From the NCBI GenBank assembly GCA_022820365.1, contig JAJEFO010000079.1, forward strand, positions 1 to 48,580: DNA of 48,580 bases. The letters are read 5' to 3'. How positions within the stretch are numbered: the first letter of the stretch is position 1; every line of letters begins with the position of its first letter. This DNA is from Silicimonas sp. (GTDB taxonomy: Bacteria > Pseudomonadota > Alphaproteobacteria > Rhodobacterales > Rhodobacteraceae). The notes below the pieces were generated by a model. The model was not told where the DNA came from and ran no database searches. It saw only the letters and a program-made list of their open reading frames with translations. Positions 1-48,580 of the stretch are shown piece after piece. Made by a program: the position numbers and the translations under genes.

Positions 1-540
1 TCGGCAGCCATTGCCCATGCGGCGGCACAGACGAACAGCCCCGTCAGGCAGGGTGTCATCGCGATGCTTGGAACCTTCATCGATACCATCATTGTCTGCA
101 CGATGACGGCTCTGGTCATCCTGACCTCGGGCGCATGGACCTTGACCGGTGCCGATGGCGGCGGGCTGACCGGTGCGGTTCTGACCTCGACCAGCTACGA
201 GACGTCGATTGCCGGCGGCCAGTATATCGTAACGGTTGCGCTTGCGGTGTTTGCGTTCACGACGATTCTCGGCTGGTCATATTACGGGGAGCGTTGCTGG
301 CAGTACCTGTTCAGCGAGAGGAGCCTTCTCGTCTACCGAGTGCTCTGGATCCTGGCGGCGCTTTCGTTTGCAAACGTCAAGGTTGATCTTGTGTGGAACC
401 TATCAGACACGTTGAACGGGCTGATGGCGGTTCCCAACCTGATCGGCCTGATCCTGCTGGCACCAATGGTGTTCAAGGTGACGCGCCGTTACTTCGAGGA
501 CGAGGGAATGCCGCTGGCGAGTCCGCTCAAGAAGGCCTGA
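1..540 (+). CDS. Sodium:alanine symporter (AGCS family), C-terminal part
   Basis: The reading frame is open from base 1, so the start lies outside the window. The visible 179 residues begin with SAAIAHAAAQT and hold several hydrophobic segments, around VNTIIVC-like and VALAVFAFTTILGW stretches, followed by SYYGERCWQYLF, a motif typical of the AGCS (AlsT/DagA) sodium-coupled alanine/glycine carriers. The protein sits in the inner membrane and imports small neutral amino acids with sodium. It ends in a basic tail (PLKKA). The next gene on the same strand starts about 480 bases further on, so it is probably a separate transcription unit. Family assignment is firm; the substrate is inferred from the family. 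Confidence 0.85.
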   Translation, partial: SAAIAHAAAQTNSPVRQGVIAMLGTFIDTIIVCTMTALVILTSGAWTLTGADGGGLTGAVLTSTSYETSIAGGQYIVTVALAVFAFTTILGWSYYGERCWQYLFSERSLLVYRVLWILAALSFANVKVDLVWNLSDTLNGLMAVPNLIGLILLAPMVFKVTRRYFEDEGMPLASPLKKA

Positions 541-1019
541 TCGCAGCGGCAGTGTGCACGGCGGACAGAAGGCCTGTGTGCTGGGCCGAGTGCAGGTTCC
601 GTCATGTGCCTTGGTGACATGCGTGACATCCACGCAATGAACTGGGGCGCATGACGCAGCCGATGTACGGCTTGCACAAGGGCGCTGTCCCCAGGGGCTG
701 CGACGAATTGGAGTGATTGGATTCAGGTCCGCAAGAGGGTCGACTTCTGCATTGAACTGGTCGTCGGCTATTGATGCATCACGACCACCGGCAGTTGCAA
801 GATGCAGCGGTGCGGTCATTCCGGCACGGACAGAACTGGCTCGGTTCAGGTTCACCTCTCGTGCATTCAGGAAGTGAACCATCGGAACGCCAACTTAGCC
901 GGCAATTGGCCAACTCCTGAAATCGGCATCGAGGAAGGCTTGACGGTCGAGATGATGGGTGTTCGGGTCTGCACGACAGTTGCCGGTTGAACTCGGGGCA
1001 GAGTGGGGGCGGGCGTTTG
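541..1019. other. Non-coding stretch with a possible ankyrin-gene remnant
   Basis: This stretch lies between the symporter and the dipeptidase gene, and I see no convincing intact gene in it. A minus-strand open stretch at about 700-882 reads like a degenerate ankyrin repeat (see the separate entry). No clear terminator or promoter was recognised. Confidence 0.5.
700..882 (-). pseudogene. Possible degenerate ankyrin-repeat fragment
   Basis: Read on the minus strand, the translation includes GMTAPLHLATAGGRDASIAD and then NAEVDPLADLNPITPI. This is close to the ankyrin consensus (GxTPLHLAA, a helix pair, then GADPxARxxxGxTPL), but with an extra residue inside the TPLH motif and a broken second repeat. 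It is too short for a gene and has no ribosome binding site. The likeness is by eye only and could be chance. Confidence 0.3.
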
Positions 1020-1991
1020 GTGCGGATAGACGGACTGCAATACGCAAAATGGTCAGAAAAGATCTTCCGGCAGATGCGCGAAGGTGGGGTCGACGCTGTT
1101 CACGTGACCATTGCCTACCATGAGACCTTTCGCGAGGCGGTGCTGAACCTCGAGCGCTGGAACCGGTGGTTCGAAACCTATCCCGACCTGATCACGAAAG
1201 GGTTGACGGCGGATGATGTCAAACGCGCCAGGGAGACTGGCCGCACGGCAATCTTCTTCGGATTCCAGAATCCGAGCCCCATCGGCGACGACATCGGTCT
1301 TGTCGAGATATTCCACGCACTTGGCGTGCGCTTCATGCAGTTGAGCTACAACAACCAGTCGCTACTGGCGACAGGCTGTTACGAGGAGGAAGACTGCGGC
1401 ATCACGCGCATGGGCCGACAGGTCATCCGGGAAATGAACCGTGTCGGCCTGGTGGTGGACATGAGCCATTCCGCGGATCGCTCGACGATCGAGGCTGCAG
1501 AGATTTCGGAGCGGCCGATCGCGGTCACGCACGCAAATCCTCACGAGTGGGCACCGGCGTTGCGCAACAAGAAGGCCGAAGTGATCCGTGCCATCACAGA
1601 AGCCGGTGGCATGCTGGGGTTTTCACTTTACCCGCATCACCTCAAGGACAAGGCCAAATGCACCATCGAGAGCTTCTGCGAGATGATTGCACGTACCGCT
1701 GATGCATTTGGCACGGAACACTTCGGCATCGGCTCTGATCTCTGCCAGGATCAGCCGGACAGCGTGGTTGAATGGATGCGCACGGGGCGCTGGACGAAAG
1801 AGATCGACTATGGGGAAGGATCGGCAGCCGCGCCCGGATTCCCTCCTATGCCGGACTGGTTCCAGGACAATCGGGACTTCGCGAATATCGAGAAGGGATT
1901 GCGGTCGGTCGGCATGAACGGTTCCGAGATCAAGGCCATCATGGGCGGGAACTGGTACAGGTTCTTTGCCAAGAATTTCGGGTCGATGTGA
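1020..1991 (+). CDS. Atypical membrane dipeptidase (peptidase M19 family)
   Basis: This 323-residue protein belongs to the renal dipeptidase (M19) amidohydrolase fold. Recognisable metal-site pieces are VVDMSHS, AVTHANP and GIGSDLCQDQ. The usual N-terminal zinc ligands (H-x-D in a DGHND context) are absent: the N-terminus reads VRIDGLQYAKW. The chosen start is the GTG at 1020, behind a G-rich stretch; a TTG at 987 in the same frame is the alternative. From memory, a similar dipeptidase accompanies glycine betaine/dimethylglycine catabolic genes in Pseudomonas, so a role in quaternary amine use is possible but not shown here. Its stop overlaps a possible GTG start of the next gene at 1988, and the set looks like one operon. 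The fold is firm; dipeptidase activity is doubtful given the missing ligands. Confidence 0.8.
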   Translation: MRIDGLQYAKWSEKIFRQMREGGVDAVHVTIAYHETFREAVLNLERWNRWFETYPDLITKGLTADDVKRARETGRTAIFFGFQNPSPIGDDIGLVEIFHALGVRFMQLSYNNQSLLATGCYEEEDCGITRMGRQVIREMNRVGLVVDMSHSADRSTIEAAEISERPIAVTHANPHEWAPALRNKKAEVIRAITEAGGMLGFSLYPHHLKDKAKCTIESFCEMIARTADAFGTEHFGIGSDLCQDQPDSVVEWMRTGRWTKEIDYGEGSAAAPGFPPMPDWFQDNRDFANIEKGLRSVGMNGSEIKAIMGGNWYRFFAKNFGSM

Positions 1992-2035
1992 CCGTGAGCG
2001 GCCGACAGGCATCGCTTCGCGATCCGTCCCGAATC

Positions 2036-3673
2036 ATGAGGCTGGCGCGCCTCGGCTCCATGCACCAGAGCCGATTGAGCTTCATGCGGATCCTGACGCG
2101 CCGCATGGCCTGCGAGAACTGGAAATTCTCGCGCACCGCCTTCGACATGGACGAAAAGGGCATCGGCCGCGCGATCTACAGGGTGGATTGCCCGCAGCGC
2201 ACCTATTCACTGGTGGCATTCAGCCATGACCTGCCTGATGAGATGCGATCGGACCGGGTCATCGCGGAAGCCTGGGACGCGACCTTCGCGCTTCTTGACG
2301 GCGTGCCGGACGAAACGGACGTCGAGCGCCTTGAAGCCAACGTGCCCCTTCAGGAGGCTGGCCGGTACAGCGAGCGCGAACTGGTCGTGTCGCGCGCCAA
2401 CCGATCGTCGCGGCTTTGGGAGCATGTGGCGGCAGCGCTTGCAGCGGGAATGCAGCCAGACGCCGAGCAACTGAATGCCGTTGGATACCTGATGCGAACT
2501 ACTGCGGTATATGGTTCAGGCAAGTTCGGGGCCGTGGACTACGCGTGCGTCCGGGAGCGGCCCGAGTTTGCTGCGCCCTTCCAGGCGGAGATGCTGATTG
2601 TCTACCTTATCCGGGCCTTCGTGCTCGATCTTGTCGAACACGTGGCGCGTTGCCGAGGCGGCAAGCAGGCGGTGCCGCTGAACCGCGACACGGCGAGGAA
2701 GCTTGGCATCGGCAATGCGACGGGGCTGGGGATGGCACCCTTCATCGTCAATCACGCAGCACTCTTCAACAACTGGATTGCGGCACGCGAAGAGGCGATC
2801 CGACGCGTTCGATCGGTCCCGACGGCAACCGAGGCAGAATTGGCGCTGTTTTTTGACAGGCTGCAGCGCAGCGAGGTCATGGTTCGCGAATGGTGCTCAG
2901 GGCACCCGGTTCAGCGGTCAAAGGTGGAAAGGCTGCAATTGGACCTGCAGCTGATCAAGGCCCGGATCGAAGACTGCCCGATCGGCGAGCACTGCCCGTG
3001 GGACCGTCTTGTTGAGTGGTCCGAAGCGGCCCTGAGCGAGGAAGGGCAGGAGTGCCTGACCTCGCTGATTCTCGAACCGTACGGGACAATCGTGGACGAA
3101 CTTTCCGAAAGGATGGCAGATCCGGATGACGGGGACTTCCGCATCGACGGTTCGATGTCGTTGGCGGAGACATGCAGGTTGCTTCGCGGGCACTATGGCT
3201 GGGCGCTGGAGATTGATTGGACGGTGCCCGAGGAAACGGCACGCGCATGGTACATCTCGGAAGAAAAGCTCGAGCCCCGTCTCGGCGAGCGCCACGAGGA
3301 AGACATCGCGGAATTCGAGCAGCCGCTTTCCCCGGGCCGGGACGCGGCACGTGCCTATGCCGATCTTGAACGCTGGTCTCCCGGCGAACAGGTGGCTGCG
3401 TTCCTCTTGAAACATCCCGAGCATCGTCATGTCATTCGCCGCGTGCAAGTGTGCCGTACCGCCCCATATGCCGAGATACATGACAACACGATAAGCGCAT
3501 CGATGCTGCCGATCGACATGTTGCGGGCCAAGCTGAGCTTCTTCGGTGCCACGCATTTCGATCCGAAGTCGGACCGCTGGGTGCGCATCCGGATGTACGC
3601 CGGCGCGCCATATCCCGGAGAACTCGATCCCGGAAATTGCGAAGACTGGATCTATCCGGAGGTGGTTGCGTGA
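2036..3673 (+). CDS. Uncharacterised protein, about 545 residues
   Basis: I do not recognise a characterised family. The protein is soluble-looking, acidic and rich in charged residues, without a signal peptide or membrane segments. The N-terminal third carries RLARLGSMHQSRLSFMRIL and YSLVAFSHDLPDEMRSD. The middle has GIGNATGLGMAPFIVNH and the C-terminus ends in GNCEDWIYPEVVA. The start is uncertain: ATG at 2036 was chosen, but the frame stays open back to a GTG at 1988 that overlaps the stop of the M19 gene. The 3' end overlaps the next start by four bases (GTGA), a sign of translational coupling. The position between an M19-like protein and a DUF3726 protein suggests the three act together in one unknown process. 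Confidence 0.75.
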   Translation: MRLARLGSMHQSRLSFMRILTRRMACENWKFSRTAFDMDEKGIGRAIYRVDCPQRTYSLVAFSHDLPDEMRSDRVIAEAWDATFALLDGVPDETDVERLEANVPLQEAGRYSERELVVSRANRSSRLWEHVAAALAAGMQPDAEQLNAVGYLMRTTAVYGSGKFGAVDYACVRERPEFAAPFQAEMLIVYLIRAFVLDLVEHVARCRGGKQAVPLNRDTARKLGIGNATGLGMAPFIVNHAALFNNWIAAREEAIRRVRSVPTATEAELALFFDRLQRSEVMVREWCSGHPVQRSKVERLQLDLQLIKARIEDCPIGEHCPWDRLVEWSEAALSEEGQECLTSLILEPYGTIVDELSERMADPDDGDFRIDGSMSLAETCRLLRGHYGWALEIDWTVPEETARAWYISEEKLEPRLGERHEEDIAEFEQPLSPGRDAARAYADLERWSPGEQVAAFLLKHPEHRHVIRRVQVCRTAPYAEIHDNTISASMLPIDMLRAKLSFFGATHFDPKSDRWVRIRMYAGAPYPGELDPGNCEDWIYPEVVA

Positions 3674-4302
3674 GCCGGTCGCTGTACGAGGTCGAAACGA
3701 TCGCATGGAAAGCGGCACGCGGCGCTGGATACCCTTGGGGCATTGCGGAGGAAGCCGCGTCGGCCATGCGATGGCTGGCTGGACGCGGCATCGATGGTTG
3801 CCCGCAACTGGCATCCCTGCTGGAACGGACCGACGGCTCGAATCTCGACGACTGGTCGCCGGATCCGGGAGAGATCTGGTCTGCGCCCGGCGGTGCGCTC
3901 TGTCCGCTGTTGGCGGGTGCGGCCCTGTCGGATCATGCACGCCGGTTGCAGCAGTGCCCACTTGAGTTCGGCCGCTTGGCGTCGCCGGTCCTGTTCTTGC
4001 CGTTCGCGGGCTGGGCGGCCGCAAGGATCGGCGCCAGTTTGCAGGTGAGCTGGTCTGGTGGTTCGTCGTTCACCGACGGGGTGAGGCTTGCGCTGCAAGT
4101 TGACTTGGGTCAGGAATTCGACGGCATGCTGGTCGCGGTCAGTGGCGAAATGCCTGAAGCCCGTGTCGGTGCGGGCCGTGCATTTCCCGATTCTCGAGCA
4201 TGGGACAGGCTTGGCGGGTTCGCTCGCAGGGTCCATGCGCCGGCTTCCGAGACGTCCCGGAGATTCGGTGCCGGTGCCGTGGACGGCATTGACGACGATT
4301 GA
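3670..4302 (+). CDS. DUF3726 family protein
   Basis: This 210-residue protein starts MSRSLYEVETIAWKAARGAG and continues with PWGIAEEAASAMRWLAGRG, a pattern I associate with DUF3726, a family of unknown function in alphaproteobacteria. The GTG start overlaps the preceding stop as GTGA. A central stretch (SWSGGSSFTDGVRLALQVD) is typical of a compact alpha/beta protein. No signal peptide is evident. It is the third gene of a tightly packed set with the M19-like protein and the 545-residue unknown. No enzymatic role can be read from the sequence. The last 20 or so residues are low in complexity (FGAGAVDGIDDD). Confidence 0.75.
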   Translation: MSRSLYEVETIAWKAARGAGYPWGIAEEAASAMRWLAGRGIDGCPQLASLLERTDGSNLDDWSPDPGEIWSAPGGALCPLLAGAALSDHARRLQQCPLEFGRLASPVLFLPFAGWAAARIGASLQVSWSGGSSFTDGVRLALQVDLGQEFDGMLVAVSGEMPEARVGAGRAFPDSRAWDRLGGFARRVHAPASETSRRFGAGAVDGIDDD

Positions 4303-4675
4303 CGGCATGGCGATCGAGGGCTGCGCTTCACTGGCGCGCAGCCCGGGCATGTCCGGCAATCCGAGATGGCTTGCGCGTTGCCCGTGGCCCGCTTGACGCA
4401 TCTGCTGGCCTGATTGATCGGGTTGGGGCTCTTGAAATTCAGAGTTGGCTTGCCGGGCGACTGCAGGAAACCTGCGTCTCTCGATCGGGATGGACGATTG
4501 GCGCGGCGGCTGATGCTGCCGGAGAAGAACCCCGGCAGCGTTGGCGGCACAGCAATCGGATCTGACGAGGGTTGTCTGTGCGGAGGAGGAAGATGAACCC
4601 AGCGAGCCGCATTGCGATACGGATGATCGCTGCGCTGCGGTTGAGCGCGGCCCCGCGCCGACCGCGCCCGTCCCG
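4303..4675. other. Convergent intergenic stretch with a hairpin
   Basis: This lies between the ends of the DUF3726 gene (plus) and the VWA gene (minus). I see no gene. An inverted repeat GCTGCCGG / CCGGCAGC at 4515-4522 and 4532-4539 could form an 8-bp stem. It lacks a T run, so it is only a weak terminator candidate. Confidence 0.5.
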
Positions 4676-6598
4676 TCAGCGCTGCTGATCGAGGCTTCGC
4701 GCCAGCCGCATCAACTGCACTGCCTCGGCACGATAGCCGTAGAGGTCGTCGCCCCGGCTCGCATTGGCAAGCGCAATCGCATCGTCCCAGGACCAATCGC
4801 CCAGGTAGTCCGAGCCCCGCAGGAGCTGCCCAAAGCCAGCAATCGCGGCGGCAAACCCGGCCTCGGGCGAGGGTGCCAGATCGGGGGTGATCGGCTGCTC
4901 GATCAGCTGGCTGGTCGCAGCCCCCGGCAACTTGTAGCGTAGCCGCAGATAGCCCAGTTCGTCCAATGTGCTCGCGACCTCATCGACCTCGTATCGAAGC
5001 GGGTCGGTCAGCCGTGCGGGCGAGCCAACGGGCGTGACCTCGTAGATCGCAGTGACGGAGTGGCCTGCGCCAATCTCGCCGGCATCTACCGAGTCGTTGT
5101 TGAAGTCTTCGCGCCGCAGAGCGCGGGTCTCGTATCCGATCAGCCGGTATTCGAAGATCTGCGAAGGGTTGAACTCCACTTGAATCTTCACGTCATCGGC
5201 AATCGGAAAAAGCGCGCCTGACAGCTGGTCCACAAGCACCTTCCGCGCTTCGGCAAGAGTGTCGATATACGCCGCGGTACCGTTGCCGTTCTGCGCCAAT
5301 GCCTGCATCGTGGCATCGTCCAGATTGCCCCGCCCGAAGCCCAGAACCGACAGGTAGGCACCCGACTCGGCCTGCCGCTCGATGAATTCCTTCAATCTCT
5401 TGGGGTCGGAAAGGCCGACGTTGAAGTCGCCGTCGGTCGCGAGGATCACGCGTGTCACCTCGCCATCCTCGGTCATGCCACGTGCGGTGGCGTAGGCCTG
5501 CTGCAGCCCGGCCTGACCGGCGGTGAACCCGCCCGCATCCAGCCTGTCAAGCGCGGCGTGGATGGTGGTCCGTTCCCGCGCCGGGGTCGGATCCAGAACC
5601 TGCCCGGCACTGCCCGCATAGGTCACTATGGCCACCTCGTCTTCGGGTCGCAACTGCTCCAGCAGCAGGTGGAAGGACCGCTTCAGAAGCGGCAGCTTGC
5701 TGGGCTGGTCCATCGATCCGGACGTGTCGATCAGGAACACGAGATTCAACGGCGGGCGGACCTCGACCTCGGGCAATGCGCCCTGGATCGCGATCTGCAC
5801 CAGCTTCGTGCCTGCGTTCCATGGCGTTGGGCCGACAGACACCATGGGCCGGAACGGCGCGGTCCCGTCCGGCGCGGGATGTGCGTAGGGGAAGTAGTTG
5901 ATCATCTCTTCCACGCGCACGGCCTCGGCTGGCGGCAGGTAGCCGTTCATCAGTGACGACCGCACCACCGAATACGACGCGGTGTCCACGTCGATCGAGA
6001 AGGTCGAAACCGGGCTTTCCGCCGTCACCTTGACGGGATTGTCGTCTGCATTGGCGAATTCCTCGGTGTCGCCTCCTGCCGGCAGCCACGTTGATTCGAT
6101 GTCCTGGTGCTCGACCAGGATGCCGTCCGCGGCGTTGGAGAAGCCCTCTCTGCTTCCTGGCGCGGCATCGGGCGACCGCGCGCGAAAGTGCTCCTCGGCA
6201 GATCTGCGGACGGCGGAAGATCGTCGCTCGGCCGTCGCGCGAATCTCCGCAAGGTGATCAAGCACCGGTTGGGGTGCCACGGCCTCGCGGCTGGCTGACA
6301 GTGTCGGCGGTTCGAGCCCGTCACCAATGGGCAGAAACGTCAGTGCACCCACGGCGACGATCGCGGTGGTCGCGACCAGCGCCGCGCGGTTGGAAAGAAC
6401 ATTCAGCATTTTCCTCAGCTCCCTGGCAAAACCCGATTCCGGGCAGTCAGGGGTTTGACGCGGCACGATCGCCGATCCTTGGACCCGATCAAAGTTATTC
6501 CGCGCCAGCGCGAGATTGGCGGCCTTGTTCGCGTGGTCCGGCGCGGGAGTTGCTGCGCGCATGGCCGCCTTCAGTTTGTCGAGATCATTGTCGTTCAT
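4676..6598 (-). CDS. Membrane-anchored von Willebrand factor A protein (YfbK-like)
   Basis: This 640-residue protein has a short cytoplasmic N-terminus, one membrane segment at about residues 70-90 (ALVATTAIVAVGALTFL), then a large periplasmic part. That part contains the N-terminal vWF-associated region with STFSIDVDTASYSVVR, a VWA domain with the MIDAS motif DTSGSMDQ, and DGDFNVGLSDP. A C-terminal DUF3520-type region follows. Such proteins bind a divalent metal and a partner protein, but the role of YfbK-like members is poorly known. The ATG at 6598 overlaps the stop of the upstream sigma factor gene by four bases (ATGA), with AGGA ahead of it. The arrangement resembles a sigma/anti-sigma pair in which the N-terminal segment could contact the sigma factor. 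That is inference. Confidence 0.85.
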   Translation of the reverse strand: MNDNDLDKLKAAMRAATPAPDHANKAANLALARNNFDRVQGSAIVPRQTPDCPESGFARELRKMLNVLSNRAALVATTAIVAVGALTFLPIGDGLEPPTLSASREAVAPQPVLDHLAEIRATAERRSSAVRRSAEEHFRARSPDAAPGSREGFSNAADGILVEHQDIESTWLPAGGDTEEFANADDNPVKVTAESPVSTFSIDVDTASYSVVRSSLMNGYLPPAEAVRVEEMINYFPYAHPAPDGTAPFRPMVSVGPTPWNAGTKLVQIAIQGALPEVEVRPPLNLVFLIDTSGSMDQPSKLPLLKRSFHLLLEQLRPEDEVAIVTYAGSAGQVLDPTPARERTTIHAALDRLDAGGFTAGQAGLQQAYATARGMTEDGEVTRVILATDGDFNVGLSDPKRLKEFIERQAESGAYLSVLGFGRGNLDDATMQALAQNGNGTAAYIDTLAEARKVLVDQLSGALFPIADDVKIQVEFNPSQIFEYRLIGYETRALRREDFNNDSVDAGEIGAGHSVTAIYEVTPVGSPARLTDPLRYEVDEVASTLDELGYLRLRYKLPGAATSQLIEQPITPDLAPSPEAGFAAAIAGFGQLLRGSDYLGDWSWDDAIALANASRGDDLYGYRAEAVQLMRLARSLDQQR

Positions 6599-7131
6599 GT
6601 CCGATCCTCGGTCTCGCGCAGGGTGCGCATGATTTTCTTTGCTTCTGACACTCGCCAGCTGATCGTGCCTTCGGAGACACCCAGCACTTGCCCGGCGTCA
6701 GCATGGGTCAACTCGTCCAGTACCAGTGCGAGGGTGTCGCGCAGATCGTTCGGCAGGGCGCGCATCGCCTGCCTCAGCCACCTCACTTGGTCGGCCGCCT
6801 CCGCGTCGGCGGCACGACGATCCAGCTCTCGGTCGCCCCAGCCAGCAGCAGCCTTCGCATGTGCGGCTGCGCGGCGGCGTCGGTCATGGGCGGCATTCAC
6901 CGCCACGCGGTAGAGCCAGGTGACGAACCGGGCGTCGCCCCGGAACCCGGCAAGCTTCGCGGGCAGGGCGGCGCAGATGTCCTGCGTCAGGTCCTCGGCG
7001 TCGGCCCTTTTGCCGGTGAGCCGAAAGCACAGTGCGAACAGCGCGTCATAACGCCGCTCCAGCAGCGCGGAGAACGCTGCGGCGTCGCCGCCCGCCGCCG
7101 CAAGGGCAAGCTCTTCGTCGCTTGTGGCCAT
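6595..7131 (-). CDS. ECF-type RNA polymerase sigma factor
   Basis: This is a protein of about 178 residues with a sigma region 2 (ALFALCFRLTGKRADAEDLT, then FVTWLYRVAVNAAHDRRRR) and a sigma region 4 (LPNDLRDTLALVLDELTHAD, then VLGVSEGTISWRVSEAKKIM). It directs RNA polymerase to a small regulon. The start chosen is the ATG at 7131 (MATSDEELALAAAGGD). An ATG two codons upstream (7137) is equally possible, and no strong ribosome binding site is seen for either. The gene overlaps the downstream VWA gene by four bases, which strongly suggests co-regulation. The upstream stretch 7132-7322 is the probable promoter region and may contain an autoregulated site. Confidence 0.9.
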   Translation of the reverse strand: MATSDEELALAAAGGDAAAFSALLERRYDALFALCFRLTGKRADAEDLTQDICAALPAKLAGFRGDARFVTWLYRVAVNAAHDRRRRAAAHAKAAAGWGDRELDRRAADAEAADQVRWLRQAMRALPNDLRDTLALVLDELTHADAGQVLGVSEGTISWRVSEAKKIMRTLRETEDRT

Positions 7132-7322
7132 GTACATTACGGTTGTTTGACGCACGCCGAAGGTCAATCCTTGGCAAGGGGTCAGACCGCAGCGTCCGTT
7201 GCCGCGGTTCCGTTCCGGATGGCCGCCTCATTTTCGCCCCTCGACGTGAACGAACTTCGGCTTTCGGCCGTTCAGTGTCGGGTTCGCCCTCCGACCGCCC
7301 CGGACCGTCATCCGACAATCCG

Positions 7323-8597
7323 TCAGCTGAGCTGCGATGCCGCCGCTTCGAAAGCCCGCTTCGTCACTTCCAGATCGTCGTCGTTGAGGGCAAGACATGA
7401 ATAAATCTTGCCGGGCGGCTTGAACAGCCCGTGGGCTCGGAGCGCTTCGTTCCAGGACGCGGTGCGGGCATCGTCCGCTGACAAAGCGTCGCGATAGTTC
7501 CGGACGTTTCGGTCGGTGAAGATGACTTCGAACAGGGAGGGTTCTCCGACAAGCCGATACGGAATGCCCGTCGGGTCGAGCGCGTCGCGTGCCAGCCCCA
7601 TGACCGTCTTGCCGATATCCTCCAGGCGCTCGTATTGGCCGGGGCGCCGCAGGATCTCGAGGGTCTTGAGGCCCGCGGCAGCGGCGATCGGGTTGCCGGA
7701 AAGCGTCCCAACCTGCATCAGCCAGCCGTCGGGTCCAGCAAGGCTCTTGTCGAAGTGCTTCATGATCTCGGCCCGCCCGGCGATTGCGGCCAATGGAAAC
7801 CCGCCGCCGATGATCTTGCCAAGCGTCGCGATGTCGGGCGTGACGCCGTAGGTTTCCTGCGCGCCTCCATAGGCAAGCCGGAACCCGGTGACGATTTCGT
7901 CGAAGATCAGGACGATGCCATGCCTGTCGGCTTCTTTCCTGAGGACCTGCAAGTATCTGGAATCCGGTGGAATGAAGCGTTGAAGCGGCTCGACGATGAT
8001 GCCGGCCACCTGGTCGCCCCATTCCGCAAGGAGCGAGCGAATGTAGTCCGGGTCGTTGAATGGCGCGATCAGGACTTCGGACGCGACTCCGGCCGGAATC
8101 CCGGCGCTGTCAGGCACGGCTCCCGGGAAGTTCACGGGTCTCTCGGGCGCAAGCGACATTTGCGCCTCGGCGCTCATGCCGTGATAGCCGCCTTCGAACT
8201 TCACGATCTTGTCGCGGCCTGTGAAGGCGCGGGCGAGCCGCATGGCGTACATGTCCGCCTCGCCGCCCGTGGAGACGTAGCGGAGATGCTCGGCGCAAGG
8301 CAGGGCCCGGCAAATCTCTTCGGCGAGCTCGATGCCGAGAGCATTGCTGGCGAAGAAGGTCTGTCCCCTGGGCAGCTGCTCCGTCACGGCCTCCAGAACT
8401 TCCGGGTGGCTGTGGCCGAGGATCAGCGGTCCTGAGCCGATCAGGTAATCGACGTATTCGTTGCCGTCTTCGTCCCGGACTCGTGCGCCCCGACCCTCGC
8501 GGATGACGATGCCCGGGTCGAAATTGCCGAACCCGCCTGCCGGCAGCACGGCCTTCGCACGCGCGACCCAATTGGTCTGCGATGTGATGGTGGTCAA
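7323..8597 (-). CDS. Class III PLP aminotransferase (glutamate-1-semialdehyde aminomutase-like)
   Basis: This is a 424-residue fold-type I PLP enzyme. Visible motifs are GSGPLILGHSHPEV, the PLP phosphate region STGGEADMYAMRLARA, the aspartate motif IFDEIVTGFR and the lysine in DIATLGKIIGGGFP that forms the Schiff base. The sequence is nearest to the GSA-aminomutase-like branch, but catabolic context points to an amino acid aminotransferase or mutase rather than haem synthesis. The start is TTG at 8597 (LTTITSQTNWVARAKAV), with AGGAG seven bases upstream. A longer frame from 8654 would read into a remnant of another gene and is rejected. It is last in a minus-strand set with the FAD oxidase and enolase-superfamily genes. 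A truncated copy of its 5' end lies at 10465-10552. Confidence 0.88.
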   Translation of the reverse strand: MTTITSQTNWVARAKAVLPAGGFGNFDPGIVIREGRGARVRDEDGNEYVDYLIGSGPLILGHSHPEVLEAVTEQLPRGQTFFASNALGIELAEEICRALPCAEHLRYVSTGGEADMYAMRLARAFTGRDKIVKFEGGYHGMSAEAQMSLAPERPVNFPGAVPDSAGIPAGVASEVLIAPFNDPDYIRSLLAEWGDQVAGIIVEPLQRFIPPDSRYLQVLRKEADRHGIVLIFDEIVTGFRLAYGGAQETYGVTPDIATLGKIIGGGFPLAAIAGRAEIMKHFDKSLAGPDGWLMQVGTLSGNPIAAAAGLKTLEILRRPGQYERLEDIGKTVMGLARDALDPTGIPYRLVGEPSLFEVIFTDRNVRNYRDALSADDARTASWNEALRAHGLFKPPGKIYSCLALNDDDLEVTKRAFEAAASQLS

Positions 8598-8601
8598 TGT
8601 C

Positions 8602-8757
8602 CTACTCCTGATTTGGGCCGGGGCCGTCAATGTTGTCCCGGTCGGACCCGGCATCTGGTCCCGGACCTTCGAGCATCACGGTGCACCTCCCCTTTTCCCG
8701 ACTTGGCGCGTTCGGGTCAAGGCGCGGGCTGGCTCAGCCGGATCGCGGGTGCTGTCC
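8602..8757 (-). pseudogene. C-terminal remnant of a second enolase-superfamily gene
   Basis: Read on the minus strand, one frame gives PRLDPNAPSREKGRCTVMLE, then GPGPDAGSDRDNIDGPGPNQ, E and a stop. The intact gene at 10557-11660 ends PRLDPNAPGRDGGCITPPEG, PGLGVEPDPDILGDPDLELE, stop. A 22-base stretch (8708-8729) is identical to 10660-10681, and both copies share the stop-to-next-start spacing (TAG, then GACA, then TTG). The remnant begins about 14 bases from the stop of the FAD oxidase gene and ends at the aminotransferase ribosome binding site, which it now supplies. The start and body of this copy are missing here; another part is at about 10365-10475. Confidence 0.85.
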
Positions 8758-8770
8758 CGAACGGGCTTTG

Positions 8771-10111
8771 TCAGTAGGGGCCGGGAACGACTGGGCTGCC
8801 GTCAGTGAACCGTTCGAAGCGGAACCGCGACAAGTCGAAGCCGGTTGGGCGGTCCAGCACCAGGTCGGCGAGAACCCGGCCCACGCCCGGTCCGATCCCG
8901 AAGCCGTGTCCGCTCATTCCGGTGCCGATGAACAGGCCAGGGAGCGATGGCACTTCGCAGATGTAGGGCACGGCATCGGGAGTCACGTCGATCATCCCTG
9001 CCCACGCTTCCGCCATGCCGGCCTCTTCCAACCAGGGCGCCCGTTCGCGGAGATGCTTCATCAGGCGTCGCCGGCCCTCATTCGATGGCGGCGGATCAAG
9101 CACGCGCATCCGCTCGAACGGCGTGACCTCGTCGGCACGCCAGCGCGTCTTTGAACCCCATGCACCCGGAAAACCCGCGGGAGGCTTCGGTTTGAGCCGC
9201 AGATTCGCGGTCGACTTCCACGTCAGCTTCGCGAACTTGGTCAGGTCCCGGAACGAGCGGGCACACACGTAATGCTCGACGAGGTTTCCGGTCGTCACGG
9301 TATGGCCGCCATCCGCACGGCGACTCGTGGCGAATCCGGGCATGGAAACGTTCGGAAGCCCGCGGTCGGCCACGGGGTGGGTGCGGCCGACCGTGGAACG
9401 CACGATGAGTTGCGGCAGGTCAATTTCCGCGTTGCGCGCAAAGCAGGTTGACCAGGCACCGCCTGCCAGCACCACGCGCTCGGCCCGTACGGGCCCGCGC
9501 TCGGTGTGCACGCCGGTGACATTGCCGGCCCTGGTTTCGAGGGTGCGCACGGCGCAATCCTCAGTGATCGACACCCCGACCTGTCGTGCCGCGCGCGCCA
9601 GCGCCGGTACCGCGACAAGCGGCTCCGCCCGCCCGTCGCTCGGGGTCAGCATTCCGCCGATCCAATCTCCCTTGAATCCGGGACACGCTTCCCGCGCTTC
9701 CGCCGGCGAAAGCATGCGCGTGTCGAGCTGGTGTTCCCGGGCGAGATCATGCCATTCCTCGTACCTGGCGAGAGCGCCCTCGTCCTCAGCGAGATACGCC
9801 AGTCCGCACCCTGCGAAGGCGAGGTCCTTCTCTCCGGTCTCTGCAGCGAGACTCCGCCAGATCCGGTTCGACTCCATCACGACAGGCAGCTCGTCCCGGT
9901 CCCGGCCCTGCTGGCGGATCCAGCCCCAGTTGCGGCTTGACTGCTCGCCGGCAACACGCCCCTTCTCGATCAGCGCGACCTTTGCGCCCTGCCGCCCGAG
10001 GAACCAGGCGGTCGAGGTGCCGATGATCCCGGCGCCGATCACCACGACGTCAACGGCATCCGGAACTGGGTCGGCATGGACGATCGGCGTGGCTTCGGTG
10101 ATCATCGGCAT
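8771..10111 (-). CDS. FAD-dependent oxidoreductase of the DAO (D-amino acid/sarcosine oxidase) family
   Basis: This is a 446-residue flavoprotein. The dinucleotide-binding fingerprint is VVVIGAGIIGTSTAWFLGRQ, ending at an acidic residue in VALIEKG, and is followed by GEQSSRNWGWIRQQGRD. The C-terminus holds a second FAD contact (GLFIGTGMSGHGFGIGPGVG). Family members oxidise secondary or D-amines such as D-amino acids, sarcosine or cyclic imino acids, passing electrons to oxygen or a carrier. The start is the ATG at 10111, preceded by AGAGGAG at good spacing; an upstream ATG at 10165 in frame is rejected. The gene lies between two pieces of a broken enolase-superfamily gene, so it may have been inserted into that copy. 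A substrate related to proline or hydroxyproline is possible but not shown. Confidence 0.88.
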   Translation of the reverse strand: MPMITEATPIVHADPVPDAVDVVVIGAGIIGTSTAWFLGRQGAKVALIEKGRVAGEQSSRNWGWIRQQGRDRDELPVVMESNRIWRSLAAETGEKDLAFAGCGLAYLAEDEGALARYEEWHDLAREHQLDTRMLSPAEAREACPGFKGDWIGGMLTPSDGRAEPLVAVPALARAARQVGVSITEDCAVRTLETRAGNVTGVHTERGPVRAERVVLAGGAWSTCFARNAEIDLPQLIVRSTVGRTHPVADRGLPNVSMPGFATSRRADGGHTVTTGNLVEHYVCARSFRDLTKFAKLTWKSTANLRLKPKPPAGFPGAWGSKTRWRADEVTPFERMRVLDPPPSNEGRRRLMKHLRERAPWLEEAGMAEAWAGMIDVTPDAVPYICEVPSLPGLFIGTGMSGHGFGIGPGVGRVLADLVLDRPTGFDLSRFRFERFTDGSPVVPGPY

Positions 10112-10139
10112 GCGGGACTCCTCTGGGCGTGCCGACGGT

Positions 10140-10475
10140 GCGCGTGCTTGAACGAGGCATCGCAAAGCGCGATCGGGTCAGGAAATTCAGGGTCGCAGAT
10201 CGAGTGCGCAACGGACCGCCACCGGCGCCCACTGTACGTTTCAATCATTTTGGTGAGATCGGCGTGCTTGGGCCGGGACGACCGCGCGGAAAGCGGCACT
10301 CTCGCCAGGCAAGTCCGTTCGCGGCCTTGTCTTGGCACGGGCCATGCGTCACGAGCGTAGGTTGTCGACATGACGGCTTCCTGCCTGATCGGGTCTCTGC
10401 CGAGCGGCGTCGGCGCACGTTCTGTGATTGCGGGCTGATCGCCACGCGCAGGGACCGGGATGCAATGCGGGATCG
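10140..10475 (-). pseudogene. Internal fragment of a second enolase-superfamily gene
   Basis: The minus-strand frame reads IPHCIPVPARG then DQPAITERAPTPLGRDPIRQ and EAVMS. The intact protein reads IPHYLPAYAHG, VQPAIAELAPVLLGSDPIGP, DAVLS at the matching place. The nucleotides are about three-quarters identical over roughly 110 bases (10365-10475 against about 11405-11515). Towards 10140 a further short likeness (PIALCDASFK against DIALWDLTAK) is weak. The sequence between is not alignable by eye. At its 5' side it is joined directly to an aminotransferase fragment. With the remnant at 8602-8757 it appears to be the same broken gene, now split by the FAD oxidase gene. Confidence 0.75.
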
Positions 10476-10552
10476 TAATCGCCGATGCCGCCGGCGAGAA
10501 GCACGGCTTGCGCACGCGCCACCCAGTCGGAGTGCAATGTGATCGTGGTCAA
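10465..10552 (-). pseudogene. N-terminal fragment of a second class III aminotransferase gene
   Basis: Starting at the TTG complementary to 10550-10552, the frame reads LTTITLHSDWVARAQAVLLA then GGIGDYDP. The intact aminotransferase begins LTTITSQTNWVARAKAVLPA, GGFGNFDP. About 22 of 28 residues match. The similarity stops after the DP codons, where the sequence passes into enolase-superfamily sequence, so the copy is truncated to about 30 codons. The same ribosome-binding arrangement as in the intact copy (GGAG, stop codon TAG, GACA, TTG) is kept. This shows that the ancestral order was enolase-superfamily gene followed directly by the aminotransferase. Confidence 0.85.
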
Positions 10553-10556
10553 TGTC

Positions 10557-11660
10557 CTACTCCAATTCCAGGTCCGGGTCTCCCAGTATGTCCGGGTCGG
10601 GCTCGACCCCAAGGCCTGGACCCTCGGGAGGCGTGATGCAACCTCCGTCGCGGCCCGGTGCGTTCGGGTCAAGGCGCGGGCCGACATAGCCCGAGAGATC
10701 GCAGGTGTTGAGGAGACGCGAGGGCGGCGTCGTGGCCGCCAGATGCAGGAGAGCGGCGGTGGTGATGTCCGATCCCCAAGTGTCCTCGATGCACATTTTT
10801 GCGCCTAAATTCAGGCAGAGGTCGCGGGCGGCGCGACAGGCCGAGATGCCGCCGAACTTGGAAAGCTTGAGCGCGACCGCGTCCATGCACGCCCGCGCGT
10901 GCCCCTCGAGGAGGGTCTCAGTGTCAAAGGCCGCCTCGTCAAGCTTCATCGGAAGGCCGGTCGCGTCGCGAACCCTGGCGCAATCCGCGATGGTACGACA
11001 CGGCTGCTCAAGCATGATGTCCAGGTCGCGTACCGCACGGCCGACGCGCGTGGCTTCAAGCGACGTGGCGCCCATGTTCCAGTCGCCGTAGACTAGCGGC
11101 CCGGGTCCGACGGCTTTCCGGACTTTGGTCAACCGCTCGACATCGGTCTGCCAGTCTCCCGAGGCGCCAAGCTTGGCCTGGAATTGACCGATGCCTTGCG
11201 CCTTGGCTTCGCGAGCGATGCGCGCCATTTCGTCCGGCGCGATGCAGGTGATGGAATGATAGAGCGGCATCGAATCCGCCTGGCGTCCGCCGAGAACGCG
11301 GTACAGGGGCAGGGCGGCGACCTTCGCCGTCAGATCCCAAAGCGCAATGTCGATCGCGGACTTCGCATAGACGTGTCCCTGCAACCAGGCATCGGCTCTC
11401 GACAAGACGGCGTCCGGCCCGATCGGGTCGCTGCCGAGCAGTACCGGCGCAAGTTCCGCGATCGCTGGCTGAACACCATGCGCGTAGGCCGGCAGATAGT
11501 GGGGGATCGGGCAGACCTCTCCCCAGCCGGTGACGCCAGCGTCGGTGTCGAGCGCCAAGACCACGGTTTCGACCGTGTCGCAGGTCTTGCCTTCCGCCAT
11601 GCGATAGGCCTCGTGGCTCTTCAGCGGCAGGTGCCAGAGGCGAACGGCGGAGATTTTCAT
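10557..11660 (-). CDS. Enolase-superfamily enzyme, mandelate racemase/muconate lactonising type (gene B)
   Basis: This is a 367-residue enzyme with the N-terminal capping domain (MKISAVRLWHLPLKSHEAYR) and a TIM barrel. Likely catalytic and metal residues are the lysine in FQAKLG, the acidic ligands in YGDWNMG, MLEQPC and KLDEA, and the second lysine in ALKLSKFGG. Such enzymes abstract the alpha proton of a carboxylate and act as racemases, epimerases or dehydratases. The general character is close to 4-hydroxyproline betaine 2-epimerase-type enzymes (for example the WGE-CP-GP-Y region reads WGEVCPIPHYLP). That is a guess at function from remembered family features. Its TAG stop is followed five bases on by the start of the truncated aminotransferase copy. 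It lies 112 bases after a second, divergent paralogue (gene A). Confidence 0.85.
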   Translation of the reverse strand: MKISAVRLWHLPLKSHEAYRMAEGKTCDTVETVVLALDTDAGVTGWGEVCPIPHYLPAYAHGVQPAIAELAPVLLGSDPIGPDAVLSRADAWLQGHVYAKSAIDIALWDLTAKVAALPLYRVLGGRQADSMPLYHSITCIAPDEMARIAREAKAQGIGQFQAKLGASGDWQTDVERLTKVRKAVGPGPLVYGDWNMGATSLEATRVGRAVRDLDIMLEQPCRTIADCARVRDATGLPMKLDEAAFDTETLLEGHARACMDAVALKLSKFGGISACRAARDLCLNLGAKMCIEDTWGSDITTAALLHLAATTPPSRLLNTCDLSGYVGPRLDPNAPGRDGGCITPPEGPGLGVEPDPDILGDPDLELE

Positions 11661-11772
11661 GCCCGCACCCCTGCAGCCGCGCGAGGATACCGACGCCGCG
11701 AGCCGGTGGCGGGACGATCTTCGATGTCCGCAGGGCAAGTTGCCTGCCCGAAGATTGCAAGCAGGCGCACGT

Positions 11773-12885
11773 TCACGCCGACCCGTAGACCGCAACCGGC
11801 TCACCGAGGGCCGCCTCGTCGGGATGCACGCCAAGGCCCGGCGATTCGGGAAGATGAAGATGGCCGTCCCTGTTGCGCGGTCCCCGGCCCCGGGCAATGT
11901 CCTTGGACAGCATGTCCTGGCAAGCCCAGACCGCCAACCGATGGGCGTCCGGAACCGTGGCGGCGAGGTGGAGCGCCTCGGCGTCCGCCAGCACAGATCC
12001 GCCGGTTGCCATGATGAACATGTCAATGCCGTGGGCAAGCGCGACGTCGCGCATGCGCGCAGCCTTGGTCAATCCGCCAACCCGGTTGAGCTTGATGCCG
12101 AACACTTCCGCAAGACCGTCGCGTGCGATGCGGGTGGCGTCCTGAAGCGTCACGAGGCTCTCGTCCACGCTCACGGGTGCAGAATGCAGCGGACGGATGG
12201 CAGCGATGTCGTCGAGGGTTTCGCAGGGCTGCTCGAACATGACGCGAAGATCCTCTGTCGCCTGCATCACGCGAAGAGCCTGTTGACGGGTCCAGCCTCG
12301 GTTCACGTCATAAAGAATGACTTCGTTCGGTCCACGATGTGCTTCCACGTCCCGGATTCGAGCTATGTCGAGATCGACGCCACCGCCGATCTTGACGGAA
12401 TGGGCCACGTAGCCGCGCTCGCGATACCGGTTCATGACGTCACGAGTGTCTTCGACTGTCTTGGCGCCGACCGAAGAGGCGATGGGCGCCGGCGTCCGTG
12501 AACCGCCTCCCATGAGGTCCGAGATCGGAAGTCCCGCGGCTTGGCCCGCGATGTCCCAGCAGGCCATGTCGATGGGAGCCTTGGCATGGAGATGCCCCGG
12601 CAGGGCGACGTCCATTGCGCGTTCAACATCCAGGACCTTCCGCGGATCGAGGTTCAGGACATAGGGAGCCATGGTCTCTATTCCGGCCCTGATTCCAGGG
12701 CCATGCGCGGCAACGTAAGTGTGGCCCCAAGGCGTTCCTTCGCCCCATCCGGACAGGTCGGCGTCAGTGTCGATCCTGACAAGCGTTGCGTCGAGCACCT
12801 CGAACTTGAGCCGTCCGCCCGAGAGCCAGTACGGGTGCTCGAGCGGAAGATCGACCTTGTAGACTGCGATGCGTGTGATCTTCAT
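11773..12885 (-). CDS. Enolase-superfamily enzyme, possibly cis-3-hydroxyproline dehydratase-like (gene A)
   Basis: This 370-residue paralogue of the neighbouring gene B has only moderate similarity to it. The N-terminal cap reads MKITRIAVYKVDLPLEHPYW and is followed by LSGGRLKFEVLDATLVRID and WGEGTPWGHTYVAAHG. Barrel residues are the lysine in HSVKIGG, acidic ligands in LYDVNRGW, MFEQPC and VSVDES, and the lysine in FGIKLNRVGG. The LSGGR and GHTY pattern recalls the cis-3-hydroxy-L-proline dehydratase group, but this is from memory. The start is the ATG at 12885, without a strong ribosome binding site. It is cytoplasmic and probably co-transcribed with the MDR dehydrogenase gene upstream (163-base gap) and gene B downstream. 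Confidence 0.83.
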   Translation of the reverse strand: MKITRIAVYKVDLPLEHPYWLSGGRLKFEVLDATLVRIDTDADLSGWGEGTPWGHTYVAAHGPGIRAGIETMAPYVLNLDPRKVLDVERAMDVALPGHLHAKAPIDMACWDIAGQAAGLPISDLMGGGSRTPAPIASSVGAKTVEDTRDVMNRYRERGYVAHSVKIGGGVDLDIARIRDVEAHRGPNEVILYDVNRGWTRQQALRVMQATEDLRVMFEQPCETLDDIAAIRPLHSAPVSVDESLVTLQDATRIARDGLAEVFGIKLNRVGGLTKAARMRDVALAHGIDMFIMATGGSVLADAEALHLAATVPDAHRLAVWACQDMLSKDIARGRGPRNRDGHLHLPESPGLGVHPDEAALGEPVAVYGSA

Positions 12886-13048
12886 GGACTGAGAATTCCT
12901 GCATGTCCGGTTTGGTCGGGGGCATGCGCCAAGCTGCCCGGCAATCCAAATGCTAATGGGGCGCCATTGCTGCGAAGGGACGCGCAGACGCCGTCCTGTA
13001 CGCCTGTTCGAAGCACTCCCGCGCCGAGGGCGTCTTCCGCCACGCGAA

Positions 13049-14131
13049 TCATGGAGTCACGACGATGTTGCCGACATGCTTCTTGGCGATGAACGCGGTC
13101 TGCGCCGCATGAAGCTCCTCAAGCGGCCAGGATGCGGCGAGGTTCGGCTTGACCTTGCCCGCCTCGATCAGCCGGACGAGTTCCAGCATCACGTCTTCGT
13201 CGATCACCGTTGATCCGGTGAATGTCAGGTCGTTGAGATAGAATGTCCTGAGATCGAACTCCACGATCGGGCCGGCGATTGCCCCCGAGCACGTGTAGCG
13301 GCCACCCCGTTCGAGGATGTCTATGAGGGCAGGCCATGCCGGGCCACCGACGATGTCGGCAACGACGCTGACGGTCTCGTCGCCGAGTGCGGAGCGAAGG
13401 TCTCCCGGTTCGCGCGGCAGGACGCGGTCGGCGCCAAGGGCGGAGACTTCGGCATGCTTGGCCTCGGATGCCATGGCAACGACCCTGGCGCCCCGGATCT
13501 TCGCGAGCTGGACAAGGGCTCCACCGACGCCTCCGGACGCCCCGGTGACAAGGATCGTGTCCGAGGCCCCGGCGCGCGCGCGCTGCAGCATCCCGAGCGC
13601 TGTCGAATACGAGCAGGAGAACGTGGCGAGTTCCGGACTCGTCATCTCGGACTGGATGGTCAGGGCGTTCCGTGACGGAACGGTCGCGTATTCCGCAAAT
13701 CCGCCATCGCGTTCCGAGCCAAGATACCCGACCTTGTTCCTGTTCGCGGGTTCCTCAGGGTCGCGAATCCAGTTGTCGGTGATCACGCGGGCACCGATGC
13801 GGGCAGGCTCCACGCCGTCCCCGACGGCCACGATCTCGCCACAGATGTCCGCTCCCTGGATGCGAGGAAACGTGATCGGCGCGCCGCCCCAGCTTGGATC
13901 GTCCTGTTCCTCGACATCGAAGCCATCGCCGGTCGTGCGCTCGGTGACCGCCTTCGAGTACCAGCCGGAACGCGTGTTGACGTCAGTGTTGTTCAGACCG
14001 CATGCGCCGACCTTGATCAGCACCTCTCCTGGGGCCGGGTCGGGTCGCGGCCAGTCGGTGTGAAGGACCATCTGGTCCATTCCGCCATGACCGAGAGTGA
14101 CCATTGCTTTCATCGTTGAGGGCATGGCCAT
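13049..14131 (-). CDS. MDR-superfamily dehydrogenase/quinone oxidoreductase-like
   Basis: This 360-residue member of the medium-chain dehydrogenase superfamily has an N-terminal GroES-like domain (PAPGEVLIKVGACGLNNTD) and a Rossmann domain with the NAD(P) motif TGASGGVGGALVQLAK. The usual catalytic zinc ligands are not evident: GLNNTD stands where GLCHSD is common, and GADICGE where GHE is common. A zinc-free, NADPH-dependent reductase or dehydrogenase is therefore likely. The chosen start is ATG 14131 (MAMPSTMKAMVTLGHGG), with CAGGAA ahead of it. It is first in the minus-strand catabolic set and divergent from the Rieske gene, so the 218 bases between them probably hold both promoters. Confidence 0.88.
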   Translation of the reverse strand: MAMPSTMKAMVTLGHGGMDQMVLHTDWPRPDPAPGEVLIKVGACGLNNTDVNTRSGWYSKAVTERTTGDGFDVEEQDDPSWGGAPITFPRIQGADICGEIVAVGDGVEPARIGARVITDNWIRDPEEPANRNKVGYLGSERDGGFAEYATVPSRNALTIQSEMTSPELATFSCSYSTALGMLQRARAGASDTILVTGASGGVGGALVQLAKIRGARVVAMASEAKHAEVSALGADRVLPREPGDLRSALGDETVSVVADIVGGPAWPALIDILERGGRYTCSGAIAGPIVEFDLRTFYLNDLTFTGSTVIDEDVMLELVRLIEAGKVKPNLAASWPLEELHAAQTAFIAKKHVGNIVVTP

Positions 14132-14333
14132 GAAAATCCGTTCCTGAAGCACGTGAATTTGCTCGACAGGCTAATCGCACGATTTTACCGTCGTCAATGA
14201 CGCATGGCATCAACGCATCATTCGAGGCGCATTTTGGGGATTTCCTGCGAACGTACAGTCTGGCATTCGGCGGGGGGCGGATTGCCGTGCACCACCCGTC
14301 AAGGCGGGACGAGCCCGTCGCCGCGTCCAAGAA

Positions 14334-14345
14334 GCAGGTACCTGC
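14334..14345. promoter_or_regulatory. 12-bp palindrome at the Rieske gene start
   Basis: GCAGGTACCTGC is a perfect palindrome ending four bases before the ATG at 14350. It covers the position of the ribosome binding site. It could be an operator for a small regulator or a translation-blocking element, or chance. Confidence 0.35.
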
Positions 14346-14349
14346 ATAA

Positions 14350-15429
14350 ATGACTGATCCGGTTCGTTCGCTCGCTGCCCGCTACTACACCGACCCGGAA
14401 GTCTTCGAGGCGGAGCGGGGCGGGTTGCTGTCCCGGACCTGGCAGTTTGCATGCCACGCAAGCGCGCTTCGGAATGGCGGCGATTACGTGACTTTCGAGA
14501 TCGCGGGCGAGAGCCTGTTTGCGGTCAAGGGCAACGACGATGTCATCCGGACATTCTACAATGTCTGCCAGCATCGTGCACATCAGCTCGTCAGCGGGTC
14601 CGGGACAAAGCGGCTCCTGGTCTGTCCGTATCACTCATGGACTTACGAATTGACTGGCGAATTGCGATCCGGTCCGAACATCGGGGCGGTCGAGGGATTC
14701 GACAGATCCAAGGTCTGCCTGTCCGAGGTCAGGACCGAGGTGTTCCTCGGCCTTGTCTTCGTCAATCTGGATTCGGATGCAAGACCGATGGACGAGTGGT
14801 TTCCGGGCGTTCAGGAAGAGCTTCGGGCATGGTTGCCGGATTGGGCGCGCTTGCAGCCGGTCAAATGGATCGAGATCCCCGAAAGCTGCAACTGGAAGGT
14901 GTCGGTAGAGAACTACTCCGAATGCTACCATTGCAGCCTCAACCACCCGACTTTCGCGACCGGCGTGGTCAAGGCCGAGACCTATGACATTCAGCCGCAG
15001 GGCTATTGCCTGCGCCACACGACCGAATGCCAGAACCTCGATGACATGACGTACGAAATTGATCGGTCCCGAGCCCACGCGGAGGAGTATTCAAGCTGGT
15101 TTCTCTGGCCCGCATTTAGTTTCCAAGCCTATCCGGGCAACGTGCTCAACACCTATCACTGGCGCCCGGTTGACGTGGGCCGCGTAGTCGTCTGGCGTGG
15201 GTGGTACGCGGTTGACGGTGAGGAGAGCGACGTGATTCTCGACCTTGCCCGCCAGGACAGGGAGACGACAGTTGAGGAGGACATCCATCTGGTCGAATCC
15301 GTGCAGCGAGGCCTTCGGTCGCGCGGCTATGCGCCGGGACCTTTGGTGATCGATCCGAAGTGTGGCGTGAACTCCGAGCACTCGGTCATGCACTTGCAGC
15401 GGTGGATGCGCGAGGCCCTGGATGGCTAG
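14350..15429 (+). CDS. Rieske non-haem iron oxygenase, alpha subunit (demethylase-like)
   Basis: This is a 359-residue oxygenase. The Rieske [2Fe-2S] ligands are C73, H75, C92 and H95 (CQHRAHQL then VCPYHSW). The mononuclear iron histidines are H194 and H199 in NYSECYHCSLNHP, with an acidic third ligand expected near residue 300. The general character resembles the enzymes that demethylate stachydrine, glycine betaine or carnitine. They insert oxygen into an N-methyl carbon and release formaldehyde. It needs a reductase partner, and none is encoded in this window. The next gene is a GFA protein, linked by family name to formaldehyde handling, which supports a demethylase role. A palindrome covers the region just ahead of its start. 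Confidence 0.9.
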   Translation: MTDPVRSLAARYYTDPEVFEAERGGLLSRTWQFACHASALRNGGDYVTFEIAGESLFAVKGNDDVIRTFYNVCQHRAHQLVSGSGTKRLLVCPYHSWTYELTGELRSGPNIGAVEGFDRSKVCLSEVRTEVFLGLVFVNLDSDARPMDEWFPGVQEELRAWLPDWARLQPVKWIEIPESCNWKVSVENYSECYHCSLNHPTFATGVVKAETYDIQPQGYCLRHTTECQNLDDMTYEIDRSRAHAEEYSSWFLWPAFSFQAYPGNVLNTYHWRPVDVGRVVVWRGWYAVDGEESDVILDLARQDRETTVEEDIHLVESVQRGLRSRGYAPGPLVIDPKCGVNSEHSVMHLQRWMREALDG

Positions 15430-15522
15430 CGCCGTCCATGCGCCGTCCGTGCCAAAGGCGCATTCCGCTTCGGTTCCAGGGGTCGGATTGGTGGCGCTCA
15501 GTCACCGTCACGGGGCCATGAA

Positions 15523-15939
15523 GTGACTGCCTTGACCAGGCATTGCCTGTGCGGCTGCGTCTCATGGTCCTCGCCGGGCCCAGTCACGCGCAACCTGGTC
15601 TGCCACTGTGAAGATTGTCGGCGCGCGACCTCGTCACCCTTCGCCGCCTTTGCCGGGCTCAAGCCCGAGTCCGTTGTCTGGACGGGAGACGTCAATTACT
15701 TCGAAAGCTCTCGGGGCACGCAGCGCGGGTCTTGCCGGAACTGTGGAACCCGGCTGTACTTTCGGTCCGAGAAATGGCCAGGCGCAATCCACATCCATGC
15801 CGCGACGCTGGATGACGGCATTGACTACCGGCCGACCGCACAGGTCGTGCTGCGTTCACGCACTTCCTGGCTGGAAGGCCTGCACGCCTTGCCGGGTTGC
15901 CGGGACTTCGACGCGCCGCCGAAGGATGCCGGGCCGTGA
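15523..15939 (+). CDS. GFA (glutathione-dependent formaldehyde-activating-like) zinc protein
   Basis: This 138-residue Mss4-like fold protein has zinc-binding cysteine groups: CLCG near residue 8, CHCEDC at 27-32 and CRNCG near 71-75. The start is GTG at 15523 (MTALTRHCLCG). GFA proteins are found with C1 metabolism; the name member assists condensation of formaldehyde with glutathione, though this activity is disputed for some members. It follows a demethylase-like Rieske gene, which would produce formaldehyde. Its stop overlaps the next start as GTGA, which argues for one transcript with the following gene. Confidence 0.87.
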   Translation: MTALTRHCLCGCVSWSSPGPVTRNLVCHCEDCRRATSSPFAAFAGLKPESVVWTGDVNYFESSRGTQRGSCRNCGTRLYFRSEKWPGAIHIHAATLDDGIDYRPTAQVVLRSRTSWLEGLHALPGCRDFDAPPKDAGP

Positions 15940-16760
15940 AGATGCCCGAATCATGGCTGGCAGAGCACAAGCTCTTCCCGCATCAGGTTGGCTTTACCTG
16001 CCCGCCCTTCGACTACGATGCCGCGCCGTCGGATTTTCTCCGGATGGCCCCGGAAACCGTGGGTGTCCATGGCTGGATGCTCCATGTGCCCGATTACGCC
16101 CATGGTCTCGACCAGCGGAAGGCCAGTTTCGGCATGATGGAGGACTTCTGCCACTGCATGGCGAGGAATGGTGCCGACGTCGCGGCGCAGGTCGGGTCGA
16201 ACTGGGTCCATGCGTCCGGTCTCGGCGTCGATGGCATCCGCGACCATTGCAGCGCACTGTCCGACAGGTTCGGCCTCGCGTTTCACATGGCGGGCTACGC
16301 GATGGTGGAGGCCCTGCGCGACCTCAATGTCGAAAAGGTCGCGTTAAACGCCGCGTATCACTGGCCGGACTGGTGGCAGGGGACGCGGGGTTTCCTGGAG
16401 GAGGCCGGCTTCGACGTGCTCTGGGCCGGCAACTTTCACGACCAGGGCTGGTTCGAGAGTCAGGAAGAGGTAAACGCCTGCCGATGGGTCTTTGATGGCG
16501 ACCTGGCATTCAGGAGCTTCGAGTTTGTCGCCGACCACGCGCCGTCCGCAGACGCGTACCTGATCAATGGCATGTGCAATTTCCGGTCCGGTCCGAACGG
16601 GCTGCCGCAGAGGCCGGCGCATCTGGCGCGAGAACTGGAAGAACGGCTCGGCAAGCCCGTCGTCGGGCACGACGCGGCGCTGTATTGGCGAGTCTTCAAG
16701 ACATTGGGACTTGCCCCGGTAACGCCACAGGGTCAACTGCTGGAGAGTCTGCGTGACTGA
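15936..16760 (+). CDS. Asp/Glu racemase-superfamily protein, arylmalonate decarboxylase/maleate isomerase-like
   Basis: This is a 274-residue cytoplasmic protein with the two-domain racemase fold. The N-terminus contains GFTCPPFDYDAAPSDFLRMA, the middle GADVAAQVGSNWVHASG, the C-terminal half ADAYLINGMCNFRSGP. Members normally use two cysteines, one per domain. Here the first site reads VGSNWVHAS with no cysteine, while the second (GMCNFRS) keeps it. That one-cysteine pattern is known from arylmalonate decarboxylase, so decarboxylation or a one-base reaction is more likely than racemisation. The start is GTG at 15936, overlapping the GFA stop, with GAAGGA nine bases ahead; ATG at 15942 is the alternative. 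The substrate is unknown. Confidence 0.8.
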   Translation: MKMPESWLAEHKLFPHQVGFTCPPFDYDAAPSDFLRMAPETVGVHGWMLHVPDYAHGLDQRKASFGMMEDFCHCMARNGADVAAQVGSNWVHASGLGVDGIRDHCSALSDRFGLAFHMAGYAMVEALRDLNVEKVALNAAYHWPDWWQGTRGFLEEAGFDVLWAGNFHDQGWFESQEEVNACRWVFDGDLAFRSFEFVADHAPSADAYLINGMCNFRSGPNGLPQRPAHLARELEERLGKPVVGHDAALYWRVFKTLGLAPVTPQGQLLESLRD

Positions 16761-16867
16761 ACGTGCCGACACAGGCATTGCACAGGTGATGACGGTTGAC
16801 GGCGCTTCGGCGGAAGGTGAGCACGGCTCGGTCCGCTGGATGCCTCGGTGCATGGAGCGTGACCCCG

Positions 16868-17608
16868 ATGCATGAGATCCTCGCCCTCTGGGCCGTGCCG
16901 CGATCCACGTCGACCGCCTTTGAGTGGATGATGCGTCAGCGCGGAGACTTTGACTGTCTCCATGAACCCTTCGGCGAGGCCTGGTACCAGGGCGAGGCCC
17001 CGCTCTGGCATCGTTTCGAGCCGGGCGCGAAGACCACCCCTGGTCTGACGCTTGAGAGTGCTTGGGAGGACATTCGAGCCCGTGCCGAGAAGGGTCCCGT
17101 CTTTCTCAAGGACTTTCCGCATTACATCAGTCACATGTGGAATCCGGAGTTTTTGTCCTGCTTCACGCACGCTTTTCTCATTCGCGATCCCGCGAAGACC
17201 ATTACGTCGCTCCATGACAAATGGCCTGACGTCCACGAAGGAGAAGTCGGCTTCCCCGAATTGCGGGCGCTCTACGATCTGGTGAGCGCGCTTGAGGGCA
17301 GGACGCCCCCGGTCATTGACAGCGACGACCTTCTGGAACGTCCGGAGGAAATGATCGAGGCGTTTTGCGAAGCGGTGGGGATTCCCTTCATTCCGGATGC
17401 GCTTTCCTGGGAGGCAGGCGGTGACCCGTCGGCGCACAGTTGGTGGGACGGCGGTTCGTTCCACGCCAATCTCGCGAACTCGACGGGACTGGCCCCCCAA
17501 CGGCGGAACTACGTGGACTTGAAGGACACGCCGCTGCGTGTCCAGCAGATCCATCGCCGGATGAAGCCGCACTACGACTGGCTTCACGCCCACCGACTGA
17601 CGCCGTGA
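16868..17608 (+). CDS. Sulfotransferase-like protein
   Basis: This 246-residue protein begins MHEILALWAVPRSTSTAFEW. The PRSTSTAF loop matches the 5'-phosphosulfate-binding loop of PAPS-dependent sulfotransferases. A second region, HAFLIRDPAKTITSLHDKWP, matches the 3'-phosphate-binding region (xRDPxxxxxS). It has no signal peptide or membrane segment. The start is ATG 16868 with GGAG about ten bases upstream; a longer in-frame start at 16796 is less likely. Bacterial members act on small alcohols or amines, or may be mis-named nucleotide-binding proteins. It follows the decarboxylase-like gene by 107 bases. Its role in a catabolic set is unclear. Confidence 0.8.
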   Translation: MHEILALWAVPRSTSTAFEWMMRQRGDFDCLHEPFGEAWYQGEAPLWHRFEPGAKTTPGLTLESAWEDIRARAEKGPVFLKDFPHYISHMWNPEFLSCFTHAFLIRDPAKTITSLHDKWPDVHEGEVGFPELRALYDLVSALEGRTPPVIDSDDLLERPEEMIEAFCEAVGIPFIPDALSWEAGGDPSAHSWWDGGSFHANLANSTGLAPQRRNYVDLKDTPLRVQQIHRRMKPHYDWLHAHRLTP

Positions 17609-17667
17609 CGAGGAAGGCATCATGGCGATGCCATGAAACGTCACGATCCAGGTGAGGTGTTGAGATT

Positions 17668-17740
17668 CGTTCGCGGATTCACGGGTCGTTCCAGGCGTTG
17701 CGATTGCTGGAACGGCCGTGCAAGACTGAGATTGCGAACG
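17668..17740. repeat. Nested inverted repeats between the sulfotransferase and CMD genes
   Basis: The outer arms CGTTCGC (17668-17674) and GCGAACG (17734-17740) enclose inner arms CGTTCCAG (17687-17694) and CTGGAACG (17707-17714). All pairs are exact. The transcript could fold into a two-tier hairpin. The surrounding 230 bases hold no gene I can support. Confidence 0.4.
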
Positions 17741-17839
17741 GGTTTCAGTACGGGAAGCCGAAGGCCGGGCAACGGGACGCGGGCGGAGAAATGTCCGGGT
17801 CGAGGGGGTTCATGAAGATCACCAGATGGGGAGGTCAGG

Positions 17840-18244
17840 ATGGGAGTTTTTGACGAGGAACTGTTCGAGGTCGGGTTGTCACGGAGAAAGGCGACGCTCG
17901 GTTCGGAATACGTAGAGAAGAACCTTGCGGCGGCCGACGATTTCTCCCGCCCGTTCCAGGAGGCGATGACCGCATGGTGCTGGGGATTCGGCTGGGGCGA
18001 CGACGCGATCGATGCCAAGACCCGCAGCATGATGAACCTGTCGATGATCGGTGCACTGGGAAAGATGCACGAGTGGGAAATTCACTGTCGAGGCGCATTG
18101 AACAACGGCGTGTCGGCAGAAGAAATCCGCGCGATCATTCATGTCGTCGGCATCTATTGCGGCGTGCCGCAAGCGCTTGACTGCTTTCGCGTTGCGCGCA
18201 GGGTGTTGCAGGAAGCGGGGCAGATTCCGGACAGTGAGCCTTGA
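17840..18244 (+). CDS. Carboxymuconolactone decarboxylase (CMD) family protein
   Basis: This 134-residue all-helical protein of the AhpD/CMD fold reads EIHCRGALNNGVSAEEIRAI and IIHVVGIYCGVPQALDCFRV, the hallmark of the 4-carboxymuconolactone decarboxylase branch. The single-domain length fits. The start is ATG 17840, with GGGGAGG well placed ahead of it. Members are either ring-cleavage lactone decarboxylases or thiol-based antioxidant proteins; here the CxxC pair of AhpD is not seen. It is likely the last gene of the plus-strand Rieske set, though separated from the sulfotransferase-like gene by 231 bases. Confidence 0.88.
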   Translation: MGVFDEELFEVGLSRRKATLGSEYVEKNLAAADDFSRPFQEAMTAWCWGFGWGDDAIDAKTRSMMNLSMIGALGKMHEWEIHCRGALNNGVSAEEIRAIIHVVGIYCGVPQALDCFRVARRVLQEAGQIPDSEP

Positions 18245-18610
18245 ACTCTAGAATTCGACACCCTTTCGGGCCGCGGGCAGGAGTTCATTTCTGTGAGGTT
18301 TTCAACATAAGGATTTGAAATAATTTATCTTTCTCAAATACGTCGTATGCTTGGAGTTCTGGTGAGTCGACTAGCTCCCACGCCGTACATCATGCATGCG
18401 GCGCATGGGCTCTCTTGCATCCTGACTTTCGTGCGCCACATCAGGCGCTTCAGCGATTTGCTCGTCAGGACAGGTCCGGCATTGATCGAAATCAGGCGCA
18501 AGAACTCGGACTCGGCTGCGGCCAGAAGCAGTGGCCGAACTTGCGCGCCCTTGTGACTACGACTCCCTGAACCTGCTGTTTCGGGTTCGATCCGTCCGAC
18601 CGGGTGTTCG
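18245..18610. other. Convergent intergenic stretch
   Basis: No supported gene. Bases about 18290-18345 are clearly richer in A and T than the neighbourhood. A minus-strand open stretch (about 18400-18560) faintly resembles an OmpR-type winged helix (SEFLRLISINAGPVLTSKSL), but is far too degraded to call. Confidence 0.4.
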
Positions 18611-19288
18611 CTACCCGTACGCTCCTGCCTTCGATGTACGCAGGCCAGCGGAAACAAGCGCTTCGGCAAGCGCCACAGCACAACTCACTCCGTCAATGAT
18701 CGGAAGTCCGAATTCGCTCGACAATTGCTCCACGAGGTCCGTCATGCCGGCACATCCGAGAATGATCGCATCAGACTTGTCTTCCTTGATGGCGACCTCG
18801 ACGACGCGGCGAATCGAGTGCATGGTTTCAGCGGTCATGTCCTCGAGTTCTAGCACCGGAATGTCGGCCGCACGCACGCTGGCACAGCGCGATGCAAGCC
18901 CGTATCTTTGCAGGTTGGATTCCAGCACCGGCACGGAACGGGAAAGTGTCGTGACAACGGTGAACTTGTTGCTGAGCATGCTGGCCACCGAGTAGGCGGA
19001 CTGACCGATGCCCAACACCGGCGCATCCACCATGCACCTGGCTGCATCCAGCCCGGTGTCATCAAAACAGGCGATCACGACACCATCCACGTGATTCTGG
19101 AGTTCAACCTGCTGCAGGAGTCCGGAAAGACAGATGGCGCCGTCGTAGAATCCCTGAATGCTTGGGGGACCGGATGAGGAACCGACGGCAACGATCCTGG
19201 TGCCAGGTCGTGCAACACGCTTCGCGGCACGGTCGATTCTCTCGGTCATGGCGGCAGTGCTGTTGGGATTCACGACTAGGAGTTCCAT
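18611..19288 (-). CDS. Aspartate/glutamate/hydantoin racemase family protein
   Basis: This 225-residue protein starts MELLVVNPNSTAAMTERI, the usual hydantoin racemase beginning. The two catalytic cysteines are visible in VIACFDDTGLDAAR and IILGCAGMTDL, so, unlike the protein at 15936-16760, it has the complete two-cysteine site. It would invert the stereocentre of an amino acid or hydantoin, or isomerise a related carboxylate. The gene begins eight bases after the livF stop and is the last of a six-gene minus-strand operon with a Liv-type transporter. This suggests that the transported compound is also its substrate. Confidence 0.87.
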   Translation of the reverse strand: MELLVVNPNSTAAMTERIDRAAKRVARPGTRIVAVGSSSGPPSIQGFYDGAICLSGLLQQVELQNHVDGVVIACFDDTGLDAARCMVDAPVLGIGQSAYSVASMLSNKFTVVTTLSRSVPVLESNLQRYGLASRCASVRAADIPVLELEDMTAETMHSIRRVVEVAIKEDKSDAIILGCAGMTDLVEQLSSEFGLPIIDGVSCAVALAEALVSAGLRTSKAGAYG

Positions 19289-19296
19289 GGTTTCGC

Positions 19297-20022
19297 CTAC
19301 ACTGCTCCGCCTAGGTATGCCGCCTTTATGCGGCTGTCATTCAGCAATTCGCGCGATTCGCCCGATATCACGACGTTTCCCGTTGTGATCGCATATGCGC
19401 GATGAGATATGCTCAGCGCCATGCGTGAATTCTGTTCGACCAAGAGAACAGAAACGCCGTCTTCCCGATTGATTCTCACGATTGACCGCGCGATGTCCTG
19501 AACGAGCTTTGGCGCAATTCCGAGCGATGGTTCGTCTAGCAGCAGGAGTTGCGGACGGGCCATCAACGCCCGGCCGATTACAAGCATCTGCTGTTCGCCA
19601 CCGGACAACGTCCCCGCGGTCTGGCGCAGACGTTCCTTCAGGCGTGGAAAGCGCTCGAGAACGCTCTCGAGCGATCGTCTGTTTTCTTCCCTGTCCGTCC
19701 GTGTGAAAGCGCCCATCATTAGATTGTCTTTGACCGACATATAGGGAAACACGCGCCGGCCTTCCGGCACCATCGCAATGCCCTTGCTGACGATGCTGGC
19801 AGTATCGCTGCCGTCGATGCGCTCGCCTTTGAAGCTGATCGAGCCGCTCTTGATCCTGGAGAGTCCTGTAATCGCGCGCAGTATGGATGACTTTCCGGCC
19901 CCGTTGGCCCCGATGAGGGCAACTGTCTCGCCTTCCGTCAACTCAAGCGTCACGCCCCGCAACGCATAGACGCGATCATAGTAGAGTTCGACATCCTGAA
20001 ATTCTAGAATCCTGGCTGTCAT
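19297..20022 (-). CDS. livF: Branched-chain amino acid-type ABC transporter ATPase (LivF-like)
   Basis: This is a 241-residue ABC ATPase. The Walker A motif is GANGAGKSS, the signature is LSGGEQQM, and the Walker B region is LLLLDEPSLGIAPKL, typical of LivF. It energises a permease of the hydrophobic amino acid (HAAT) family at the inner face of the membrane. It starts three bases after the livG stop. The operon order, on the minus strand, is binding protein, LivH, LivM, LivG, LivF, racemase. The gene symbol denotes the family position and not the true substrate, which is unlikely to be leucine given the catabolic neighbours. Confidence 0.92.
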   Translation of the reverse strand: MTARILEFQDVELYYDRVYALRGVTLELTEGETVALIGANGAGKSSILRAITGLSRIKSGSISFKGERIDGSDTASIVSKGIAMVPEGRRVFPYMSVKDNLMMGAFTRTDREENRRSLESVLERFPRLKERLRQTAGTLSGGEQQMLVIGRALMARPQLLLLDEPSLGIAPKLVQDIARSIVRINREDGVSVLLVEQNSRMALSISHRAYAITTGNVVISGESRELLNDSRIKAAYLGGAV

Positions 20023-20025
20023 GGT

Positions 20026-20811
20026 TCAGAACCCGATTTCGTCGTCGCTGCTGCCGAGGTAAGCCTCGATGACCTTCTCGTCATTCTGTATTTGGGCAGG
20101 CGTGCCTTCGGCGATCTTTTCGCCAAAGTTCAACACGACGATCCGGTCGGAGATCGACATGACCGCAGCCATATCGTGTTCAACGAGCAAAACTGTCACG
20201 CCCCGGTCCCGGACGGACTTCACGAGCGTGACCATGTGCTTCGTCTCGTCAAGGTTCATGCCCGCGAATGGTTCGTCGAGCAACAGGACGACCGGGTCGG
20301 TGGAAAGCCCGATCGCGATGCCAAGAGCCCGTAGATGACCTTGGGGCAGATTGCCGGCTCGTTCGTAGGCAATGTCGGACATTCCCAGAAAGGACAGCAC
20401 TTCGTCGGCCCTCCGGCCAAAGCTGTCCTCGTCAAGACGCGCGGCGCGGGTGGAGAAGAAGTATCCCGCCAACGACGCCGATGATCGGAGATGCTGGGCA
20501 ACGATTACGCTCTCCCTGACCGTCATGTCTTTGAAAATGCTGGTTTCCTGAAACGTTCGCACTACACCCTTCCGCGCCACGGCATGGGGCTTCAGGTCGG
20601 ATATCCTTTCGCCGCGAAACAGCACCTCGCCGGATGTCGTCCGCAGGAACGACGTGATCAGCTTGAAGAGCGTGGACTTGCCGGCACCATTGGGTCCGAT
20701 AACGGAAACGATCTCGTCTTCCCGAACATCGAAGGACACGGCGTTGGTGGCCGTCAACCCTCCGAACTTGCGCGTCAGTTCGCGGACCTGAAGGAGCGGG
20801 GTCATTTCCAC
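20026..20811 (-). CDS. livG: Branched-chain amino acid-type ABC transporter ATPase (LivG-like)
   Basis: This is a 261-residue ABC ATPase. Walker A is GPNGAGKSTLF and Walker B is VVLLLDEPFAGMNLDET, the latter typical of LivG. The signature region reads LPQGHLRALGIAIGLS and departs from the common LSYGQQR form, with H where Q is usual. The start at 20811 overlaps the livM stop by ten bases, so the two are translationally coupled. It pairs with the LivF-like protein as a heterodimer under the LivHM permease. Confidence 0.92.
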   Translation of the reverse strand: MEMTPLLQVRELTRKFGGLTATNAVSFDVREDEIVSVIGPNGAGKSTLFKLITSFLRTTSGEVLFRGERISDLKPHAVARKGVVRTFQETSIFKDMTVRESVIVAQHLRSSASLAGYFFSTRAARLDEDSFGRRADEVLSFLGMSDIAYERAGNLPQGHLRALGIAIGLSTDPVVLLLDEPFAGMNLDETKHMVTLVKSVRDRGVTVLLVEHDMAAVMSISDRIVVLNFGEKIAEGTPAQIQNDEKVIEAYLGSSDDEIGF

Positions 20812-21800
20812 AGCCCTCGGATTCGACCGAATCGTATGCTGAGAAGGCCGTTCGGAAGAACAAGGATAAGCAGGATCAATGTGCCCGCGTACACCAGCAA
20901 CTGGTACTTCCCTAGCTCGAACAGCAGGTCCCAGCCGAAATAGAGCACAAGAGTCCCGAGCATCGGTCCGAAGACGTAGCCAAGGCCGCCCAGAAAGCAG
21001 TTCAGCATGAAGTCAATCGAGTCCTTGACCACGAAACTCGATGGATAGACCGACTGCGCGATCGCTCCGAACATGGCCCCACCCAGACCGCCAAAGAACG
21101 AGGAAATCGCGAAGACGATCACGCGCAGGTAGGCAATGTTGACGCCGACGGACGAAGCAAGTTCCTCGTTCTGCTGCATTGACCGGCAGAGCTGCCCGAG
21201 GCGCGAATGCACTATCCGATACATCGACGCAAAGCAGACAACCATCAGAACGCAGGCAGTGTAGTAGAACGCCAGCTTGGGGTTCTCGATCGTGGAAAAG
21301 TCCGGAATTATCGTGATGCCGAACAATGACAGCTCACCCGGCAACGGGATGGACACGATCCCCTTTGCGCCATTGGTGATCGGAAGTGCGAGTGCAGAGA
21401 GGCGGACAACCTCGGTCAGCACCAGCGTGATCATCGCGAAATACACACCGCGCAAACGCAGTATCGGGAGACCGATCACGACTGCGACCAAGCCCGCAAA
21501 GAGACCGGCTGCAGGAAGGGAGACCCAGAAGGAAACACCCGCCTTGGTGACGAGGATGGCCGACACGTAAGCGCCGATCAGCGCGAAGGCACCCTGACCG
21601 ATATTGATCCGGCCGATATAGAACGTGAGCCAGACACCGGCGCTCGCGACGGACAGCAATGCCACGGATGTCAGCGTGAAATAGAAATTCCAGCGCCCGG
21701 TCACGGAAATCAGGAAGGGAACGAGCAGGAAGACCGCAATGAGAAACGCTGCGAACCCTAGGATCAGCGGCAACCGGGGTGTGTCTGCGCGGCTCAACAT
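20802..21800 (-). CDS. livM: Branched-chain amino acid-type ABC transporter permease (LivM-like)
   Basis: This is a 332-residue inner membrane protein with about eight to ten hydrophobic segments. The stretch GRINIGQGAFALIGAYVSA and a conserved LRLRGVYFAMITL region are typical of LivM permeases. It follows livH by one base and overlaps livG. With LivH it forms the channel through which the bound ligand is delivered. The N-terminus has a positively charged start (MLSRADTPRLPL) and no cleavable signal. Confidence 0.92.
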   Translation of the reverse strand: MLSRADTPRLPLILGFAAFLIAVFLLVPFLISVTGRWNFYFTLTSVALLSVASAGVWLTFYIGRINIGQGAFALIGAYVSAILVTKAGVSFWVSLPAAGLFAGLVAVVIGLPILRLRGVYFAMITLVLTEVVRLSALALPITNGAKGIVSIPLPGELSLFGITIIPDFSTIENPKLAFYYTACVLMVVCFASMYRIVHSRLGQLCRSMQQNEELASSVGVNIAYLRVIVFAISSFFGGLGGAMFGAIAQSVYPSSFVVKDSIDFMLNCFLGGLGYVFGPMLGTLVLYFGWDLLFELGKYQLLVYAGTLILLILVLPNGLLSIRFGRIRGLWK

Positions 21801-21801
21801 G

Positions 21802-22653
21802 CTATCCCCACGGCTTTCCCATGAGGCCTTGCGGGCGAATGGCCAGAAAGATCATGAGAGCCACGAATATCGCAAGATAGGTGATGTCGCCGTACTGGGA
21901 GAGCACGGCAAGTCCGACGGCCTCGAGCATGCCGAGAATGAAGCCGCCGAGTATGGCGCCCGAGATCACTCCCGCGCCGCCGATCATCACCATCATGAAC
22001 GCCTTGATCGATGTGGGACCGCCCATGCCGAGATTGACACCGGTGATCGTGACGAGCAGGCCGCCCACAAGGCCTGCCAGCATGGCACCGAGGGCGAACC
22101 CGATCATGGAGTACCGGTTCACGCTGACACCCATCAATTCGGCTGCGACCCGGTCCTGCGCGATGGCTCTGAGCGCGCGGCCGGTCCTGGTGAACTGCAT
22201 GAAGGTAATGAATGCGACGATGGACAGGATGGCGAGAAAGCAGATCAGTACTCGGTCGTAGGGAATGATGATCCGGAAGTCCCAGTTGAAGACGCCGTCG
22301 ACGATCTTCGGGACCCCGCGCTGCTTCTCTCCGAACACCAGCAGGAAGGCGATTCCGGCAGCGAGCAGCATGGTGCTCTCTTCTCTTGCCGAGCGCCGGA
22401 TCACGGGACCAAACAGGAATTTCTCTATAAGGGCCCCCAGCACCGCAAGCGTAACGCAGGACATCAGGAGAGCGAGCACGAAGGGCAATTCGAACTGGCC
22501 GTAGAACGTGTAGGTCACGAACCCCCCGATGACGTACATCTGGCCATGGGCGAAATTCAGCACGTTCATGAGGGCGAAAATCAACGTCAGCCCAAGCGCG
22601 ATCATGGCATATTGCGAGCCCAGATAGACGCCGTTTACGATGACTTGTTCCAT
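21802..22653 (-). CDS. livH: Branched-chain amino acid-type ABC transporter permease (LivH-like)
   Basis: This is a 283-residue inner membrane permease. The N-terminal segment NGVYLGSQYAMIALGLTLIF and the ALMNVLNFAHGQMYVIGG motif are hallmarks of LivH. Towards the C-terminus GGAGVISGAILGGFILGMLE is the usual permease coupling region. It is separated from the binding-protein gene by 74 bases that contain a very strong hairpin, which may lower its expression relative to the binding protein. Confidence 0.92.
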   Translation of the reverse strand: MEQVIVNGVYLGSQYAMIALGLTLIFALMNVLNFAHGQMYVIGGFVTYTFYGQFELPFVLALLMSCVTLAVLGALIEKFLFGPVIRRSAREESTMLLAAGIAFLLVFGEKQRGVPKIVDGVFNWDFRIIIPYDRVLICFLAILSIVAFITFMQFTRTGRALRAIAQDRVAAELMGVSVNRYSMIGFALGAMLAGLVGGLLVTITGVNLGMGGPTSIKAFMMVMIGGAGVISGAILGGFILGMLEAVGLAVLSQYGDITYLAIFVALMIFLAIRPQGLMGKPWG

Positions 22654-22675
22654 GAGAGCATCCTACGCCGCAGAT

Positions 22676-22703
22676 GCACCGGACCGGGGTTCCGGTCCGG
22701 TGC
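22676..22703 (-). promoter_or_regulatory. Perfect 12-bp hairpin between binding-protein and permease genes
   Basis: GCACCGGACCGG and CCGGTCCGGTGC flank a four-base loop. It lies in the gap between the livK-like stop and the livH start. No T run follows it, so it is more likely an RNA processing or stability element (protecting the binding-protein message) than a full terminator. Such intercistronic hairpins are common after highly expressed binding-protein genes. Confidence 0.75.
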
Positions 22704-22727
22704 AAAATTCACGAAGCGGCTGTTTGA

Positions 22728-23915
22728 TCAGTCGACTTCGGCTACAAAGAGCGTTTCGAACTCCCCGTCCTGAAAGACGTTCACGACCAGCGGCACCGCA
22801 ATCTGGCGGCGCTGCCCGAACGAGGACACGCCCACGTACCGCATTTTGGCGTCGCCCTTCATGTAGGGGTTCGGTGCCTCAAACGCATCGATCGTCTGCT
22901 TGAAGACTTCAACGTCGTCTATGGCCGCCGGATTCGCCGCCAGCGTCGCCAGGATGTATTCAAGCGCATACACCTTGGTATTCGACTCGTCGTTGTATTC
23001 GCCGAACATCTCTGTGTATCTCGCCACGAATTCGTTCATGTCGTCGGATGCGATTTCCGGCGTGGATGCACCGCCAACGGATATGAACCCGTTCGCCAAA
23101 TCGCCCGCGCTCTCGCGCAGCACCTGTGCGTCTTGGGCGGTTTCCGTCGATATCAGCCCCTGGAAACCCAGTTCACGCGCCGACCGGATCAGTTGCGGGG
23201 CATTTGCCGGTGTCACGCCTGACAGCACAAGCAGATCGGGCTTCGTGCGAATCACTGGAGTAAGGACCGGCGTGAAATCGGTGGTGTCCACTTGGTAGGT
23301 GACGTTGGCGGAGACCACTTCAAGCCCCAGCGCTTCTGCCGCTGCGCGACCGCTGTCGCGTTGGCTGAGCGGGTCGGATTCGTTGGCGGCGATGAAGGCA
23401 ACCGTCCCGACGCCCCTTTCCTCCATCAGGTACTTGTAGATGGCTGGACCGGACTGGTAGTTGGCGACCATCCCCAGAACGGCGTTCGACGCCGGGGCCG
23501 TGTAGAGCGCCTTCGGAAATGCGTACGGGAAGTAGATGATCCCGTTCGCCTCTGCCACTGGGCGCACAGCGGCTGCACCGTCGTCAACGTTCGGACCCAC
23601 CACGTAGTGTATCCCCTCCTGAGCCATCTTTTCCATTCCCGCAATGGCCCGTTTCGGATCCTTTTGGTCATCGAACGAGACGATCTCGATGTCATAGGTG
23701 ACATCTCCGATCTTGTATCCGCCGATTTCGTTGATCCATGCCGCGCGGGTTTCCATTGATCGCTGGTTTGATATTCCCCATGCAGCGGCCGGCCCGCTTG
23801 TGACTCCGACAAATCCGATCTTGAGGACCGGGTTCTGGGCCAGGGCAGCCGTTCCCTGCGTTACGGAAAGCGCAAGCGCTGCCGTCAGCGTCATGAGCAT
23901 GTTTCTGCGTTTCAT
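22728..23915 (-). CDS. Branched-chain amino acid-type periplasmic binding protein
   Basis: This is a 395-residue precursor. The start is ATG 23915 (MKRRNMLMTLTAALALSVTQ), preceded by AGGAGGGAGAA. The signal peptide ends around ALAQ, and the mature protein begins NPVLKIGFVGVTSGPAAAWG, the usual Peripla_BP_6 opening. GPNVDDGAAAVRPVAEANGI and ALEYILATLAANP are further family-like segments. It binds the ligand in the periplasm and passes it to LivHM. A frame starting further upstream at 24032 is rejected because the signal peptide and ribosome binding site fit 23915. The ligand is unknown; the co-transcribed racemase suggests an amino acid or hydantoin-like compound. Confidence 0.92.
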   Translation of the reverse strand: MKRRNMLMTLTAALALSVTQGTAALAQNPVLKIGFVGVTSGPAAAWGISNQRSMETRAAWINEIGGYKIGDVTYDIEIVSFDDQKDPKRAIAGMEKMAQEGIHYVVGPNVDDGAAAVRPVAEANGIIYFPYAFPKALYTAPASNAVLGMVANYQSGPAIYKYLMEERGVGTVAFIAANESDPLSQRDSGRAAAEALGLEVVSANVTYQVDTTDFTPVLTPVIRTKPDLLVLSGVTPANAPQLIRSARELGFQGLISTETAQDAQVLRESAGDLANGFISVGGASTPEIASDDMNEFVARYTEMFGEYNDESNTKVYALEYILATLAANPAAIDDVEVFKQTIDAFEAPNPYMKGDAKMRYVGVSSFGQRRQIAVPLVVNVFQDGEFETLFVAEVD

Positions 23916-24022
23916 TTCTCCCTCCTGGGTAATTTCTGTGCGTTGTCGCTCTGTGGGTCGTGAGACCCGTTCTTGCCCGTGTTTCGAATCCGCCTGCCAA
24001 ACTTCAACATGAACATGAAAAG

Positions 24023-24065
24023 TTGTCAACAATATTGATCTAAGATGTTAACGTCACAATTGACA
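24023..24065. promoter_or_regulatory. Putative GntR operator and promoter elements
   Basis: TTGTCAACAA (24023-24032) has TTGT/ACAA arms, the kind of site bound by GntR/FCD regulators. The minus strand of the same spot gives TTGACA, a possible -35 box for the liv operon. TTGACA at 24060-24065 is a possible -35 box for the regulator gene, though no good -10 is seen. The location between the divergent regulator and transporter genes supports an operator. Confidence 0.45.
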
Positions 24066-24098
24066 AAAGACGGTTGAATGGTTTGAATTGTCTCGGCG

Positions 24099-24851
24099 AT
24101 GGTTAAAAGGAAGCGAGGATTCCGGAAGAGCGTGCCGACGGATTCAACCAGCATCGAGACGGCGAACAAGGCCCTGCCCGACCGGGTCGATGAGGCGTAC
24201 ATCGTCGAGCGCATCTACAGCGCAGTCATGGAGCATCGGCTTCCGCCCGCGCAGAAGCTGAGCGAACTCAAGCTGTGCGAGGCCTTCGGCGTGGGACGCA
24301 TGCGTGTCAGGCGCGCGTTGCTGCTCTTGTCAGACCAGGGAATTGTGGAGCTGGAAGCAAATCGCGGCGCATTTGTTGCCAGTCCGAGCCCGAAGGAAGC
24401 GAACGAGGTCTTCGACGCACGCATGGTACTCGAGCCGGCAATCGCAAGGCGCGTCGCGATCGAGACCCCACCCGAATACCTGGCGATGCTGAGGCAGCAC
24501 ATTTCCCTGGAGGATGAGGCAAGGGAGTACAGCAGGGGCGCGGACCTCATTCGACTCTCCGGCGAATTTCACGTGAAGGTTGCCTTGGCATCCGGAAACC
24601 TCATCCTAAGGCGTGTCATTCGTGAGCTTGTGACCAGATCATCGCTGATAGTCGGCCTGTTCGGGGCGTCGAACCACATGGACTGTCCAGACGGCGAGCA
24701 CTCGGATTTGCTGTGCGCAATCGAGCGTGGCGATGCCGACACGACCGCCTCTCTCATGTTCGAGCACCTGAGGAAAATCAAGGACGGCCTCGATCTTGCA
24801 CCGCCCAGACCGAAAGAAGGCGATCTCAAGGACATTCTTGGTTTGAGGTAG
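24099..24851 (+). CDS. GntR family transcriptional regulator (FCD domain)
   Basis: This is a 250-residue regulator. The winged-helix domain spans about residues 30-100 (KLSELKLCEAFGVGRMRVRR is the recognition region). The C-terminal FCD all-helical ligand domain follows, with metal/ligand residues visible in DARMVLEPAIARR, SGEFHVKVA, and EHSDLLCAIERGD. Such proteins usually repress a divergent catabolic or transport operon and release it on binding a carboxylic acid ligand. The gene is divergent from the liv operon, with a 183-base gap that includes a TTGT-N2-ACAA site. The ATG at 24099 has no clear ribosome binding site. The N-terminal 25 residues are basic and lie before the helix-turn-helix. 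Confidence 0.88.
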   Translation: MVKRKRGFRKSVPTDSTSIETANKALPDRVDEAYIVERIYSAVMEHRLPPAQKLSELKLCEAFGVGRMRVRRALLLLSDQGIVELEANRGAFVASPSPKEANEVFDARMVLEPAIARRVAIETPPEYLAMLRQHISLEDEAREYSRGADLIRLSGEFHVKVALASGNLILRRVIRELVTRSSLIVGLFGASNHMDCPDGEHSDLLCAIERGDADTTASLMFEHLRKIKDGLDLAPPRPKEGDLKDILGLR

Positions 24852-25373
24852 CAACTGCCTGGTTCATCCTATTGTCTCGAGCCGGCCAAGCCGGAGATCA
24901 TCTGGCTGTGGGTGCGCTCGCGGCTCGCGCGCAAGTCCAAGAAGGACCGCATGCTGCTCGCGAGCCGGGCTTGGGGACCGCTGTGGCGCTATCATCCGCA
25001 GACATTCAACGTCGAATGCAGCCCGAGCGGTCACGACCCCGGGAAAACTGGAAATTGGTTCCAGGGTGCGAGAAAGGGAGAAATTCCGTCTTGCCTCGAT
25101 CGATCAGGCATGCGCCTGGATCGAGCATCGTCTGTGCTGAATGGCGGCCGGGTCCCGCAGAGTCTTCCGACGAGCCGTCGGCAATGTCATCGACACCATC
25201 GGCAGAAAGAACGTGCGCATTGCGTCAGGAACGCCGGACACTTTTCCAACTGAGCTGGATGTGCCTTGGATTGATTCACGTTTCCACGTTCATGCCGCCA
25301 AGGATGGAGTGACATGCGCGGCACGCGGAAACGGACGATCATGGACGCCGAGTCTGGGAGCGTGGCGATTTCG
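24852..25373. other. Unassigned stretch, possible gene remnant
   Basis: No intact gene found. A short plus-strand open stretch (about 24889-25035) reads EIIWLWVRSRLARKSKKDRM and WGPLWRYHPQTFNVECSP, which has protein-like composition but no family I recognise. Another frame at 25141-25383 (VGNVIDTIGRKNVRIASGTP) is also unplaced. Both could be broken pieces of one gene or chance. Confidence 0.4.
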
Positions 25374-26780
25374 TCAGCCTTGAAGGATGATCTTGCCGGG
25401 GTTCATGATGTTGTCGGGATCAAGGGACGCCTTGATGGCGCTCATGATCTCTGTGGCGACTCCCAGTTCGCTAGAGAGGGATGCGACCTTTCCTTGGCCA
25501 ATGCCGTGCTCACCGGTGACCGTGCCATCCAGTTCGATTGCGAGTTCGGCCAGCCAGGTAATGAAGTGCTCGCACTTCGCACGCTCTTCGTCGTTGTCCT
25601 TGTCGAAGAACACCGTGTTGTGGAAATTGCCGTCGCCGACATGACCGAGAATCGGCGAATGGAGTCCCAGCCTGCCAGCCTCTTTCTGCGACCGCTCCAC
25701 GGCTTCGGCGAGATTCGAGATCGGCACGCAGACATCCGTCGCGAACGTGTCCTTGCCGGGACGCGATGCAAGAAGCGCCCAATAGCCGTCATGGCGCGCC
25801 TGCCAGAGACGGGTGCGTTCCTCGAGACTCGAAGTCCATTCGAAACCCGTGCCGCCAAATTCGTCGGCGATCTCGCCGAAGGTCGTGGCTTGCGCAGCCA
25901 CTTCTGACTCCGTGCCGTGGAACTCGAGCAGCAGGAGCGGGTTCACCGGGAGATCAAGCTTGGAATATGCGTTGATTGCGGCCACGCAGTCTGCGTCCAG
26001 AAGCTCGATGCGCGCGACCGGCACGCCCATCTGGATAGTGGTGATGACCGCTTGGCAGGCGGCGTCGACTGACGGAAACGTGCAGCGCGCCGAAGACATG
26101 GCCTCGGGAATTCCGTGCAGCTTCAAGGTAAGCTCGGTGATGATGCCGAGCGTGCCTTCCGACCCGATGAGTAGCCTGGTCAGGTCATAGCCCGCGCTCG
26201 ACTTCCTCGCGCGACGCCCGGTCCGGATGATCTCGCCGGACGGCAGCACTGCTTCCAGGCTCAGCACGTTGTCGCGCATCGTCCCGTAGCGCACGGCATT
26301 CGTGCCCGATGCGCGGGTCGCCGCCATTCCGCCCAAGGATGCATCCGCTCCGGGGTCAATGGGAAAGAAGAGCCCGGTATCGCGCAACTCCTCGTTCAGG
26401 GTCTTGCGTGTGACCCCCGGCTGGATGACCGCATCGAGATCTTCCGCATGAACTTCGAGCACCTTGTTCATCTGGCTCACGTCGACGGAAATCCCGCCTG
26501 CCGGAGCATTGACATGGCCTTCAAGCGACGTGCCGGTTCCGTAGGCGATTACGGGCGCCTTGTGTGCGGCCGCCACGCTGACGATTTCTGCAACCTCCCC
26601 GGTGGATCTTGCGAAGATCACTGCGTCAGGCGGCTGGTTCTTGATCCAGGTGGTCGTGTGGCCGTGCTGCTCCCGGACCGACCGTCCGGTCTGAAGCCGC
26701 TCGCCGAAGCGCTGCTTCAACACGCCGATGGCTGTTTCGATGCCAGAATCGTTGCGGGGCAGGGTGGTAGCTTTTGCCAT
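25374..26780 (-). CDS. FAD-linked oxidase, D-lactate/glycolate dehydrogenase type
   Basis: This is a 468-residue flavoprotein. The PCMH-type FAD domain opens with PPDAVIFARSTGEVAEIVSV and contains AYGTGTSLEGHVNAPAGGIS. The catalytic C-terminal domain has LGHVGDGNFHNTVFF with the histidine used in alpha-hydroxy acid oxidation, and ends GEHGIGQGKVA and DPDNIMNPGKII. This fits the GlcD/LDHD group, which oxidises D-2-hydroxy acids in the cytoplasm or on the inner face of the membrane. The start is ATG 26780 (MAKATTLPRND); upstream in-frame sequence to 26975 is not family-like. It is a single-gene unit with a 405-base gap to clpP. Confidence 0.88.
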   Translation of the reverse strand: MAKATTLPRNDSGIETAIGVLKQRFGERLQTGRSVREQHGHTTTWIKNQPPDAVIFARSTGEVAEIVSVAAAHKAPVIAYGTGTSLEGHVNAPAGGISVDVSQMNKVLEVHAEDLDAVIQPGVTRKTLNEELRDTGLFFPIDPGADASLGGMAATRASGTNAVRYGTMRDNVLSLEAVLPSGEIIRTGRRARKSSAGYDLTRLLIGSEGTLGIITELTLKLHGIPEAMSSARCTFPSVDAACQAVITTIQMGVPVARIELLDADCVAAINAYSKLDLPVNPLLLLEFHGTESEVAAQATTFGEIADEFGGTGFEWTSSLEERTRLWQARHDGYWALLASRPGKDTFATDVCVPISNLAEAVERSQKEAGRLGLHSPILGHVGDGNFHNTVFFDKDNDEERAKCEHFITWLAELAIELDGTVTGEHGIGQGKVASLSSELGVATEIMSAIKASLDPDNIMNPGKIILQG

Positions 26781-27185
26781 GGCGGCAAATTGACGTCTGT
26801 CTGGCGCGAAGGCAAGCCGGATGAATGCCGCGCGAGACGGTGCATGCGGCGGGGCGAACGTGCCGCGAGGAGCCGGGCAGGGCGGCGGACGGTTGACACG
26901 GCATCGGCGTCGCGCGTTCCTGGTGTCCGGACGGACTGGATTTTTCCCAATGGCACGATGCAGGTCGGCGGCCATTTTGCCCCGCGTCCAAGTTCCGCGA
27001 GCGGCATCTTGAGGCGGCCTGGAGTCGCCGCCGGAAATATCCCGTCCACTGGCTCAGCGCTCTTGAAGCCCAAGACGGCGGCCACTAAGACACTGGAAGG
27101 CGGCGAGGCTGAGCAGCTCGCCGGCAAAGGCGGTCACGGCAAGTCAGCAACCCCTCCCTGAAGGGGTGTCCTGTGGGGTGGACAG
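26781..27185. other. Divergent upstream region of clpP
   Basis: This holds the promoters of clpP (plus) and the FAD-linked oxidase (minus); I could not name -35/-10 boxes with confidence. A hairpin ACCCCT (27150-27155) / AGGGGT (27162-27167) lies 18 bases ahead of the clpP start and may affect translation or be part of the leader. No gene supported. Confidence 0.45.
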
Positions 27186-27815
27186 ATGAAAGATCCTTTC
27201 GAAACATACATGAATCTGGTGCCGATGGTGGTCGAGCAGACCAGCCGGGGAGAACGCGCCTACGACATTTTCTCGCGCCTTCTGAAGGAGCGAATCGTTT
27301 TTGTGAACGGACCCGTCCACGACGGGCTGAGCCAGCTCGTGGTGGCACAGCTCCTGCACCTGGAGGCGGAGAATCCCTCCAAGGAAATCTCGCTGTACAT
27401 CAACAGTCCGGGCGGGGTCGTGACGGCCGGTCTCTCGATCTACGACACGATGCAGTACATTCGCCCCGGCATCGCGACGCTTGTCGTGGGGGAGGCGGCG
27501 TCAATGGGATCGCTTCTTCTCGCGGCGGGCGAGAAGGGCATGCGGATGGCGTTGCCCAATTCCTCGATCATGGTGCACCAGCCGTCCGGCGGATACCAAG
27601 GGCAGGCGACGGACATCATGATCCATGCTCGCCAGACCGAACGACTCAAGACGCAACTCAACGAGATATACGTCAAGCACACCGGACAATCCCTGAAAAA
27701 GGTCGAGGATGCGCTGGAACGGGACAATTTCATGACCCCTGAGGAGGCCAAGGACTGGGGTCTCATCGATGAGATCGCGGAGCGTCGCGAAGAGCCTGAT
27801 TCTGGAAAGAAGTGA
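27186..27815 (+). CDS. clpP: ATP-dependent Clp protease proteolytic subunit
   Basis: This is a 209-residue serine peptidase that forms the tetradecameric proteolytic chamber used with ClpX or ClpA. The catalytic triad is S106 (in [10 protein letters not shown]), H131 (in MVHQPSGG) and D180 (in LERDNF). The N-terminus, [20 protein letters not shown], matches the alphaproteobacterial type. The residue three before the serine-flanking motif is E103 where most family members have glutamine (GQAASMG), a small oddity next to the active site. clpX follows 113 bases downstream, the usual order. The start ATG 27186 follows a GGGGTGG stretch. Confidence 0.97.
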
Positions 27816-27928
27816 CGCTGCTGGCGGCCTCGAATTTTGCGTTGTGCACCTTTGCGCACTCACCTAGGGTCCGGCACATGGGAACGTGTCCTATCGAGCA
27901 ACGCGGCACGCCGAAAAAGGGTTAGGTC

Positions 27929-29188
<1,260 letters not shown>

Positions 29189-29197
29189 TCCCCGCAC

Positions 29198-29229
29198 CCG
29201 GCGCTGGCGCATTCGTGATTGCGCGCCGG
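29198..29229 (+). terminator. Possible hairpin after clpX
   Basis: CCGGCGC at 29198-29204 can pair with GCGCCGG at 29223-29229, with a shorter GCGCA/TGCGC alternative inside. It follows the clpX stop by ten bases. There is no T run, so the terminator call is weak. Confidence 0.35.
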
Positions 29230-29441
29230 CAAGGAGGTCGCTGGACGCAAGTCGAACTCCGTGGCATCCTAACGTAAGCCAAGAAGAAGCTTCCTGACGT
29301 CGGAATGCCGACCAAATTCCACGGCAGGGGAGTCTTCCGGCCGCTTGAAAGCCATGAAGGAAGGCCCGATCTAATGCCAAGGCAGCACGACGATGTCCCC
29401 GCGTATCTGTTGACGCTCAGGAAAGAACGAGGAGCTTCGAC

Positions 29442-29864
29442 ATGCCGATGACACGCAGGGACGTGATAGTGCTCGCGACAGGAAGCGTCGCAGCCTATGG
29501 GCTGAATGCCGTTCCGGCCAGGGCCAGCGCGGCGGATGATGCCATCGCGGCGTTCACCGGTGGCGCGGAGTTTGCCGACGGAGGCGTCGTTCTCGACATT
29601 CCGGAAATCGCCGAGAACGGCAATGCAGTGCCGATCAGCATTTCCGCCGATGGTGCCGTGGCGATCATGGTCTTTGCCACGGGAAATCCGTTGCCCGGCG
29701 TGGCCAAGTTCAGCTTCGGCCCGCTCGCGGCTTCGTCCTTCGGCTCGACCCGGATCCGTCTTGCACGGAGCCAGGACGTGATTGCGGTTGCAAAAATGGA
29801 AGACGGGACATTTCGCAAGACCAGCAGGTCCGTGAAGGTCACCATCGGTGGCTGTGGCGGTTGA
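29442..29864 (+). CDS. soxY: Thiosulfate-oxidation carrier protein SoxY
   Basis: This is a 140-residue periplasmic protein. The N-terminus carries a Tat-type signal (MPMTRRDVIVLATGSVAAYG), with cleavage near ARASAADD. The C-terminus ends VTIGGCGG; the cysteine on this swinging arm carries sulfur intermediates. SoxY binds SoxZ. The start follows GAGGAGC. soxZ starts 12 bases after its stop. The adjoining genes are a diheme cytochrome and FccB, not the usual soxAXBCD set, so it may receive sulfur from flavocytochrome-dependent sulfide oxidation. Confidence 0.95.
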   Translation: MPMTRRDVIVLATGSVAAYGLNAVPARASAADDAIAAFTGGAEFADGGVVLDIPEIAENGNAVPISISADGAVAIMVFATGNPLPGVAKFSFGPLAASSFGSTRIRLARSQDVIAVAKMEDGTFRKTSRSVKVTIGGCGG

Positions 29865-29876
29865 GGAGGACGAGAC

Positions 29877-30206
29877 ATGGCAACAGGAGTCCAGCCCCGC
29901 GTCAAGCTTCCTAAGACGGCCTCCGCCGGTGACACGATCACGATCAGGACGCTGATCAACCACAAGATGGAATCCGGCCAGCGCAAGGACAGCGACGGCA
30001 ACATTGTGCCACGGTCGATCATCAACCGGTTCACCGCGGAATTTAATGGCCATTCAGTGATCGACGTGCAGATGGAACCTGCGATTTCGAGCAATCCGTA
30101 CTTTCAGTTCGAGTCCACGGTGCCGGAATCGGGCGAATTTGTCTTCACGTGGTACGACGATGACGGAGACGTCTATACCCTGTCGAGGCGGATCGAGGTC
30201 GGTTGA
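29877..30206 (+). CDS. soxZ: Thiosulfate-oxidation carrier protein SoxZ
   Basis: This is a 109-residue partner of SoxY with an immunoglobulin-like fold. It reads MATGVQPRVKLPKTASAGDT, IRTLINHKMESGQRKDSDGN and SEFVFTWYDDDGDVYTLSRR-like segments, as expected of SoxZ. There is no signal peptide; SoxZ is carried out with SoxY. It is followed by 129 bases before the cytochrome gene. Length and order (soxY-soxZ) are the usual ones. Confidence 0.95.
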   Translation: MATGVQPRVKLPKTASAGDTITIRTLINHKMESGQRKDSDGNIVPRSIINRFTAEFNGHSVIDVQMEPAISSNPYFQFESTVPESGEFVFTWYDDDGDVYTLSRRIEVG

Positions 30207-30335
30207 CGGGCACATGTCTTCGCCGTGCACGTCTAGCGACAATCCCCAGGCTACGGGAAGTGCGTCGCGTGAATGCGACCCGCCGCGGAAACGGCACCCG
30301 GTCTTGGTCCGCGAGCGAGCGCAGAGGCGGGGAAA

Positions 30336-31229
30336 GTGTTGAGGTTTTTTGGCGTCTTCATTCCGTCGATTGGGGCCGTCGCGGTCGTGCTCCTTTCGGC
30401 ATACGTGTTTGCCAATCGGCTCGTCGAGAAGGCGCCTGAACCTGCCGCAGCGTACATGTCCGGTCCAACGGCCGTGCAGCAGGAAGTTGCCCCCAAGGAG
30501 GTCACGGAGAGCATCGGCGATGCCGACGTCGCGGCGAACGAGGCCGCCGAACCGCCATCCGGAATTGAGGAAGCCACGACGACCTCGCCGGTTTCCGAAC
30601 GCGTTGCCGCTGGAGAAAAGGCATTCAGGAAATGCAGGGCCTGCCATCAGGTTGGCGAAGATGCAAAGAACCGCGCCGGGCCGACCTTGAACGGAGTTGT
30701 CGGCCGCGTCGCGGCAAGCGTGGATGGCTTCAACTACTCAAAGGCAATGAAGGCGGCGGGCATGCGCGGCCTCATCTGGAACGACGAGGAACTTGCCGGA
30801 TATCTCGCAAAGCCGCGCGTGTACCTGAGAGGCACCAAGATGTCCTTTGCCGGACTCAAGTCGGAGGACGAAATCGCCGCCACCATTGCGTACCTCAAGA
30901 CGTTCTCGGAATCTCCCGTCGGCGCCGGAGACGGCGACGCTTCCGCGGCTGCCCCCGAAGTCGCGCTCGATTCTTCGGTGCTCGACATTGAGGGTGATCC
31001 GGAGTACGGCGAATACCTGTCATCCGAGTGCACGACCTGCCATCAGGCGGATGGAGATGACGAAGGCATTCCATCCATCGTGCGTTGGGCGGAAGACAGG
31101 TTCGTGACGGTTATGCATGCCTACAAGCTTGGCGTACGCGAACATCCCGTCATGAACATGGTTGCCGGACGCCTTGGCAACGAGGAAATCGCGGCTTTGG
31201 CCGCCTACTTTGCGGCTCTCGAAGACTGA
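30336..31229 (+). CDS. Membrane-anchored diheme c-type cytochrome (cytochrome c2-like plus FccA/SoxE-like)
   Basis: This is a 297-residue protein. An N-terminal membrane segment (VFIPSIGAVAVVLLSAYVFA) anchors it, then an alanine-proline-rich linker leads to two heme c domains. The first (CRACH at about 100-104) is a class I cytochrome c2-type domain with GPTLNGVVGR and the likely axial methionine in GTKMSFAGLK. The second (CTTCH at about 232-236) is like the small cytochrome subunit of flavocytochrome c (FccA/SoxE). The start is GTG 30336, with GCGGGGA just ahead. It would accept electrons from FccB, and the fused c2 domain could pass them to the respiratory chain. The two-domain fusion is the unusual part. 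Confidence 0.85.
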   Translation: MLRFFGVFIPSIGAVAVVLLSAYVFANRLVEKAPEPAAAYMSGPTAVQQEVAPKEVTESIGDADVAANEAAEPPSGIEEATTTSPVSERVAAGEKAFRKCRACHQVGEDAKNRAGPTLNGVVGRVAASVDGFNYSKAMKAAGMRGLIWNDEELAGYLAKPRVYLRGTKMSFAGLKSEDEIAATIAYLKTFSESPVGAGDGDASAAAPEVALDSSVLDIEGDPEYGEYLSSECTTCHQADGDDEGIPSIVRWAEDRFVTVMHAYKLGVREHPVMNMVAGRLGNEEIAALAAYFAALED

Positions 31230-31248
31230 CAATTTCAAGGAGGGAAAC

Positions 31249-32517
31249 ATGTCACTGAACAGAAGATCGTTTCTGGCAAGCTCGGCAGGGGCCACCGCCA
31301 CGCTTGCCGCACCCGCCGTATGGGGCGCTTCACACGGGCGACCACGCGTCGTCGTGATTGGCGGCGGCGCGGGCGGCGCGACCGCTGCGCGCTATGTCGC
31401 CAAGGACAGTGACGGCGCGATCGACGTTGCGCTCGTCGAGCCGACGCGGACCTACTACACCTGCTTCTTTTCGAATCTCTACCTGGGAGGCTTCAAGGAA
31501 GTCTCGGACATCGGTCACAGCTACGGCACGCTTGCGAGCGCTCATGGAGTCAACGTGGTGCATGACTGGGCCGTGGGTGTTGACCGCAGCGCGAAGACGG
31601 TGACGCTCGCCGGCGGCGCAACGCTCGACTATGACAAGTTGATCCTCTCTCCAGGCATTGATTTCGTCGATGGCTCGGTGCCGGGATGGGATGTATCGGC
31701 CCAGAACAAGATGCCGCATGCTTACAAGGCCGGTTCGCAGACCGAGCTCCTCAAGGCTCAGCTCATGGGGATGAAGGAGGGCGGACTCTTCATTATGGTG
31801 GCGCCGCCGAACCCCTATCGCTGTCCGCCGGGGCCCTACGAGCGCGTTTCCATGGTCGCGCACCTGTTGAAGAACAACAATCCGACGGCAAAGATCCTGA
31901 TCGCCGATCCAAAGGAGAAGTTCTCCAAGCAGGCGCTGTTCGAGGAAGGCTGGGAGAAGCACTACGGCGGCATGATCAGCCGCCTCGGTCCGGACTTCGG
32001 GGGCGGGAACATTTCCGTCGATCCTGAGGCAATGACCGTGGACATTGACGGTCAGGTCGAGAGTGCCGACGTGGTCAACGTCATTCCTGCCATGAAGGCA
32101 GGGCGGATCGCGGAAGTCGCTGGCGTGACGGACGGCAACTGGGCTCCGGTCAACGCGGTCGACATGTCAAGCAAGGCGGATCCGGACGTTCACGTTCTGG
32201 GCGACGCGAGCCAGCAGGGCGACATGCCCAAGTCGGGCTTCTCGGCAAACAGCCAGGCCAAGGTTTGCGCCAATGCCGTTCGAGGCGCCCTGACCGGTTC
32301 GAGGGTGTTCCCGGCCAGGTTCTCGAACACGTGCTGGTCCCTTATTGCAAGCAATGACGGCGTGAAGGTCGGCGCCACGTACGAGGCGACGCCGGAAAAG
32401 ATCGCCAAGGTCGACGGATTCATCAGCCAGACGGGCGAGGATGCTGCTCTCCGGAAGGCGACATACGAGGAGTCCGAAGGCTGGTATGCGGGCATTGCAG
32501 CCGACATTTTCGGCTGA
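31249..32517 (+). CDS. fccB: Flavocytochrome c sulfide dehydrogenase, flavoprotein subunit
   Basis: This is a 422-residue periplasmic FAD protein. A Tat signal (MSLNRRSFLASSAGATATLA) is followed by the FAD motif VVVIGGGAGGATAARYVA. C72 in YYTCFFSNLYLGG matches the cysteine that binds FAD covalently. C192 in PYRCPPGPYER and C362 in SNTCWSL match the redox-active pair. It oxidises sulfide to sulfur or polysulfide and donates electrons to the cytochrome encoded upstream. The start follows AAGGAGGG. It is last in a plus-strand set soxY-soxZ-cytochrome-fccB, spaced 19 bases from the cytochrome stop. Confidence 0.93.
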   Translation: MSLNRRSFLASSAGATATLAAPAVWGASHGRPRVVVIGGGAGGATAARYVAKDSDGAIDVALVEPTRTYYTCFFSNLYLGGFKEVSDIGHSYGTLASAHGVNVVHDWAVGVDRSAKTVTLAGGATLDYDKLILSPGIDFVDGSVPGWDVSAQNKMPHAYKAGSQTELLKAQLMGMKEGGLFIMVAPPNPYRCPPGPYERVSMVAHLLKNNNPTAKILIADPKEKFSKQALFEEGWEKHYGGMISRLGPDFGGGNISVDPEAMTVDIDGQVESADVVNVIPAMKAGRIAEVAGVTDGNWAPVNAVDMSSKADPDVHVLGDASQQGDMPKSGFSANSQAKVCANAVRGALTGSRVFPARFSNTCWSLIASNDGVKVGATYEATPEKIAKVDGFISQTGEDAALRKATYEESEGWYAGIAADIFG

Positions 32518-32635
32518 CCTGAGGCCAGTCTTGCGTGCCGCATCGACTGTCCCCGGGGGACGACTTTTCCGGGGGCATCGAGCTCCATGAGGCATTCGAT
32601 GCGATGAACCGTGCGTACGGCTTCGAGACCTGCCG

Positions 32636-33799
32636 TCAGACGAGGTCTCGAGCCGCAAGATTGCGCATGAGATCAGCCAGCCCGAAGTCCCACGGAGGAC
32701 ATTCGGTCGAGAGCCGCACCGTGTTGTGCAAGACGCCAAGTCCCTTGGAGGAGATCGTGACCCGGTCGCCCAGCTTGTGCGTGAATCCCTGGCCGGGTTC
32801 GTCCCGGTCCTCGATGGGCGCGAACAGGGTGCCGAGGAAGAGCACGAACCCGTCCGGATACTGGTGATGCCGCCCGATGACCTGCGCGATGAGATCAAGG
32901 GGATCCCGGCTGATTTCAGACATGAGGCTCCGGCCTTCTAGCACGAACCCGTCCTCGCCCTCGACCCGCAGGTTCAGCTCGGCACTGCGCACGTCATCCA
33001 TGGAATAGGTCTTGTCGAACAGGCGGATCATGGGGCCAATGGCGCAACTCGCGTTGTTGTCCTTGGCCATGGGAAGCAGGAGAGCTGACCGGCCCTCGAT
33101 ATCCCGTAAGTTGACGTCGTTGCCAAGCGTTGCGCCGTGGCATCTTCCATTCGAATTGACGGCCAGAACAATCTCCGGCTCCGGGTTGTTCCAGGTCGAC
33201 ACGGGGTGGAGACCGATTTCAGCGCATGCGCCGACTGATGACAGGGGCTGTGCTTTCGAGAACACTTCCGCATCTGGCCCGATTCCGACCTCGAGGTATT
33301 GCGACCAGAGGCCCTCCGCGATCAGCTCTTGCTTCACCTGCGCCGCCATTTCCGAGCCTGCCACGATCTCGTTGAGCGTGTTGCCGACGATCTTGCGCAC
33401 GCGACTGCGTACCGCCTCCGCCTTGGCCGGATCACCGGCGGCCTGTTCCTCGATCACGCGCTCAACCATGGACCGGGCAAAGGTCACGCCACAGGCCTTG
33501 ACCGCCTGAAGGTCGCAAGGAGCCAGCCAGGACAGCCTGTCTTTCCTTTCCGATGCGCCGCACACGGCATCAAGAGAGCCGGTGACTTCGCCCTCCGAGC
33601 CGCGCACATGGGCCACAGGGTCGTCCATCTCCAGCACGTCCCTGACGGTTGGCGCGTTCCGCGATGTGATGTCAGCCAGGATGCCGTTCCGCAGCGTCAC
33701 GACAGACGGGCCAATTCCCGGTCGCCACACGCGCCCGACCCAAGTGCCGGACATCTCTTCGTCTGAGAGCAAATTCACCGCTTTCTTGCCTTTCGCCAT
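32636..33799 (-). CDS. Fumarylacetoacetate hydrolase family protein, probable 2-keto-3-deoxy sugar-acid dehydratase
   Basis: This 387-residue protein has an N-terminal domain (GTWVGRVWRPGIGPSVV) and a C-terminal FAH catalytic domain. The metal-site acidic residues are suggested by GIGPDAEVFSKAQPLSS, NNPEPEIVLAV and GNDVNLRDIEG. The two-part layout and length resemble the XylX-type dehydratases that act on 2-keto-3-deoxypentonates. The gene order with an RraA-like and an IlvD/Edd protein fits aldonic-acid breakdown. The ATG at 33799 overlaps the RraA-like gene end by 25 bases. It is the last gene of the minus-strand set. The exact sugar acid is not known. Confidence 0.85.
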   Translation of the reverse strand: MAKGKKAVNLLSDEEMSGTWVGRVWRPGIGPSVVTLRNGILADITSRNAPTVRDVLEMDDPVAHVRGSEGEVTGSLDAVCGASERKDRLSWLAPCDLQAVKACGVTFARSMVERVIEEQAAGDPAKAEAVRSRVRKIVGNTLNEIVAGSEMAAQVKQELIAEGLWSQYLEVGIGPDAEVFSKAQPLSSVGACAEIGLHPVSTWNNPEPEIVLAVNSNGRCHGATLGNDVNLRDIEGRSALLLPMAKDNNASCAIGPMIRLFDKTYSMDDVRSAELNLRVEGEDGFVLEGRSLMSEISRDPLDLIAQVIGRHHQYPDGFVLFLGTLFAPIEDRDEPGQGFTHKLGDRVTISSKGLGVLHNTVRLSTECPPWDFGLADLMRNLAARDLV

Positions 33800-34491
33800 G
33801 CATCGTACTTCTCGATGTTCTCCTGGCGGGTTGCAGGGTAGAGCCCGATGATCGTTTCGCCAGCGCGAACCTGTTCCGCCACAAAGGTCTCGTATTCGGT
33901 CATCTCATGGGCCTCGATTGCCACCTCTTTGGCAAGATGCGCGGGAATCACGATCACGCCTTCATCGTCGCCCACGACGATGTCGCCCGGAAATACCGGT
34001 GCATCGCCGCAGCCAACCGGGCAATTGATCTCGATCGCCTCGTGGTGCGTGAGATTTGTCGGTGCCGAAGGGCGCTGGTGATAGGCGGGAATGTCCAGGG
34101 CACCGATGGCATGCGCGTCCCTGAATCCGCCGTCAGTCACGACGCCCTCTCCGCCCCTGACCATGAGCCTCGTGATCAGGATGTCGCCAGCGCTTGCGGC
34201 TCGCGTGTCATTCCTGCTGTCCATGACAAGGACGTGGCAGGGCGGGCAGGTCTCAATCGCGTGACGTTGCGGATGCCTCGGATTCTGGAACTCCGAAAGC
34301 TGGTTCCTGTCCTCGCGCGCGGGCATGTAGCGCAGCGTGAAGGCGGGACCGACCATGTTGCGGCCCTTTGGGATCACGGGTGTGACGCCCTGAACGACCT
34401 GTCGCCTCAGGCCCCTCTTGAACAGCGCGGTGGCCAGCGTCGCCACCGACACGTGCCGGAGCCTCTCAATCGCATCGTCTGAAACCGTCAT
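33775..34491 (-). CDS. RraA-like family protein (4-hydroxy-4-methyl-2-oxoglutarate aldolase fold)
   Basis: This is a 238-residue protein. VVTDGGFRDAHAIGALDIPA carries the GG-x-RD motif of the RraA/HMG aldolase group. Upstream is VGPAFTLRYMPAREDRNQLS, and GDIVVGDDEGVIVIPAHLAK is the family's conserved C-terminal stretch. Members include retro-aldolases of 2-oxo acids and RNase E inhibitors; this context favours a metabolic role in the sugar-acid set. The start is ATG 34491 with GAGGGGC ahead. An upstream in-frame ATG at 34638 would overlap the dehydratase gene end and is less likely. Confidence 0.83.
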   Translation of the reverse strand: MTVSDDAIERLRHVSVATLATALFKRGLRRQVVQGVTPVIPKGRNMVGPAFTLRYMPAREDRNQLSEFQNPRHPQRHAIETCPPCHVLVMDSRNDTRAASAGDILITRLMVRGGEGVVTDGGFRDAHAIGALDIPAYHQRPSAPTNLTHHEAIEINCPVGCGDAPVFPGDIVVGDDEGVIVIPAHLAKEVAIEAHEMTEYETFVAEQVRAGETIIGLYPATRQENIEKYDAWRKARKR

Positions 34492-34574
34492 TTGCGCCCC
34501 TCGTTCTGTGCAGCCTCCCATGACACGGCCGAAAGGTCCCTTTCGCGCGGGATGGATCCGGGCTTGCTCTCGCG

Positions 34575-36458
34575 TCAGTTGATTTCCGGTTCGGGGACGG
34601 GAGCTCCGAAATCCGTCCGGAGGAAGTCGAAATCGCATCCTTTGTCTGCCTGCTCGACATGCCGCGCAAACATCCAGCCATAGCCGCGTTCGTAGCGCGG
34701 CTCAGGCGGCTTCCATTCAGTGCGGCGTTGTTCGAGTTCCGCGTCGGCTACCTTCACGTTGAGCGTGCGCTTCGGAATGTCCATCTCGATGACGTCCCCG
34801 TCCCTGATCAGTGCCAAGGGTCCGCCGATGAATGCCTCCGGCGCCACATGAAGGATGCAGGCGCCATAGGACGTGCCCGACATCCGGGCATCCGAAAGCC
34901 GCACCATGTCGCGGCATCCCTGCTTGAGCAGGGCCTTGGGCATCGGGATCATGCCCCATTCCGGCATGCCTGGCCCGCCTTGAGGCCCCGCGTTGCGGAG
35001 GACGAGCACGTGATCCGGCGTCATGGGGTGGTTCTCGTCATCAATGATCTTTCGCAGTTCGGCGTAGCTGTCTGCAACAATTGCCGGGCCGGCGTGAGTC
35101 TGGAACCTCGGGTCCATGGCCGCTGGCTTGATCACTGCGCCGTCGGGCGCGAGATTGCCGCGCAGCACCGCCAGCGAACCTTCATGATAGACCGGATTCG
35201 ACAAGGGCCGAATGACATCGTCGTTGTAGTTCATCGCCTCTACGATGCCTTCGCCAATTGACTTGCCAGTGACAGTGATGGCCGTGAGGTGGAGGTGGGC
35301 GCTGACTTCCTTCATCAGCGCCGGCAGGCCGCCCGCGTAGAAGAAGTCCTCCATCAGGTACTCGGTGCCGCTTGGCCGGACATTCGCGATCACCGGAACG
35401 TCGTGTCCTATCGCGTCTATGTCGTCGAGTCCCCAGTCGATGCCCGCACGGCGGGCCATGGCAATGAGGTGGATTATGGCGTTTGTCGAGCAGCCGGTGG
35501 CCATGGCCACGACGGTGGCGTTTCGCACGGCGGCGGCAGTCACGACCTTTCCGGGGGTCAGGTCCTCCCAGACCATTTCGACCGCGCGACGGCCGCATGC
35601 CGCGGCCATGCGCTTGTGCGCTGCATCGGGTGCGGGAATCGACGATGCGCCCGGCAACGCGAGGCCAAACCCTTCCGCGATCGACATCATCGTGGAGGCC
35701 GTGCCCATCGTCATGCACGTGCCGTAGCTGCGCGCGATGCCGCCTTGGATGCCGTCCCATTCCGCCTTGTCGACAGTCCCCGCGCGGCGTGCATCCCAGT
35801 ACTTCCAGACATCCGTGCCCGAGCCCAGCGTCTTGCCGGCATGGTTGCCCCTCAGCATCGCTCCGGCCGGCATGAAGATGAACGGGAGGCCCATCGAGAT
35901 CGCGCCCATGACAAGGGCAGGGGTGGACTTGTCGCAGCCTCCCATCAGGACGGCACCGTCGACCGGATGAGAGCGCAGGGCTTCCTCTACCTCCATCGCA
36001 CCCATGTTGCGATAGAGCATCGAGGTGGGCTTGAGGAGCTGCTCGGAAAAGTCATGCACGGGCAGTTCGGCGGGCATGCCGCCCGCTTGCAGGATGCCGC
36101 GCCGAACCCATTCCGCGCGATCTCTAAGGTGGTGGTGGCATGGCGAAAGGTCGGACCACGTGTTGATGATGGCAATGACGGGCTTCCCCTCCCAGTCATC
36201 ACGGGACAGGCCCATCTGCATCGCGCGGCTCCGATGGCCCATGGATCTCAGGTCGTCGGGCCTGAACCAACGGGCGGATCGCAGGTCTTCGTATTGCTTC
36301 ACGGCCAAGGCATATGCTCCGTAACGGCGTTTCCAGTCGCGTTCGTTCCTGGGCCCGATCCTGCCTTCGTCGCGGCCTGTTGTCCATTCGTGATCCGACT
36401 TGAGTTCATGAAGGGTTCCGGACAGGATCCTTCGACGAATGCTTGAGGTTGCGCCCAT
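34575..36458 (-). CDS. IlvD/Edd family dehydratase, probable aldonic-acid dehydratase
   Basis: This is a 627-residue dehydratase. Iron-sulfur ligands are C107 (SDLSPCHHHLRD), C175 (MGGCDKSTPAL) and C248 (GTCMTMGTAS). The later DARMSGTSYGACILHVAPEA is the catalytic/Mg stretch of the pentonate branch rather than of dihydroxyacid dehydratase IlvD itself. The N-terminal extension of about 60 residues and the C-terminal region GYGWMFARHVEQADKGCDFD also fit arabinonate/xylonate-type members. It removes water from an aldonic acid to give a 2-keto-3-deoxy acid. The start is ATG 36458. It is the first gene of the minus-strand set and is divergent from the TRAP transporter. A truncated copy of its 5' third lies at 42585-42935. 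Confidence 0.9.
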   Translation of the reverse strand: MGATSSIRRRILSGTLHELKSDHEWTTGRDEGRIGPRNERDWKRRYGAYALAVKQYEDLRSARWFRPDDLRSMGHRSRAMQMGLSRDDWEGKPVIAIINTWSDLSPCHHHLRDRAEWVRRGILQAGGMPAELPVHDFSEQLLKPTSMLYRNMGAMEVEEALRSHPVDGAVLMGGCDKSTPALVMGAISMGLPFIFMPAGAMLRGNHAGKTLGSGTDVWKYWDARRAGTVDKAEWDGIQGGIARSYGTCMTMGTASTMMSIAEGFGLALPGASSIPAPDAAHKRMAAACGRRAVEMVWEDLTPGKVVTAAAVRNATVVAMATGCSTNAIIHLIAMARRAGIDWGLDDIDAIGHDVPVIANVRPSGTEYLMEDFFYAGGLPALMKEVSAHLHLTAITVTGKSIGEGIVEAMNYNDDVIRPLSNPVYHEGSLAVLRGNLAPDGAVIKPAAMDPRFQTHAGPAIVADSYAELRKIIDDENHPMTPDHVLVLRNAGPQGGPGMPEWGMIPMPKALLKQGCRDMVRLSDARMSGTSYGACILHVAPEAFIGGPLALIRDGDVIEMDIPKRTLNVKVADAELEQRRTEWKPPEPRYERGYGWMFARHVEQADKGCDFDFLRTDFGAPVPEPEIN

Positions 36459-36584
36459 GGATTCCGGTTGCCTTGACGCGAGCGGCAAGAGTCGCCACAC
36501 AGGAGTGCAGGCAGGATCCGTTCGGTGTCGCCACCGCGTGCGGAATCCTGCACTTGACAGGGATTAATCATAAGGGAGGAGACG

Positions 36585-37571
36585 ATGACTGTCATAAGAC
36601 CCATTTTCGGCAGCCTGGCCGCGCTTGCCATCGGAGCAATGGCGCATGCCGAGGAACTCAAGCTCGCCCATTTTTCTTCTACCAAGTACCATCTGCACGT
36701 TGAAATGTTCGTGCCGCTTGCTGAGAAGCTGGCAGAAGCAACCGGAGGTGTGACGACCATACGCGTCTATCCGGGCGGCGAGCTTGGTCCAGGTCCGGTA
36801 AAGCAGTATGACCGTGTCATCGATGGCGTGGCCGACATCGTGTACGCCCTGCCGGGCTATACGGCGTCACAGTTCAAGCAGACGCTGCTGGTCGAGGTTC
36901 CGGGCATCGTTAAGCCTGGCGTGAACAAGACCGAGGCGATTTGGGCCAACATCGACATGCTCGACAAGGAATTTCGCCGTGTCGTGCTGTTGGGACTCTG
37001 GACGGCCGGCGATGCCATGCTGTTGATGCACGAAAAGAAGATCGAATCGCTTTCCGATCTGGCTGGCCTGAAGATCCGCGTGCCGTCCAAGAACACTGGC
37101 CGACTTGTTGAAGCTTGGGGAGCGACCGCCGTCTCAATGCCGATCACGCAGGTTTACCAGTCGATGGACACCGGCGTCGTGGACGGCACCCTCGTGGACG
37201 CCTCGGTGCTGACGAGCTTCAAGCTCGGCGAAGTGACCAAGTTCATCACCGCTGGCATGAATGCCACGAACTCCGTGTTCATGCTGGTCATGAACCGCGA
37301 CAGCTGGGAAGCGCTGGACGCCGATACCCAGGCAAAGCTGACCGAGTTGACCGGTGCCGAGATGTCCGAAGGCGGTCGAGTCACCATGACTAACGCCTCT
37401 GACAGGTCGCTGAAGAAGTGGGTCGCCGAGGGCGGCGAAGTCCACACGCTTTCGGCGGAAGCTGCCGCCGAGTTCAACGCGGCGAGCGACAACCTTGCCG
37501 CCGAAGTGATTGCAGAACTTGATGCCGAGGGGATCGACGCCTCGGGGTGGGCCGCCGCACTGCGGCAGTAA
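36585..37571 (+). CDS. dctP: TRAP transporter substrate-binding protein (DctP family)
   Basis: This is a 328-residue periplasmic protein. The signal peptide MTVIRPIFGSLAALAIGAMA ends at AHAEE, and the mature protein begins ELKLAHFSST. The ligand-carboxylate arginine is in GLKIRVPSKNTGRLVEAWGA. The ribosome binding site AGGGAGGAGA lies just ahead. It delivers a carboxylate, here probably a sugar acid because of the divergent catabolic set. The stop overlaps the dctQ start by one base (TAATG). Confidence 0.93.
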   Translation: MTVIRPIFGSLAALAIGAMAHAEELKLAHFSSTKYHLHVEMFVPLAEKLAEATGGVTTIRVYPGGELGPGPVKQYDRVIDGVADIVYALPGYTASQFKQTLLVEVPGIVKPGVNKTEAIWANIDMLDKEFRRVVLLGLWTAGDAMLLMHEKKIESLSDLAGLKIRVPSKNTGRLVEAWGATAVSMPITQVYQSMDTGVVDGTLVDASVLTSFKLGEVTKFITAGMNATNSVFMLVMNRDSWEALDADTQAKLTELTGAEMSEGGRVTMTNASDRSLKKWVAEGGEVHTLSAEAAAEFNAASDNLAAEVIAELDAEGIDASGWAAALRQ

Positions 37572-38086
37572 TGGCTGACGGTCAAGGCAGCTTTCTGGGC
37601 GTTTGGGGGTCTCCTGAGCGCCTTCTAAACGGGGTCGCTCTCTTGGGCGGCCTCGTCCTTTTCGGGTTGGTGCTCCTGGTCAGCACCGCAGTGTTCGCCC
37701 GTTACGTGCTCAATCAGCCCATTCTCGGCGACCAGGAACTGGTTGAAATCGGAATGTCGCTCGTGGTCATGGCAGCGATGCCCCTCACCACGTTTCAGAA
37801 CGGGCACATCCGCGTGGACATCCTAGATCACAGGATCGGGGACCTGGGCAGGTTTGCGGGCGACGTCTTTGCCCGCGTCGTCTCATGCTTCGTGCTCTTT
37901 CTCCTAGTCCGGAAGTCCTGGGACAAGATGCTGGATGCCCACGAGTACGACGACGTCACCAACATGATAGAGATTCCAGTCTGGATTGCGTATGGCGCAA
38001 TTGCCTTTGGCATGGGCCTCTTCGCGGTGGTTCTTGCCGGACAGTTGATCGGACAGTTTCGGCAAGGTGTTACCGACTATGAGTGA
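37571..38086 (+). CDS. dctQ: TRAP transporter small permease (DctQ family)
   Basis: This 171-residue protein has about four membrane segments, for example LNGVALLGGLVLFGLVLLVS and VFARVVSCFVLFLLV. NQPILGDQELVEIGMSLVV is the usual DctQ motif. It pairs with the large permease DctM in the inner membrane. It overlaps dctP by one base and dctM by eight. Confidence 0.93.
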   Translation: MADGQGSFLGVWGSPERLLNGVALLGGLVLFGLVLLVSTAVFARYVLNQPILGDQELVEIGMSLVVMAAMPLTTFQNGHIRVDILDHRIGDLGRFAGDVFARVVSCFVLFLLVRKSWDKMLDAHEYDDVTNMIEIPVWIAYGAIAFGMGLFAVVLAGQLIGQFRQGVTDYE

Positions 38087-39380
38087 AACCCTGATCGGAG
38101 CCTGGGGCATCGTTGCGCTCTTCTTTTGCCTTGTCGCACGATTGCCGGTGGGCATGGCACTTCTTGTTGTCGGCTTCGGAGGGATTTGGGTCATCGATGG
38201 CTTGCGGGCGGCGATCGCCACAATGTCGTCGGAGACCTACACGTCGATTACGGCCTATTCGCTTTCGATCATTCCGCTCTTTGTGCTCATGGGCAACATG
38301 GCCGGGGCGGCAGGCTATTCCCAGCGACTATACGAAGCGGCATATGCATGGGTCGGCAGGTTGCGGGGCGGATTGGCGTCATCCACGGTTCTGGGCTGCG
38401 CCGCCTTTGCCGCCGTGTCAGGTTCATCCGTCGCAACTGCAGTGACCATCGGGAAGGTCGCCCTGCCCGAAATGAAGCGGTTCGGCTATGCCGACGGCCT
38501 TGCGACGGGTTCAGTCGCAGCAGGTGGTACGCTTGGCATACTGATCCCGCCATCCACAGGCTTCGTGCTTTACGCGATCCTGACCGAAGAGAGCATCGGC
38601 AAGCTCTTCATCGCGGGCATCTTGCCCGGCATTCTGCTTTCGCTCCTCTTCGTGGCTGTCATTTTGACGGTCACGTCGATACGTCCCGATTCCGGTCCGG
38701 TTGGTCCAAGCACGACTGCCGGCGAGAAACTGATGGCGTCCCTCAGATCGCTGCCGCTGATCGGAGTCATTCTGGCATCCATTGGCGGAATATATCTTGG
38801 CGTCTTCACGCCAGTCGAGGCCGCCGGCGTGGGAGCAACTCTTGTCTCGATTCTAGCGCTTGGGACCGGTGCCGTGAAATTCCGCGAGGTTCCCGAAATC
38901 CTGCTTGAGACGGTGACGACGACCGCCATGCTGTACCTGATCATTATCGGAGCGCATGTCTTCGGGCCGTTCCTGGCACTCACGCACATTCCCGAGACCC
39001 TCGCGTTGCAGCTTCAGGAGTTCGGCCTCGGACCCTACGGAACCCTGACCTTGATCCTGATTGGCTACATCATTCTTGGCATGTTCTTCGACGGGCTCGC
39101 CATGCTCGTCGTCACGATGCCGGTCGTGTTCCCGATCATCGCCGGCGTCGGGTTTGACCCGATCTGGTTCGGGGTGATCTGCGTAGTCGTGATCGAGATG
39201 GGACTGATCACGCCGCCCGTCGGCATCAACGTCTTTGTCGTCAAAGGCGTTGCTGCGGGCGTTCCCATGAGCACGATCTTTCGAGGTGTCCTGCCGTTCT
39301 GGTTCGCAATGGCGGTCTGCCTTGCACTGCTTGTCGCATTCCCGGAGATCGCCCTGTTCCTGCCGGGACAGATGAGGTGA
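38079..39380 (+). CDS. dctM: TRAP transporter large permease (DctM family)
   Basis: This is a 433-residue polytopic membrane protein with 11-12 hydrophobic segments. VSGSSVATAVTIGKVALPEM and GGTLGILIPPSTGFVLYAIL are conserved in DctM proteins, as is GMFFDGLAMLVVTMPVVFPI. It forms the sodium-coupled transport channel with DctQ. ATG 38079 lies inside the dctQ end. The transporter is the uptake half of the sugar-acid module. The inverted IS630-like end lies about 40 bases beyond its stop. Confidence 0.93.
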   Translation: MSETLIGAWGIVALFFCLVARLPVGMALLVVGFGGIWVIDGLRAAIATMSSETYTSITAYSLSIIPLFVLMGNMAGAAGYSQRLYEAAYAWVGRLRGGLASSTVLGCAAFAAVSGSSVATAVTIGKVALPEMKRFGYADGLATGSVAAGGTLGILIPPSTGFVLYAILTEESIGKLFIAGILPGILLSLLFVAVILTVTSIRPDSGPVGPSTTAGEKLMASLRSLPLIGVILASIGGIYLGVFTPVEAAGVGATLVSILALGTGAVKFREVPEILLETVTTTAMLYLIIIGAHVFGPFLALTHIPETLALQLQEFGLGPYGTLTLILIGYIILGMFFDGLAMLVVTMPVVFPIIAGVGFDPIWFGVICVVVIEMGLITPPVGINVFVVKGVAAGVPMSTIFRGVLPFWFAMAVCLALLVAFPEIALFLPGQMR

Positions 39381-39420
39381 CCAACGGCGACTTGTCTGAG
39401 TGGACACAGACTTCCTCATC

Positions 39421-39437
39421 GCTAGAGCGTGTTCGGT
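39421..39437. repeat. IS630-like terminal inverted repeat, left end
   Basis: GCTAGAGCGTGTTCGGT is matched, inverted, by the sequence at 41677-41693 (15 of 17 bases). It lies beside the C-terminal remnant of an IS630-type transposase that points towards it, as in this family. Confidence 0.55.
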
Positions 39438-39444
39438 TTGGACG

Positions 39445-39671
39445 GAGACATTGTCCAGCAATCCCGAGGTAGTTCGCGCATTCCAGCGGTTCATAGTTTG
39501 CCGAGGATCTTGCCGACAGCGCGCCAGAATGCTTCCCGGGACCGGGCGGCGGCGCTCTGAAGCCTGCTTGGTCTTGGCGTACGCCTGCTCGATTGAATCC
39601 AGGTCAGGACTGCACGGCTGCGGGAAGGGCACGTGCGCGTTGGCCGCGCGGATTGCCCTGAACACGCCTAG
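39445..39671 (-). pseudogene. Remnant of an IS630-family transposase (C-terminal part)
   Basis: The minus-strand frame reads FRAIRAANAHVPFPQPCSPD and LDSIEQAYAKTKQ, close to the IS630 consensus LPPYSPDLNPIEQ-F-K. A frameshift then moves the likeness to another frame (SREAFWRAVGKILGKL, stop, TAGMREL), matching the usual end of these transposases (about W..IG.LL..). Only the last third is present, with at least one frameshift and one stop, so it is inactive. It reads towards the inverted-repeat end at 39421. The N-terminal part was not found. Confidence 0.75.
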
Positions 39672-39971
39672 ACTTTTGTATCGGGCCGGGCGGGGGTCGA
39701 GGCCAAGCCCAGGCAATGTCACGCCGCACGAAAGATCGTTGATTGAAAGAACTTTGGCGAATGCACGATGCGGGAATTGACCGATCAGCGCTTTTGCAAG
39801 TCTCTGGGAATTCATCCTGATGACACTGGTTCGGGTTCGCTGGCGGCTGGGATGGAACGAGGGCGAGCCTTTCTGAATTGCGCAGGATTCATCATTTTCG
39901 AGCGTACCGCGAATTTGATGTTGTAATGCTCAAATATCTGGAAAGACTGACATCCACTGCCGCCCTCGGAT

Positions 39972-40358
39972 GTGTCAATGTTGGGAATTGGTGTGAACGC
40001 AGCAGCTTGCAGGGAGTTTGGGCAATTGTTGGTCATCAAGGCGGTGCCTCTACACCAAAGCAGCGTTCTGGCGGAGCAGAGATCCTGCATAGGGCGACTG
40101 GGCGGACCGAAGGAGGGAGCTGCGAATTTCAATTTGGCGGCATCCACTCCCGACCTGCTGACCTCGGTTACCTCCAGGGAAGGAGGGGCCGTTCATGTCG
40201 AATTGATCGGCCACACGATTGAAATCGGTGAAGGGTGTGCAAGCTCGCCCAACGGCTGCAGGCTCGGAGTCGAATTCAACGAAGAATTCGCCCGAAGTCA
40301 TGAGCAATCCGGTGACCGCCTGCGTCTGGAGATGCAGGACGAGCCGGGAATCCACTGA
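39972..40358 (+). CDS. Hypothetical short protein, doubtful
   Basis: This is a 128-codon frame starting with GTG at 39972 (MSMLGIGVNAAACREFG); an ATG lies at 39978. An in-frame stop sits shortly upstream at 39948. The translation contains HVELIGHTIEIGEGCASSPN and GVEFNEEFARSHEQSGDRLR. I do not recognise a family. The ribosome binding site is poor. It lies between an IS630 remnant and an MFS gene, inside the pair of inverted ends, so it may be a truncated gene carried or left by the element. The remainder of the gap 39672-40421 shows nothing else I can support. Confidence 0.35.
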   Translation: MSMLGIGVNAAACREFGQLLVIKAVPLHQSSVLAEQRSCIGRLGGPKEGAANFNLAASTPDLLTSVTSREGGAVHVELIGHTIEIGEGCASSPNGCRLGVEFNEEFARSHEQSGDRLRLEMQDEPGIH

Positions 40359-40421
40359 GCCGGACTTGCCGAATGGTCTTCCTGCACGGGGCATGTCGGT
40401 GATCTTCGTGCTGGACGCCCA

Positions 40422-41642
40422 ATGACCAATCGGTTCCAGGGTGGCAAGTTGCCGCTGTTCTTCGTGCTGGCAACGGTCGCCATAGATGCGATCGGCATCG
40501 GCATCATCATTCCTGTCATGCCAGATCTCATACTGGAGGTCGGAGGCGGCACTCTTGGCTCCGCCGCGGTTTGGGGCGGGATTCTCGCATCGGTGTTTGC
40601 GTTCATGCAGTTGCTGTTCGGCCCGACGATTGGAAACCTGTCCGATCGCTACGGCAGGCGACCGGTACTGCTGATTTCGCTGTTTTTCATGGGAATAGAC
40701 TACATTGTGATGGGAGTCGCCCACACGATCTGGCTGCTGTTCGTAGGCAGGGTCATCGGGGGACTGACAGCGTCAACTCAGCCGACGGTCGCTGCATATA
40801 TCGCGGACATATCCGAGCCTGATGAAAAGGCGCAGAACTTTGGACTGGTCGGTGCCGCATTCGGAATCGGATTTGTGCTGGGACCGCTGTTCGGCGCGGC
40901 ATTTGCCGAATTTGGGACCCGTGCACCCTTTTATGCGGCCGCCGCATTTTCTCTAGGCAACATGGTGTTCGGCTGGTTTGTCCTTCCGGAAACCGTGACC
41001 GACGAAATCAGGCGGCCATTTGACTGGAAGCGGGCAAATCCGCTTGGCGGCCTCATCCATATTGGCCGGCTGCCCGGCCTGAAGCTCCTCTTGGCAATCA
41101 TGTTCTTCTTTCAGGTCGCATTCACCGTCTATCCGGCGATCTGGTCCTTCTATACGCTGGAGCGCTTTGGCTGGGAGCCATGGATGATCGGAGTCACCCT
41201 GGCGGCCTACGGAGTGGCAATAGCCTTCGTTCAGGGCTGGTTGATTCGGGTGGTCCTCAAGTATATGAGCGAGCGGCAGGCCGTCTTGTTCGGGTTGGTG
41301 TTCGAAATGGTCGGTTTCTTCGGGTACGGATTCATCACCGAAACCTGGCAGGTCTTCGTCCTCATTCCTCTCGGTTCGCTTGGCGCAGTTGCCCTTCCGG
41401 CGTTGCAGGGAATCATGTCCAGGACTGCATTGGACAATCAGCAGGGGGAGTTGCAGGGCGTGCTGACAGGCGTCGTTTCCCTGGCAATGATCATATCACC
41501 GCTGATCATGACCTTGATCTTCCGTGAATTTGTCAAGGACGGTTCGCTGTTTTACTTGCCCGGCGCGCCGTTCCTCTTGGCATTCATGCTGACCCTGCTG
41601 TGCTTCGGCCTGATGTGCCTCACGCCCAAGCGGGCGTCGTAG
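40422..41642 (+). CDS. MFS transporter, TCR/Tet (DHA1) type
   Basis: This is a 406-residue protein with 12 predicted membrane segments. Motif A reads GNLSDRYGRRPVLL, and the first segment, FFVLATVAIDAIGIGIIIPVMPDL, is the hallmark of the TetA-like group. The matching second-half regions are weaker. It exports small hydrophobic compounds by proton antiport; the substrate cannot be read from sequence, and no resistance should be assumed. It is flanked on both sides by IS630-like inverted ends (39421-39437 and 41677-41693), and could have been moved with the element. Its stop lies 35 bases ahead of the right end. Confidence 0.87.
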   Translation: MTNRFQGGKLPLFFVLATVAIDAIGIGIIIPVMPDLILEVGGGTLGSAAVWGGILASVFAFMQLLFGPTIGNLSDRYGRRPVLLISLFFMGIDYIVMGVAHTIWLLFVGRVIGGLTASTQPTVAAYIADISEPDEKAQNFGLVGAAFGIGFVLGPLFGAAFAEFGTRAPFYAAAAFSLGNMVFGWFVLPETVTDEIRRPFDWKRANPLGGLIHIGRLPGLKLLLAIMFFFQVAFTVYPAIWSFYTLERFGWEPWMIGVTLAAYGVAIAFVQGWLIRVVLKYMSERQAVLFGLVFEMVGFFGYGFITETWQVFVLIPLGSLGAVALPALQGIMSRTALDNQQGELQGVLTGVVSLAMIISPLIMTLIFREFVKDGSLFYLPGAPFLLAFMLTLLCFGLMCLTPKRAS

Positions 41643-41676
41643 GTCAATGATCCCCATAACCGCTTGGTTCCCATTG

Positions 41677-41693
41677 ACCGGACACGCTTTAGC
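41677..41693. repeat. IS630-like terminal inverted repeat, right end
   Basis: The minus strand gives GCTAAAGCGTGTCCGGT, matching the left end at 39421-39437 with two mismatches. It overlaps the last codons and stop of the TauE/SafE gene. Confidence 0.55.
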
Positions 41694-42429
41694 TCATTGA
41701 TGTCCAGATCAGCCGGATTGCAATCGCGGCGAGTAGAATCAGGATGATCCGGTCAAACACTGCCTTTGACATGAATTTTGCCGCCCATTCGCCGAGCGGC
41801 ATGGCAAGGAACATTGGAACCGCGGCCGCTATTGCCATGAGCGAGCGGTCTGTCGTCAGGATGCCAAGGTAGGCAAGAGACGGGATCTGCACGAGCGACA
41901 TGGCGACGAAAAAGACGGATATTGTCGCAATGAACTCTTCTCTGGGAAGACGCATGGCATTCAGGAACGTTACGGAAACTGGCGCAGAGATCCCTCCGGC
42001 CCCCTGCATCAATCCGCCGACGATGCCGACATAGGGCACGAGCCGCAATCCCGTCGATCGACTCAGCGTCCAGTCCGGCTGAAAGAGCCGCAGGAAGATA
42101 TACGCAAGGACAATTGCGGCCAGCGAGGCCATCAAGGCATCCGTTGGCAGGGACGCAAGCAGGACTGAACCGGCAATCGCTCCGACCGAACCCGCTATCG
42201 CAAAGCCGTAGACGAGCCGGAACGATCCGCGGTGCGTTCGATAAGCGTACGAATGCCAGATGTTCGAGAAGAGGTTTAGCACTGAGAAGACCGCAACCGC
42301 AAACTGCACGTCAATGATCGCGGCCAGGATCGGGACGCCAACCACGGGCGCTCCAGCGCCGGTCGCCCCCTTCAGGAAACCACCCAGCAGAATTGCGGCA
42401 GTGGCAAGTAGCAGCAGGTTCGGATCCAT
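41689..42429 (-). CDS. TauE/SafE family sulfite/anion permease
   Basis: This is a 246-residue membrane protein with about seven to eight hydrophobic segments. The repeated signatures are GGFLKGATGAGAPVVGVPIL and GGLMQGAGGISAPVSVTFLN, which are diagnostic of TauE/SafE (DUF81) carriers, many of which export sulfite or organosulfonates. The start is ATG 42429 (MDPNLLLLATAAILLGGFLK); a longer frame to 42672 would run into the dehydratase remnant. Its stop TAA lies inside the IS630-like end, so the C-terminus may have been altered by insertion, though the length is normal. The 155 bases upstream of the start carry no promoter I can name. Confidence 0.88.
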   Translation of the reverse strand: MDPNLLLLATAAILLGGFLKGATGAGAPVVGVPILAAIIDVQFAVAVFSVLNLFSNIWHSYAYRTHRGSFRLVYGFAIAGSVGAIAGSVLLASLPTDALMASLAAIVLAYIFLRLFQPDWTLSRSTGLRLVPYVGIVGGLMQGAGGISAPVSVTFLNAMRLPREEFIATISVFFVAMSLVQIPSLAYLGILTTDRSLMAIAAAVPMFLAMPLGEWAAKFMSKAVFDRIILILLAAIAIRLIWTSMS

Positions 42430-42584
42430 ACGTGTCTCGCGACAATCAGAACGAAATTTGGGCGCGCCGGGGGCAGGACGGCCGCGGGCAATGCAAGGAA
42501 GCAGAAACCGGACATGTGTTACCGTCCGTTTCGGAAAAAGCCTCCCACAATCCTGTGTGCGCCTCGTTTGCGGTCGACAGTGGT

Positions 42585-42935
42585 TCAGGAATGGTGCTGC
42601 GAGCCCATTTAGCACGATCTCGAAGATGGCGGCGGCATGACAAGAGATCGGACGAGATGTTGACGATAGCAATGACGGGTCTTCCCGCCCGATCGTCTGG
42701 CGAAATTTTCTTTTGCATTGCGCAGCTCCGATGCCCCATACGTCTCAGGTTGCCCGGCTTGAACCGGCGGTCTTCGTGCGGCTCTGCCGGCGACGCATGA
42801 GCCCCGCATCTGCGTGTGTGGCCGCACACGTTACTGCGACCGATCTCGCTTTCGTCGAAACCTGATGTCCATTGCGTGATCCGACCTGGTTCATCCCGGG
42901 TTCCAGTCAGGACTCTTCGGCAAGTGCAAGAGGTC
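42585..42935 (-). pseudogene. 5' fragment of a second IlvD/Edd dehydratase gene
   Basis: The minus-strand frame reads GNLRRMGHRSCAMQKK, RPVIAIVNISSDLLSCRRHL and RDRAKWARSTIP. The intact gene at 34575-36458 reads DDLRSMGHRSRAMQMG, KPVIAIINTWSDLSPCHHHL, RDRAEWVRRGIL. DNA likeness to about 36085-36440 runs throughout, roughly 75% by eye, and covers about residues 1-122. The remaining four-fifths of the gene is absent. Its 5' edge overlaps the last codons of the MFS gene at 42907, whose tail (about GPLALAEES) therefore seems to be read from this fragment. The rest of 42430-42906 contains no other gene. Confidence 0.85.
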
Positions 42936-44124
42936 CTGGGGACTCCCGAATGGGCATGTGCAGGAGCGCGGCCAGCAGACCGAGCGCAACGGCCGTCCAC
43001 CACATTGGTGAATAGTCCTGGTTGAGGTCGTAGATCCGGCCCCCCAGCCAGGCGCCCAGGAAGCTCCCTGTCTGATGGCTCAGGAAGACGAGACCGGCCA
43101 GCGTGGACAGGAACTTCAGCCCTTGCGTTTGCGCGACGAGGCCCATGGTCAGCGGAACCGTCGACAGCCAGAGAAGTCCCATGACGGCCGAGAAGACAAG
43201 GACGCTGGATCCGCTGACCGGAACCAGCACGAAAGCCGCGATTACCACTGCGCGTGCAAAATAGATTCCGCTCAGCACCCATTTCTTGGAGTAGACCTGA
43301 CCCGACCATCCAGAGAGGAATGATCCAGCGATATTGAAGAGGCCGATCAGGGCCAGCGACCATCCGCCGATCCACACTGCCAGCCCCATGTCGATTACGT
43401 AGGCAGGCAGGTGTGTCTGGATGAAGGCAACATGAAACCCGCAGACAAAGAATCCGAAGAACAGGCAGAGATAGCTTCTGTCCCTGAATGCCATGCCCAG
43501 CGCGTTGCCAAAGTCCTTGGCGGACGATCCCGACGCGCTCGGAGTCGCCACGCGGGCGATGAACACGAGGAATGGGAGGATCAGGGCAAAACTGGCGCCG
43601 ATCACGATCAGCGCGGTTGACCAGCCAATCGACCCGATCATCGTGGTTGCGGCCGGTGCGGCCACAAACATGCCAAGGGACGCTGCGGCTGTGCCCAGTC
43701 CAAGAATGAAGCTGCGCCGCTCTTCAGAGACGATCTTTCCGAGCGCACCGATGACGATCGGGAATGACGCGGCGCCCGTGCCCGCGCCGACCAGGACACC
43801 GGTAAGGACGAAGAGCCCCGGGTCCGCAACGATGCCCCGCAACATGAAGCCGATGCCGGCGCAGACCGCGCCGAATGCCAGGACTCTCGCGGTTCCGAAT
43901 CTGTCGGCCACGGCACCGGCAAGCGGCTGTGCGAATCCCCAGGTGAGAAGCTGGACCGCGACCGAGAGGGAAAATGTCTCTCGGCCCCAGCCAAGGTCTT
44001 CGCTCATCGGGCTGAGGAAGACGCCAAAGGTCGCCGCGAAGCCAAAGCCAAGAAACGCTACGAGGCATCCGGCCATTATGGCGGCGTTGATCTTCCCGGC
44101 TGGAACAGTGCCCGCTTCGTGCAT
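42907..44124 (-). CDS. MFS transporter (oxalate/formate antiporter-like group)
   Basis: This is a 405-residue, 12-segment carrier. The motif A equivalent is [16 protein letters not shown]. Segment 1 is [20 protein letters not shown]. The [20 protein letters not shown] stretch fits the group that takes up or exchanges small carboxylates. The start is ATG 44124 ([17 protein letters not shown]). The last nine or so residues appear to come from the dehydratase remnant next to it. It is divergent from fabZ, with a 174-base gap. The substrate is unknown. Confidence 0.87.
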
Positions 44125-44298
44125 GCCGTCTCCCCATGGCTCGGTTGCACAATTCGGTGCAGGCTGGCATGTGACCCGGAGAGGTTCAATCCCTGTTGCT
44201 GCGCGGCACAGGCAGGGGCCACGGCCGGAGTGCGCCCGGAATCCGCTTGCTTGCAGCGACCGTTTCGCCTTGCTACCTCAAGAAAAAGGGATGGCTCC

Positions 44299-44754
44299 AT
44301 GGGCAATGAACTGAAATCGGCGGATATCGGCCTGATCCAGAAGATAATTCCGCACCGCTATCCTTTCCTGCTCGTGGACAAGGTCATCGAGATCGATGGG
44401 ACGGAACGAGGGGTCGGGATCAAGAACGTCACGATCAACGAACCCTTCTTTGCCGGTCACTTTCCGGGCGAGCCGGTCTTTCCGGGCGTGTACATGGTCG
44501 AGGCCATGGCCCAGACATCGGCCGTGATCGCGGGGGTCGGGCTGGATCTCGTTGATAGGAAAACCGCGATCTATTTCATGGCCATGGACGGCGTGAAGTT
44601 TCGTCGCAAGGTCGTGCCTGGCGACGTCCTCAAGATGGAAATCACCAAGCTGCGCGGCGGAGGCAAGGTCTGGAAGTTCAGGGGTGTTGCCACCGTCGAC
44701 GGCGGGATCGCCTGCGAATGCGAGTTCACCGCAATGATGGACATGCCGAAGTGA
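44299..44754 (+). CDS. fabZ: 3-hydroxyacyl-ACP dehydratase FabZ
   Basis: This is a 151-residue hot-dog fold dehydratase of type II fatty acid synthesis. The active-site residues are H54 (in [14 protein letters not shown]) and E68 (in [10 protein letters not shown]). The start ATG 44299 ([20 protein letters not shown]) is preceded by AAAAGGGATGG. It also supplies hydroxyacyl chains used in lipid A. The stop overlaps the lpxA GTG start (GTGA). No lpxD or bamA lies upstream, where they usually are; an MFS gene on the opposite strand takes that place. Confidence 0.96.
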
Positions 44755-45551
44755 GCATTGATCCCAAGGCCACGGTCCATGCATCCGCTGTTGTCGAGGC
44801 GGGGGCCGTCATCGGGCCGCGCGCCAATGTCGGGCCTTTCTCGTTGATCGGCTCCGAGGTCACCCTCGGTGCAGGGGTGACCATAAAGTCACATGCAGTT
44901 GTCACGGGAGAGACCGAAATCGGTGACGAGACCGTGATCTTTCCTGGCGCAGTCGTGGGCGAGATTCCCCAAGATCTCAAGTACAAAGGGGAAAAGACGC
45001 AGCTCATTGTCGGCAAGAGGAACCGCATTCGCGAAGGCGTGACCATGAATACCGGCACGGCTGGAGGTGTAGGCGTGACCCGTGTCGGAAATGACTGCCT
45101 CTTCATGACCGGATCGCACGTGGCTCACGATGTCCAGGTAGGAAACCGGGTCATTGTCGCGAACCAAGGCGCGATCGCCGGTCATTGCGTGATCGAGGAC
45201 GACGTGATCATCGGCGGGCTTTCCGGCATCCATCAATGGGTGCGCGTGGGCAAGGGCGCGATCATCGGCGCCGTGACAATGGTCACGAACGACGTGATTC
45301 CCTACGGCCTCGTCCAAGCTCCGAGGGGGCAGCTTGAAGGGCTGAACCTCGTGGGCCTCAAGCGCAAGGGCGTCTCCCGGGAGGACATCATGGCCCTTCG
45401 CGCCGGATTCCAGACGCTGGCGCAGGGGGAGGGCACCTTCCAGGACCGTGCCCGCAGGCTCAGTGACGAAACATCCAGCACCTATGTGCGGGACATCGTT
45501 GAATTCATCCTTGGCGCGTCTGACCGCAGCTACCTTACGCCGGAGCGCTGA
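44751..45551 (+). CDS. lpxA: UDP-N-acetylglucosamine acyltransferase LpxA
   Basis: This is a 266-residue left-handed beta-helix acyltransferase, first step of lipid A synthesis. Hexapeptide repeats run through about residues 5-190 (for example [20 protein letters not shown]). The catalytic histidine is likely in [13 protein letters not shown]. The start is GTG 44751 ([15 protein letters not shown]), overlapping the fabZ stop; longer in-frame starts inside fabZ are rejected. The C-terminal helical part ([19 protein letters not shown]) is typical. lpxI follows with one base between stop and start codons. Confidence 0.96.
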
Positions 45552-45552
45552 G

Positions 45553-46338
45553 GTGCTGGCGCTAGTTGCCGGCGATGGCGGGTTGCCCGGCCAACTTGCG
45601 CGTGCGCTTTCCAAGCAGCCTGTATTGGCGCGGATTGACGGCACGTCGCCCGAGATCGAAGCGGAACTGATCTTTCGCCTTGAGCGGATTGCGAGCTTCA
45701 TGGATGCGCTCAAGGCACGGGGCGTGACGGAACTCTGCTTCGCAGGCGCGGTCCGTCGCCCGGAATTTGATCCCAGCAAGGCAGAAGCTCGCAGCAAGCC
45801 GTTCATCGACCAAATCATGGCGGCGCTCGGGAAGGGTGACGACGGCGCACTCACGACCCTGCTGCAGATGTTCGAGGCGGAGGGGTTCGTAATTCGCGCG
45901 GCCCATGAAATTGCGCCGAACCTGTTGCCGGCTTCCGGTGTGCTCACGCGCAAGCAACCTGCGCCTGGAGACATAAAGGATGTCGCCCGTGCCGTTGCCG
46001 CGCTGGAGGCCATTGGCGTCGCGGACATTGGACAGGCTTGCGTCGTTCGTCTGGGGCAGATCATCGCCGTCGAGACAGGCTTCGGCACCGACTGGATGCT
46101 GGAAAGCCTGGATCGCAGGCCGGACGGGTCGGGAGGCATTTTCGTGAAGGCACCGAAGCAGGGGCAGGATCGTCGGGTCGACCTGCCGACGATTGGTCCC
46201 GGAACCGCGGCACGCGTGGCGAAAGCGGGACTCGGTGGCATTGTCATTGAGGCGGGAGGTGTCATGGTACTGGATCGCGAGGAAACGGTGAGGGCAGCCG
46301 ATGATGCCGGCATTTTCCTGTGGGTGCGACAGCCGTGA
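45553..46338 (+). CDS. lpxI: UDP-2,3-diacylglucosamine diphosphatase LpxI
   Basis: This is a 261-residue protein of the LpxI (formerly DUF1009) family, which replaces LpxH in many alphaproteobacteria. It cleaves UDP-2,3-diacylglucosamine to lipid X. Segments typical of it are VLALVAGDGGLPGQLARAL at the N-terminus, VVRLGQIIAVETGFGTDWML and GGIFVKAPKQGQDRRVDLPT. The start is GTG 45553. The gene order lpxA-lpxI-lpxB is the classic alphaproteobacterial one. There is a 40-base gap before lpxB. Confidence 0.95.
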   Translation: MLALVAGDGGLPGQLARALSKQPVLARIDGTSPEIEAELIFRLERIASFMDALKARGVTELCFAGAVRRPEFDPSKAEARSKPFIDQIMAALGKGDDGALTTLLQMFEAEGFVIRAAHEIAPNLLPASGVLTRKQPAPGDIKDVARAVAALEAIGVADIGQACVVRLGQIIAVETGFGTDWMLESLDRRPDGSGGIFVKAPKQGQDRRVDLPTIGPGTAARVAKAGLGGIVIEAGGVMVLDREETVRAADDAGIFLWVRQP

Positions 46339-46378
46339 CACATTGGGCGCCATCTGACGGGCCGGGCCGACCGGACCC

Positions 46379-47557
46379 ATGAAGCTCTATCTGCTGGCAG
46401 GAGAGGCTTCCGGCGACAAGCTGGGTGCTGCATTGATTCGGGGACTTCGGTCCCAGGTGCAGGACCTGGAGTTTCACGGCGTTGCAGGCCTTGAAATGCA
46501 GAGGGAGGGCATGGAGAGCCTCTTTCGCATGGACGACCTGTCGGTGATGGGAATTGCAGAGGTGCTGCCGAAATACCTGAAGCTCCGTCGCAGGCTGAAC
46601 GAGGTCGTGGCAGATTGCGTGGCCTGGCGCCCGGATGCGCTGATCACGATAGACGTGCCGGACTTTTCGCAGCGGATGGCATGCGCTGTCAGGAAAGAGA
46701 TGCCGGGCATGTGCTTCATTCACTACGTGGCACCGTCAGTTTGGGCCTGGAGAGCGTCGCGAGCGAAGAAGATGGCCCGCTGCACGGACCATGTCCTGGC
46801 GCTCTTGCCGTTTGAGCCCCCTCACATGACCAGGGCAGGAATGACATGCGACTTCGTGGGGCATCCGGTCGTTGCCGAGCCGCTTGCCGGTCCGGAAGAC
46901 GTCCGGGCATTTCGCGCCGAGACAGGAACAGGAGACGCACCCATCGTGCTGGCACTCCCCGGATCGCGCCCCAATGAAGTCGCGCGCCTCGTGCCGGTAT
47001 TCGGAGAGGCGATGCGCAGGGTTCTGGCAAGCCGTCCCGAGGCCCGTATCGTCGTGCCCGCTGCAGGTCCGGTCGCATCGGCTGTCCGCGAAGGAGTTCG
47101 TGCATGGCCCGGAGAGCCGATCGTAATTGATCCCAGCGACGGTGCTCCCGCGATGAAACGGGCGGCATTCGCCGCCGCCGACGTGGCGCTGGCCGCATCC
47201 GGGACGGTTTCGCTGGAGCTTGCCGCTAACGCGACGCCCATGGTTGTTGCCTATGACATGAACTGGCTGTCTTGGCAGGTCATGAGCCGACTGGCGACCA
47301 TTGACACGGTGACGCTGGTCAACCTCGTGACGGACACCAGGACGGTCCCGGAATTCCTGGGTCCGGACTGCAAGCCCGCAGCAATTGCAGAGGCCGTGAA
47401 CGAATTGCTGTCAAGTCAAGCGGCTCGCAAGGCCCAACTGGATGCCATGGCCACGACCATGGCACGCCTCGGTCGCGGAGAGGAGACGCCGGGGCTGCGA
47501 GCAGCAAGGTCGGTTCTCGCGGCGCTTTCGAGAGCAGGCGACGGCCGAGGACGATGA
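46379..47557 (+). CDS. lpxB: Lipid-A-disaccharide synthase LpxB
   Basis: This 392-residue GT-B glycosyltransferase (family 19) joins lipid X and UDP-diacylglucosamine. The N-terminus MKLYLLAGEASGDKLGAALI is diagnostic. HYVAPSVWAWRASRAKKMA and ALPGSRPNEVARLVPVFGEA are conserved segments, the second in the UDP-sugar domain. It is a peripheral inner membrane enzyme. It is last in the fabZ-lpxA-lpxI-lpxB set and converges with mnmA. Confidence 0.96.
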   Translation: MKLYLLAGEASGDKLGAALIRGLRSQVQDLEFHGVAGLEMQREGMESLFRMDDLSVMGIAEVLPKYLKLRRRLNEVVADCVAWRPDALITIDVPDFSQRMACAVRKEMPGMCFIHYVAPSVWAWRASRAKKMARCTDHVLALLPFEPPHMTRAGMTCDFVGHPVVAEPLAGPEDVRAFRAETGTGDAPIVLALPGSRPNEVARLVPVFGEAMRRVLASRPEARIVVPAAGPVASAVREGVRAWPGEPIVIDPSDGAPAMKRAAFAAADVALAASGTVSLELAANATPMVVAYDMNWLSWQVMSRLATIDTVTLVNLVTDTRTVPEFLGPDCKPAAIAEAVNELLSSQAARKAQLDAMATTMARLGRGEETPGLRAARSVLAALSRAGDGRGR

Positions 47558-47627
47558 TCCCTCGGCCGCCGACGCAAGTGCATGCAGGTCCAGAACCGTC
47601 GTCGGCATCTCGGGTTCCCTGCGGTTG

Positions 47628-47665
47628 ATGATCCCGGACACCGCCTGCGCGCTTCGCGGGATCAT
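47628..47665. terminator. Bidirectional hairpin between lpxB and mnmA
   Basis: ATGATCCCG (47628-47636) pairs exactly with CGGGATCAT (47657-47665). It overlaps the mnmA stop and lies 70 bases past lpxB. No T run, so it may be a weak bidirectional terminator for the converging genes. Confidence 0.5.
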
Positions 47666-48580
47666 GACCCGCGCCAGATCCAGCCCCCGCCGTAGACGCG
47701 GCTGGCGCCGGTTTCGTAGAAGACGCATGCCTGCCCTGGCGAAACGCCTTCTTCCGGCGCCAGCAACTCGACTTTCGCCTCGGTCGCCGAAACCGGATGG
47801 ACCACGGCTTCTGTCGGCGGTCTCGTCGAGCGGACCCTGACAGAGAGATTCCACGCGCAGGTGCTGTCGAAGGGTTCGTCTCCGAGCCAGTTTATCTCGC
47901 GCACCGGCACGGTGCGGGTGGCGAGCAATTCCTTCGGTCCGACAATGACCCGCTTGTTGCCGACATCCAGCCGGACCACGTAGAGAGGCTCGTCGAGCCC
48001 GCCGATGCCGAGGCCCCGCCGCTGGCCGATCGTGTAGTGGATGACGCCCGCGTGCCTGCCAAGTTCACGCCCGTCGACATGGACGATCGCGCCGGGCTCA
48101 GCGGCCCCCGGACGCAATTTCTCGATGACGGACGCGTAGTTGCCGTTCGGGACAAAGCAGATGTCTTGGCTGTCAGGCTTGTCAGCCACGGACAGGCCGT
48201 GCGTGCTTGCGAGTTTGCGCGTCTCTTTCTTGGAAGTCAGGTGCCCAAGGGGAAAGCGCAGGAATTCGAGCTGTTCCGGCGTCGTCGTGAACAGAAAGTA
48301 GCTTTGGTCCCGTGCCAGATCCGCAGCCATGTGCAGCTCCGGTCCCGATTCGCCGAGCTTCCTTTGGATGTAGTGTCCCGTTGCCATGCAATCTGCGTCG
48401 AGGTCATGCGCGGTCTCCAGAAGATCCTTGAACTTCACCCGTTCGTTGCAGCGAATGCACGGTACCGGTGTAGCGCCTGCAAGGTAGCTTTCCGCAAACT
48501 CGTCGATCACGGTCTCACGAAAAATGCGCTCGTAGTCGAGAACATAGTGCGGAAACCCCATCGTTTCCGCCACCCGGCGT
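47662..48580 (-). CDS. mnmA: tRNA-specific 2-thiouridylase MnmA, cut by the window edge
   Basis: The minus-strand frame is open to the right edge, so the N-terminal part with the ATP PP-loop and first catalytic cysteine is outside. The visible part contains [20 protein letters not shown], with its two cysteines, [19 protein letters not shown] and [12 protein letters not shown], all standard in Mnm[21 protein letters not shown] is the C-terminal motif. The enzyme puts sulfur on uridine 34 of certain tRNAs. It converges with lpxB across 104 bases that include a hairpin. Confidence 0.95.

Follow-up and report, generated by a model that had tools for sequence, protein, structure and literature searches.

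Pieces of an enolase-superfamily gene and of an aminotransferase gene lie on either side of an oxidoreductase gene in an operon of Silicimonas sp., next to intact versions of both, and the question raised by this locus is how such an arrangement came about. The window analysed here, a stretch of 48,580 nucleotides, forms contig C72 in a draft genome of 4.71 Mb. On its minus strand the operon runs in the order ADH, ENA, ENB, the remnant start of an aminotransferase gene (AT') with an internal enolase fragment (E' internal), FAD, the C-terminus of the same enolase copy (E' C-terminus), and AT.

As the preliminary description had held, the three genes at the centre of the question are intact. ENB (11660 to 10557, minus strand; 367 aa) contained both MR_MLE_N and MR_MLE_C in Pfam, FAD (10111 to 8771, minus strand; 446 aa) is a DAO-type oxidoreductase gene (PF01266, E = 2.5e-70), and AT (8597 to 7323, minus strand; 424 aa, with a TTG start) is a class-III aminotransferase gene (PF00202, Aminotran_3). 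The most likely start of FAD is the ATG at 10111, a TTG at 10165 merely yielding the longest open reading frame. Mean dN/dS, over 15 genus pairs for each gene, was 0.156 for ENB, 0.150 for AT and 0.149 for FAD; values of about 0.15 indicate that all three are maintained. A second enolase-superfamily gene identified through Pfam, ENA (12885 to 11773, minus strand), lies operon-upstream of ENB and is found beside it in many outgroup loci; it is very close to the solved structure 3eez (E = 3e-212), which is itself named only as a putative mandelate racemase/muconate lactonizing enzyme. Both ENB and ENA matched the cis-3-hydroxy-L-proline dehydratase model NF043002 over nearly their whole length, but below its curated cut-off (342.4 bits for ENB, where 500 bits are required). 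The best models for AT were likewise sub-threshold and concerned glutamate-1-semialdehyde aminomutase (NF000818, 376.5 bits against a cut-off of 398; TIGR00713, 359 bits against 527.3). ENB and ENA therefore resemble the dehydratase, and AT the GSA-type class-III aminotransferases, but no substrate is named for ENB or AT because the family-model scores stay under the cut-offs. An Rfam scan at gathering thresholds returned no hits, nor did pattern scans for promoters and terminators.

All three remnants lie on the same strand as the adjoining intact genes, head to tail. AT' (10552 to 10470, minus strand) corresponds to the first 28 or so aminotransferase codons, and is 81% identical to the start of AT (8515–8608) over 94 nt (10470–10563, which includes the end of ENB). 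The E' internal remnant (10475 to 10365, minus strand) represents ENB codons ~51–88 and is 76% identical to 11399–11509, while the E' C-terminal remnant (8757 to 8602, minus strand) represents codons ~317–367, matches 10553–10710 and could be aligned in eight genus loci. When the remnants were compared with the intact genes by BLASTN inside the window, two significant matches were obtained: 8515–8754 with 10470–10710 (71.3%, 247 columns, E = 5e-27), an alignment that pairs the AT start with AT' and also the E' C-terminus with that of ENB, and 10365–10475 with 11399–11509 (75.7%, 111 nt, ungapped, E = 3e-17). Chance similarity is ruled out by these E-values; the duplication remnants are real, and the coordinates first given for them were right to within a few bases. 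Extension of E' past codon ~88 toward FAD was not significant (score 23, against a shuffle mean of 21.6 and maximum of 34, n = 200).

The arrangement is not peculiar to the window. A search with ENB of the species-genome collection found 159 loci encoding a relative, of which the best 80 were kept. Eight of these (L033–L040) were 91–96% identical to the window and represent the genus, as Boseongicola, Silicimonas or Alphaproteobacteria MAG records, several coinciding with the same-genus genomes compared (numbered G); the other 72, at 77% or less, served as outgroups. FAD directly followed ENB in all eight other genus loci, with traces of the duplication, which bears out the earlier proposal that FAD lies inside a second enolase copy. 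AT was reached after FAD in six; the record of L036 stops just within AT and that of L035 within FAD. Since the position of FAD and the repeat traces recur in eight further genus records, both assembly error and chance become very unlikely explanations. AT' and E' material was present upstream of FAD in seven of nine loci, window included, with an internal deletion there in L034. In L036 and L037 just 75 nt precede FAD, starting with the first bases of AT' and retaining hardly any of it and no E' internal; these short spacers were read as the result of a later deletion. The E' C-terminus was visible in eight of nine loci, the L035 record ending too early.

Beyond the genus, the undisturbed pair was the rule. 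Among the 70 of 72 outgroup loci that were eligible (at least 1200 nt after ENB), AT lay within 700 nt of ENB in 67 and within 66 nt in 65, the commonest spacing being 4 nt; it was absent near ENB in L078, L085 and L106. Because the two genes adjoin in 67 of 70 eligible loci, the ENB-AT pair is considered ancestral and long conserved, as the preliminary description had supposed, and this gene order also favours its suggestion that the pair is functionally linked. No similar remnants were found in the two outgroups with long gaps between ENB and AT (L068, 606 nt; L094, 268 nt). The gap in L094 (L094:9099–9381) contains inverted repeats with arms 76–89% identical, perhaps a small mobile element.

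How the duplication was made is suggested by the place where AT' meets E'. The remnant reads as AT to about codon 28 and then as ENB from about codon 51, and the two share a 7-nt microhomology, CGATCCC (10475 to 10469, minus strand). Comparison of the letters across genus loci placed this join at the identical position in all seven loci that retain both pieces. CGATCCC was present at the junction in six of seven remnants (L034 has CGAACCC) and in all nine genus ENB genes; it was exact in only two of seven present-day AT genes (L034, L039), and one or two letters were different in each of the remaining five. One partial tandem duplication, with a unit of ~1.04 kb from ENB codon ~51 to AT codon ~28, would suffice to produce the junction. 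The earlier account had instead envisaged duplication of the whole ENB-AT pair, a deletion joining the copies, and insertion of FAD into the second enolase; on that view the deletion linked codon 28 of the first AT with codon 51 of the second ENB. Duplication of the region is upheld by the relatives; full pairs and a deletion are not needed because AT' meets E' at the microhomology, so that one step suffices. The longer route is a possible but doubtful alternative: it leads to the identical final order and its deletion could equally have used CGATCCC, while it requires one event more, and no locus examined has a second ENB (>350 bits) or a second AT (>250 bits). The one-step duplication is preferred on economy only. 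No relative with an undecayed duplication, or with the duplication and no FAD, was present among the loci examined; hence these data neither fix the sequence of events nor distinguish one step from two.

As generally understood, tandem duplication by short-homology (illegitimate) recombination yields head-to-tail copies, microhomology at the join and a decaying redundant copy, all of which are seen here; the present case differs in that the spare copy contains an acquired gene and that the fossil is common to a genus. Duplication followed by loss also alters gene order in the SNAP model, in which the duplications are described as comprising tens to hundreds of genes and as being kept by selection (PMC7055797). 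The likeness to that model lies in duplication and loss, but here the unit measures ~1 kb and loss of a complete gene copy is not required. Its criterion, that different complete genes be lost from different copies, would fit only if the whole pair had been duplicated, and the loci examined include no intermediate of that kind.

Phylogenetic analysis was applied to the origin of the duplicated material. In a combined tree of 81 ENB rows and five of nine remnant rows (four were too short and were left out), the remnants formed one clade (support 100), placed between the ENB genes of the genus and the outgroups. Trees for each piece used alternate outgroups (36 of 72 for ENB). For E' internal, the remnant clade had support of 100, and genus plus remnants 86; for AT', the remnants were a clade at 95 and joined genus AT at 100. 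The E' C-terminus did not place the remnants in one clade and joined them to genus ENB at only 42; this tree is weak and gives no backing to an origin within the lineage. That low value is what speaks for the idea that horizontal transfer from another genus supplied E' and perhaps AT. The other two pieces group firmly with the genus, and most best-match scores place the remnants nearer to the genus copies than to the outgroups; a foreign second copy is thus highly improbable and was mostly rejected on trees and best-match scores, with the E' C-terminal tree as a weak exception. The E' internal and AT' trees point to the lineage's own genes as the source of the remnants.

The remnants have since behaved as non-coding DNA. 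Five remnants differed by 19.1, 26.3 and 23.6% across the three codon positions, whereas ENB at identical columns differed by 7.2, 3.7 and 22.6%. Jukes-Cantor (JC) distances of 0.21–0.40 among four remnants (six pairs) were similar to the dS of ENB for the same pairs (0.20–0.34). The absence of codon-position bias and the loss of reading frame are characteristic of pseudogenes, and on these comparisons the remnants are drifting neutrally.

FAD itself seems to have a different source. Of 293 genomes searched, 100 had a match to FAD at E <= 1e-70, among them the genome of the window and each of the seven other genus genomes. The closest matches outside the genus were in G193 (79%), G257 and G152 (both 60%) and G120 (55%), all from other families; among the matches listed, those within the family but outside the genus did not exceed 52%. 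A tree of 30 FAD sequences agreed, grouping the gene with other families. As its nearest relatives sit in other families, FAD was probably acquired horizontally from outside the family. At the G193 locus DNA similarity spans the FAD gene and ends at the gene ends, and neither ENB nor AT was found nearby in the 17 kb read. This bears on the suggestion that FAD and the repeats arrived together, on a circle or fragment that contained FAD along with a homologous piece of ENB and AT, integrated at the ENB-AT boundary and left partial repeats on its flanks. Single-crossover integration would likewise produce a truncated AT at one flank and a truncated enolase at the opposite flank, and no genome was seen with the duplication or the FAD insertion alone; the nearest FAD, however, has no such neighbours, and the E' internal and AT' remnants group with the genus, so that joint arrival is judged unlikely. 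Entry of FAD into a pre-existing spare copy is the preferred reading. Single-gene horizontal insertion into an operon is familiar as general knowledge, and the present case is alike in having a gene of foreign affinity between two co-directional operon genes; it differs in that FAD occupies a redundant partial copy and neither neighbour is broken. The nearest solved relatives of FAD are L-amino acid deaminases.

One part of the dead enolase may have persisted for a reason. The last codons of the E' tail include GGAG (8608 to 8605, minus strand), a likely ribosome-binding site for AT, which was kept in all eight readable genus loci, while the E' stop TAG was kept in only two of these. Of the last 24 columns of the tail 18 were invariant, against 55 of 131 farther upstream; 11 of the 24 cover the AT start region and so are also subject to the constraint on AT itself, and GGAG amounts to just four columns adjoining a coding start. 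In most outgroups AT begins a few nucleotides downstream of ENB; genus loci have the FAD stop ~160–173 nt before AT, and AT probably needs its own ribosome site because of this distance. The tail may therefore have been retained by selection on a putative leader role of GGAG.

Wider changes affected the same operon. An RpiR-type regulator preceded ADH in 58 of 61 testable outgroup loci but in none of seven testable genus loci, and a DAO plus GCV_T (DMGDH-like) gene did so in 61 of 61 but in none of the seven testable among eight genus loci; the outgroup domains were read in one locus, L087. In the window, the gap between the Rieske gene and ADH (13049–15429) lacks both. Copies of the DAO plus GCV_T gene, 75–76% identical, were found elsewhere, on other contigs, in G000, G001, G002, G004 and G005, the copy in the window's own genome (G000:C124:31085–33565) being 76% identical; matches were partial in G007 (73% and 81%) and G003 (69%), and G006 had none above 43%. 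No RpiR match was found beside these copies in the two stretches read. With RpiR and DAO plus GCV_T gone from the locus, and the latter sited elsewhere, the operon is taken to have been rearranged in the genus. That FAD simply replaced a lost DAO plus GCV_T gene was unsupported, since copies lie elsewhere in genus genomes.

ENA is also disrupted in places, being split near codon 230 in G007 and G001 (right halves at L033:7400–7520 and L037:7400–7520, left halves in L148 and L149). The insert is an apparent mobile element, of which more than 7 kb was seen, its far end lying beyond the sequence read; it contains two tandem phage-type integrases and a NikA-like match below cut-off. Its junctions have a common 7-nt core, GCCATYC, and the two lineages in which this same site is used are not sister groups in the ENB tree. 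ENA is intact in L036, the sister of L037.

Taken in sequence, the ~1.04 kb between ENB codon ~51 and AT codon ~28 would have been tandemly duplicated at the 7-nt microhomology in the common ancestor of the genus, giving ENB - AT'(1–28)|E'(51–367) - AT with both real genes whole. FAD, probably foreign to the family, would then have taken the place of the central part of the redundant E' copy, after which the leftover pieces of AT' and E' would have drifted, the E' tail probably being retained as holder of the AT ribosome-binding site. A probability of roughly 80% is assigned to this history of partial duplication, FAD in the spare copy and neutral decay. No account of the locus appeared among the papers listed by literature searches. 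It is a known kind of event, and ordinary genome evolution, but unusually well preserved: nine loci provide a clean fossil of gene gain by an operon, in which a partial duplication was followed by a probably foreign gene in the spare copy and by neutral decay. ENB and AT emerge as a conserved neighbouring pair, the closeness of remnant distances to dS provides a neutral yardstick for the genus, and a reason is suggested for the survival of one scrap of a dead gene. More tentatively, the spare copy might have been a neutral landing pad, through which the operon could gain a foreign oxidase while ENB and AT stayed unbroken, within a rewiring in which RpiR was lost and DAO plus GCV_T came to lie elsewhere; FAD may then be a working new step in the pathway.
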